From a virus, in the IMG/VR virus record IMGVR_UViG_3300027861_000089, positions 1 through 36,484 of that record: a DNA stretch of 36,484 bases. One strand, 5' to 3'. Positions 1 through 36,484 of this stretch are shown piece after piece; the first letter of the stretch is position 1, and each line of letters starts with the position of its first letter. Under the pieces are notes generated by a model that saw only the letters and a list, made by a program, of their open reading frames with translations, made no database searches and was not told where the DNA came from. The position numbers were made by a program, and so were the translations under genes.

Positions 1-120
1 ATTGATTTACTAAAATATTCTGAAAAAGATTTATGTCAAAAAGTAAATCTAGGAACCTACTCAATAACAACAATTAAAAAGGCATTAGCTCAAGTAAATT
101 TGAAATTAAAAGCAAATTAA
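1..120 (+). CDS. C-terminal part of a phage protein with an RNA polymerase alpha-CTD-like domain
   Basis: The frame is open from base 1 and gives 39 residues before TAA. Seen: the segment DLLKYSEKDL, then NLG, then SITTIKKALAQVNLKL. This is the helix-hairpin-helix pattern of the bacterial RpoA C-terminal domain, in which a 'DLL..seeDL' helix is followed by an 'NlGkkSl.eIkeaLa..gLsL' hairpin and helix. In RpoA this fold binds UP-element DNA and activators. The frame joins exactly to the open frame that ends at 36484, so this is the 3' end of the gene starting at 36077. Its TAA (118-120) overlaps the TAA of the oncoming minus-strand gene. Confidence is good for the fold and low for the exact job. 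Confidence 0.72.
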   Translation: MDLLKYSEKDLCQKVNLGTYSITTIKKALAQVNLKLKAN

Positions 121-350
121 TTAGAAATTATTTTTTCTTTTATTATCTCTTTTAAGTCTTTAACATCTTCTTTTAAAGAAGACATTTCAGCACTTAATTT
201 TATTATTGCCTCCAGATTCTTAGTAAATTTCTCTTCTATATCATCTATTTTACTAATATATCTTTTAATAAAAAAAGAGATAATCCCTCCACAAATAAGA
301 AGAGCTGAAATCGTTCCAGATATTTCCTTTATCAAGCTTTCAATTGTCAT
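117..350 (-). CDS. Small membrane protein with coiled-coil tail, possible holin
   Basis: The protein is 77 residues from the ATG at 350, which overlaps the stop of the upstream hydrolase gene as ATGA. A longer in-frame extension to 437 lies entirely inside that gene and is not needed. Seen: one hydrophobic segment at about residues 8-27 (ISGTISALLICGGIISFFI), followed by a charged heptad-like helix rich in E/K/L to the C-terminus. Inference: the last gene of the leftward block, right after a cell-wall-hydrolase-like gene, could be a holin or spanin-like lysis accessory. The single membrane span with a cytoplasmic coil does not match one holin class clearly. Confidence 0.6.
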   Translation of the reverse strand: MTIESLIKEISGTISALLICGGIISFFIKRYISKIDDIEEKFTKNLEAIIKLSAEMSSLKEDVKDLKEIIKEKIISN

Positions 351-847
351 TTTATTCTGTCTATATATATCGAGCGGCCGGAACCCTTTTCCAACACTTC
401 TCGAACAAGAGACCCTGGTGTAATTGCTTTTGGACATATATTTAATCCGTCTTTTATTAAAACAGCATTTGCAAATTCAGCACATTGCCATTTATCATCT
501 TTTTTAGGTTTCATCCTTAATGCAGCTCTTAAACAGTCTCTCCATGAATATTTGTTTGAAATTTGTTCTTTTATAAATTCTTCTGCCTCTTCGCTAAGAA
601 ATCCATCAACATTAAACACATAACAGGGAAGTAATTTCTTGATTGCAAGAAATCTTACTCCCGTTCCCTCATATGCTTCTGCCACAGAAGTCTCTTTGTC
701 CATTATTCTGTAAACAATACCAACATGACTATATGTTTCTTTTGTCCACAATCTAATTAATTTTGAAAAAAAATAATTATTAGATACGGCTACTAAATCT
801 CCAGGACCTATAAGATTCAATTTCAATGCCTCTTCCAGTGAAGCCAT
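347..847 (-). CDS. Permuted papain-fold (NlpC/P60-superfamily, YiiX/DUF830-like) hydrolase
   Basis: The 166-residue protein carries the circularly permuted papain-like order. Seen: GDLVAVSNNYFFSKLIRLWT, then the histidine in YSHVGIVYRI (H41), an acidic AEAYEG (E58), and the putative catalytic cysteine in WQCAEFANAVL (C122). In known families His precedes Cys in exactly this way, and members hydrolyse peptide or amide bonds, often in cell walls. A strong AAGGAGGT lies 5 nt before the ATG. Next to the tail genes and a small membrane protein it may act in lysis or as a virion-associated wall hydrolase. The substrate is unknown. A separate lysozyme-like gene lies at 35.6 kb, so this is a second candidate wall enzyme. 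Confidence 0.75.
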   Translation of the reverse strand: MASLEEALKLNLIGPGDLVAVSNNYFFSKLIRLWTKETYSHVGIVYRIMDKETSVAEAYEGTGVRFLAIKKLLPCYVFNVDGFLSEEAEEFIKEQISNKYSWRDCLRAALRMKPKKDDKWQCAEFANAVLIKDGLNICPKAITPGSLVREVLEKGSGRSIYIDRIK

Positions 848-858
848 CTTTTACCTCC

Positions 859-1104
859 TTATTCATCTAAATCTAAATCTACTTTGTTTTCTTCGATTAT
901 TTCAAAAAACCTATCTGATACAATCTCTAGAACCTCAAAATCCCTCTCTTTAAAATTTAAGCTTGGATCTGGGTATTTAAAGGTGCTTCTTAATTTATCT
1001 TTTATATCTTTTAAAGCCCAATACATTTCTTCAGCTTGACAAAAACAAGCAAGTTTAAATTTATCTCCTGAGTTATCTGTATCAAGACTAAAAGTTATAT
1101 TCAT
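859..1104 (-). CDS. Hypothetical acidic protein
   Basis: The 81-residue protein is not recognised. It starts with a short beta-like stretch (MNITFSLDTD), has CFCQAEEMYWALKDIKDKL in the middle, and ends in an acidic helix and a DLDLDE tail. No membrane span or metal motif is convincing, although two cysteines are spaced CxC. It lies between RusA and the papain-fold hydrolase, in the same direction and with short gaps, so it is likely cotranscribed. A GGAG lies about 13 nt upstream of the ATG, longer than usual for this genome. Confidence 0.7.
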   Translation of the reverse strand: MNITFSLDTDNSGDKFKLACFCQAEEMYWALKDIKDKLRSTFKYPDPSLNFKERDFEVLEIVSDRFFEIIEENKVDLDLDE

Positions 1105-1122
1105 CTTTTAAATTATACTCCT

Positions 1123-1542
1123 TTATATGATTTTATCTACTTCTATGTAAATGCCATTCTTATTCGCGTATTTCTTAAAAGCTTTAACTTTGCAAATTAA
1201 TCTATCATCTTCATATACTATATTATTTAATGCATCTTTTATTGCTTTTATTAAATTATCTAAATCAGGCTTAGAACAATGACTAACTCCACCCTCTATT
1301 GCTTCGTCTTTTTTCTTTTGAGACCAGCTTTTAGGAGGCAAAAAACAAAATGTTATTGCCATTTTTAAAGGGCATTTTAAAGGAAGTCTGTTACCAATTG
1401 CATTTCTTGCATATAATTTAATAACATCCTCATATTCCTTCGTTTTAGACGGAGTATATAAAATTATCTTAGAATTTCTTATTGCGCTCCTGTGCCTTAA
1501 TTTAGGCATAGGAACTATATTGTCTATCTTTATTTTAATCAT
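1123..1542 (-). CDS. rusA: RusA-family Holliday junction resolvase
   Basis: The 139-residue length is typical of RusA. Seen: the family signature KPDLDNLIKAIKDAL at residues 91-105 (acidic D93 and D95) followed by VYEDDRLI (D112/D113), plus the N-terminal basic segment PMPKLRHRSAIRNS. RusA dimers cleave four-way DNA junctions using these aspartates and Mg2+. In phages this resolves recombination or replication intermediates before packaging. The position is unusual: it sits downstream of the tail-fibre gene (2-nt gap) rather than with the other recombination genes at 32.6-35.0 kb. Expression with the late genes would fit junction clearing during headful packaging (inference). Confidence 0.92.
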   Translation of the reverse strand: MIKIKIDNIVPMPKLRHRSAIRNSKIILYTPSKTKEYEDVIKLYARNAIGNRLPLKCPLKMAITFCFLPPKSWSQKKKDEAIEGGVSHCSKPDLDNLIKAIKDALNNIVYEDDRLICKVKAFKKYANKNGIYIEVDKII

Positions 1543-1544
1543 TA

Positions 1545-3995
1545 TTATTGATAAGCTTTAGGCCACACTATAACGTGCATTTTAAATGAATCACCCCATC
1601 CATCCTCTAGCTCAGACACGACAGAAACAGAATGCTGACTTACAGCGTCTATTGTTTCTATTGCTGCATTGCTACCGCTCGTATCACGAACTGATCCAGC
1701 TGTTCCCGTAAATGGATTATATACAACAACATCGGAAGGTGCGGGGATGTCAATTAGTGAAGTGTTATAATTAAAATTCGCAATGTGTGCCATGTCGTCA
1801 ACAGGGAATTCATGAAAAAATCCTGAATATATAGCTTGATCCATCGTTGTCGTAGTCCCTTTCGGATATCGAAAGTTATAAGTACACGCTATTCTAGTTT
1901 CTGTTTTAGTTACTTCGTCTCTATCTTCAAAACCAACAAAACTAGCTCCTCGATGCATTGCTAGTTTTTTAATAATTATATTATCGCCGCTAGTTTCTGT
2001 ACCAGCAGTTCTAATCAATAATCCAAGTCTAGTTGCTGCGGTATTGAAAGAGGCAGTACTTATATTTTCCCATTTAATTATTGAATTAGTGCCGGATATT
2101 GTAAGGGCTGACGAACTTGCAACGTAAGACCAAGTTCCTGTTGCATCTGAGTCTAATGTCGGAGTCGCACCCCAAGTTGCAATCGGATCTCTTATACACG
2201 CTGCGGCAGTTCCCGGAACCCACTGTATGATATCCATTTTTATTTGTGTGATACCAGTTGCACGACCATATAAACCGACCGATAGAGTTTTACTTGCAGT
2301 CTTTAGGTCTGCAAATGCAGTATGATATTCTTCTGCGTATAGAGGCTCATAACCTCCCAAATAACCGCTTCCTGTAAGCTGTAAAACTAATTCATTTTGA
2401 TCTGTAAATGAACTAAGTCGTTGTGCCTGAGCAGTAGTATTATGTAGTATTAAAAACGACGGTGTGACAAGAGTGCCGTCCGCATACGCTGTCAAACCAA
2501 TGCTTTGAATCCACAACGGAATTTTAGCAAAATCTCCAGAAACCAACATGTTTTTAGGAATTGCTGATACCCCGCCTCCACTAGGTGCTGTCCATACGGC
2601 AGTATTTGTAGCAGTTAGTGTTGGGACATCCCCAATTGCTCCGCCAGCAGCAGGCCATGCTACAGTATTAATAGATGGAATATTAATATTCCCCCCCAAT
2701 GAACTATTACCTGATGGATTTATTACATTAGCCGTTCCTAAAGTGACAGTTTCATTACCCGCTAATTTAGTTACTGATAGATTCAATTCAGCAGTTGCAG
2801 AATTAACAACATAAGCGTTGCTTCCGCTAACTTCAATTGCGTTTATATTTAATTTAGCATTTGAAGTTAAAGAAATAGCGGAACCGTTAGACGAAGACAA
2901 ACTTCCAAAACTCATTGCGAACGCAAGTACATTTAATCCTGAAACATCAACACAATTTCCACCGTTAACGCAAACTATAGAGTTAATATAGCCGCTCGTA
3001 TATTTAGTATTAGTACCTGTAATTTGTAAACCATTTCCGTTATTAACTTCTACTCTATCAATATTTAATTCAAATATTGATGATGCATTCTCTATTGCAT
3101 CTCCCGTTGAAGTACAAGAAATTAATTCAGCAGCAAAAAAGCCCGGGCCAATACCTCCTCCGCTTCTAGTCAAAGCGACACCAGTTCCTGAATATTTTAA
3201 ATTCTTTAATACTATAGAGGCATCTGCTTCAACTGTGATCTGACCATTAATTGTTGCATTAGGCGCGTATACATGACAATAAGAATCTACAAGAAGATCC
3301 TCAGTAAAATCACCTCCCTCAAGACAAACAATAGCAAATTCATTTCCAGCAACCGGAGTTAATAGTCTCGCTTCAGTTAGCCCTTTATTAAATGTTGCAA
3401 AAGGTTTATTGTCATCTTTACCATTATTTAAAGTATCACTACCATTGCCACTTACCCAAAAAATCTGATCTCCGTCAAAATCTGGAGCTTTGGCATTTAA
3501 TTGAGTTTGGATATTCGCTTTTACATCATAAACAACATGTTCGGTAACAACCGTGGTTGCTTTATCTTCTACAGTTGTATCATTTGATATTTCATTTACC
3601 ACAGATCCTAAACTAAGCTGAGCAGATACAACTTTTAAAGCTCCTGTGCTACTTAAAGTTCCTGGACTTTCAACTAAGCCGTTCGACGAATCGTTAGTGG
3701 TAACAATTGAATTTGCATCTGTATAAAACCCAGAAACATCACCAAGATCTGTAAAATCTTCAACATTTCCATCTGCCTCGGCATTTGTCATTCTAATCCA
3801 TCTTCCAGGACCTACTGAAGGTAAAACAACCTTATCATCATCTGGCGTTGCAGAAGAAAGCGGATCATATCTATATATGCCTTTTGCTTTTACTATAATT
3901 ATCTCTCCATCTGCATAAAGTGTAACATCTAGTGCTTTTAAAGTTGTCACATCAGCAACTGGTCTTTGTATAATTTCTTGTTGTAAAATAGCCAT
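1545..3995 (-). CDS. Tail fibre/tailspike-like receptor-binding protein
   Basis: The 816-residue protein has the composition of a phage adhesin, rich in S, T, N, G and A with few charges. Seen: an N-terminal domain with ADGEIIIVKAKGIYRYDP and VGPGRWIRM, a form common at the start of phage fibre and spike proteins. About residues 175-450 contain short repeating hydrophobic/Asn strands (from IFWVSGNGSD to the LNINAIEVSGS region) that suggest a right-handed beta-helix. A separate C-terminal beta-rich domain follows. SD AGGAGA lies 8 nt before the ATG. Likely role: host surface binding, possibly glycan-directed. No catalytic residues can be assigned. The predicted folds are inference from composition and strand periodicity. 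Confidence 0.78.
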   Translation of the reverse strand: MAILQQEIIQRPVADVTTLKALDVTLYADGEIIIVKAKGIYRYDPLSSATPDDDKVVLPSVGPGRWIRMTNAEADGNVEDFTDLGDVSGFYTDANSIVTTNDSSNGLVESPGTLSSTGALKVVSAQLSLGSVVNEISNDTTVEDKATTVVTEHVVYDVKANIQTQLNAKAPDFDGDQIFWVSGNGSDTLNNGKDDNKPFATFNKGLTEARLLTPVAGNEFAIVCLEGGDFTEDLLVDSYCHVYAPNATINGQITVEADASIVLKNLKYSGTGVALTRSGGGIGPGFFAAELISCTSTGDAIENASSIFELNIDRVEVNNGNGLQITGTNTKYTSGYINSIVCVNGGNCVDVSGLNVLAFAMSFGSLSSSNGSAISLTSNAKLNINAIEVSGSNAYVVNSATAELNLSVTKLAGNETVTLGTANVINPSGNSSLGGNINIPSINTVAWPAAGGAIGDVPTLTATNTAVWTAPSGGGVSAIPKNMLVSGDFAKIPLWIQSIGLTAYADGTLVTPSFLILHNTTAQAQRLSSFTDQNELVLQLTGSGYLGGYEPLYAEEYHTAFADLKTASKTLSVGLYGRATGITQIKMDIIQWVPGTAAACIRDPIATWGATPTLDSDATGTWSYVASSSALTISGTNSIIKWENISTASFNTAATRLGLLIRTAGTETSGDNIIIKKLAMHRGASFVGFEDRDEVTKTETRIACTYNFRYPKGTTTTMDQAIYSGFFHEFPVDDMAHIANFNYNTSLIDIPAPSDVVVYNPFTGTAGSVRDTSGSNAAIETIDAVSQHSVSVVSELEDGWGDSFKMHVIVWPKAYQ

Positions 3996-4016
3996 CTTAA
4001 TTTTCTCCTATATTTT

Positions 4017-4184
4017 CTATTCTGTAGTCCACTTCTCTCCGAATTCGTCTTCCCATATGTCATAACCTTCATCCTGAGTTGAAGTCCAATAATGATCATA
4101 TACAGGAGATGAGCCGCCTTTTTCTAAGCAATTCCTCCAGAAAATCATTGATTGAAGCATCGTTGTCATAATGTTTATTTGCAT
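4017..4184 (-). CDS. Small 55-residue protein in the tail-gene cluster
   Basis: A short gene fills an otherwise empty 188-bp gap. It begins with ATG at 4184, overlapping the TAA of the upstream gene as TAATG, and ends with TAG just before the SD of the fibre gene. Seen: MQINIMTTMLQSMIFWRNCL at the N-terminus, then an acidic, Trp/Tyr-rich C-terminal half (YDHYWTS, YDIWEDEFGEKWTTE). No family is recognised. The perfect coupling to its neighbour and full use of the gap support a real gene. The aromatic acidic tail could be an interaction segment of a small tail or chaperone protein (inference). Confidence 0.6.
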   Translation of the reverse strand: MQINIMTTMLQSMIFWRNCLEKGGSSPVYDHYWTSTQDEGYDIWEDEFGEKWTTE

Positions 4185-4504
4185 TATTGCCCTCCATGAG
4201 CGGTTGTATATGTTACTGTAGTCGTTCTAAGCTGACCTTCGATTGTAGCTTGGTATAATACTTTATTAGTAATAACAGGAACCCAATCCCCATCTAACAA
4301 TCCCCAATATGGATGAGGATCCCCATTTACATCTTCTACAATTAAATGGCCTCCTCCTCCAACATGAATCATCGACGCATATTCTGGTAACAAAACATCA
4401 CCACTTAATGCAGCATCATAGTTGACTTGCCATCCAGCTTTAGAAACAATTGAAATTTCATTGCTTGGTGCCGCTGGGTTTACTTTATTTTTTTCATATC
4501 TCAT
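4184..4504 (-). CDS. Small beta-rich virion protein (spike-base/decoration-like)
   Basis: The 106-residue protein contains LLPEYASMIHVGGGGHLIVEDVNGDPHPYWGLLDGDWVPV, a beta sandwich-like pattern, then YQATIEGQLRTTTVTYTTAHGG. Known: small phage proteins with 'LP..a..I.vGg.G.l.V....G....y.gl..G..vP' followed by a 'GTtTt' strand occur beside tail-spike genes. SD AGGAGA precedes the ATG. It lies between the two large fibre genes, so a fibre-base or connector role is likely. The precise family was assigned by eye only. Confidence 0.6.
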   Translation of the reverse strand: MRYEKNKVNPAAPSNEISIVSKAGWQVNYDAALSGDVLLPEYASMIHVGGGGHLIVEDVNGDPHPYWGLLDGDWVPVITNKVLYQATIEGQLRTTTVTYTTAHGGQ

Positions 4505-4519
4505 TTTATTTCTCCTATT

Positions 4520-6823
4520 TTAATATTTAATAAATGGAACTAAGCCAAAGTTAACTGGTCGTGATTCTGAGCCGCCATCATAAGGAATTGCGCTTGTTGC
4601 ATATTTAAACCCACCGCCATCGAAATCAGGCCCTGACGTTGTATTAGCTTTGGAATAGGTTGTTCCAGTATGATTATGTGACTCAAATTCATCCTGTTGG
4701 AATGTTCCTATATAGCCATTGAAATTCTTAGCTAATATTCTATTGTCAAAATCAGGATCTAAACCGCCATCTGTAGGGCTTACAAAAGCTCTGAAAAACG
4801 CTCCGTTTGGATCAGGAAGACTATAAAAAGAACTAGCTAAAGAAATGGTCGTAAGGTCCCTAACTTCTTCGGCTGTTTCTGTACCAGCAAGATCAGCTAC
4901 TAAAATACCAGTTCTTCCCGAAGGGGCTGGGTCTGTACCTGCGCCATTAACCTTGTACCAATAATATAATCCGCTACTGATTTTATCGGTCTCAGCAAAA
5001 AATGATTCTCCTCCACTTAAGGTTGAAGCTGCTGCAAATGTTATTTTAGTTGTATGATGTCCTTCTAACGCTTCTGTAATTAAAACAGCATTATGACGCG
5101 CCGTTGTAAAGCCGCTAGCGGTTGTTAAATCTACCTGAATACCAGTTCTTCCTCCAACTGCCGGATCGGTTCCGACCCCATCTATGGTAAGCCAGACATA
5201 ATAATCATCCGTGGTGCTACTTATGAAAAAATAATCTCCTGGAGTAATACTTGATGTATCAGTCGGGACTATTGTGGCTATTTCATGTTTGGTGCTTGAT
5301 CCATCTTGAATTTTTGTTACCGTAAATCCAGATGTTTGTGCTGAAGCATCTGTAACATCTCCAGTGGCATTATTTCTACAACGAATAGTAACGCCATCAT
5401 CTTGCGTTGGAATAAAGCCTAATCCGCCCGTCCATCCTGGGTTAAGTGTTGTTACTGTAAAGCCACTATCATTAGCAGACCAGTTTGATATAGTTCCAAT
5501 GTAAGTGTTCGTTGCAACTAAAGTATCTGTGGCAGAATCACCTAGATTAAGAGGACGATAGCCATCACTACCCTGAGCATCTGTTTTAGCTCCATAACCC
5601 CAAATATTACCAACTACATTATTTAACCTACGATATTGAACAACGCCACCAGTTTCATCAATATATGAATCTGAAAAAAGACCTTCTCCATTGCATAATA
5701 ATTTACCGTATACTGACGCTTCCTTAGAATGCCACGATATTTCCCCTACTTGATCGTGATATACTGATATTTGTCGTGGGCTTGTTACTATTAATCCTAA
5801 AGCAACATCATTGTCGACTAAATCAGGCCACTCTAATGGTTTCTTATCAATCTGACCCATCTCGTAAGTTTTATAATTAAATACTAGTAATTCATCGCCT
5901 TTATTCATTTGGAAATTAACAAGATCTACTTCGCTAATACTATTAAGAGGTAATCTAATTCCTACATACAAATAATCATCATCGTTATCTCCGAGAATCT
6001 TTCCATCTACATCTGGAATAACAGTGGTAACAGTAATAAGATCCCAGTCAGTATCTAATTGTTCAATTACTAATGTTGGTACGTCCGAACTAGGAGATCC
6101 TCCTGTTCCAAAATGCTGTATAATAGCAATTTGAATAGATGAAGACGTAGAACTTTTAGCTTGAAAGCTAAGTGTAATTTCATCATTAGAGAAAGATTCA
6201 ACACCTCTTATTTTTAATAAAATATCTTTATGTGTCTCGCTTCCTGCTCCAATAGATGTACATTGATATCTAAAATGATATTTAGGATTCTCTGGAACTT
6301 CGCTTTGACCTAAAATAAATTCTGGAAAAGTAATTGTATTTGTTGCGTTTGTATTATTTCTTTTAAATACCCAGTTATCAGCAGCCACATAAACTTCATC
6401 TGTTGTATCCAAATCATCATCATTTTCATAGGTTTCTTGATAATGAAATCTAAATTGTGGATTTAACATATAATTTGTTGGATCAAATTCTGTAACCACT
6501 ACCGGGCCGCCTTCATCTGAAGATGGATAATTATCAATAGACATTACAAGAGTGTCATCTTGTTTTCTTAATTTTAAATAATAAGGTTCATCATCTGCAT
6601 AATATAATCTTCCAACTGACCCTGCACCATTCAACTCTATTGGATTGGTATATTCTGGTGGTACCGTATTAGGATAAGTTATAACATCCGTTTCATAAAT
6701 GGCTTTATGTGTAGAATGATCTGTAGCTTTCCATGATTCTAAAGTTCCATAAATCAATCTATCACCAGTAACTGGATCAAAGAAAAAATTTATGAATAAG
6801 GGTTGTAAATTATACGCTGTCAT
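4520..6823 (-). CDS. Tail fibre with collar-type tip domain
   Basis: The 767-residue protein begins MTAYNLQPLFINFFFDPVTGDRLIYGTL and has a beta-rich N-terminal half. Two copies of a repeated domain follow at about residues 529-590 and 607-665; both contain YYxW, then (V/A)GTDPAxxGRTGI. It ends with the fibre tip pattern DEFESHNHTG (about 713-720) and SESRPVNFGLVPFIKY, matching the phage tail-collar/fibre tip motif 'd....HnHtg ... etRP.N'. The histidines in such tips can bind metal along a trimer axis. The stop and start with the neighbouring genes are tightly spaced (ATGA overlap with the ejection gene upstream). Role: host recognition. Confidence 0.8.
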   Translation of the reverse strand: MTAYNLQPLFINFFFDPVTGDRLIYGTLESWKATDHSTHKAIYETDVITYPNTVPPEYTNPIELNGAGSVGRLYYADDEPYYLKLRKQDDTLVMSIDNYPSSDEGGPVVVTEFDPTNYMLNPQFRFHYQETYENDDDLDTTDEVYVAADNWVFKRNNTNATNTITFPEFILGQSEVPENPKYHFRYQCTSIGAGSETHKDILLKIRGVESFSNDEITLSFQAKSSTSSSIQIAIIQHFGTGGSPSSDVPTLVIEQLDTDWDLITVTTVIPDVDGKILGDNDDDYLYVGIRLPLNSISEVDLVNFQMNKGDELLVFNYKTYEMGQIDKKPLEWPDLVDNDVALGLIVTSPRQISVYHDQVGEISWHSKEASVYGKLLCNGEGLFSDSYIDETGGVVQYRRLNNVVGNIWGYGAKTDAQGSDGYRPLNLGDSATDTLVATNTYIGTISNWSANDSGFTVTTLNPGWTGGLGFIPTQDDGVTIRCRNNATGDVTDASAQTSGFTVTKIQDGSSTKHEIATIVPTDTSSITPGDYFFISSTTDDYYVWLTIDGVGTDPAVGGRTGIQVDLTTASGFTTARHNAVLITEALEGHHTTKITFAAASTLSGGESFFAETDKISSGLYYWYKVNGAGTDPAPSGRTGILVADLAGTETAEEVRDLTTISLASSFYSLPDPNGAFFRAFVSPTDGGLDPDFDNRILAKNFNGYIGTFQQDEFESHNHTGTTYSKANTTSGPDFDGGGFKYATSAIPYDGGSESRPVNFGLVPFIKY

Positions 6824-8667
6824 TTATTTTCTCCTAATGTTCCTAATGCTTCTGACATCAATAACGATCTAGCTAAAGGACTTAATGTTTCTTTTCCAGC
6901 TCCTTTTGCTAATAAATTTAATCCTGCTCTTTCGGCTGTTGGCGCGGCTAATAAAGCCAATCCTGCTGGTATATGTCCCGATGCCATTCCTGCTAGACCA
7001 AAATATTTAGGAGCATTCATAGCTGCTTTTACTAGTGCTCCTTTAACTTTTGATGGCTCCTTAAATAAAGAAGGATTTTTCTTATATACCTGAGCCATTT
7101 TATCTAATGCTTGTTTATCCTTTTCATTGAATAAAGTATTTTTTTGATTTCCTCCTAACTTATTATATTGTTTTAATATTCCAGCAGGATCTCCTTCTTG
7201 ATTTCTTAAATAATGATAAGCAACAAGATTTTTAGATTCTTCGTCAGGCATCATGTGCATTAAATTATTTAAGAATTCAAATTGATCTTTTTCATTTCCA
7301 GGTTTTAGATATTCTTCGGTCATTCCAGATAGAGGACTACCTTTTGCATATCTTTTATAGAAAGGTGAAGTATTTACTTTCCCTCCTGGCGTTTGCTTGA
7401 AAGGCAAGAGTTCTTTTATATATTTTTTGTCTGCGTCTTCCCACAATTTAGATATAGATTCTTTTTTGTTTTTTAGGGATTTGATCTCTTCTCTATTTGT
7501 TTTTTTATTTTCAGATGTAAGTTTTTTTATGTTTTCATCAATGGAGTCTGTGGTTGATTTTCTGACCGAATCCCTTAAGCCTTCTTTTGCTTCTAGAACC
7601 AAGTGTCTTTTAGGATCATTTATCTGAAAACGTCCAAATTCATCATTTAGATGTTGCTTACCAAGATCAGCTTCCTCAAATGTTGCTATATTAGGTTGTA
7701 ATAATCTTTCTTCTAAATATTCTTTAACATCTGGTGGTAATGTTTCTTTGCCAAATCTTGCATATTTAGAAATTTCAGCTCCCTTATATTCATTCATCTT
7801 ATCTAAATAAGGTTTCATATTGATTTTAACGCCAAATTCCCTGCTTATATCTTTAGGCTTATTATAAGCAGCTCTAATACTGTCTTTGGGGTGTATCCAG
7901 CTACCTTTACTTAAAATATCACCTTGTTTATTACTGCCCTTCAATTCCTCAAAATGTTGTGAAGCTCTATCAAAAATATCTTGAGAGCTTGTTTCTTTTG
8001 AGCTTGAACCTCTTAATCTCTCTAACATATTATCTAGTGCCTCTTTTGCTTGAGGATATATAATCTCTGCTCTCTGTGATGCTGCTTTTCCTGCTTTAGC
8101 TAACCCTCTTCCAGCAACACCAAGACCTGCGCCTAAAGCTCCGCCTAAAATAGCACCTTTTCCTGGTGTTTCTGGTGCTTGTGCTCCTCCATAAATAGCC
8201 CCTGGAACAGCTTCGCCTACTAACTGCGCTCCCTTTCCTAATAATGGGGCTAAGACTTTTGCTGTCTTGGCTGGAGCTGCCGCCATTTCAGCAAGCCCAT
8301 AACCAACGGCTCCACCGCCTATTCTTCCTAATGTTTTTGCTAAAGGATGTTCTGCTCCTACTTGCAACGGAGCCACCTTAGGGGCTTTTATATATTGTTT
8401 TCCTAATAATCCTCTTGCTACATTTATTGGTAAAGTTCCAGCACCTAGAAGTAAATTAGCTAATTCATGTCCTCCTGCCGCTGCTCCGACTAAAGGAGCT
8501 TCCATTGGATTAATTGCCAACTTAGCTAATTGTCCTATACGAGAAGGTTTTGCTGTTGGTGCTTGCTCTTCTGTAGAAGGTTCTGCTAATAAATGTATTG
8601 GCCCCTCTTTTTTAGCTTTTCCTGAAAATTTTTTTAAATCTTCTTTTGTAATTAATCCTTCAGCCAT
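6820..8667 (-). CDS. Large ejection (internal virion) protein, P22 gp16-like by position
   Basis: The protein has 615 residues. Seen: an Ala/Gly-rich, membrane-active-looking N-terminal third (for example GAILGGALGAGLGVAGRGLA), a long charged, helical middle (DSIDENIKKLTSENKK and neighbours), and a second hydrophobic Ala/Gly-rich C-terminal segment (GLAGMASGHIPAGLALLAAP). P22-type phages carry three ejection proteins that leave the capsid ahead of DNA and form a conduit across the envelope; the largest has such hydrophobic segments. It is the third of three genes in the expected place between the gp10-like gene and the fibres, and its ATG overlaps the previous stop as TAATG. Sequence identity to gp16 itself was not established. 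Confidence 0.68.
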   Translation of the reverse strand: MAEGLITKEDLKKFSGKAKKEGPIHLLAEPSTEEQAPTAKPSRIGQLAKLAINPMEAPLVGAAAGGHELANLLLGAGTLPINVARGLLGKQYIKAPKVAPLQVGAEHPLAKTLGRIGGGAVGYGLAEMAAAPAKTAKVLAPLLGKGAQLVGEAVPGAIYGGAQAPETPGKGAILGGALGAGLGVAGRGLAKAGKAASQRAEIIYPQAKEALDNMLERLRGSSSKETSSQDIFDRASQHFEELKGSNKQGDILSKGSWIHPKDSIRAAYNKPKDISREFGVKINMKPYLDKMNEYKGAEISKYARFGKETLPPDVKEYLEERLLQPNIATFEEADLGKQHLNDEFGRFQINDPKRHLVLEAKEGLRDSVRKSTTDSIDENIKKLTSENKKTNREEIKSLKNKKESISKLWEDADKKYIKELLPFKQTPGGKVNTSPFYKRYAKGSPLSGMTEEYLKPGNEKDQFEFLNNLMHMMPDEESKNLVAYHYLRNQEGDPAGILKQYNKLGGNQKNTLFNEKDKQALDKMAQVYKKNPSLFKEPSKVKGALVKAAMNAPKYFGLAGMASGHIPAGLALLAAPTAERAGLNLLAKGAGKETLSPLARSLLMSEALGTLGENK

Positions 8668-9929
8668 TATTTAACCCCATGCTTTTGTTTTAATATTTGA
8701 ATTACTTCATCAGTAGATATCCCCATTTGCTTTGCTGTAAAATCTATATTCTCTTGTGTAGAATTAGGAACATTTGAAATTATTAAATTCTGTTTATATC
8801 CTCGTTTTTTTTCTAACGCTTCTTTTGCTGCTACTCCTCCGGTCATTTCAGCATAAAAGCCATCATGATAGTCCTGAATATATTTATTAAAGTCATTATA
8901 TAATTTTAATGCTAACGAAGGATTATTGTGTAAAGCATTATCAATACCTTGTGATTTATTGAATATAGTTTTAGCTATATACTCACTAACATATCTTTCT
9001 CTTTGTGATGTTTCTAAAGTATTTCTTACGGTGTCAGTAGCAAGCTTATGTACTTGATTGGCAAAAACGTTATAAGAGTTATATCTCTTTAATTTTTCTC
9101 CTTTTAATGTTCCAAAAAAATTCGCAGCCGTATCCTGTTTAAGATCTATTACCCCCTGCGTTCCGGAATAATACTGAACAGGAGAGATATCTATCTTTTT
9201 CATTTCGCTTAAAAGTGATCCTGACATTGCAACTCTTTTTCTAACGCTTTGATCTGAGGTCTTTATTTCAAGGGCACCAGTTGTTTGACCTGCCATTTTT
9301 TTGAATTCTTCCCGTTCTTCTGGAGATATAACAGAAGGAGTTGCTTGTGCTTCGGGTGCTGGGCCAATAGCAGTTGGCGGCTGTAAAGGTTGTCCGGTAG
9401 TAGCTGCTTGACCAGCGTGTAATTCTTGTCCTGTATCAGTGGCTAATCCAAAATGTTGTTTTTCAATTGAACTCATTTGAGGAAGAACAGCGTCTAAAGC
9501 ACTTCTATCTCCTTGAGCTGCTTGTTGTTGGGCTGCCTTTATCATTTGCAATTTAGTAGCATCAGGTAAATAAGACCAAGTTCCTCGTTGCTGCAAGCTA
9601 GCTGTTTGAGCAGCCGCCCTGTTTTCACCTGCGGTCAGATCTTCCTTCGTTATCTGAAAAGGTTGCCCAGTCATCAAGCTCCTAATTTTAGCGCGCTGAA
9701 TTGTCAAACCAGGACCACCAGTAAATGAGCCACCAGACCCTAATAAAGGATCTTGAGCTTTTGCCTGAGTTAATTGTGCTTGTGCTCTTTTTAAATCAAG
9801 ACCTGCTTTAGCTTCAGGCTGTAAATAAGGATTTAATATTTTGCGCTGCTTAGCTTGTTGGTATGCATTAGCAATATTCTGTGCTACTTGACTGCCTCTT
9901 GTTGCTGCTTGCCATGGATCATATGCCAT
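8667..9929 (-). CDS. Ejection protein, P22 gp20-like by position
   Basis: The 420-residue protein is very rich in Gln and Ala in its N-terminal half (AYQQAKQRK, KRAQAQLTQAKAQ, IKAAQQQAAQ) and helical throughout, with a charged helical C-terminal half. Seen: MAYDPWQAATRGSQVAQNIANAYQQ at the start, a form found in podovirus DNA-ejection proteins. Known: the second P22 ejection protein is a Gln/Ala-rich helical protein packaged inside the head. It stands between the gp7-like and gp16-like genes with almost no spacing. Assignment rests on order and composition. Confidence 0.65.
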   Translation of the reverse strand: MAYDPWQAATRGSQVAQNIANAYQQAKQRKILNPYLQPEAKAGLDLKRAQAQLTQAKAQDPLLGSGGSFTGGPGLTIQRAKIRSLMTGQPFQITKEDLTAGENRAAAQTASLQQRGTWSYLPDATKLQMIKAAQQQAAQGDRSALDAVLPQMSSIEKQHFGLATDTGQELHAGQAATTGQPLQPPTAIGPAPEAQATPSVISPEEREEFKKMAGQTTGALEIKTSDQSVRKRVAMSGSLLSEMKKIDISPVQYYSGTQGVIDLKQDTAANFFGTLKGEKLKRYNSYNVFANQVHKLATDTVRNTLETSQRERYVSEYIAKTIFNKSQGIDNALHNNPSLALKLYNDFNKYIQDYHDGFYAEMTGGVAAKEALEKKRGYKQNLIISNVPNSTQENIDFTAKQMGISTDEVIQILKQKHGVK

Positions 9930-9944
9930 AATTATTTCCTCTTC

Positions 9945-10646
9945 TTATATAAACGTCTTACCTGTATCTGTAGTGTTTTTTTTAGGCGTAATTCCAGATC
10001 CGAATCCTCCAAATAATCCAGATAGACCACCGCCTCCGGCTAAAGAACCTAATCCAGTTAAGCCGCCTCCTAATAGTCCCATTAATCCAGCACTATATGA
10101 TTGGCCACCTGCTTGTTGTAATTTAGCTAATTGCTCAGATAAACCTCCAAGTTGCCCGGCTGTTCCTTGTGTTAAGCCAGCTTCTTGCATAGCCATTTGA
10201 GGACCAAGTTGTGCTACTCCACCCATTCCACTAAGATATGTTTGCCCCATTCCTAAGGTGTTCTGTAGATATTGCTGCATATCTTGTGAAGATAGTCCTT
10301 GTGAATACCCTAGAACATCTTTAGCCTCTTGCCCACTTCCTGCAAGACCTTGGGCTTCCATGGTATTTTGTAGTTGCCCCATACCTTGTTGTTCTTGAAA
10401 TTGGGCAGCAGGAGATTGTTGATAAGATCCCATTATTTTAGAATATAGCTGCGTTGGATCTGCGTATTGTCCTAAAGCAGACGTATAATCACCCATAGCC
10501 TGTGATCCTATCTGTTCATAAGGACTAAGATAGCCTAATGATTGTTGCAACATCTTTTGTTGCTGCTCCATTTGCTGCTGTATTGTTTCTTCAGCTTCCC
10601 CAGTTCCTCCGGCTTTACCGCCGAAAAGTGTATCTAAAAAACCCAT
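9945..10646 (-). CDS. Ejection protein, P22 gp7-like by position
   Basis: A GGAGGT lies 4 nt before the ATG at 10646, so this start is preferred over an upstream TTG at 10658 that overlaps the SD. Seen: MGFLDTLFGGK, a Gln/Met/Gly-rich body (QQQMEQQQKMLQQSLGYL, AAQFQEQQGMGQL), then a C-terminal Gly/Leu-rich hydrophobic segment (GLMGLLGGGLTGLGSLAGGG). Known: gp7-type DNA transfer proteins are small, are packaged in the head and enter the envelope at injection. Composition and the position as the first of the three ejection genes both fit. Confidence 0.68.
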   Translation of the reverse strand: MGFLDTLFGGKAGGTGEAEETIQQQMEQQQKMLQQSLGYLSPYEQIGSQAMGDYTSALGQYADPTQLYSKIMGSYQQSPAAQFQEQQGMGQLQNTMEAQGLAGSGQEAKDVLGYSQGLSSQDMQQYLQNTLGMGQTYLSGMGGVAQLGPQMAMQEAGLTQGTAGQLGGLSEQLAKLQQAGGQSYSAGLMGLLGGGLTGLGSLAGGGGLSGLFGGFGSGITPKKNTTDTGKTFI

Positions 10647-10658
10647 ATCTACCTCCAA

Positions 10659-11075
10659 TTAATTATTGTTTCTGTAATTCTCAATCCATAAATTTTTTTC
10701 TGTGTCATGATGTAAATCAATCACATCTCCATCCCCCATCTCAAAATCAGCTCCACCGACTAGTTTGAATCCATTTCCATTAACCACCTTAACTTTGTGT
10801 GTATCGCTAGCTCCCACAATCTTCACACTTTTACCATCATCAGAAGCAGACATCTGAATGGGGTTTGTTAATGTTGTTGTTCCCGGCGTACTTCCTTTTA
10901 CTCTCATCAAATCCGCATTTACTGCTATCTGACTTGCGGCAGATAATTCTTGAGTTGTTCCAGGTGGAATACCATGATTTATTCTCTGCGTTAAAAAGCT
11001 AAACCAATTATTCCAGTTTGGATTTATCCTTGTTTCACCAGTTATAAAATCTCCAGAAGGTTGATCTTCTAACAT
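10659..11075 (-). CDS. Small beta-domain virion protein
   Basis: The 138-residue protein has an N-terminal segment typical of virion adaptors (SGDFITGETRINPNWNNWFSFLTQRINHG) and a C-terminal beta domain with GKSVKIVGASDTHKVKVVNGNGFKLVGG and DGDVIDLHHD. This 'l.g....k.i....ng..l.gg..f.l..g....l..d' pattern recurs in small phage tail proteins. It overlaps the gp10-like gene by one base (TAATG) and is followed by the ejection genes. In P22 the needle gp26 and gp14 occupy this place, but the sequence does not look like a trimeric coiled-coil needle. Function unassigned. Confidence 0.62.
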   Translation of the reverse strand: MLEDQPSGDFITGETRINPNWNNWFSFLTQRINHGIPPGTTQELSAASQIAVNADLMRVKGSTPGTTTLTNPIQMSASDDGKSVKIVGASDTHKVKVVNGNGFKLVGGADFEMGDGDVIDLHHDTEKNLWIENYRNNN

Positions 11076-12517
11076 TATTCTTCAACTCCTATAACCATCC
11101 AACACCCCAATAAAACAAACGGAATGTTGTTATAATTTTCTATTCTAAAAACAGTTAAATGACTTTGTCCTAAATTAAAAAAGTTAACCTGTGTTCTCCT
11201 TTCTCCTATTTTTCCTATCGTTTTACTTGATTGATTTCCAAAATAAATTCCTCCATCTCTGGAGACCTCTAACATAAGAAGTGGCTCTTCATCTTTTCCG
11301 TACTCTTTTCCTACACCAACTTTTAGATCAAAACTTACTTCGTGAATAGAATGATTCTTATAGTTAGGAAGAGAGAAAACGCCAACTTCTCTCATCTTTT
11401 TTATTGAAACACCATCGTCATCATAAAAAATATCAGACATTTCAAACACTTGGAAAGAATTATATGACAGAGCATAATGTTTATTATTGAAATTAAAATA
11501 TGACTCTGGAAGCCACCTATCTGTATCTTTGTAGGCAATTTGTGACCAGGTGTTTGTATTTATGCAATACATCCATGAACGATTGTCTGTAGTAAAATTG
11601 ATCACATAGAATATATATCCCACATCGTTTTTAAACATATATGCAGAAGCATCACTGTGATTCTCATATATGCTCAATTCTTGTTCTAATGCTGAATTAC
11701 TTATTCTTTGGGGTGCTCCTCCATCCGTCATATGTATTGAAATCTGTCCGCTTCTTGTTTGTGAAAGCCAAATCAAATGCTCAAAATCACTTGCAGCAGC
11801 TCCGCTGGCTGCTGACCCAAAGTCTAAAGTTTGAGTATTTAATCTGCTAAAAGGAAAAGAACCACCTGTATCAGACCAAACCTCAACAGATCTCTCGCCA
11901 AATAGATATAACAATCCTTTTATGCTTCTTATTGCATTAGTAATATCTGCATAAGCAGTTATAGCCGCCCTATCTAGAGTATCCCAAGAAAGCGCATCAT
12001 TAATTCCAGAAATAGCCCATCTGTTAGTTCCGTTCTCTATAACGATAAATCTTTGTGCAAGAACTTGAACATCTGATGGGTTTTCAAAGAAACCAGGAGC
12101 TGTGATTTGTTGGAAAACTTTAGTATCTTTGTTATAAGTCCACCCTCCTTTTCCGTCTACAACAATAAGCTCAGTTCCGTTATCAGCTATTCCCACATAT
12201 CCTTTATCTGTATTTAAGCTTCCGAGAAAAACTAAATTAAAAGTAGAATCTAGAAAATAAAATGTATCTCCTATTGCTACAAAAGTCTTATTGTCAAAAA
12301 CATGAGCAGCTCGACCATAAATTGTTTCAGCCCTATTTGTTCCTCTTAGCTTTATTTGCTTGGCTTCATGTATTCCTGGTCTTGTAAATAAACATTTAGT
12401 GTTTTTACCAACAGGATCATATGCAACATACATATTTAATGTTCTTTTAGGGTCAAATTCATCACGTCCGAATCTTGAATAATCTCCTACAATGTCTAAA
12501 TTCACAGTTTTCTGCAT
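11075..12517 (-). CDS. Packaged-DNA stabilisation protein, P22 gp10-like tail hub
   Basis: The 480 residues match the gp10 family (about 470). Seen: N-terminal DPKRTLNMYVAYDPVGK with TRPGIHEAKQI, then recurring beta blades (AHVFDNKTFVAIGDTFYFLD, GIADNGTELIVVDGKGGWTY, LLYLFGERSVEVWSDTG), like the 'N..pv..........L...PGi' start and beta-propeller body of P22 gp10. Known: gp10 hexamers attach beneath the gp4 ring and keep packaged DNA from leaking. It follows the gp4-like gene with a 5-nt gap, exactly as in P22. The beta structure is inferred from the pattern. Confidence 0.85.
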   Translation of the reverse strand: MQKTVNLDIVGDYSRFGRDEFDPKRTLNMYVAYDPVGKNTKCLFTRPGIHEAKQIKLRGTNRAETIYGRAAHVFDNKTFVAIGDTFYFLDSTFNLVFLGSLNTDKGYVGIADNGTELIVVDGKGGWTYNKDTKVFQQITAPGFFENPSDVQVLAQRFIVIENGTNRWAISGINDALSWDTLDRAAITAYADITNAIRSIKGLLYLFGERSVEVWSDTGGSFPFSRLNTQTLDFGSAASGAAASDFEHLIWLSQTRSGQISIHMTDGGAPQRISNSALEQELSIYENHSDASAYMFKNDVGYIFYVINFTTDNRSWMYCINTNTWSQIAYKDTDRWLPESYFNFNNKHYALSYNSFQVFEMSDIFYDDDGVSIKKMREVGVFSLPNYKNHSIHEVSFDLKVGVGKEYGKDEEPLLMLEVSRDGGIYFGNQSSKTIGKIGERRTQVNFFNLGQSHLTVFRIENYNNIPFVLLGCWMVIGVEE

Positions 12518-12522
12518 ATATA

Positions 12523-13230
12523 TTAACCTGCATAAATATTATAACTACCATAACCGTTTGCACTTTTTAATTTGAACGTTCGCACATCTAAATCAATGTC
12601 GTTAGCAGCCAAACATTCTGTTTTATATTGCGTAAAGAAACTTTCTGATTCCGGTGACCAGCTTGAAGAGGGGTAAAAAGTATGCATAACTTTGGCTAAA
12701 TAATATTGTAAATATCCATAATAATACGCCGGAACATTTTCAATATTTGCATCAAGCTCTACATTAGGTAATACAAATTTTCCTTTAAGAGTTACTTCAT
12801 AAGCCTTATCAGGAATAATAAAAAAATGTATTTCTGAAAGTTCATCTAAATTATTTTGTATAAAGAGTTTAGATGGTTTTCCGTTTGTATTTAAATTTCT
12901 CGAAATACCATAAAATGCATTGTCGCTAAGAATAGATAGTGGATACTGAATATTGCCATCAATTAAAACAGCTTTTTCTAGTATTATTAATCTTGAATCA
13001 CCAAAATCCCCTCCGTCACCAATTGTGTATACTTGTTTACCAATTGTTAAAGGAAATGAAAGAGTTTTACTAAAAGAAATTTGTTGAGAATTTCCAGAGA
13101 ATAAATCAATAATAATGTTTAACTGTCCTAATGCTTGGGTTTTTTGATATCCAGATAAAGGCCTATCTTCCGAAGCAATATTTATTATTTGATATGCTGA
13201 TTCTATTAATCTATCTACTTGCAAATCCAT
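12523..13230 (-). CDS. Head-tail adaptor, P22 gp4-like by position
   Basis: The 235-residue protein begins with a helical segment (VDRLIESAYQIINIAS), contains SGYQKTQALGQLNIIIDLF, and ends in YYYGYLQYYLAKVMHTFYP with a hydrophilic C-terminus. Helical N- and C-terminal parts around a beta insertion are seen in head-completion adaptors of this group. Its place between coat and the gp10-like gene is that of P22 gp4, which binds under the portal. P22 gp4 is shorter (166 residues) and has muramidase activity in some reports; no catalytic motif is visible here. SD AGAGGTG precedes the ATG. Confidence 0.68.
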   Translation of the reverse strand: MDLQVDRLIESAYQIINIASEDRPLSGYQKTQALGQLNIIIDLFSGNSQQISFSKTLSFPLTIGKQVYTIGDGGDFGDSRLIILEKAVLIDGNIQYPLSILSDNAFYGISRNLNTNGKPSKLFIQNNLDELSEIHFFIIPDKAYEVTLKGKFVLPNVELDANIENVPAYYYGYLQYYLAKVMHTFYPSSSWSPESESFFTQYKTECLAANDIDLDVRTFKLKSANGYGSYNIYAG

Positions 13231-13244
13231 GATGCACCTCTTTT

Positions 13245-13281
13245 ACAAGGCCGAATATGATAAAAAACATAACGGCCTTGT
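13245..13281 (-). terminator. Intercistronic hairpin after the coat gene (possible attenuator or processing site)
   Basis: Perfect 9-bp arms ACAAGGCCG (13245-13253) and CGGCCTTGT (13273-13281) enclose an A/T-rich loop in the 67-nt gap between coat and the gp4-like gene. There is no U-tract directly after the stem on the transcribed strand. A partial terminator or mRNA-stabilising hairpin, which would keep coat in excess over the minor connectors, is more likely than a full stop. Confidence 0.6.
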
Positions 13282-13297
13282 GATAAGTAAATAAAAA

Positions 13298-14542
13298 TTA
13301 CCCGAGTTGACCAACAATACGGTCGCCATTAATTAGGATTCCGTAAAGAACATCAAATCTCGTTATAATTCTATCGTTAATAACATCATATTCTTCGATC
13401 AGCCTTATAGAGATTCCAGTTTGATCATCTGTTTTACGCCCTGAGGTCGAAACAGATGAAGGAATTCTTAAAGGAGGAGCAGCAAATACAATGCCATCCT
13501 TGCAGAAGGCATAACTTAGCTTATAAGGATCAGTTCCAGCACTTGCTATAAATATAGGTGCGTCATCTGGAATTGGAGCAGTGATATTTCTGAAAGGATC
13601 AGTAACATCAGAAATAACAGGTGTAGATACTGTAATTGTAACATCGGTTCCAGTTGAATCAGCATCAGCCGTAACAACAGCTTGATATGCTCTTCCTACA
13701 GAATCATGAGAACGTGGATTTAAAGTCTCAACACCTCCAAAATAAATCTTATCACCAGCTCTAAACACATTCTCAGTGTCAGCCTCTACACCTTGAACAA
13801 CAATTGTAACTCCGTCAGTTACTTCACCATTAACTGTGCCAGCAGCTTGATAGCCATCAGCAACAGCAGTTCCATCGCCAGTACCAGCAATATGGGTTTG
13901 CGCAGAAACAGAGGTGAAATGCTCAAATTGTAGTAAAGCTCCTAGATATGCATTTTTATTGATTTGTACATTCGTGTCCTTAACAAAATTATTTTGTAAG
14001 TTAGAATTAGAAATAAACTCTGCATAACTGTCTTCATCCCATCCCATATAACGATTATATGCTGGGATACCCAATTTATTACAATATGCTCTAGTTCTAC
14101 TTAGATTTGCAAATGTTGTTGGAGCAACGCCCGCAGTTCCTAGATGGAAATAAGTTTTCTTAAATAATTCTTGAGCAACAGATAACTCAATTGCATTAGC
14201 AAGATCTACAACAGCAGGTTTAATGAATCTTTCATCAAATTTATGCCGTGTATATAAAGTTAAGTCTTGAGTCGTAAAGTCTTGAACAACCTTTTTTCTA
14301 TAATCTAAAGTTAAGTCAACTGAAGGTTCGTTAATAGCATCTATCGATGATATTACAGCTCCATCAGAAACATTAAATCGATTATGTTTGCGAATTGTGA
14401 TTGTATCCCCTTTGTCCCAATGCCCAGTTTCAAAATCTTTTTGATACTGAGTATCAGCAGAAGCTACAAATCCAAGTTGATTGACAAGCATAGCAAGTGC
14501 GCTTTCCGAAACATCTTGCATGGTAGTATAAGTATTAGTCAT
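13298..14542 (-). CDS. Major coat protein, P22 gp5 family
   Basis: The 414 residues compare with 430 for P22 gp5. Seen: MTNTYTTMQDVSESALAMLVNQLGF, then GDTITIRKHNRFNVSDGA and the LTLDYRKKVVQDFTTQDLTLY segment, and the C-terminal DVINDRIITRFDVLYGILI. These follow the P22-type HK97-fold coat order with an inserted beta-rich domain (about 215-320, rich in V, T, D and G) that corresponds in place to the P22 I-domain. Forms the icosahedral shell around the scaffold product. SD GAGGAA lies upstream of the ATG. It is directly downstream of the scaffold gene, as expected. Confidence 0.9.
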   Translation of the reverse strand: MTNTYTTMQDVSESALAMLVNQLGFVASADTQYQKDFETGHWDKGDTITIRKHNRFNVSDGAVISSIDAINEPSVDLTLDYRKKVVQDFTTQDLTLYTRHKFDERFIKPAVVDLANAIELSVAQELFKKTYFHLGTAGVAPTTFANLSRTRAYCNKLGIPAYNRYMGWDEDSYAEFISNSNLQNNFVKDTNVQINKNAYLGALLQFEHFTSVSAQTHIAGTGDGTAVADGYQAAGTVNGEVTDGVTIVVQGVEADTENVFRAGDKIYFGGVETLNPRSHDSVGRAYQAVVTADADSTGTDVTITVSTPVISDVTDPFRNITAPIPDDAPIFIASAGTDPYKLSYAFCKDGIVFAAPPLRIPSSVSTSGRKTDDQTGISIRLIEEYDVINDRIITRFDVLYGILINGDRIVGQLG

Positions 14543-14604
14543 AAGTATAATTCCTCAATTTTTAAAATATAAAAATAAAATATACTTACGAGGCAGAAGA
14601 TTTT

Positions 14605-15450
14605 CTATTTATACATAGCTCTTCTTTTTTCGTAAGTCATTGCGGAAGGATCATTAATTTGACCCGAACCGTTTAATGACTTAGGTTGATCTGGAACATT
14701 AGTTAAAACACTTTTCTTAGCTGTTTCATTAGCTAAAATATGCTTTCTAATTAATTCCATTTTCATTTGATCTGGATTCAAACGAGATAATTTATAGATC
14801 TCTAAAGGATCTTTTTTAGTTAACTCATACAAGAACTTCATACCGCTCTTTTCATCTAAATTTGCTGCTGCAACAACCATTTCCTGAGTAACTGGGTTAT
14901 TCTGCATAACCTTCTCAAAATCATCGATTGAAACACAACAATCGTAGAATTGATCTTCTACGTTTTTAGGAGCACCAGAAACAGAAGGTTGTTCCGATGC
15001 TGTCTGAAGATTGTCTTGATTAGCCTTATGTGAAGCACCATCTTGTTGAAGCTGAATTAATGCCGCCTCAACGGCAGCAGAATACTGCTCACGACTCATG
15101 TCGTTTGGTATTGCCCCTAACACTGAATCAAAAACGTGTCCTTCAGGCACATTATTCATTCCATTAGCAGAATATTGCGAAGAATATTGATTCATTTGAC
15201 TGCTTTGATCTGCAATCTTTTTGTTCAACTCATCAATAGTCTTTTGCGATCTTCTTTGCGTAACTGAACGAACTTTTGCGCTTCTAGCATCTAAATCGTT
15301 TTCTGTATACTTTTTCTCTAGCTCCTCCTTCACTTCAGGAGAAACTACAGTTTCTTCTTTACTCGCTTCTGAACTAACATCGTCTTTCGACTCAGGAAGT
15401 TCGACCGGATTTATGTCCTCATTATTGTTAACTGTATTCTCATCTGTCAT
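14605..15450 (-). CDS. Scaffolding protein, P22 gp8-like
   Basis: The 281 residues compare with 303 for P22 gp8. Seen: an acidic, disordered N-terminus (NNNEDINPVELPESKDDVSS), a predicted helical core, and a basic C-terminus (YEKRRAMYK). P22 scaffold binds coat through a short basic C-terminal helix-turn-helix, so the basic end fits. It is the first gene after the control region and just upstream of coat, so the promoter at 15554-15582 should drive it first. The role is to direct coat assembly into procapsids and then exit. Family assignment is by position, length and charge pattern. Confidence 0.78.
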   Translation of the reverse strand: MTDENTVNNNEDINPVELPESKDDVSSEASKEETVVSPEVKEELEKKYTENDLDARSAKVRSVTQRRSQKTIDELNKKIADQSSQMNQYSSQYSANGMNNVPEGHVFDSVLGAIPNDMSREQYSAAVEAALIQLQQDGASHKANQDNLQTASEQPSVSGAPKNVEDQFYDCCVSIDDFEKVMQNNPVTQEMVVAAANLDEKSGMKFLYELTKKDPLEIYKLSRLNPDQMKMELIRKHILANETAKKSVLTNVPDQPKSLNGSGQINDPSAMTYEKRRAMYK

Positions 15451-15553
15451 AGATCAATTACCTAAGTTCATATCAACTTGATTTACAAATTGCCGTGAAA
15501 GCTGATCACGTTTCCGCTACGAATAAAAAGATGTCGCATTCATCATGTTTGGT

Positions 15554-15582
15554 ATCATATATGATTATTTAGAGGATGTCAA
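15554..15582 (-). promoter_or_regulatory. Sigma70-type late (head gene) promoter with palindromic -10
   Basis: On the minus strand, TTGACA (15582-15577), a 17-bp spacer and TATGAT (15559-15554) form a near-consensus promoter about 100 nt upstream of the scaffold ATG. The -10 is embedded in the perfect palindrome ATCATATATGAT (15554-15565), a possible operator. Tandem 9-mer boxes abut the -35 on its upstream side. Confidence 0.72.
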
Positions 15583-15585
15583 GAG

Positions 15586-15612
15586 TTATTCACAGGGTTA
15601 TCCACAGTCTGT
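15586..15612. promoter_or_regulatory. Two DnaA-box-like 9-mers plus an inverted repeat next to the late promoter
   Basis: TTATTCACA (15586-15594) and TTATCCACA (15598-15606) are same-strand 9-mers 12 bp apart; the second equals the strict DnaA box consensus. The second runs into the palindrome CCACAG-T-CTGTGG (15602-15614). They end 4 bp upstream of the minus-strand -35, where an activator or alpha-CTD would bind. They could be DnaA sites (origin or DnaA-controlled promoter) or phage activator sites. Confidence 0.6.
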
Positions 15613-15678
15613 GGTTATATGGCTCCATATATGAGATTGCTGGAATAAGATTAAATGCGCGAGGTGACTATTTTCTTG

Positions 15679-15718
15679 AAGTTTGGCATTGGCACGAAGG
15701 GGGGTTAATGCCAAACTT
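15679..15718. other. Long hairpin with TTGGCATT stem, copy 1
   Basis: Perfect 12-bp arms AAGTTTGGCATT and AATGCCAAACTT flank a 16-nt G-rich loop containing GGGGGG. A shorter relative with the same stem core lies at 15857-15887. No protein-coding sense is apparent here. Confidence 0.65.
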
Positions 15719-15731
15719 GTATTGGAAAAGA

Positions 15732-15767
15732 ATAACAGGGGGCAACGGGAGGGAGTTTCCCTGTTAT
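15732..15767. other. Hairpin in the control region, possible terminator
   Basis: 9-bp arms ATAACAGGG and CCCTGTTAT enclose an 18-nt purine-rich loop. On the plus strand the right arm is followed by AATTTATT, a weak U-containing tail. Confidence 0.5.
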
Positions 15768-15810
15768 AATTTATTGAAAAATAAAGATATTATAATATGA
15801 CGGGGAGAAG

Positions 15811-15828
15811 AAGAGGGAATTCCCTCTT
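15811..15828. other. Perfect 18-bp palindrome
   Basis: AAGAGGGAATTCCCTCTT is self-complementary over all 18 bases. As RNA it gives a 7-bp stem with an AATT loop followed by TT on the plus strand, so a short terminator is possible. As DNA it could be a dimeric protein site. Confidence 0.5.
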
Positions 15829-15856
15829 TTGATGCTCCGTTGTTCAAATGAAAAAG

Positions 15857-15887
15857 TTGGCATTAGGGGGCTTAGTGACAATGCCAA
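15857..15887. other. Hairpin with TTGGCATT stem, copy 2
   Basis: Arms TTGGCATT and AATGCCAA enclose a 15-nt loop containing GGGGG. Stem core and G-rich loop repeat those of the hairpin at 15679-15718, so the two are probably related elements. Confidence 0.55.
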
Positions 15888-15890
15888 GGC

Positions 15891-15927
15891 TGACATGAAA
15901 TGTCCGAGATGTGGACATGAAATGTCC
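15891..15927. promoter_or_regulatory. Two tandem dyad-symmetric operator-like sites
   Basis: GACATGAAATGTCC occurs twice, exactly, with 22 bp between equivalent bases (about two helical turns). Each copy is a dyad (the second extends to GGACAT-GAA-ATGTCC). Identity, symmetry and helical phasing suggest paired binding of a dimeric regulator. Confidence 0.62.
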
Positions 15928-16031
15928 AAAAGATAAAACATATTGATTATTAAGGGAAAAACACTGATTTTATTTTCCATCTCTGATAGGCTCTGATAAG
16001 AAATATTAAGATAAAAGGAGGCTGTTTGGAC

Positions 16032-16081
16032 AAAAAGGGAAGATATGAACCCTAAAAAAAGTGCTCATATCTTCCTTTTTT
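16032..16081. terminator. Bidirectional rho-independent terminator
   Basis: Left arm AAAAAGGGAAGATATGA and right arm TCATATCTTCCTTTTTT pair over 16 bp with one bulged G. The A-run on one flank and the T-run on the other give a U-tail in either direction. Transcripts coming leftward from the terminase/portal genes should end here, which separates them from the head promoter at 15554-15582. Confidence 0.75.
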
Positions 16082-16100
16082 AATAAATTGTCTACGGAAT

Positions 16101-16130
16101 GCGTATGAAAGCGTATGAATGCGTATGAAA
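16101..16130. repeat. Three 10-bp tandem repeats (iteron-like)
   Basis: GCGTATGAAA, GCGTATGAAT and GCGTATGAAA follow without gaps. They are trailed by two degenerate units with GCGTA at 16133 and 16142. A 10-bp period puts each copy on the same DNA face, as in origin iterons or clustered operators. Nothing else in 16131-16236 was recognised. Confidence 0.65.
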
Positions 16131-16236
16131 ACGCGTACTTTCGCGTAAATGATTTAGGAGTTTATTTTACATTTTTGGGAGAATTTTTCAGCTTTTTGTC
16201 AAAAAAAGACTATTTCTGGGTGTGGATTTTCCATTT

Positions 16237-16527
16237 TTAACTTATTTGTCTGCTAATTTTGTATAATCTTTCTCTCTGTACTTCTTCGCTTATTGGCTCA
16301 AATCCTGCTTCCTTAAGAAGTCGCTGTGTTTCCTGGCTTCTCTTTTTGTTTGCAGCTCTTCTCTTTCTTTCTTTGTTTATTCTTTCTGCTTCTCTTCTTG
16401 CTTCTTTTGACTCTTCTTCTTCGATTTCTCGCTGCCTTGCTCTTTCTTTCTGTTTTTGTAGTTCTTCTTTTATTGTAAAATTAGGTGGATTGGCGGCTTT
16501 TGGGTCAGTATATGTTTCTCTTATCAT
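16237..16527 (-). CDS. Charged helical hypothetical protein
   Basis: The 96-residue protein is almost entirely charged from residue 18 on: KEELQKQKERARQREIEEEE, then EARREAERINKERKRRAANKK. It probably forms a single long helix or coiled coil. The C-terminus (LLKEAGFEPISEEVQRERLY) looks more globular. No family is recognised. It is the last gene before the non-coding control region and follows the sigma-like gene in the same direction. A nucleic-acid- or scaffold-binding helix is possible, but nothing decides it. Confidence 0.6.
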   Translation of the reverse strand: MIRETYTDPKAANPPNFTIKEELQKQKERARQREIEEEESKEARREAERINKERKRRAANKKRSQETQRLLKEAGFEPISEEVQRERLYKISRQIS

Positions 16528-16554
16528 CGTTCATCTCTTATATCTGTCTTTTTT

Positions 16555-16851
16555 CTATTTGGCGAAAAACAACAAGTCTTTTTCTAAGACCTTTATTATA
16601 ATCCGCAATCCCCTATGTTCTATTTGGCGAATACGTTCAGGCGTAAGACAAAGTTCGGTTCCCACCTCTGCCAATGTATAAACTTTATCCAACCCTATTC
16701 CAAATCTCATTCGTAAAACTTCTACTTGTTGCAAAGTTATTTTAGATCGCAACTCTTTATCCTCCAAAAATTCTTTTATAACAAACTTGCTTATGTCAAA
16801 TAAACGATGTGTTTTTGGACCGTTTTCTCTTATTATGGCTTTTTTAGGCAT
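16555..16851 (-). CDS. Stand-alone sigma70 region 4 protein
   Basis: The ATG at 16851 has GGGAGG upstream with 6-nt spacing, so it is preferred over an in-frame GTG at 16857. The 98-residue product matches sigma70 region 4: EVLRMRFGIGLDKVYTLAEV (about 44-63), then GTELCLTPERIRQIEHRGLR (64-83). In primary sigma factors the same stretch reads 'vlrlRFGl....tLeEvG..l.vTrERiRQiE.kaLrkl'. Regions 1-3 are absent. Known: region 4.2 contacts the -35 element and the RNAP beta-flap. The protein could redirect, stabilise or appropriate host RNAP at phage promoters. It is encoded next to the late control region. Confidence 0.87.
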   Translation of the reverse strand: MPKKAIIRENGPKTHRLFDISKFVIKEFLEDKELRSKITLQQVEVLRMRFGIGLDKVYTLAEVGTELCLTPERIRQIEHRGLRIIIKVLEKDLLFFAK

Positions 16852-17074
16852 ACTCACCCTCCCTGTTAATAAATTTATTAAGCGTGATCTCGTCTCTTAT
16901 TCTTCTAGCCTCTTCAATTCTTATTTTGTACAAAGCATAGACAGCTTTGACTTTTCTTAAGTTATCCCTGGCTAATAAAAGATCATGTTTTTGTTTTCTA
17001 TCTAATTCACCGCGATATTTCTTCACAAACTCATCAAGTAAAACAGCTTCTCTTTCTAATCTCTCATCTATCAT
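16844..17074 (-). CDS. Small helical protein between portal and the sigma-like gene
   Basis: The 76-residue, strongly charged helical protein includes LEREAVLLDEFVKKYRGELD and YALYKIRIEEARRIRDEI. Its ATG overlaps the portal stop as ATGA, and its own end overlaps the following gene, so translation is coupled. No family recognised. A role in head assembly is possible from position only. Confidence 0.65.
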   Translation of the reverse strand: MIDERLEREAVLLDEFVKKYRGELDRKQKHDLLLARDNLRKVKAVYALYKIRIEEARRIRDEITLNKFINREGEYA

Positions 17075-19125
17075 GCTTCGCCCCTTCCTGCTACGCTAAT
17101 ATATTCTCTAGCTAGATCTGTATTAGCCTTGGCCATTTCAGCATCAACTTTCCTATGTCCAAGATCAATCTTAGAATCTTCAATTTCTTTCTTACCTAAT
17201 TCCTTCATTATATCAGTAGCTGCGCCAATATGCGAAGAATGAGTCTCCATTTGTGTCTTTGCTGCTTCAGATTGATTCTTCATAGCCTCAGTTTGCTTTT
17301 TCTGAGTATCAGCATTAATGTTTTGTACTTGAGCCATCATTAATGGATTAGGCTTTTGTTGAGGGGCTGGTTTTTTCTCTTCTTTAGCAATTATTACAGG
17401 AATTAAATCTTTTGCTCGCTGAACTAAAGTATCTGCACTCTTTATGTCAACAAGCTCAGCTAATATGTCAGGACTTATCTTGCCAAGCTCTGGATTAACT
17501 CTTATTGCGTTTACCATGTTATTAAATTGCTGCTGCTTATCCATCTCGAAACTAGCTCCGGCTTTCACTTCAACAGTGTATTTTGTGGCTTTTATCATTG
17601 TTTCCTTCTTTCTTTCGTCATTAATAGGCTGACTCAAAGTTTTACCGTCATGCGTCGAAATGCTCACAGTTCTTCTTCCGTCATATACCTCGGGAAGTGC
17701 TCCAATTGAGCACCTTAATCCAGATTCGATAGCTTTCAAGGCATTATCAAAAAATATCTTTATATTTAAATTTGATGAGGCTAACCTATTATTTACAGCC
17801 ACACCGCTACTTTCGTTGCTTGGTGCTCCTGTCGCCACTTCAGATCTGCCGGGAATATTCTGTATATCAAAATATGATCTTTCTACTTCTTGGATTAAAA
17901 CAGGATCAATTTGTTGCGGCTGTTGGCGTTGCGGAATAAATCCAGATTGTACCTCATTAAAAACCAAAGCTCCTTGCTGACGATGTGCGTTAGTCCATTG
18001 ATCATTTTTTCCCTTTCCAGAAGGAATATTCCCAGTGGCTACAAGCCATGGAGCTATTCTTGATGTCTGTAATCTATAAACCAATTCAGATCTTGATCTG
18101 TTGTATGATTTTTGTGCATCTTTCATGAATCTGATGGCTGAATAAGTGTACTCTCTTCCTTTGATCCACTTTGTTATGCCTGCTTGAAAAATTATAGGTA
18201 ATTGTTCGCCTGGGAAAATTGATTCTTCTATAATATAATTTTGAGTAATTCTATAATGTTTTATTCTGTATGTTGTTTTCATCTCTGATTTAACTATTGA
18301 AAGAGGTTCTGGGTTTATAGCATTATATTTTGATAATTCCTGTTCGACTTCTTCCTCTGGTTTTTTTATGAACGATCCGTTGCTTAATAAAACCACATTA
18401 ACAGTATAATATTCCTTCATATAATAATCACAAATTGCAATTGATTCTTTATCTTGCCATGGAAAAGGTTGGTCTGTAACTTCAAAATCATCTGCCTCTG
18501 CTACTTTAAATTTGGGATATTTTTCTTTAAATTCCGCTTTGGAGATTTGCGTAACTACCCCGCAATAATCCCCGTCAGATTTGTCGACCTCACGAGCCGA
18601 ACTGTCCCAATAACATAGTGTAGGGTTTTCAACTGATTTATACCTAATACAGTAATTAAAACTTAAATCAGATTCAGGCTCAACAACAATTCTGAATGCC
18701 CCGTAACCCCCTGTCCATGCACAACTTGCCGCTGTTGAATAGACAAGATTAGTCTCAGATCTCAAAGCTATTCTTCGTAAAAGAGACGTAACTATATCAA
18801 CTGTCTCTTGACTATCTTGATGTGATAAATCATATATTTCACCATCTGTGGATGATCTGACTTTGGGCTGTGGAATGTTTTGCTCAAATTGAGCCGCCAT
18901 ACTATTTAAATATTTAGGAATCATATTAAAAGTAAATCTAGGGCGGCCATTGTCTTTGTAATCGTTTATTTCAGCTTTATCCCACTGCCCGTTTTCAAGA
19001 TAAGAAAATTCTGTGTCTTGTCTGTATGTTTCAACATTATGCGAGTAATAGCTGTACCAATTATCAATATTGGATTTGATTTTATCTAATAACTTCTTAT
19101 CTTGCTTTGGTATTTTAGTTCTCAT
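17071..19125 (-). CDS. Portal protein, P22 gp1 family
   Basis: The 684 residues compare with 725 for P22 gp1. Seen: N-terminal helices followed by an early segment (RPRFTFNMIPKYLNSMAAQF), then NPTLCYWDSSAREVDKSDGD and KAEFKEKYPKF, which parallel the P22 portal segment 'viWDSnSk..DKSDa.... ...F..kY'. The C-terminal 120 residues are Gln/Lys/Ala-rich and helical (MAQVQNINADTQKKQTEAMK), like the P22 portal barrel that projects into the head. A dodecamer at one vertex carries DNA in and out. The gene follows TerL by 8 nt, as usual. Confidence 0.9.
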   Translation of the reverse strand: MRTKIPKQDKKLLDKIKSNIDNWYSYYSHNVETYRQDTEFSYLENGQWDKAEINDYKDNGRPRFTFNMIPKYLNSMAAQFEQNIPQPKVRSSTDGEIYDLSHQDSQETVDIVTSLLRRIALRSETNLVYSTAASCAWTGGYGAFRIVVEPESDLSFNYCIRYKSVENPTLCYWDSSAREVDKSDGDYCGVVTQISKAEFKEKYPKFKVAEADDFEVTDQPFPWQDKESIAICDYYMKEYYTVNVVLLSNGSFIKKPEEEVEQELSKYNAINPEPLSIVKSEMKTTYRIKHYRITQNYIIEESIFPGEQLPIIFQAGITKWIKGREYTYSAIRFMKDAQKSYNRSRSELVYRLQTSRIAPWLVATGNIPSGKGKNDQWTNAHRQQGALVFNEVQSGFIPQRQQPQQIDPVLIQEVERSYFDIQNIPGRSEVATGAPSNESSGVAVNNRLASSNLNIKIFFDNALKAIESGLRCSIGALPEVYDGRRTVSISTHDGKTLSQPINDERKKETMIKATKYTVEVKAGASFEMDKQQQFNNMVNAIRVNPELGKISPDILAELVDIKSADTLVQRAKDLIPVIIAKEEKKPAPQQKPNPLMMAQVQNINADTQKKQTEAMKNQSEAAKTQMETHSSHIGAATDIMKELGKKEIEDSKIDLGHRKVDAEMAKANTDLAREYISVAGRGEA

Positions 19126-19133
19126 CTTCTTTC

Positions 19134-20684
19134 CTAATATTTTGAAACGGAACTATATTTAGAAATATCAAACTCACGTTCTAACATTTTCTTGTTATAA
19201 TGTCCGTCTAAGGCCCCATATTGCAGACAATCTACAATATCACTAAATGGATGAGTCTTATTAGGAACATCTCTGTATCTTTCTTCGCCAATAACTCTCA
19301 TCCTCTTGTAGCAATAATGTCCACTAAGTGCTTTTCTAAGCTGCGGACATTCTTTTCTAGAGATAACAATAGCAGGCTCACCTTTGATTAAAGTATTAAG
19401 ATAATACTTAACAGCCTCTAGTCTAGGTAATAACACATTGGTTAATGCCCTATCAGTCGGCAATCCCTCTTCTTTGAGAATTTCCATTGCACTCTCTGCT
19501 ACTTCAGATATATTGCTTCCAGCGTCTCCAGCTGGATCACCTTTAGAGTCAAAAGTATATCCCTCAAAGTTAGCATTTATGTATGGAATAACAATACTTC
19601 TTGCAAATTCACGTATTCCCATCCTCTCAGTAGTAAATTCTTTAATACAACGTAATTGTCCGTCATCTCTAAATTGCATCACTAAACAGGCCGGAGTATA
19701 CCCAAAATCAAAACGAATGTAAATTGGTTGATTTTCTAACACTTGTACTTCTTCTACACTATGAACATCATCATTGTATTCATCAAAAACATGCTTGCCT
19801 AGTACAACAATTCCCCACTCTCCGCGACAATATACTTTTATGATCTCTTCTCTAAACTTATTCTTTCTAGCATAATCAAAGTAATAATCTTTCTTAAGGT
19901 TCTTTATATTGTCAGCTTCTGGATTATCTATCCAATTACTGTTTTTATCTTTTATTAATCCGGGTGGTTGTTTGAACAAGGAAGTGCCTAGTATCTTGTT
20001 TATCTCAAAATACTTGTACAACCAATGATCAGTATCGGGTGGGTTAGTATCGCCTAAGATTCCACCCCAATATTCATTTTCAATTTGCCATTTTGCAGGA
20101 AATCTCCCTACTCTTCCAGTCATGTGACTAAATATCCCCTCTGGGATATGCTGAATTTCATTAAAATAACACCAAGTAAGCTCTAATGACTCAAGAGCAT
20201 CTCGCTGATCTTCTCTGTCTAACCCCATGAACAGCAATTCTATTTCAACAACACCATCTTTATCAGCAAAACGATATTTGTAAGTCAAGATTGGCTTCTT
20301 ACGTTTTTCTATAAGCGGTAATCTACCAAACCATTGAAGCCATGTAGTTAATGTTGTGGTTTCTATTTTTCCTGCTGTGTTTCTGACTATTAGCCCTCTA
20401 GATTTTCTTATCCCATCATTGCATTTAGGCATTGTAACAGCCCTATAAAGAGCCTCGTGACAGCACATAACTGACTTGCCAGATCCGAACGGACCCATAA
20501 TGACTTTAACCTCATCATTGCACTGATGAAAAACTAATCCAGTCTTGCTTGGCTCATATTCTTTAGCGCGAGTTGTGACGTTTGATACGAAATCATCGTT
20601 TAATGAGAAATGTATGACTTCATCAGTCATATAATGTTGCTCTGCTCTGTCAAGCCTCTTTAGTAGTTGTGTGTTTTTTAACAT
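19134..20684 (-). CDS. Terminase large subunit
   Basis: The 516-residue packaging motor has its ATPase motifs in order: Walker A GPFGSGKS (64-71), Walker B LELTWCYFNE with E176, and a coupling motif GDTNPP (211-216). The RNase H-like nuclease domain follows: RFDFGYTP with D326, FDSKGDPAGD around 378-386, and HPFSDIVDCLQYG near the C-terminus. Known: TerL cuts concatemers and pumps DNA through the portal. The ATG at 20684 lies inside the end of the preceding gene with AAGGA immediately before it, so a start at 20630 (MTDEVIHF) cannot be excluded. The TerS candidate is not adjacent (25613-26071). Confidence 0.93.
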   Translation of the reverse strand: MLKNTQLLKRLDRAEQHYMTDEVIHFSLNDDFVSNVTTRAKEYEPSKTGLVFHQCNDEVKVIMGPFGSGKSVMCCHEALYRAVTMPKCNDGIRKSRGLIVRNTAGKIETTTLTTWLQWFGRLPLIEKRKKPILTYKYRFADKDGVVEIELLFMGLDREDQRDALESLELTWCYFNEIQHIPEGIFSHMTGRVGRFPAKWQIENEYWGGILGDTNPPDTDHWLYKYFEINKILGTSLFKQPPGLIKDKNSNWIDNPEADNIKNLKKDYYFDYARKNKFREEIIKVYCRGEWGIVVLGKHVFDEYNDDVHSVEEVQVLENQPIYIRFDFGYTPACLVMQFRDDGQLRCIKEFTTERMGIREFARSIVIPYINANFEGYTFDSKGDPAGDAGSNISEVAESAMEILKEEGLPTDRALTNVLLPRLEAVKYYLNTLIKGEPAIVISRKECPQLRKALSGHYCYKRMRVIGEERYRDVPNKTHPFSDIVDCLQYGALDGHYNKKMLEREFDISKYSSVSKY

Positions 20685-20883
20685 TCCTTTCTGTTTCTTC
20701 CTTAAGGTCTTCTATCTCATCCACTAAAAAAGCTATGATTTCACCCAACCAAATATCACCACTGTGATTATAATCTTCTTGCAGCTCAGAAGCCATCTTG
20801 CGTATATCGCCATATGTAATATAATAATCAGGCTCCTCATATAGTAGCCCTGTTTTACGACTATTAAAGCTCTCTGTCATCAT
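20650..20883 (-). CDS. Small acidic hypothetical protein upstream of TerL
   Basis: The 77-residue protein includes YITYGDIRKMASELQEDYNH, then SGDIWLGEIIAFLVDEIEDL, an acidic amphipathic helix, and a polar tail. No family is recognised. It overlaps the assigned TerL start by 35 nt, unusual in this genome, which keeps TerL's true start open. Small terminase is possible from position, but there is no visible DNA-binding helix-turn-helix. Confidence 0.6.
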   Translation of the reverse strand: MMTESFNSRKTGLLYEEPDYYITYGDIRKMASELQEDYNHSGDIWLGEIIAFLVDEIEDLKEETERNVKKHTTTKEA

Positions 20884-20935
20884 TCTTCTCCCTTATTTCA
20901 GTTGTTCGAATTTATCGAAACACTGTAGCTATTTT

Positions 20936-21355
20936 TTATGCCTCAACTATTCCGGCCTTCAAATTCTCCCACTGTCTAATATTATCCGGCTCTAATGACC
21001 TTCCTATCTTTCCTAACGCGGAGAATAATTGAGGGTATGCAGGAAGATAGCGTTCTGTTAGCAGATCAATTACCTTCTTTAAAGCATTCCCTTCTAATTC
21101 TTGTGTTATATCCAAAATAGCTTCTAATGCTGCTTCTTTGACAGTTACTAAAGTACAATCATCTAAAATTTCAAACAACATTGAAAGTATTTCCGGATGT
21201 TCTTTAGTCGCCCACCCAATCCGGCCTAATGCTAAGATTGCTTCCTTATTAAACTCTGTACGAAAAGTTTTAGAGTAATAAAGCAATTCTTCAACTATTT
21301 TATCAACAATTTCTTTGTTTATTTCTTGATCTCTTGTTGTGTTTATGTATACCAT
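20936..21355 (-). CDS. HEAT-like repeat protein
   Basis: The 139-residue protein is all-helical. Two clear repeat units of the HEAT type are present: FNKEAILALGRIGWATKEHP with ILSMLFEILDD, and TVKEAALEAILDITQELEGN with LKKVIDLLTERY. A third is weaker (YPQLFSALGKIGRSLEP). The conserved 'v...Al.aLg.i' helix followed by a hydrophobic helix gives the superhelical protein-binding scaffold of HEAT proteins. Partner unknown. SD AGGAGAAG precedes the ATG. Phage HEAT proteins are uncommon; together with the ankyrin gene 1.2 kb upstream this makes two repeat-scaffold proteins in one operon. Confidence 0.72.
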   Translation of the reverse strand: MVYINTTRDQEINKEIVDKIVEELLYYSKTFRTEFNKEAILALGRIGWATKEHPEILSMLFEILDDCTLVTVKEAALEAILDITQELEGNALKKVIDLLTERYLPAYPQLFSALGKIGRSLEPDNIRQWENLKAGIVEA

Positions 21356-21367
21356 ATTATTCTTCTC

Positions 21368-21700
21368 CTATGTCCAAATATAAAACACATTGTCACCTAG
21401 CTTCTTAACAGCATATTTGTAGCTACAAAAACCACCGTAAGCGCAACTTAACGTAGCAATAATCCACGCAGGACAATTAATATGCATGAGCATTAAGCTA
21501 CACAATAATACAGGAACTAAGAAGATCATTAAAAGAGACATGATCTTGATTGCTTTTAAAAAAAAGCTGGGCTTCTTGATTGCTTTAATTGCTTTAATTG
21601 CTTCATAAATTTCTATAAGAATTGGGTCGTCTTCTTGTAATCCTTTACACGTTACGCTTTGTAGTTCGCCTGATTCCTCTCTTATCTTTTTCTTGCTCAT
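21368..21700 (-). CDS. Two-span membrane protein
   Basis: The 110-residue protein has a charged N-terminus with KAIKAIKAIKK (encoded by a 9-bp tandem DNA repeat at about 21579-21603). Two hydrophobic spans follow: IKIMSLLMIFLVPVLLCSLM (about 51-71) and PAWIIATLSCAYGGFCSYKY (about 77-96). No family recognised. GAGGAATAAATAATG gives its SD just after the upstream stop. It could be an inner-membrane modulator such as a superinfection or host-interaction protein, but this is not shown. Confidence 0.65.
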   Translation of the reverse strand: MSKKKIREESGELQSVTCKGLQEDDPILIEIYEAIKAIKAIKKPSFFLKAIKIMSLLMIFLVPVLLCSLMLMHINCPAWIIATLSCAYGGFCSYKYAVKKLGDNVFYIWT

Positions 21701-21703
21701 TAT

Positions 21704-21943
21704 TTATTCCTCATCATAAGATCTTAGTGACCAAGAGGAACGTAAAAAAGGGAAAAGCTTAGAAAATAATGAACGTTTCTTCTGTTCATGTATTAATCGA
21801 CATCTTCTTTCCATATCTTTTATCATTCTTAGTTCAGCGTTATGCCTTATTTTATCTTCAAAGACTTTTCTTTGATATTCCTTTTCAATTTTCTCATAAT
21901 TTTCATCGCCCACCAACGATCTCCAGATTCCCTCGTCATTCAT
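21704..21943 (-). CDS. Basic hypothetical protein
   Basis: The 79-residue, highly charged protein has a helical middle (YEKIEKEYQRKVFEDKI, ELRMIKDMERRCRLIHEQKK) and a short amphipathic end (SLFSKLFPFLRSSW) that could associate with membrane. No family is recognised. GGAGGG lies upstream of the ATG. It sits between two membrane/host-interaction candidates and is probably cotranscribed with them. Confidence 0.62.
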   Translation of the reverse strand: MNDEGIWRSLVGDENYEKIEKEYQRKVFEDKIRHNAELRMIKDMERRCRLIHEQKKRSLFSKLFPFLRSSWSLRSYDEE

Positions 21944-21944
21944 A

Positions 21945-22322
21945 TTATCCCTCCTGTTCTAACACATATTCTATTGCAATCCCAGCTGTTAATCCTGTCA
22001 TCCTTATAGGATAATCTTCAGAATTGTTTTTTATTAATTCTATCAACAAAGAAATCACATTGTGAAATTGACGTTCTATTAATCCTGGATTTTTTAGTAA
22101 TTCCTCTGAATTATGGAAAACACATAAATATTGCCATACAAAAAACCTTATTTGGTCTATAATTTTCTCATTGTCAGTTAGTGAGTAAAAGTTTTCTTTA
22201 ATTACTCTTTCTGATAAGAAACCAATAGAAGAGTAAGAGTCGCAATCTGTCAAAAAATCTTTGTCTGATATATAAAGAGGCAGTGGGCCTCTAAAATTTA
22301 CAGGTCTTAACTCTTTATCCAT
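21945..22322 (-). CDS. Hypothetical protein
   Basis: The 125-residue protein is counted from the ATG at 22322, where GGAGGG lies 4 nt upstream; a 12-residue extension to 22358 sits inside the preceding gene. Seen: KELRPVNFRGPLPLYISDKD at the N-terminus, a helical body (IIDQIRFFVWQYLCVFHN, FHNVISLLIELIKNN), and GLTAGIAIEYVLEQEG at the end. Not recognised. Its start overlaps the stop of the membrane-protein gene by 8 nt. Confidence 0.65.
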   Translation of the reverse strand: MDKELRPVNFRGPLPLYISDKDFLTDCDSYSSIGFLSERVIKENFYSLTDNEKIIDQIRFFVWQYLCVFHNSEELLKNPGLIERQFHNVISLLIELIKNNSEDYPIRMTGLTAGIAIEYVLEQEG

Positions 22323-22545
22323 TATCCCTCCTGATTCTCCAAATAAGATTTTTAACATTGTCTCTTATAACTTCATATGCAAATATAACACCAAGCCAAA
22401 CTCCAAGAACCGCACCAATCAACATAAACAAGATTGACAGAAAAACGCCAAAGAGAATTACGAGAACAGTAACTATCAGTGGAGTTGCTAACAGAAGTAT
22501 TATCGCTATTAGCAATCCAATAATAGTTAACATAAGATAGTCCAT
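22315..22545 (-). CDS. Very hydrophobic two-span membrane protein
   Basis: The 76-residue protein is hydrophobic from residue 4 to 60. The spans are about LMLTIIGLLIAIILLLATPL with IVTVLVILFGVF, and SILFMLIGAVLGVWLGVIFA. It ends in a basic tail (NVKNLIWRIRRDN), so the C-terminus is likely cytoplasmic. The size and topology are compatible with a holin-type or membrane-stress protein, but it is far from the lysozyme gene, so no lysis role is claimed. Confidence 0.65.
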   Translation of the reverse strand: MDYLMLTIIGLLIAIILLLATPLIVTVLVILFGVFLSILFMLIGAVLGVWLGVIFAYEVIRDNVKNLIWRIRRDNG

Positions 22546-22546
22546 G

Positions 22547-23056
22547 TTATTCCTGCTCCTTTTTTTCTAAGACTGAGATTGATTTTTTAAAATTAGCTCC
22601 GTGATCGAGTAATAGTTGTGTTATTTGTAATAACTCCTTTCTTTCCTTTATTTCACTATACACTACTCTATTGATACAACGATCTAAGAAAGTTTGATGT
22701 GGTTTCTCATACCAGCCGTGTGCAGATGCGCCATTTTCCAATAAAAACTTAACTGCTTCTACATCATAATTATTTATAGCATTTACGAGTGGTGCGCACT
22801 CATTACTAATCGGATTATTTATTAAGGCTCCTTTTGAAAGTAAATACTTCGCAAGAAATAAGTTTCTGTCTTTAATAGCTATAGACATACAAGATTCATA
22901 TAGTTGCCAATAAGATTTTGGAGGAACAACAACATTAATGTTTGCTCCGTTTTCAAGAAGAAGATCTATTAGTAGCTTATAATTGTTACTCGTCGCTAGA
23001 ATCAATCCATAGTCTAATTCCTGTTGCCTTTTTTCTTCATCTGTCATTTCTGTCAT
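22547..23056 (-). CDS. Ankyrin-repeat protein
   Basis: The 169-residue protein is counted from the ATG at 23056 (GAGGAG 7 nt upstream); an 11-residue extension falls in the previous gene. Four ankyrin-type units are visible: YGLILATSNNYKLLIDLLLE plus NGANIN (15-41), CMSIAIKDRNLFLAKYLLSK plus GALINN (56-81), LVNAINNYDVEAVKFLLENG plus ASAHG (90-114), and a divergent one ending LLQITQLLLDHGANF (142-156). The signature '...A...g....v..LL..GA..n' recurs. Such proteins bind other proteins. In phages of host-associated bacteria ('ankyphages') they have been linked to eukaryotic host modulation. The target here is unknown. Confidence 0.87.
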   Translation of the reverse strand: MTEMTDEEKRQQELDYGLILATSNNYKLLIDLLLENGANINVVVPPKSYWQLYESCMSIAIKDRNLFLAKYLLSKGALINNPISNECAPLVNAINNYDVEAVKFLLENGASAHGWYEKPHQTFLDRCINRVVYSEIKERKELLQITQLLLDHGANFKKSISVLEKKEQE

Positions 23057-23057
23057 A

Positions 23058-23375
23058 TCATTTCTCCTCATCCTTGCAAAAAGGAACAATTAATTCTTTA
23101 TGAATTTTATACATAAGTTTTCTCCTGTTTTCAGCGTCTAGAGAGTTGAACAATTGAAAAGCTTCGTACAAATCCGGCCATGCTTCTATCGCTTTCTCTA
23201 AATGTCGCTCAGTATCTGCATAAGACATACTAAATAACGCAAACAACCAACAATCAAAATATTCGCCCGCACAGCCGGCACTTACATAATGTTGTGCTAA
23301 ACAAAGTCTCTTAAGCCCTATCTTTACTTTCATATCAATCTTCTTGTAATCAAATTGTAATTTCTTAGCAGCCAT
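23058..23375 (-). CDS. YAAYxxW-family small protein (divergent member)
   Basis: The 105-residue protein has two parts. The first is a helical N-terminal half with IGLKRLCLAQHYV. The second is the family C-terminal block KAIEAWPDLYEAFQLFNSLD, then RKLMYKIHKEL. Compare A(I/V)xxxPxLYAAYxxW....LLxxIxxxL in its relatives at 23596, 24819 and 28002. Here the second Trp is replaced by Phe, so it is the most divergent full-length copy. Strong GGAGGAG SD. The family has no known function; see findings. Confidence 0.68.
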   Translation of the reverse strand: MAAKKLQFDYKKIDMKVKIGLKRLCLAQHYVSAGCAGEYFDCWLFALFSMSYADTERHLEKAIEAWPDLYEAFQLFNSLDAENRRKLMYKIHKELIVPFCKDEEK

Positions 23376-23479
23376 AGCTACTCCTCCTTCTTATTGAATT
23401 TTATCAGGCCCATTAACCTCTTTTCTTTCTTCTGTAAAGTACTAAAAATCCAATATTTATTAGCATAGCTTATTATTCC

Positions 23480-23602
23480 CTATCCAAATAACATCCTTAT
23501 CCCACATATAGCTATAACAATCCATACAGCATCTCTAAATGAAAATGAATCTGATTCTATTATAACACCCGCAGCAATAAGAATACAAAATATAGTTAAC
23601 AT
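23480..23602 (-). CDS. Tiny 40-residue membrane protein
   Basis: The gene starts at ATG 23602, overlapping the previous stop by 7 nt, with AAGG 6-7 nt upstream. Seen: two hydrophobic stretches, LTIFCILIAAGVI and AVWIVIAICGIRMLF, joined by a charged turn (ESDSFSFRD). The 104 nt between its stop and the next gene hold only very short frames, one of 17 codons at 23466. It is too short for homology calls. Overlap, SD and hydrophobic design support it. Confidence 0.5.
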   Translation of the reverse strand: MLTIFCILIAAGVIIESDSFSFRDAVWIVIAICGIRMLFG

Positions 23603-23985
23603 TTACTTGCCTTTTTATGATGTTCAGTTTCATGTACACCGAATCTCTTTATATCATAATTATAATCAATCAACTGCTCTCTAATAGCGTCTAACAATCG
23701 ACCAGGCATCATAATCTTAAATTGTTTCCATGTTAAATGTGCTGCATACAAAAAAGGATAAGCTTCAACCGTTTTGCTCCATATGTCTGTTTTTTTGTCT
23801 CCATTCTCAAATATGTCTAAGACAGAACGGCTAATATTAATATGTTCTTTATAGCTAGGCGTAAAAGTATATTCATCACTTATGTCAGCCGCAGGCGTTT
23901 TTAAAACCCAAAAATATAAAGCCTTAAAAGCTGACTTTTGCGACTCACTCATATATTTAAAAAAATCAACATAATTATCTGTCAT
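23596..23985 (-). CDS. YAAYxxW-family small protein
   Basis: The 129-residue protein carries both conserved blocks: AFKALYFWV near residue 19 and KTVEAYPFLYAAHLTWKQFK at about 79-98, followed by RLLDAIREQLI. The tail is His/Lys-rich. The blocks align with the paralogs at 24819-25172 and 28002-28268. Predicted all-helical, soluble, mildly acidic. GAGGGTG SD lies before the ATG. Function unknown. Confidence 0.7.
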   Translation of the reverse strand: MTDNYVDFFKYMSESQKSAFKALYFWVLKTPAADISDEYTFTPSYKEHINISRSVLDIFENGDKKTDIWSKTVEAYPFLYAAHLTWKQFKIMMPGRLLDAIREQLIDYNYDIKRFGVHETEHHKKASKC

Positions 23986-24333
23986 TTATTCACCCTCCTC
24001 ATTTCCATATTTCCATCCCACTTTGTCTAATATTTTCTTGTCAACAATTTTTTCTAATATTGCCCCGTCTCTTTCACACGCTTTTTTAATATGATTTAAT
24101 TCATTTTCAACTTCACCAACCGCTATGTCGAGTTGAAATTGTCTTAATTCTTCCCTTTCTTTCTTGATTTCCTCACGATGCTTTTCGAGAGCTTCTATTT
24201 GTTTCAATACCACCCTGTGTCTGACTTCTATTTCTTCGCTACAACACAGTAGTATTAATTCATCAGAAACATGTGCTACCTCAGCCCTCAACATAACTAA
24301 CTTCATGTCAATGTGTTCTATTATAGTTGCCAT
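23986..24333 (-). CDS. Coiled-coil hypothetical protein
   Basis: The 115-residue protein has a long heptad-like central helix (VVLKQIEALEKHREEIKKER followed by EELRQFQLDIAVG) and a second helix (VENELNHIKKACERDGAILE). A CC pair lies near residue 30. No family recognised. The stop abuts the next gene directly, so expression is coupled with the YAAYxxW members on both sides. Confidence 0.65.
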   Translation of the reverse strand: MATIIEHIDMKLVMLRAEVAHVSDELILLCCSEEIEVRHRVVLKQIEALEKHREEIKKEREELRQFQLDIAVGEVENELNHIKKACERDGAILEKIVDKKILDKVGWKYGNEEGE

Positions 24334-24336
24334 TAT

Positions 24337-24666
24337 TTATTCTCCTAAAATTTCATCTACTCTCTTTCTGAAATTATCTACCTTTTCTTTTAGCTTATCT
24401 ATTGTCTCTGATGCTTTCTTCACTTCCTTTTTTTTGTTCTTATTCTTCTCCAGTTGATATTCTCTTTCAAAACTGCTCCACGGCGAAGTGAAAACGGAAG
24501 TATCGCTGTCTGCTGCAAGCCATCTAATTTCATCGTCAGTTTCTATTCTTGCAAAAATAGTAGAATCCCAATATTCCGCATCTGTATCATCTTCTCTGTC
24601 CGAGATTTTGACTATCTCTACTTTACCCTTAATTTCTTTAATATCTGTAATATAATAACCGCTCAT
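24337..24666 (-). CDS. Hypothetical protein with C-terminal coiled coil
   Basis: The 109-residue protein has a beta-like acidic N-terminal half (YYITDIKEIKGKVEIVKISD, STIFARIETDDEIRWLAADS) and a Lys/Glu coiled coil at the end (ETIDKLKEKVDNFRKRVDEI). GGAGGAGA lies upstream, and the ATG overlaps the stop of the small membrane-protein gene as ATGA. Not recognised. Confidence 0.65.
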   Translation of the reverse strand: MSGYYITDIKEIKGKVEIVKISDREDDTDAEYWDSTIFARIETDDEIRWLAADSDTSVFTSPWSSFEREYQLEKNKNKKKEVKKASETIDKLKEKVDNFRKRVDEILGE

Positions 24667-24818
24667 TTATATCTCCTCCACAAATAACGCACAAGTAAAA
24701 ATAGGCCCCATATAGCCGCTGCTATCAACACGCTAATACTTAGCCATACTCCGATCACATCTGACAAAGTAATAACAAAAACGCTGTTTGGTAAAATACT
24801 GTGAATTAGATTTATCAT
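24663..24818 (-). CDS. 51-residue single-span membrane protein
   Basis: The gene exactly fills the space between two annotated genes. It starts with ATG directly after the upstream TAA (TAAATG), and its TGA overlaps the next ATG as ATGA. Seen: an N-terminal SILPNSVFVITLSDVIGVW, a clear span of about 20 residues (LSISVLIAAAIWGLFLLV), and a basic end (RYLWRRYK) that fits an N-out/C-in topology. No family recognised. Confidence 0.65.
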   Translation of the reverse strand: MINLIHSILPNSVFVITLSDVIGVWLSISVLIAAAIWGLFLLVRYLWRRYK

Positions 24819-25172
24819 TTATTCATCCTCCTCCTCTTCTTCCTCGTCATCTAATAAATACTCTTTTATTTGACGCAATAGCTCATCACCTCCGTACTCC
24901 CACGCTGTATATGCTGCGTACAAGAAAGGTTCGCGTCTTATTGCTATTCTTAAAAACTCGTCATCTTCCGCACAATCAGGATTTTCCGGAAAAGAATCAA
25001 AAACCTCAAAATACACATACGCTTCATTACCACTCTTAACCCATCTATATAAGTAAATAAAAGCTTTTCTTAGCTCAGGTAGCATACTATCGAAGCGTAA
25101 CTCAAGAACTTTAAGATTAAATTCTCTGTTGATTACATCTTCTAGTGTTATTTCTATTTTAGCTTTACTCAT
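24819..25172 (-). CDS. YAAYxxW-family small protein
   Basis: The 117-residue protein is counted from the ATG at 25172 (an ATG two codons upstream at 25178 is equally possible). It carries AFIYLYRWV, then EVFDSF, then AIRREPFLYAAYTAWEYGGD with ELLRQIKEYLL, and ends in a run of acidic residues. This is the clearest copy of the family motif. The acidic tail is shared with the truncated copy at 25165-25293 immediately upstream. Function unknown. Confidence 0.72.
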   Translation of the reverse strand: MSKAKIEITLEDVINREFNLKVLELRFDSMLPELRKAFIYLYRWVKSGNEAYVYFEVFDSFPENPDCAEDDEFLRIAIRREPFLYAAYTAWEYGGDELLRQIKEYLLDDEEEEEEDE

Positions 25173-25293
25173 CTTCATCCTCTTCTAAACTAATATCTTC
25201 TATCGAGCGTAAAAACCCGTCTCCTAAGTGCTCCCAAGCTATATATTTTATAAAAGAGCTGAGCTTCTTTTGTTCTGCTTCTTCTTCTATCAC
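25165..25293 (-). CDS. Truncated YAAYxxW-family paralog (C-terminal block only)
   Basis: This 42-residue gene begins with GTG at 25293, overlapping the upstream TGA as GTGA, and ends inside the start of the next gene. Seen: SSFIKYIAWEHLGDGFLRSI, then EDISLEEDEDE. This equals the last third of the neighbour's pattern (YAAYTAWEYGGDELLRQI plus an acidic tail), with the N-terminal block missing. It is either a remnant of tandem duplication kept in frame or a functional mini-protein. The coupled start and stop suggest it is still translated. Confidence 0.6.
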   Translation of the reverse strand: MIEEEAEQKKLSSFIKYIAWEHLGDGFLRSIEDISLEEDEDE

Positions 25294-25616
25294 TCTGCCT
25301 CCTTCTTTCTTTTTATTTCTTCAATACCTTCTAAAAAAGCTTTTTTATTTGCTGAGTGCCGCCAATAACAATATACTCGCCATTCAGCTTCCCAATTTTG
25401 TTTCGCTTTTATAAAATTATAAATATCATAGTATTTATCATCGTTTTTTTCAAAAAGATCTAATACATGAAATTCAAATATTTCGTCTACATTCTGATGC
25501 TTTCTTTTTATCCATTCTCCAAAACAAATAAATGCATGATCTCGATCTTCTTCAGAAATATCTGACCAGTATTCGTCATCGCAAAACCAATATTTCTCAA
25601 ATTCATCATCAGTCAT
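25290..25616 (-). CDS. YAAYxxW-family small protein (divergent)
   Basis: The 108-residue protein is Trp/Tyr-rich (FEKYWFCDDEYWSDISEED). Block 1 is HAFICFGEWIKR, the middle EFHVLDLFEK matches VLDIF in its relative at 23596, and block 2 is AEWRVYCYWRHSANKKAFLE with GIEEIKRK. The YAAY core is reduced to RVYCYW. It overlaps its neighbours on both sides (ATGA upstream, GTGA downstream). Function unknown. Confidence 0.62.
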   Translation of the reverse strand: MTDDEFEKYWFCDDEYWSDISEEDRDHAFICFGEWIKRKHQNVDEIFEFHVLDLFEKNDDKYYDIYNFIKAKQNWEAEWRVYCYWRHSANKKAFLEGIEEIKRKKEAE

Positions 25617-26071
25617 TCTAACCCCGCCTTGTCTTCAATTCTCTTAAGTCTCTGATCCATTGCTTCTACGTACTCCATGCCTGTGTGTTTCACAATTAGA
25701 TTCATCAATGCTTCTCCCTCGAGCGGCGTTATTCCACCCTCTTCTACTCGCTTAATTATCATGTTTGATTTATCAGAAGGAGATCCGAATGATAAGCCCG
25801 GAGTTGCAATCGGATTGTCTCTTTTGACCGCTGGAATTATAGGTCTTAAGAAGAACTTGAGCATGTCTGCATTTCCTTCTATAGCCATGTCTATAGCTTT
25901 TTCCATCATTGCGTGAATAGAGTCATATACTTGATGATCTTTATACATCTGCGCCCAAATTGACTTAGTTCCCTTCGGATTTCCTGAGTCTAGAAATCGC
26001 CCCTTCGGATCTCTTAAGCAAGTAGATCCAGGCATTGATTGACTATTTTGTAATTCATCTTCGTTTCTCAT
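25613..26071 (-). CDS. DUF5681-like protein, candidate small terminase subunit
   Basis: The 152-residue protein has an N-terminal RDPKGRFLDSGNPKG (20-34), the '.G.F..GN..G' signature of DUF5681 proteins. A helical segment (MMEKAIDMAIEGNADMLKFF), LRPIIPAVKRDNP and a C-terminal GGITPLEGEALMNLIVKHTG with QRLKRIED follow. Known: DUF5681 proteins commonly stand at the TerS position of phage genomes. Here about 5 kb of small genes separate it from TerL. It could bind the packaging site. No classical helix-turn-helix is visible. Confidence 0.72.
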   Translation of the reverse strand: MRNEDELQNSQSMPGSTCLRDPKGRFLDSGNPKGTKSIWAQMYKDHQVYDSIHAMMEKAIDMAIEGNADMLKFFLRPIIPAVKRDNPIATPGLSFGSPSDKSNMIIKRVEEGGITPLEGEALMNLIVKHTGMEYVEAMDQRLKRIEDKAGLE

Positions 26072-26265
26072 TTGTTTACTCCTTTCTTTGTTTTTCGTTT
26101 AAAGTTGTCACATGTAACTATTGTTGTATTAACTATTAAACCTTCTTCTATATAATCATTCTTATTAGCTGTGTTCATACACCAGCCGCTTTCGCAATCA
26201 TCTGTAGCACAATAGACTTTACGAAGCCATTTACAATTAAAGCACACCTTGCTTTCTTCTTCCAT
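26068..26265 (-). CDS. Small Cys-rich (putative Zn-binding) protein, copy 2
   Basis: The 65-residue protein is counted from the ATG at 26265 (AGGA about 8 nt upstream). An upstream in-frame extension from a TTG at 26328 begins inside the flanking direct repeat and is doubtful. Cysteines occur as CFNCKW, YCATDDCESGWC and VTCDNFKR; the outer CxxCKW ... TxxCxxF frame is shared with the gene at 26336-26629 and with the N-terminus of the fusion gene at 36077. Metal binding is inferred from spacing. Confidence 0.7.
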   Translation of the reverse strand: MEEESKVCFNCKWLRKVYCATDDCESGWCMNTANKNDYIEEGLIVNTTIVTCDNFKRKTKKGVNK

Positions 26266-26308
26266 ATCTTTTTTCCTACAACCTGTTCTTACTAAAAGCA
26301 GGCATATT

Positions 26309-26337
26309 ATTACACAAATTATGCACAATCGTCAATT
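26309..26337. repeat. 29-bp direct repeat, copy A
   Basis: Matches 26641-26669 at 28 of 29 positions (C in place of T at the 16th base). The two copies are 332 bp apart and bracket one Cys-rich gene, marking the boundaries of a tandem duplication. Confidence 0.85.
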
Positions 26338-26629
26338 ATCTTCTCTTTTTGAAGTTTTCACATCGCATGGTTGTTACATCAATTATTAGAAAATCTTCTG
26401 TGTATGCTACAGCTGCTTGCTTGTTTTTATTCTTAATTCCTTCAATAATTAGAAACCCATTATCTTTATTGTTTGCCGGGCATCTACAAAAAGCTAAACC
26501 GTCAAAGTGATAGGGATTAAAATCATTTTTTATAAGACAATTTTCTTTATCAAGCCAGTTACAATCCTTGCATCTACATTCCTTTCTTTTAAATTTACAT
26601 TTTATTATGTTTATTAATTTACATATCAT
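26336..26629 (-). CDS. Small Cys-rich (putative Zn-binding) protein, copy 1
   Basis: The 97-residue protein has a basic N-terminus (KLINIIKCKFKRKECRC) and cysteines arranged CRCKDCNWLDKENC ... AFCRCP ... TMRCENFKKR. The outer frame (CxxC-W-L-K..C, then T..C.NFK) matches the gene at 26068-26265; the middle differs by an insertion. SD GGAGAAG. It lies between two nearly identical 29-bp repeats. Likely a metal-binding nucleic-acid or protein adaptor; no partner is known. Confidence 0.72.
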   Translation of the reverse strand: MICKLINIIKCKFKRKECRCKDCNWLDKENCLIKNDFNPYHFDGLAFCRCPANNKDNGFLIIEGIKNKNKQAAVAYTEDFLIIDVTTMRCENFKKRR

Positions 26630-26640
26630 TATTCTTCTCC

Positions 26641-26669
26641 ATTACACAAATTATGTACAATCGTCAATT
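26641..26669. repeat. 29-bp direct repeat, copy B
   Basis: Partner of 26309-26337. This copy includes the coding end of the next gene (the last codons, IDDCT and TAA at 26651), which suggests this one is the original and the other the duplicate. Confidence 0.85.
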
Positions 26670-26950
26670 GCTTGATATTTATTTATTCTTTTTCGCAAAG
26701 AAGCTATGTTTCTATTTGTTAAATTCTGTTTAATCTTAAATATTTCATGTAAGATCTTACTGCTTTCAATTGTGTGATCTATAAGATATGCAATTCTGCT
26801 TCCACTTTTGCGCCCTTTCCTTTCTTCTTCCCAAGTCGGAATTTCTTCTTCAAGCCTGTTAATTTGGAATCCATAGTTTTCTTTTTTATCAAGCAAGTGA
26901 TGCAAGACAGAATCTAAAGCTTTATGTTTTTCATCATTTGTTAATTTCAC
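26651..26950 (-). CDS. Hypothetical helical protein
   Basis: GTG at 26950 is preferred (99 residues) because AGAGAAG lies just upstream and the overlap with the previous gene is then only 17 nt; an ATG at 26971 has no SD. Seen: KALDSVLHHLLDKKENYGFQ, INRLEEEIPTWEEERKGRK and a helical C-terminal half ending in IDDCT. Charged, soluble, not recognised. Confidence 0.6.
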   Translation of the reverse strand: MKLTNDEKHKALDSVLHHLLDKKENYGFQINRLEEEIPTWEEERKGRKSGSRIAYLIDHTIESSKILHEIFKIKQNLTNRNIASLRKRINKYQAIDDCT

Positions 26951-27359
26951 TGCTCTTCTCTCTTTCTTCATAATATGCAGCAAAGAATCTATTTCCGACG
27001 ACAGCTAGTTTAAATATTAAATATTCTAATTCGTACACTAATTTATTATATTCATACATAAATTTTTCTTCTTGAAGTTCTATTATATTTTTTGTTAAAC
27101 AAAATATTTTCTTATCTATAATACACAAAGAATCAAAACCGATTTTGGAGTCTGAAGTAACATAATTAGTTAATTCCCATTTTAGCTCAGAAATATCGCT
27201 CAATAAATGAAAAGTAATCATGTCGAAATCTATAAGTATATTCTTGAAATCAATTTCTCTAATAAGACCATCTAATTCATTTACGATTTCTCTGATTTCT
27301 CTAAGAAGTTTTGCATCAACTTTAACTGGTCTTGTAAGATACTCTGCTATTGCGCTCAT
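26934..27359 (-). CDS. Hypothetical helical protein
   Basis: The 141-residue protein is rich in I, L, E and K with a four-helix-like pattern (LLREIREIVNELDGLIREID, FMYEYNKLVYELEYLIFKLA). No family is recognised. Its ATG overlaps the stop of the preceding gene as ATGA, and it ends inside the start of the following one. Part of the chain of coupled small genes read early from the leftward promoter at 27854-27880. Confidence 0.65.
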   Translation of the reverse strand: MSAIAEYLTRPVKVDAKLLREIREIVNELDGLIREIDFKNILIDFDMITFHLLSDISELKWELTNYVTSDSKIGFDSLCIIDKKIFCLTKNIIELQEEKFMYEYNKLVYELEYLIFKLAVVGNRFFAAYYEEREKSSEINK

Positions 27360-27586
27360 TGCTCCTTCTCCTCACCCCAAATTGCGTTGAGTACTTTTTT
27401 TCTTTGAGCCTTCCAGATTGCTTTTGCTTCTTTATATGCTAGATTATACATTTCAAAACTTCCCGCTGAAGATCTGCCGAGATAGCTCACTAGACGACAA
27501 GCATCGCCTAACTCTCCTTTCTCATAAATATAATCATCTCTATCAAATTCCGGATTTAATAGTTCTCTTGTTGTGTCTCTTCCCAT
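27356..27586 (-). CDS. Hypothetical protein
   Basis: The 76-residue protein begins MGRDTTRELLNPEFDRDDYI and contains EMYNLAYKEAKAIWKAQRKK, a basic amphipathic helix. Not recognised. GGAG precedes the ATG, and it is coupled to the next gene by an ATGA overlap. Confidence 0.65.
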   Translation of the reverse strand: MGRDTTRELLNPEFDRDDYIYEKGELGDACRLVSYLGRSSAGSFEMYNLAYKEAKAIWKAQRKKVLNAIWGEEKEQ

Positions 27587-27601
27587 CGTTTTCTCCTTAT
27601 T

Positions 27602-27829
27602 TCACGCTAAACTCTCAAGTATTCCAAAAAACAAAGAAATTATTTCATCTTTAGAAATTTTCTGTAATTCTTCTCTTAAGCTATCTAAACTTATTTCCTC
27701 TTTTTCTTTATAAAAGACAATGTCGTCTATTTCATAATAATCTGCTTTATATGGAGCCTCCACAAAATCAATATACATATATATACTGAAGTTATTATTT
27801 CTAATTCTGAAAGAATTCGATAACGTCAT
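27602..27829 (-). CDS. Hypothetical first gene of the leftward block
   Basis: The 75-residue protein has a beta-like N-terminal half (NNFSIYMYIDFVEAPYKADY) and an acidic helical end (SLDSLREELQKISKDEIISL). SD GAGGAG lies 7 nt from the ATG. It is the promoter-proximal gene of the leftward operon and so should be among the first products made from the promoter at 27854-27880. Function unknown. Confidence 0.65.
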   Translation of the reverse strand: MTLSNSFRIRNNNFSIYMYIDFVEAPYKADYYEIDDIVFYKEKEEISLDSLREELQKISKDEIISLFFGILESLA

Positions 27830-27853
27830 GCTTTTCTCCTCTTTTTCACTTCA

Positions 27854-27880
27854 ATTATAAACAAATATTTAAAAAAAACA
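27854..27880 (-). promoter_or_regulatory. Leftward promoter of the accessory/terminase block
   Basis: On the minus strand, TTGTTT (27880-27875), a 16-bp A/T spacer and a perfect TATAAT (27859-27854) lie about 25 nt upstream of the first leftward gene. It is back-to-back with the rightward promoter at 27912-27939, so one regulator bound between them could act on both. Confidence 0.58.
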
Positions 27881-27911
27881 AGAAAAGTTAAAAAAAAGTT
27901 TAAAAAAACAC

Positions 27912-27939
27912 TTGACAAGTTTCGCAGCTGCGCTATACT
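27912..27939 (+). promoter_or_regulatory. Rightward early promoter, copy 1, with palindromic spacer
   Basis: TTGACA, 16 bp, TATACT. The spacer contains the perfect palindrome CGCAGCTGCG (27923-27932), a likely operator. An A-tract precedes the -35. The -35/-10 context (A-tract, ACTTGAC, TATACTGT) is nearly the same as in the promoter at 32419-32446. Confidence 0.78.
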
Positions 27940-28001
27940 GTGCATATAAGATTAATAAAAAAGGATTTAATTTTTAGTTTTATTAAAAAGAGGGCGGGAT
28001 C

Positions 28002-28268
28002 ATGAAAGTATATAACTTTGAAGATATAGGCAACGCAATGAAAGAAGCTTTACAGCAACTTTACTATTGGCAGCATGATTCCACATCAGAACTCACTTTT
28101 ATTACTGAAATGTTTAATGTCCTTCATTATGAAGATTTGTATAACGCTATTGCAAGAACTAAAATAAGTGAAACATGGCCGTGTGTTCATGCAGCTTATT
28201 ACATGTGGAAGTGCATATATGATAAAGAGACATTGTTTGAAGCAATTAATGACCAATTAATAAAGTAG
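28002..28268 (+). CDS. YAAYxxW-family small protein, rightward-arm copy
   Basis: The 88-residue protein is the most compact member: ALQQLYYWQ, then FITEMFNVL, then SETWPCVHAAYYMWKCIYDK with TLFEAINDQL. It is the first gene of the rightward early operon, while the other members lie on the opposite strand 3-5 kb away. This argues for repeated copying within the genome. It is likely expressed early from the promoter at 27912. Function unknown. Confidence 0.7.
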   Translation: MKVYNFEDIGNAMKEALQQLYYWQHDSTSELTFITEMFNVLHYEDLYNAIARTKISETWPCVHAAYYMWKCIYDKETLFEAINDQLIK

Positions 28269-28307
28269 GAATAAATGATTGATCTATTGTAGATTAATTA
28301 AAAGATT

Positions 28308-28376
28308 CGGGTTGTTAGTGGACAAAAAGGGCTTGCTGTAAAAGGTAGTTTTTTTGGGCACACTGCTAACAGCCCG
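28308..28376 (+). other. Long-range hairpin in the early operon
   Basis: CGGGTTGTTAG (28308-28318) pairs with CTAACAGCCCG (28366-28376) over 11 bp including one G-U. The 47-nt loop contains GGACAAAAAGGG, a 12-mer also present at 16028. It fills most of a 132-nt gap. No U-tract follows, so it is not a simple terminator. Confidence 0.55.
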
Positions 28377-28400
28377 CACTATAACAAGGAGCATAGTAAA

Positions 28401-28679
28401 ATGTTTGAAAAAGAAGGAAAGCAGGGTTTTTTTTCTTCTCTATTAGAGTCTTATGACGAAGTAATAGAAAAAGAAAGAATCGTATTAACAACCCTTGAAA
28501 TTGCGAAACAAAAAAGCATAAAACTAACATGCTCGGATGACCGCCAAATAATATTAGAAAACATAAGAAATGAAGAAAAAAGAAAAAAAGAATATGAACA
28601 AATGCTATTAAGAATTAAAATTATTATTGAGCTTTCAACAAAACAAGTTGATATAATGCTTGATATGTTAAAGAATTAG
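28401..28679 (+). CDS. Helical hypothetical early protein
   Basis: The 92-residue protein is almost wholly alpha-helical and charged (SLLESYDEVIEKERIVLTTL, IRNEEKRKKEYEQMLLRIKI), with a hydrophobic heptad-like C-terminal helix. A dimeric coiled coil is likely. No family is recognised. AAGGAG lies upstream of the ATG. It sits between the YAAYxxW copy and the Cro-like gene. Confidence 0.65.
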   Translation: MFEKEGKQGFFSSLLESYDEVIEKERIVLTTLEIAKQKSIKLTCSDDRQIILENIRNEEKRKKEYEQMLLRIKIIIELSTKQVDIMLDMLKN

Positions 28680-28707
28680 GAAATGTTTTATAAACAAGGA
28701 GGAAAAA

Positions 28708-28947
28708 ATGAACGTAGGTGAACGGATTGCACAAGCTAGACATGATAGAAGGTTAAAGAGAAGCTATTTAGCTCGAAAAGCAGGAATTAGCAGCGATTAT
28801 TTAACTAATATAGAATTTAACAGAACAAAAAATTATGATGCATACATAATAAAAAAGATTGCAAATGCCATGGGCATGAGGGTTGGAGATTTATTTTTCA
28901 ATTGGGAGAGATGGGACAAGAGTAAAAGGCTTGAAGAAAAGAGATGA
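28708..28947 (+). CDS. XRE/Cro-type DNA-binding protein
   Basis: The 79-residue protein has one helix-turn-helix of the Cro/C1 type: ERIAQARHDRRLKRSYLARK (about 4-23), AGISSDYLTNIEFNR (24-38), then IIKKIANAMGMRVGDLFF (46-63). The fold covers nearly the whole protein, so it is a minimal Cro-like regulator. SD AAGGAGG. Likely operators are the palindrome in the promoter at 27912 and its relative at 32423. Together with the opposing XRE gene at 32001-32312 it could form a lysis/lysogeny or early-shutoff switch (inference). Confidence 0.85.
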   Translation: MNVGERIAQARHDRRLKRSYLARKAGISSDYLTNIEFNRTKNYDAYIIKKIANAMGMRVGDLFFNWERWDKSKRLEEKR

Positions 28948-29016
28948 TTATAAAATAAAAACACAATATTCCTTTATAAATAAAAACAACAACAACTCTC
29001 TTTTCTTCGTTTTTCT

Positions 29017-29123
29017 GGGGTGGTTTATGATTTGGCTGAAGATGGAATGGAGTTATAATGGTTCAAATATTCTTGTAAGAAACTGAGCCATTCATTTCTC
29101 TTCAAAAGAAAATTTATCACCCC
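29017..29123 (+). other. Long-range hairpin in a 193-nt early gap
   Basis: GGGGTGGT (29017-29024) can pair with ATCACCCC (29116-29123), with one G-U, across about 91 nt. A sigma70-like promoter lies in the loop. The rest of 28948-29140 shows no convincing gene; an in-frame stretch at 28883-29086 overlaps the Cro-like gene and lacks a good start. Confidence 0.4.
29032..29059 (+). promoter_or_regulatory. Possible secondary early promoter
   Basis: TTGGCT, 16 bp, and a perfect TATAAT lie about 80 nt upstream of the gene at 29141. The weak -35 keeps confidence modest. Confidence 0.42.
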
Positions 29124-29140
29124 ACTTATTGAGGTATAAA

Positions 29141-29344
29141 ATGAAAATTAAAGATTTACTTAAAGTTTTAAAAGAACAAAAAACAGACAGAGGGAGAGAG
29201 GTCGTCATTGTTCCCGAAGAAGCCGGGCATTATGAAGAAGGGTCTTGTTTTCTTATTAGAGGGCTGGGTGAAGGGACAGTGCAGATAAGAAATGAAAAAG
29301 AAGAAAAAAAAGCGAAAAAAGACGTTTTTATTATATATATTTAA
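29141..29344 (+). CDS. Small hypothetical early protein
   Basis: The ATG at 29141 has GAGGT 6 nt upstream, better than an in-frame TTG at 29129. The 67-residue product begins MKIKDLLKVLKEQKTDRGRE, then VVIVPEEAG, and ends in a Lys-rich strand. The 'IKdLL..Lk....d..v.i' start resembles small phage proteins of unknown function and also the protein at 29555. It may be a structural relative of that neighbour. Confidence 0.62.
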   Translation: MKIKDLLKVLKEQKTDRGREVVIVPEEAGHYEEGSCFLIRGLGEGTVQIRNEKEEKKAKKDVFIIYI

Positions 29345-29356
29345 CAAGAGGCAATT

Positions 29357-29551
29357 ATGTGCGAAATAATACAATTTTCAGATTTAGTTAAGAGAAAGAA
29401 AACAAGAGAAGAAGCTTTTATAAAAAAAGTAAGAGCGTGGAATCTTTATAAAGTAGGAACAGATTATTTAAAAGATAAAGGACTTTATAGAGTGAATGAA
29501 ACTGACAAAATAATGGGAAAAATGTATCTAGCACTTAATAGAGGAGGATAA
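29357..29551 (+). CDS. Small basic early protein
   Basis: The 64-residue basic protein includes FSDLVKRKKTREEAFIKKVR and YLKDKGLYRVNETDKIMGKM. Not recognised. It is tightly spaced with both neighbours and ends in an SD-like GAGGAGG that serves the next gene. Confidence 0.62.
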   Translation: MCEIIQFSDLVKRKKTREEAFIKKVRAWNLYKVGTDYLKDKGLYRVNETDKIMGKMYLALNRGG

Positions 29552-29554
29552 ACA

Positions 29555-29737
29555 ATGATTGTAAAGCAACTACTAGAGTTTATAAAAGAAAAACAAATTG
29601 ATGAATCCACTATTATGGCTATTGGATATAAAACCAAAAATGGAAAAGTATTAGACCTTGTTAACTTTGTTGGGGACGGACTCTACAACGGTGAAAAGAG
29701 GGTCTTAATATTTGGAGTAGAAGATTTAACAGAATAG
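29555..29737 (+). CDS. Small hypothetical early protein
   Basis: The 60-residue protein begins MIVKQLLEFIKEKQIDESTI and has a C-terminal strand pair (LDLVNFVGDGLYNGEKRVLI). The start aligns loosely with the protein at 29141 (VKxLLxxxKExxxD), suggesting a related fold. GAGGAGG lies upstream of the ATG. Function unknown. Confidence 0.62.
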   Translation: MIVKQLLEFIKEKQIDESTIMAIGYKTKNGKVLDLVNFVGDGLYNGEKRVLIFGVEDLTE

Positions 29738-29750
29738 AAAGGAGAAACAA

Positions 29751-29900
29751 ATGATAACTGATGAATTAAATTTCTCTTATCAAGAAGAAAGAGAAGAAGA
29801 TTACAGACAAATAGAGGATACTCTTACAACAGAAAGGTATGAAAGGGAAATGTTGGAAAAGTTTTTTCCACAATTTTATGATGACTCTTTGTTAATTTAG
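29751..29900 (+). CDS. 49-residue acidic early protein
   Basis: A short gene has a clear GAAAGGAG 8 nt before the ATG and tight spacing after its neighbour. Seen: ELNFSYQEEREEDYRQIEDT, then ERYEREMLEKFFPQFYDD. Strongly acidic and aromatic, probably helical. Such small acidic early proteins often bind host enzymes, but no target can be named. Confidence 0.58.
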   Translation: MITDELNFSYQEEREEDYRQIEDTLTTERYEREMLEKFFPQFYDDSLLI

Positions 29901-29918
29901 GAGTATAATAACTAGTTT

Positions 29919-29981
29919 AGCTGCTGGGTAATGATCCTTAAACATGTACATCCTTTATAAACAAAAGCTTATCCAGCAGCT
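29919..29981 (+). other. 13-bp hairpin upstream of the excisionase-like gene
   Basis: AGCTGCTGGGTAA (29919-29931) pairs with TTATCCAGCAGCT (29969-29981), with one G-U. The 37-nt loop includes ACATGT. It fills most of the gap 29901-30001 and ends 20 nt before the ATG, so it could influence translation of the next gene. Confidence 0.6.
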
Positions 29982-30001
29982 TCTTAAACAAGAAAATAAC
30001 A

Positions 30002-30175
30002 ATGACAAAAACACAAGATGATTACATCACAACATCAGAGGCTGCAAGAATTCTTGGTTTAACAACTAGAACAATCCAAGGATTATGTTTTAATGGAAAA
30101 ATAAAAGCAAAGAAATTTGGTTTTTTATGGATGATTTCAAAAAAGTCTATTTTAGAATATAAAAAAAGATGTTAA
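30002..30175 (+). CDS. Excisionase/MerR-like helix-turn-helix protein
   Basis: The 57-residue protein has the HTH_17/excisionase pattern: DDYITTSEAARILGLTTRTI (6-25), then a wing with GKIKAKKFGFLWMISKKSIL and EYKK. Known: this fold serves Xis directionality factors and many small regulators; the 's..eaa..Lgvs..tv..l...g.i.a.k.g..w.i....l..y' sequence is classic. No integrase is seen in the window, so a regulatory role in replication or transcription is at least as likely as excision. Confidence 0.8.
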   Translation: MTKTQDDYITTSEAARILGLTTRTIQGLCFNGKIKAKKFGFLWMISKKSILEYKKRC

Positions 30176-30210
30176 AATAATAAACAACATTTTTTATTAG
30201 GAGAATAGCG

Positions 30211-30354
30211 ATGTCACTGAAAAAAGGAAGATCAAGAAAGACTGTTAGCGACAATATCTCTCAATTAATTAGAGAAGGATACCCGGCTGATCAAGCGTCT
30301 GCAATAGCACACGAACATTCAAGACGATTACCTAAAAAACCAAAGAAATCATAA
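30211..30354 (+). CDS. Conserved 47-residue phage protein (KKGxSxKTVSxNI type)
   Basis: Seen: LKKGRSRKTVSDNISQLIRE, then GYPADQASAIAHEHSRR and a basic end. This matches a widespread family of small phage proteins (DUF6496-like) with 'lkkGkSkktis.NI..l..eGyp..QAvAIA...a'. Their function is unknown. The basic ends suggest nucleic-acid contact. SD AGGAG lies 8 nt upstream. It is the last rightward gene before the convergent gap. Confidence 0.8.
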   Translation: MSLKKGRSRKTVSDNISQLIREGYPADQASAIAHEHSRRLPKKPKKS

Positions 30355-30384
30355 TAAATTATATACAAATAAATTTATTATGAT
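30348..30384 (+). terminator. A/T-rich hairpin ending the rightward early operon
   Basis: ATCATAATAAATT (30348-30360) and AATTTATTATGAT (30372-30384) form a perfect 13-bp stem that includes the last stop codon. It is followed after 7 nt by TTTTT. The low G+C makes it a weak terminator. A second hairpin, TGTACTAT/ATAGTACA, follows at about 30395-30416. Confidence 0.5.
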
Positions 30385-30665
30385 ATGATGTTTTTGTACT
30401 ATTCACACATAGTACAGCAACCACCAAAGTCCGGCAAGAGGAACACCCTTTTTATAATTTTAGAGGGCTAAAACGGATTTTGCAGATATTTCCACGAATA
30501 TTTGTTTCTTGCTGGGCTACCCTAACCAAGCCCTTCACGCCAATCAACGATGCGCACCAAGAAGGGTTTTATGTCCTGAGAGCTAACTAGAGCGTCGCTA
30601 TTGAATTATTTTTCTCACCCATCGGATCGTACCAAAAAGAAAAGAAAACGTAGCTACAAGCTTCT
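30385..30665. other. Convergent non-coding region, content unassigned
   Basis: No frame longer than a few dozen codons starts sensibly here on either strand. Seen: the hairpin TGTACTAT/ATAGTACA, several short GC-rich complementary words (AGGGCT with AGCCCT, ACCCTT with AAGGGT) and a less A+T-rich composition than the flanks. It could encode a structured RNA or hold terminators for both convergent operons. I could not match it to tRNA or to known riboswitches or ribozymes by eye. Confidence 0.5.
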
Positions 30666-31103
30666 TTAGTGCCTTGTATGATGCTTGTCGTGTCCGAACC
30701 TCCATGTTCCTAACTTTTTCTTGATTATTTCAAAAGAGGCCTCTTGAAAAGTCTGTCCTGTCTCGCTCATTTTCTGCTCAATCTCTTTTTTCGCTTCTTC
30801 TTCTCTTTTTCTTGCTTCTTCTTTTTCATCGGTTGTCATGTAGAAAAAAGGATCACTAGGCGGCTCTATTCTCTCTCTCAGTAAATCTTCACATTCTTTG
30901 CACAGACCTGATAGTTCACGTAGCCTTGGGAAAAAACTTAATTCTATTTTTGCTCTTGTCATTGCTTTCTGTACAGCAGCAAAGCTGTAGCAGCCAAGAA
31001 GATTAAAATAATCCTCTAAAACATCAGGCTCAATATCTTTGTCAAAAATTTTTGCTAATCTCTCAAATTCAAGTTTGAATCTGCGAAAGTCTGATTTCTT
31101 CAT
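30666..31103 (-). CDS. Putative helicase-loader or replication accessory protein (P-like)
   Basis: The 145-residue protein has an N-terminal helical domain with DIEPDVLEDYFNLLGCYSFA, then VQKAMTRAKIELSFFPRLRE and LSGLCKEC. The pattern 'vyf..L.dys...v..A...a......FP...el' is typical of phage helicase-loader or loader-inhibitor proteins (G39P-like and relatives). The second half is a highly charged helix. It overlaps the end of the O-like gene by 35 nt, the same order as O and P in lambda. Exact family not proven. No phage DnaB-type helicase is seen, so recruitment of host helicase is likely. Confidence 0.62.
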   Translation of the reverse strand: MKKSDFRRFKLEFERLAKIFDKDIEPDVLEDYFNLLGCYSFAAVQKAMTRAKIELSFFPRLRELSGLCKECEDLLRERIEPPSDPFFYMTTDEKEEARKREEEAKKEIEQKMSETGQTFQEASFEIIKKKLGTWRFGHDKHHTRH

Positions 31104-31959
31104 CTGAATCCTCCATGTATTTATTTTCTAACTCCAACATAGCCTGGTCAGTTGTTGAACAGCTTGTTGCCATAGACATAAACTCCTCTATCTTTTCAGA
31201 GTTTTTTAAAATTAAACTTAAATTGTTAAACGCTGTTTTTCTTTTATTTTCTCCCATATACCATTCGTTTTTTCTACATCCGTCAATTGCTGTTTTTAAA
31301 TCTTCAATAGAATATTTTTTTAAAGCATTAGTGATTAATGTTTTTCGATTGTTGTCAAGCTGAGCTTTTGGATGATTCATGGCCTCAGTCCAATAATTAA
31401 AAATTTCTTTTACGTCCAAAGAGGAAGTCGTCAAGTTGGGTTTTGGCAACTTGACATATGTTCTTTCCTGTTCCTGTTCCTGTTCCTGTTCCTGTTCCTG
31501 GTTTGCCATACCGTTTGCGAATGGTTTAGGGAACCGTTCCCTAAACGGTTCCAAGAACTTAGGGCCTAAACCAGTTAAAATCTTTCTAAACATATGATAA
31601 AATTCTATTTTTTCTTCACAGTCTGGAAGCTCGTTTATTAGCTTACTCCAGCCAATTACTATATTTGGGTTGGCGGGAGGGTTGTGTTTTAGAAAGTTTG
31701 GAATGTATACAATCTGAAACAATTCGTTGTACCTCCATAACCCTGCTTTTAAACCCTCTCGAAACGGTTTGGCATACCGTTTCAAAGAAACATGCATTTC
31801 TTCAGATAAAGCAGACATCGATGCCTTAAATAATCCAAACGGAGTTGAATAAGGCGTTGTTAATAATTGGAAAAATATTGCCTTACATTCTATAGACAAA
31901 AACGGGAATTTATCATCGTTCCAGATGAAACAATGGACTTTTCTATACCTACTCATCAT
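31069..31959 (-). CDS. Replication initiation protein (O-like)
   Basis: The 296-residue protein has an N-terminal winged-helix-like domain (RYRKVHCFIWNDDKFPFLSI, PFGLFKASMSALSEEMHVSL), a low-complexity (QE)6 linker at about 153-165, and a C-terminal helical domain (IFNYWTEAMNHPKAQLDNNR, LKTAIDGCRKNEWYMGENKR, FNNLSLIL). This is the layout of phage replication-initiation proteins whose C-terminal domain resembles DnaD/phage O modules. AGGAGG lies upstream, and ATG 31956 has slightly better spacing than 31959. The linker region carries inverted and direct DNA repeats, a likely internal origin as in lambda O. Confidence 0.78.
   Translation of the reverse strand: MMSRYRKVHCFIWNDDKFPFLSIECKAIFFQLLTTPYSTPFGLFKASMSALSEEMHVSLKRYAKPFREGLKAGLWRYNELFQIVYIPNFLKHNPPANPNIVIGWSKLINELPDCEEKIEFYHMFRKILTGLGPKFLEPFRERFPKPFANGMANQEQEQEQEQEQERTYVKLPKPNLTTSSLDVKEIFNYWTEAMNHPKAQLDNNRKTLITNALKKYSIEDLKTAIDGCRKNEWYMGENKRKTAFNNLSLILKNSEKIEEFMSMATSCSTTDQAMLELENKYMEDSDEEIRLSQIQT
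31465..31783. repeat. Candidate replication origin inside the O-like gene
   Basis: Elements seen: six tandem TTCCTG units (31465-31500); a 16-bp direct repeat GTTTGSCATACCGTTT at 31501 and 31767 (one mismatch); palindrome GTTTAGGGAA-ccg-TTCCCTAAAC (31524-31546) overlapped by GGAACCGTT/AACGGTTCC (31530-31552); and GAAACGGT/ACCGTTTC (31761-31783). Five ACCGTT/AACGGT words lie here. Lambda-type phages have iterons in the middle of gene O. Confidence 0.6.
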
Positions 31960-32000
31960 AATCCTCCTTTCTAATTCTAATTTCCCATGCTTGATTTGCG

Positions 32001-32312
32001 TTAGGAAAAAAGATCCATCTTAATTAGCTCTCTTCTTGATAAATTTTTTCTATATTCAGCCTCATAGCTGTGTGGCCAAATATCTTCTACTACATATTGG
32101 TTACATTTAAGAATTGGGGCGGTATTATCTAATATTTCAATCTCTTCTTCATTTAATGCTTTAAGAATCTTAAAGCAGTTACGTAAAGTTGGAAGTTTCT
32201 TACCATTTTCATAATGACTTAATGAAACTGTAGACACGGAAGTTTTTTTTGATAGCTCTTTTAACGTTAAAGATAGTGATTTTCTTATTTTCCGTAAATT
32301 ATTTTTCTTCAT
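32001..32312 (-). CDS. XRE-family repressor-like protein
   Basis: The 103-residue protein has an N-terminal helix-turn-helix: LRKIRKSLSLTLKELSKKTS (5-24), VSTVSLSHYENGKKLPTLRN (25-44), CFKILKALN. The C-terminal 45 residues (VVEDIWPHSYEAEYRKNLSR) are not a LexA-type peptidase, so it is not a full CI. AAGGA precedes the ATG. It is read leftward, back-to-back with the promoter at 32419. It is the natural candidate to repress that promoter and, through the shared motif, the one at 27912. Confidence 0.83.
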   Translation of the reverse strand: MKKNNLRKIRKSLSLTLKELSKKTSVSTVSLSHYENGKKLPTLRNCFKILKALNEEEIEILDNTAPILKCNQYVVEDIWPHSYEAEYRKNLSRRELIKMDLFS

Positions 32313-32418
32313 TTTATATCCTTATGAATTTTATATAAAAAATAGTAGCGACACGGAAACTATACTACATAAAAATAGAAAATAAAATCTTTTTTTTTAA
32401 CTTTTTTTAAAAAAATAC

Positions 32419-32446
32419 TTGACGCAGCAGCGAAATGATATATACT
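32419..32446 (+). promoter_or_regulatory. Rightward early promoter, copy 2
   Basis: TTGACG, 16 bp, TATACT, preceded by an A-tract. CGCAGCAGCG (32423-32432) overlaps the -35 and differs by one base from the palindrome in the promoter at 27912. It drives the recombination operon through a roughly 190-nt leader. The stretch 32313-32418 holds the repressor's 5' side and long A/T tracts. Confidence 0.75.
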
Positions 32447-32463
32447 GTCCTTACAAGCTGGTA

Positions 32464-32616
32464 ATGCCGAGATAGTATAAAGCTCTCTTTACTTTTTTTG
32501 AGGAGGATGGTTTCCCAACATTACATCTATGCCAAGATAGTAAAGAGAGCAGTCGTTTGGGCTAAACGCAGTAACCAACAAAATTATATCCGGCTAACAG
32601 TTTGTTTTTGTTGGTT
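32464..32616 (+). other. Structured leader RNA of the recombination operon
   Basis: Hairpin 1 has perfect 12-bp arms GCTCTCTTTACT (32482-32493) and AGTAAAGAGAGC (32539-32550) with an SD-like GAGGAGG in the loop. Hairpin 2 has 11-bp arms AACCAACAAAA (32573-32583) and TTTTGTTGGTT (32606-32616), extendable by a T-G and a G-C pair. An imperfect direct repeat (ATGCCGAGATAGTA at 32464, ATGCCAAGATAGTA at 32529) could allow alternative pairings. Any in-frame protein extension here is doubtful. Confidence 0.65.
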
Positions 32617-32644
32617 GCACCAAAATTTTAAAGGAGGAAATATC

Positions 32645-33418
32645 ATGAGTGAAGCAATACTAATCGTAGGAGAGTCTGGATCTGGCAAGTCTACATCAAT
32701 AAGAAGTCTTGATCCTGAAGAAACAATAATAATTAACTCTATAAACAAAAAATTACCTTTTAAAGGTGGCAAAGAATTCACAAGCAGAACAACTGACAAT
32801 GCTCAAGAACTATGTCGCTGGTTAAATTATATAGATAAAGAAAAGCCTGAAATAAAAAATGTAATTATAGATGATTTTCAATATATAATGACAAATGAAT
32901 ATATGAGACGGGCTAGGTTCGCAGGAAAAGGAAATGCAGTTTTCCAGATGTACGATGATATTAGCGGGAACGCTTGGGATGTTTTACATCTAGCTAAAGA
33001 GTTAAGAGAGGATTTATTTGTTTTTATCTTAGCACATTCTGAGCTGGGTGATGATGGAGTTTTCAAAATGAAAACCATAGGTAAAGTTTTGGACAACAAA
33101 GTAAAAATTGAAGGATTATATAATGTAGTTCTTTTTTCAGATGTAAATGAAGATGGATATTTTTTCCTAACACAAAATAATAATGGAACTACTACTGGAA
33201 AAACACCAATGGGAATGTTTGATTCTTTAAGAGTTCCAAATGATTTGCAATCCGTTATTGATGCCATTAAGAAGTATGATGATATAACTGTTGAAAAGAA
33301 AATAAAAAAGAAAAAAGGATCAGTATTGTCAGAAGTTGTTTCGCTTGCTGAGCTTGGCATTGATGATCCAGATCCAACAGATATCATGTATTATATAGAT
33401 GAAGAGGAGGAATTATGA
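32645..33418 (+). CDS. Sak4-like RecA-fold ATPase (single-strand annealing type)
   Basis: The ATG at 32645 has AAAGGAGG 7 nt upstream; an in-frame extension to 32507 would run through the hairpin leader and has no properly spaced SD. The 257-residue protein has Walker A GESGSGKS (9-16), Walker B NVIIDDFQYIM (72-82), and FVFILAHSEL after it, like the RecA-core Sak4 proteins ('vvvD....l') found in phages. Known: Sak4 proteins promote homologous recombination with a partner SSB. Here Gp157 and a DUF669 SSB-like gene follow in the operon, the usual company. The C-terminus is Lys- and then acid-rich. Confidence 0.82.
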   Translation: MSEAILIVGESGSGKSTSIRSLDPEETIIINSINKKLPFKGGKEFTSRTTDNAQELCRWLNYIDKEKPEIKNVIIDDFQYIMTNEYMRRARFAGKGNAVFQMYDDISGNAWDVLHLAKELREDLFVFILAHSELGDDGVFKMKTIGKVLDNKVKIEGLYNVVLFSDVNEDGYFFLTQNNNGTTTGKTPMGMFDSLRVPNDLQSVIDAIKKYDDITVEKKIKKKKGSVLSEVVSLAELGIDDPDPTDIMYYIDEEEEL

Positions 33419-33909
33419 AACTATACGAAATAGCACAAAAATATACACAGGTTTTTGACTTAATTACCAGTTTGGAAGATCTTCCGCCTGAAGTAATTGA
33501 AGACACACTCGAATCATGTTCGGAAGAGTTGGAAGAAAAATCTTTAAATATAGCGGCAATAATTAAAAACATTAATTATGATGTTGAAGCAATGAGAGAT
33601 TACGAAAAGAAAATGAATCAAAAAAGAAAAACATTAGAAAACCGAGTAACGTTTCTAAAAGATTACTTAAAAGAACACATGAACATTTGTAAAGTTGCTA
33701 AATTTAGCAACCAAGAATTATCGATATCTATTAGAAAATCCCCTGTTAGTGTTATAATAGACGATATAGAAAAAGTTCCTGACAAATTTAAAGAGATAGC
33801 TTTTACTTTCAGCATTGATAAAGCAGGAATAAAAAAAGCATTTAAAGACGGGGATAAAATAGACGGAATTCATTTAGAAGAATTTAATACAACTTTAGTT
33901 ATAAAATAG
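33415..33909 (+). CDS. Siphovirus Gp157-family protein
   Basis: The 164 residues fit the family. Seen: MKLYEIAQKYTQVFDLI at the start, ESCSEELEEKSLNIAAIIKN in the middle, a charged coiled coil (MRDYEKKMNQKRKTLENRVT) with FLKDYLKEHM, and a beta-rich end (SISIRKSPVSVIIDDIEKVP). This is the Gp157 order: helical N-terminus, 'k..ni...ik....ei.a...e..rl..r......k...lk.yl...m', then 'i....pp.v.i.d...vP..f'. Function unknown; it regularly occurs with recombination genes and has been tied to phage resistance or replication. Coupled to the ATPase gene by a 4-nt overlap. Confidence 0.85.
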   Translation: MKLYEIAQKYTQVFDLITSLEDLPPEVIEDTLESCSEELEEKSLNIAAIIKNINYDVEAMRDYEKKMNQKRKTLENRVTFLKDYLKEHMNICKVAKFSNQELSISIRKSPVSVIIDDIEKVPDKFKEIAFTFSIDKAGIKKAFKDGDKIDGIHLEEFNTTLVIK

Positions 33910-34502
33910 TGAAAAATAAAATGGGAAAAATATCAGCGGAACAGTTAATAGAAAAATATAGGTCTGGGGAGCGAGACTTTAGATGTCTCAATCTTTATGG
34001 TCTTACCATGAAAGAAGAAAGTCCATACCTTTATCTAAAAGGGGCTAATCTAGAAGGAGCCAACCTATGTAAAGCTAATCTAGAAGGAGCCAATCTAGAA
34101 GGAGCTAACCTGGAAAGAGCCAACCTAGAAGGAGCTAACCTGGAAAGAGCCAACCTAGAAAGAGCAAATCTATGTAAAGCCAATCTAGAAGGAGCCAATC
34201 TAGAAGGAGCCAATCTATGTATGGCTGATCTTTTTGGTGCTGATTTGGAAAGAGCCAATCTATTTTGTGCTGATTTGGAAAGAGCTAGGTTTTATGGTGC
34301 CAATCTAGAAAGAGCTAACCTGGAAAGAGCCGATTTAGAAAAGACCGATTTAGAAAAGGCTAATCTATGCGGAGCTAATTTAGAAGAAGCTAATCTTTTT
34401 TGTGCCGATCTATGCGGGGCTACTTTACAAGGAACGAATTTATACGGAGCAGACTTAGAAGGAGCTATAATTTTGAAAAAATTTAAACTTACTAAAATAT
34501 AG
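33909..34502 (+). CDS. Pentapeptide-repeat protein
   Basis: The protein has about 197 residues. After a non-repeat N-terminus ([20 protein letters not shown]), roughly 28 pentapeptide units A(N/D)Lxx run from about 44 to 187 ([20 protein letters not shown] and onward), forming a right-handed quadrilateral beta-helix. Some members (MfpA, Qnr) mimic DNA and bind gyrase; others have no known role. The DNA repeats are nearly identical 15-mers, indicating recent expansion. GTG at 33909 overlaps the Gp157 stop (TAGTG); ATG 33921 is an alternative. Insertion between Gp157 and the SSB-like gene is unusual. Confidence 0.9.
34037..34340 (+). repeat. 15-bp coding tandem repeats in the pentapeptide gene
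   Basis: Units such as CTAGAAGGAGCCAAT and CTGGAAAGAGCCAAC recur in tandem with only a few base changes. This level of DNA identity exceeds what protein selection needs and suggests slippage or recombination-driven copy-number change. Confidence 0.8.
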
Positions 34503-34512
34503 GAGAAAAAAT

Positions 34513-35028
34513 ATGTCAATTATAAATTTAGGATTCGATTTAAAAGATGTGCAAGGGAATTTCGATCCGTTGCCTCGAGATAAATATATTGCTTTCATTG
34601 CTAATATTGGTGTCGTGCCGTCTAAAGCAGGGCATCAAATGGTAAAAATAGAATTTGTTATCGCAGAAGGCAACTATAGAGGAAGGAAGGTCTTTGGAAA
34701 TTATTGTATTAATCATCCGTCAGATACGCCAAAAAATATAGCAAGAGCAAGAATAAAAGATATTGCTAGAGCTATTGGACAATTTAAAGACGGAACTTCT
34801 TTTGATAAGATCAACACTAATGATTTTTTAAGAAAGAAACTTGAGTTAATGATAGAGCTACAAAAAGAGAATCCAAAATATAATGAAATAACAAATTATT
34901 CTCCGTTATCAAGCCATGGCAATCAAATTAATTTTTGTGCTGAATCACAGGTAAAAGTTAAAACAGATGAAAAAACTAGTGGATCTATAGACGCTATAGA
35001 CGCAAGTTTTGATGATATTCCATTTTAA
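34513..35028 (+). CDS. DUF669-like single-strand-binding protein with SSB-type tip
   Basis: The 171-residue protein begins MSIINLGFDLKDVQGNFDPL, then PRDKYIAFIANIGVVPSKAG with HQMVKIEFVIAEGNYRGRKV, the OB-fold-like core of DUF669 phage proteins. It ends in SFDDIPF, matching the DDDIPF tip of bacterial SSB that docks host repair and replication proteins (RecO, PriA, RecQ, exonuclease I). Likely the SSB partner of the Sak4-like ATPase. SD AGGAG precedes the ATG. The tip is seen directly; partner binding is inference. Confidence 0.83.
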   Translation: MSIINLGFDLKDVQGNFDPLPRDKYIAFIANIGVVPSKAGHQMVKIEFVIAEGNYRGRKVFGNYCINHPSDTPKNIARARIKDIARAIGQFKDGTSFDKINTNDFLRKKLELMIELQKENPKYNEITNYSPLSSHGNQINFCAESQVKVKTDEKTSGSIDAIDASFDDIPF

Positions 35029-35040
35029 GGAGGAAAAGAA

Positions 35041-35382
35041 ATGATAACACCAAGCACAATTTATTGGATAACAAGATTAGATTATTTTAAAGATATGGCG
35101 AATGTTTGTGGGTTTATATTTTTTGCTGTTTTGATAGTCTGTTTAATACATTTAGTGGCTTCAGATATTTCTTTAACAAAAAAACAAGAAAAATTGGTCG
35201 GTAAAATAGCATTAATTTCTTTTGTTTTTCTTTTCTTGTTTGTTGCGGCTAATATCTTTACTCCCTCAACAAAAGAAGCAGCAGCAATGTATGCTATTCC
35301 TAAAATAGCTAATAATGAGAGCGTGCAACAAATCCCACCCGCCTTAATTAAGATATTAGATAAGTGGGGAGATAAGGAGTAG
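35041..35382 (+). CDS. Two-span phage membrane protein
   Basis: The 113-residue protein has an N-terminus with PSTIYWITRLDYFKDM, span 1 FIFFAVLIVCLIHLVA (about 26-41), span 2 IALISFVFLFLFVAANIF (about 56-73), then PSTKEAAAMYAIPKIANNES and VQQIPPALIKILDKW. The C-terminal 'PStKEmaaiyviPkianne.vq.iP..l..l...W' motif is common in an unassigned phage membrane-protein family. It lies just before the holin candidate and lysozyme. A lysis-control or envelope role is plausible but not shown. Confidence 0.72.
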   Translation: MITPSTIYWITRLDYFKDMANVCGFIFFAVLIVCLIHLVASDISLTKKQEKLVGKIALISFVFLFLFVAANIFTPSTKEAAAMYAIPKIANNESVQQIPPALIKILDKWGDKE

Positions 35383-35387
35383 AAGAA

Positions 35388-35576
35388 ATGACTATAACAT
35401 CTATATTTTACTGGCTTTGGGGGTTTATGTGTATTAGCTGGATGTTAATCACATTAGTAAAATTTATTTTCTCAGATGCAGGAACATTGGCTGAATGTAT
35501 AAAGTATGCATTTATTTCTACTGGACCAATATTATTTACAGTAATAATAGCGGTTTTTTTCATAGCTTTACATTAA
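35388..35576 (+). CDS. Holin candidate
   Basis: The 62-residue protein has two membrane spans: about FYWLWGFMCISWMLITLVKF (7-26) and PILFTVIIAVFFIAL (47-61), with a short acidic/Lys linker between. The size, topology and position 10 nt before the lysozyme-like gene are those of a small holin. No conserved holin signature is visible, so the call rests on context. SD-like GAAGAA precedes the ATG. Confidence 0.6.
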   Translation: MTITSIFYWLWGFMCISWMLITLVKFIFSDAGTLAECIKYAFISTGPILFTVIIAVFFIALH

Positions 35577-35586
35577 AGGAGAGACA

Positions 35587-36063
35587 ATGGGAATCAATCC
35601 GAATCAGCTAAAGAAATATATAATTATTCCAACGCTGGAAAAGTTTAACTTATGTTCTGATTCAGCAGTAAATTTAATTTTGGGGACAGCTGCTGTTGAA
35701 TCAGACATGGGTTATTTCTTGAAACAAAACAATGGAACAGCTATTGGCATATACCAAATGGAGCAAGCTACACACCACGACATTTGGATAAATTATTTAA
35801 CGTATCATCCTGCCCCAGTAGATATAATGATTGAATATTTAGGATCTAGCAATCTTGTTTTTGCTTCAGCTAATCAACTAATATCAAACTTAAATCACGC
35901 AACAATAATGACAAGAATACATTATTTAAGGGTTCCTGAGAAACTACCAGAGGCAAATGATGTTGAAGGATTAGCTAGATATTGGAAGAAATATTATAAT
36001 ACTTCAGCAGGAAAAGGAACAGAAAAAGATTTTATGTTAAAATATCAAATGTATGTAGATTAA
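35587..36063 (+). CDS. Lysozyme-like endolysin (transglycosylase fold)
   Basis: The 158-residue protein has no signal peptide. Seen: LILGTAAVESDMGYFLKQNN with the presumed catalytic glutamate E38, then GTAIGIYQMEQATHHDIW (50-67), and GLARYWKKYYNT at the end. 'TaavES..G..l.q..g.a.GiyQmep.Thddiw' is characteristic of a common phage lysozyme-like family. Expected to cleave peptidoglycan glycan strands after holin release. SD AAAGGAG. A second wall-hydrolase candidate is at 347-847. Confidence 0.82.
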   Translation: MGINPNQLKKYIIIPTLEKFNLCSDSAVNLILGTAAVESDMGYFLKQNNGTAIGIYQMEQATHHDIWINYLTYHPAPVDIMIEYLGSSNLVFASANQLISNLNHATIMTRIHYLRVPEKLPEANDVEGLARYWKKYYNTSAGKGTEKDFMLKYQMYVD

Positions 36064-36076
36064 AGGAGAAGTGAAA

Positions 36077-36484
36077 ATGAATGAACATTGTGAAAATTGT
36101 AAATGGTGCACGTGGGATGATTATCTTAGTTCAGAGTATGTTGATCAAATACATAAGGGAAATGCTGTACAATACCCATTCAAGCAAAGATGCTCTTGCA
36201 GAGTTTCAGATCCAAAACCTTACGTTTATGATCTAGTAATGAATTCCGATTGTAAGCAAGACGACAAAATAAAAGGAACAGAATTTACTTATGACAACTC
36301 TTTTATGAAAATCATAAGAAATTATCCGTTAATTAGCCCACATGATTTATGTTGTGGAAAATTTGAACAGAGAGAAAAAACGGAATCTGAGGAAAAGGAA
36401 GAATTGCTAAATAAATCTTTCAGACATTTAAAAACATTAAATCGGCCATATATGCGAGTAGGAAGTCAGCTTGAAGATCATGGA
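36077..36484 (+). CDS. Cys-rich N-terminal part of the alpha-CTD fusion protein (gene crosses the contig end)
   Basis: ATG at 36077 with AAAGGAGAAG upstream. The frame runs 136 codons, exactly to the last base, and continues at base 1 for 39 more (175 residues in all). Seen: CENCKWCTWDDY, then QRCSCRVSDPK, then DLCCGKFEQRE, a probable metal-binding module that shares its CxxCKW ... C.xF frame with the small proteins at 26068 and 26336. A charged helix and LNRPYMRVGSQLEDHG follow, leading into the alpha-CTD-like part. Compared with RpoA, about four residues seem missing at the joint, so a few bases may be lost between the contig ends. Confidence 0.7.
   Translation, partial: MNEHCENCKWCTWDDYLSSEYVDQIHKGNAVQYPFKQRCSCRVSDPKPYVYDLVMNSDCKQDDKIKGTEFTYDNSFMKIIRNYPLISPHDLCCGKFEQREKTESEEKEELLNKSFRHLKTLNRPYMRVGSQLEDHG

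Follow-up and report, generated by a model that had tools for sequence, protein, structure and literature searches.

What would a phage do with region 4 of a sigma70 factor separated from the rest of the factor? The question is raised by a virus contig of 36,484 bases, hereafter called the window, in which a small gene located between the portal and scaffold genes encodes a region 4 domain (sigma4). A preliminary description of this DNA, made from the sequence, had suggested that sigma4 might act together with an alpha-CTD-like protein of the same phage as a two-part 'RNAP mimic' controlling late genes. We consider here the identity of the domain, its DNA-reading residues, its transcriptional context, the occurrence of both modules in related phages, and finally the roles that sigma4 might have.

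Identity of the sigma4 protein

The sigma4 gene lies on the minus strand at 16555-16851 and encodes 98 amino acids from an ATG start, an alternative in-frame GTG at 16857 giving a protein of 100 amino acids. It has a ribosome-binding-site-like sequence, GGGAGG, and its coding potential and codon-position GC are like those of the other genes of the phage. The open reading frame (ORF) that overlaps it on the plus strand has a negative coding score, and the other frames of sigma4 are also unlike phage genes.

The sigma4 domain occupies residues 36 to 85 (16597-16746, minus strand). The Pfam family Sigma70_r4 (PF04545) matches residues 41 to 83 with 36.8 bits (E=2.7e-9), well above its cut-off of 24.1, and a search of the record itself returned a single Sigma70_r4 domain (37.4 bits). 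All the best PDB sequence matches are region 4 of RpoD: residues 36 to 85 align to RpoD 549-598, and 25 of these 50 residues are identical in the E. coli protein. An AlphaFold model, computed with 19 aligned related domains as input, has a mean pLDDT of 80.7, with values of 92-96 over residues 41-80. Foldseek superposed it on region 4 of Thermus sigmaA (1ku3) at 0.9 A over 52 residues, with a target TM of 0.81, so that the predicted fold is that of region 4.

Pfam gave no match to sigma regions 1, 2 or 3 in this protein, including the region 2 that would mark a complete sigma70-family factor, and the NCBIfam sigma models gave C-terminal-end matches only, far below cut-off. The late regulator families Q, ArpU and RinA did not match sigma4 in Pfam, PHROGs or NCBIfam. 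The N-terminal 35 residues have no Pfam match, and no dimerisation or additional DNA-binding domain was recognised with Pfam. At the other end, an unrelated C-terminal helix stands in place of the tail that follows residue 598 in RpoD, a difference that could alter flap binding. Our searches found no close homologue of sigma4. With its above-threshold Pfam score, its RpoD matches in the PDB and the superposition on 1ku3, the ORF is confirmed as a genuine free sigma70 region 4 devoid of regions 1-3, as first proposed.

Loss of Arg584 in P22-like sigma4 proteins

The helix-turn-helix of sigma4 had been described as preserved. This is correct for most residues of the recognition helix, but not for Arg584, a -35 base-reading residue of RpoD that is Pro71 in sigma4. 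Residues R562, T583, E585, R586, R588, Q589 and R596 of RpoD are all kept, and there is a conservative K593R change; the RpoD-like -35 set (Arg584, Glu585, Arg588, Gln589) is nevertheless incomplete, R584 being Pro. The same position is Pro in the sigma4 proteins of L114/L117 and Val in that of G098, all from P22-like phages, and weaker P22-like sigma4 matches are likewise without Arg584 (Lys in L261, Pro in L245). Arg584 is thus replaced in every P22-like sigma4 that we found. Among all 99 sigma4 domains collected, 91 keep it, many of these being near-identical RpoD copies.

As Arg is missing at this position across the P22-like set, it is unlikely that these proteins read a TTGACA -35 element in the manner of sigma70. 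The set leads to a testable prediction, namely that -35 use should be altered.

Genomic and transcriptional context

The phage is P22-like, and its terminase, P22-type portal, scaffold and coat genes run leftward on the minus strand. The gene for the terminase large subunit (19134-20684; phrog_2, E=3e-32) is followed by the portal gene (17071-19125; PF16510, E=3.8e-106), and then by a gene of 76 amino acids (16844-17074, minus strand; codon score 0.20) that has no Pfam or PHROG match. The start of this small ORF overlaps the portal stop (ATGA), and its end overlaps the start of sigma4. After sigma4 and a gap of 27 nt comes the last gene of the portal-sigma4 transcript (16237-16527, minus strand), which encodes a charged, coiled-coil-like product of 96 amino acids (codon score 0.30, no Pfam or PHROG family). 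An inverted repeat (I2) at 16032-16081, which separates the sigma4 transcript from the scaffold promoter, has the features of a bidirectional intrinsic terminator, with hairpins of -23.1 and -22.1 kcal/mol and z = -6.5 on each strand. The genes for the head scaffolding protein (14605-15450; phrog_8865, E=1.3e-13) and the major head protein (13298-14542; phrog_283, E=2.4e-53) follow on the same strand.

Because the portal, 76-amino-acid and sigma4 ORFs overlap and the hairpin stands downstream, the locus is most simply read as one in which sigma4 would be a coupled part of the terminase-portal transcript, the scaffold and coat genes being expressed from their own promoter. The preliminary description had placed sigma4 beside the late control region. 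It does lie between portal and scaffold, but the 96-amino-acid gene, the hairpin and about 0.5 kb separate it from the promoter at 15582-15554. Two further statements, that no Q antiterminator and no phage RNAP were recognised, agree with our scans: the record has no match to Phage_antitermQ (PF06530), and no phage RNAP was detected among the proteins compared with Pfam and PHROG. Neither a sigma2-like protein (gp55) nor a sliding clamp was matched among the proteins scanned, which cover the small ORFs in part.

The 787-bp region downstream contains many palindromes and short repeats. In the intergenic region, three overlapping direct repeats of the GAATGCGTATGAAAGCG type, with 10 bp spacing, are found at 16097-16133. 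Elsewhere in the window, 22547-23089 and 33909-34502 encode an ankyrin-repeat protein and a pentapeptide-repeat-like protein, respectively.

The scaffold promoter and its DnaA boxes

The promoter of the scaffold gene (15554-15582, minus strand) is of the sigma70 type, TTGACA-17-TATGAT. It matches 11 of the 12 consensus positions and stands 132 nt upstream of the gene. Promoters of the form TTGAC(A/C)-16/17-TANNNT are present 114-153 nt upstream of scaffold in L097, L214, L215, L217 and L220, five relatives in which neither sigma4 nor alpha-CTD has a match above the Pfam cut-off. In comparison with shuffled sequences, the window promoter is rare (p=0.013) and those of the individual relatives less so (0.08-0.6), so that the argument relies on their common position. 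Since relatives devoid of sigma4 have the same type of promoter, we rejected a role for sigma4 in driving this promoter.

Two strict DnaA boxes (TTATTCACA, TTATCCACA; 15586-15606, plus strand) adjoin the -35 element of this promoter. At the same place, L097 has six DnaA boxes with an exact spacing of 11 bp (12943-13006), before TTGACA-17-TATTCT. A survey of 2.66 Mb of P22-like DNA found strict DnaA boxes in clusters only in the window and in the L097 lineage, and just 1 of 300 Markov-simulated genomes contained two same-strand boxes within 15 bp. Such an array could serve as an origin of replication or place a late promoter under the control of DnaA, and it may tell more than sigma4 about late control in these phages. 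Placed at the promoter of the coat operon, it provides a direct route to ask whether late transcription is coupled to replication.

A cargo site between portal and scaffold

Scans with single sequences (portal, terminase, alpha-CTD-like and fusion proteins) brought no new relatives, whereas alignment-based scans were successful. With the terminase alignment, the closest relatives were L214, L215, L216 and L217, at 67-68% terminase identity; sigma4 and alpha-CTD are absent, above cut-off, from the stored records of all four, L216 being a fragment of 7.7 kb. Against genome contigs, the same alignment detected relatives at 32-39% across many phyla. Weak PF04545 matches in G077 and G078, below cut-off and with an internal stop codon, were left uncounted.

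In 100 P22-like loci having both portal and coat genes, the median distance between the two is 1,066 bp, which leaves space for the scaffold gene only. The corresponding distance in the window is 2,529 bp. Long portal-scaffold gaps contain an XRE regulator and a Cys-rich gene in L097, a serine recombinase in L214 and L215, a tyrosine recombinase in L217, and a protein of 183 amino acids combining an HTH-like part with sigma4 in L114/L117; in others, genes that look like HNH, methyltransferase and RelE/RelB-like genes are apparent from inspection of the sequence alone. As the long gaps hold differing genes, we consider the portal-scaffold gap to be a cargo site, the variable cargo corresponding to 15451-17070 in the window and to the gaps of L097, L114, L117, L214, L215, L217, L251, L262, L272 and L287. 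To judge from these gene arrangements, two or more distant lineages have acquired a sigma4 gene at this site.

Phage contigs commonly carry free sigma4 genes. Of 80 sigma4 matches that were inspected, about half are host-type RpoD, many of them on end-cut contigs, and these were set aside. In the P22-like record L126, an ECF-sigma-like and a sigma4-like ORF (5765-6373 and 6822-7151) are located upstream of a putative small terminase gene.

Association of sigma4 with alpha-CTD

The alpha-CTD-like protein of the window is interrupted by the ends of the record. Its Cys-rich N-terminal part, the first 136 codons, runs off the end at 36077-36484 (plus strand), and its C-terminal part, which includes the helix-hairpin-helix (NLGTYSITTIKKAL), is at 1-117 (plus strand). 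When the two are joined, they form in frame an ORF of 175 amino acids, which is complete only in this configuration. Given this ORF, and given that the genes on either side of the junction lie close together within the contig of the relative G077, the record probably represents a circular or circularly permuted molecule. To judge from an alignment, the joined protein lacks some four residues at the junction, which assembly may have removed. The claimed alpha-CTD-like protein therefore exists as a joined ORF, but its match to PF03118 (18 bits in the record, 15.5 bits joined) falls below the curated cut-off of 23.8, which is passed by the relatives G115, G125 and G098. The domain lacks most of the residues that contact UP DNA in E. 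coli alpha.

Do the two modules go together? In our surveys, alpha-CTD scored above cut-off in none of 50 portal-based and in 3 of 50 terminase-based records, and sigma4 in 3 of the 50 portal-based and 2 of the 50 terminase-based records; only G098 had both. In this P22-like phage (45% terminase identity), a sigma4 protein of 193 amino acids (L307, 598-1179) and an alpha-CTD of 147 amino acids (L308, 23200-23643) are encoded by separate genes. Its sigma4 gene ends a replication-side operon and its alpha-CTD gene lies upstream of the terminase gene, an arrangement more or less opposite to that of the window. In L007 (4071-4886) and L008 (7605-8564), one protein contains an XRE-type HTH, sigma4 and alpha-CTD, all with strong Pfam matches. 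Among near-complete records of the clade, co-occurrence of sigma4 and alpha-CTD has p=0.0065 when the window is counted and p=0.067 when it is left out, the second being the honest figure because the window was chosen for having both. We regard the pairing as suggestive.

The HTH-sigma4-alphaCTD fusions suggest that phages combine promoter-reading modules of RNAP. A broader proposal would be that some P22-like phages use a modified sigma4 together with an alpha-CTD, free or fused, to rebuild in trans the promoter recognition of host RNAP. We think this rather unlikely. If it were true, trans-acting sigma4/alpha-CTD would constitute a class of phage takeover that differs from antitermination, from anti-sigma action and from the replacement of sigma. 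The open-access literature that we searched contained no paper on free phage sigma4 proteins or on fusions of sigma4 with alpha-CTD.

Possible roles of sigma4

Several elements can be seen directly: the identity of the domain, its predicted fold, the lack of other sigma regions, its location, the cargo site and the loss of Arg584. With the fold intact, most recognition and activator-contact positions kept and a single -35 contact changed, the most economical reading is that sigma4 docks on the flap. We propose, with a probability of about 0.5, that it is an accessory cargo protein which binds the beta-flap of host RNAP and weakens or redirects -35-dependent initiation. Sigma4 would be co-transcribed with the packaging genes, as the overlapping ORFs and the downstream terminator suggest. 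It would then occupy the beta-flap in the place of host sigma region 4, with which it would compete, and initiation at -35-dependent promoters would be weakened or redirected while the phage genes are expressed. Flap binding, if free sigma4 proteins are capable of it, would make them a simple means of retuning host promoters.

Alternatively, sigma4 could work solely as a DNA-binding regulator, repressing or activating phage or host operators via its helix-turn-helix and not via the RNAP flap. The conservation of most recognition-helix residues is consistent with such a function, as are the extra HTH-like N-terminal part of related P22-like versions, the XRE regulator that L097 has at the same site, and the abundance of palindromes and short repeats in the 787-bp downstream region. 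However, region 4 in isolation is a weak binder of -35 DNA, and sigma4 has no recognised dimerisation or second DNA-binding domain. We consider this explanation somewhat unlikely.

The late switch of the preliminary description, in which sigma4 and the alpha-CTD-like protein together turn on the late genes from the promoter at 15582-15554, is improbable. It is true that this phage has both modules, that they are fused in L007 and L008 and occur as separate genes in the P22-like G098, and that the promoter looks real. But this promoter is a near-consensus sigma70 promoter that recurs where neither module passes the Pfam cut-off. In addition, sigma4 sits in a cargo site, within the very transcript to be switched on and with a terminator-like hairpin before the promoter. 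Its Arg584 is lost, the alpha-CTD-like domain is below cut-off and deprived of most UP-DNA contact residues, and the co-occurrence obtained when the window is left out (p=0.067) is only suggestive.

A fourth scenario, to which we give little credit, is that of a decoy: sigma4 would titrate factors that target region 4, either host anti-sigma factors such as Rsd, or sigma4 and flap binders of competing phages, and would thereby contribute to superinfection exclusion or counter-defence. Its location in a cargo site beside other accessory genes fits this scenario, as does a fold that is intact, yet changed at the -35-reading residue; moreover, binding to sigma4 and displacement of sigma are known activities of phage proteins (AsiA, Xp10 P7). 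Finally, it is very improbable that sigma4 is a functionless piece of a host sigma gene that was captured: it has no close homologue, no counterpart above cut-off in the nearest relatives and an N-terminal part of 35 residues without Pfam match, but its codon use is normal, it has the GGGAGG sequence and an overlap with the preceding gene, and free sigma4 is found at the same site in the distant L114/L117 and commonly in phage contigs.

Comparison with known systems

Of the known systems, T4 gp33 is a small phage protein that binds the beta-flap, the site of sigma4, and acts by way of gp55 and the gp45 clamp without reading DNA sequence (PMC2988020). The likeness to the sigma4 of the window lies in the flap position, which for the latter is our inference only; in contrast to gp33, the window protein carries the sigma4 helix-turn-helix, and we recognised no partner of the sigma2 type.

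With region 4 of RpoD/SigA, sigma4 shares its fold, half of its domain residues (25 of 50 with E. coli RpoD 549-598) and most of the recognition helix. It differs by having no regions 1-3, by the Pro in place of Arg584, by another C-terminal helix and by a new N-terminal part of 35 residues.

The free sigma4 proteins of about 250 amino acids found in L016-L032 are likewise phage proteins without regions 1-3. They are among the best BLAST matches of the window domain, L017 being 65% identical to it over 48 amino acids. In these proteins, conservation extends to an N-terminal region with a PYGT motif and to a domain at the C-terminal end. Unlike the window protein, they thus carry conserved extensions at both ends and keep Arg584, and the genes around L030, which we inspected, are replication-side genes.

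The sigma4 proteins of L114/L117 and G098 resemble that of the window in being without Arg584, and the first two also occupy the same portal-scaffold place. They are longer (183-193 amino acids) owing to the extra N-terminal HTH-like part, and the gene of G098 ends a replication-side operon, whereas that of the window would belong to a late operon. The L007 and L008 fusions, for their part, contain the same two RNAP modules that the window phage has as separate genes, here united in a single polypeptide with strong Pfam domains, and they come from different phages (records of 18 and 200 kb).
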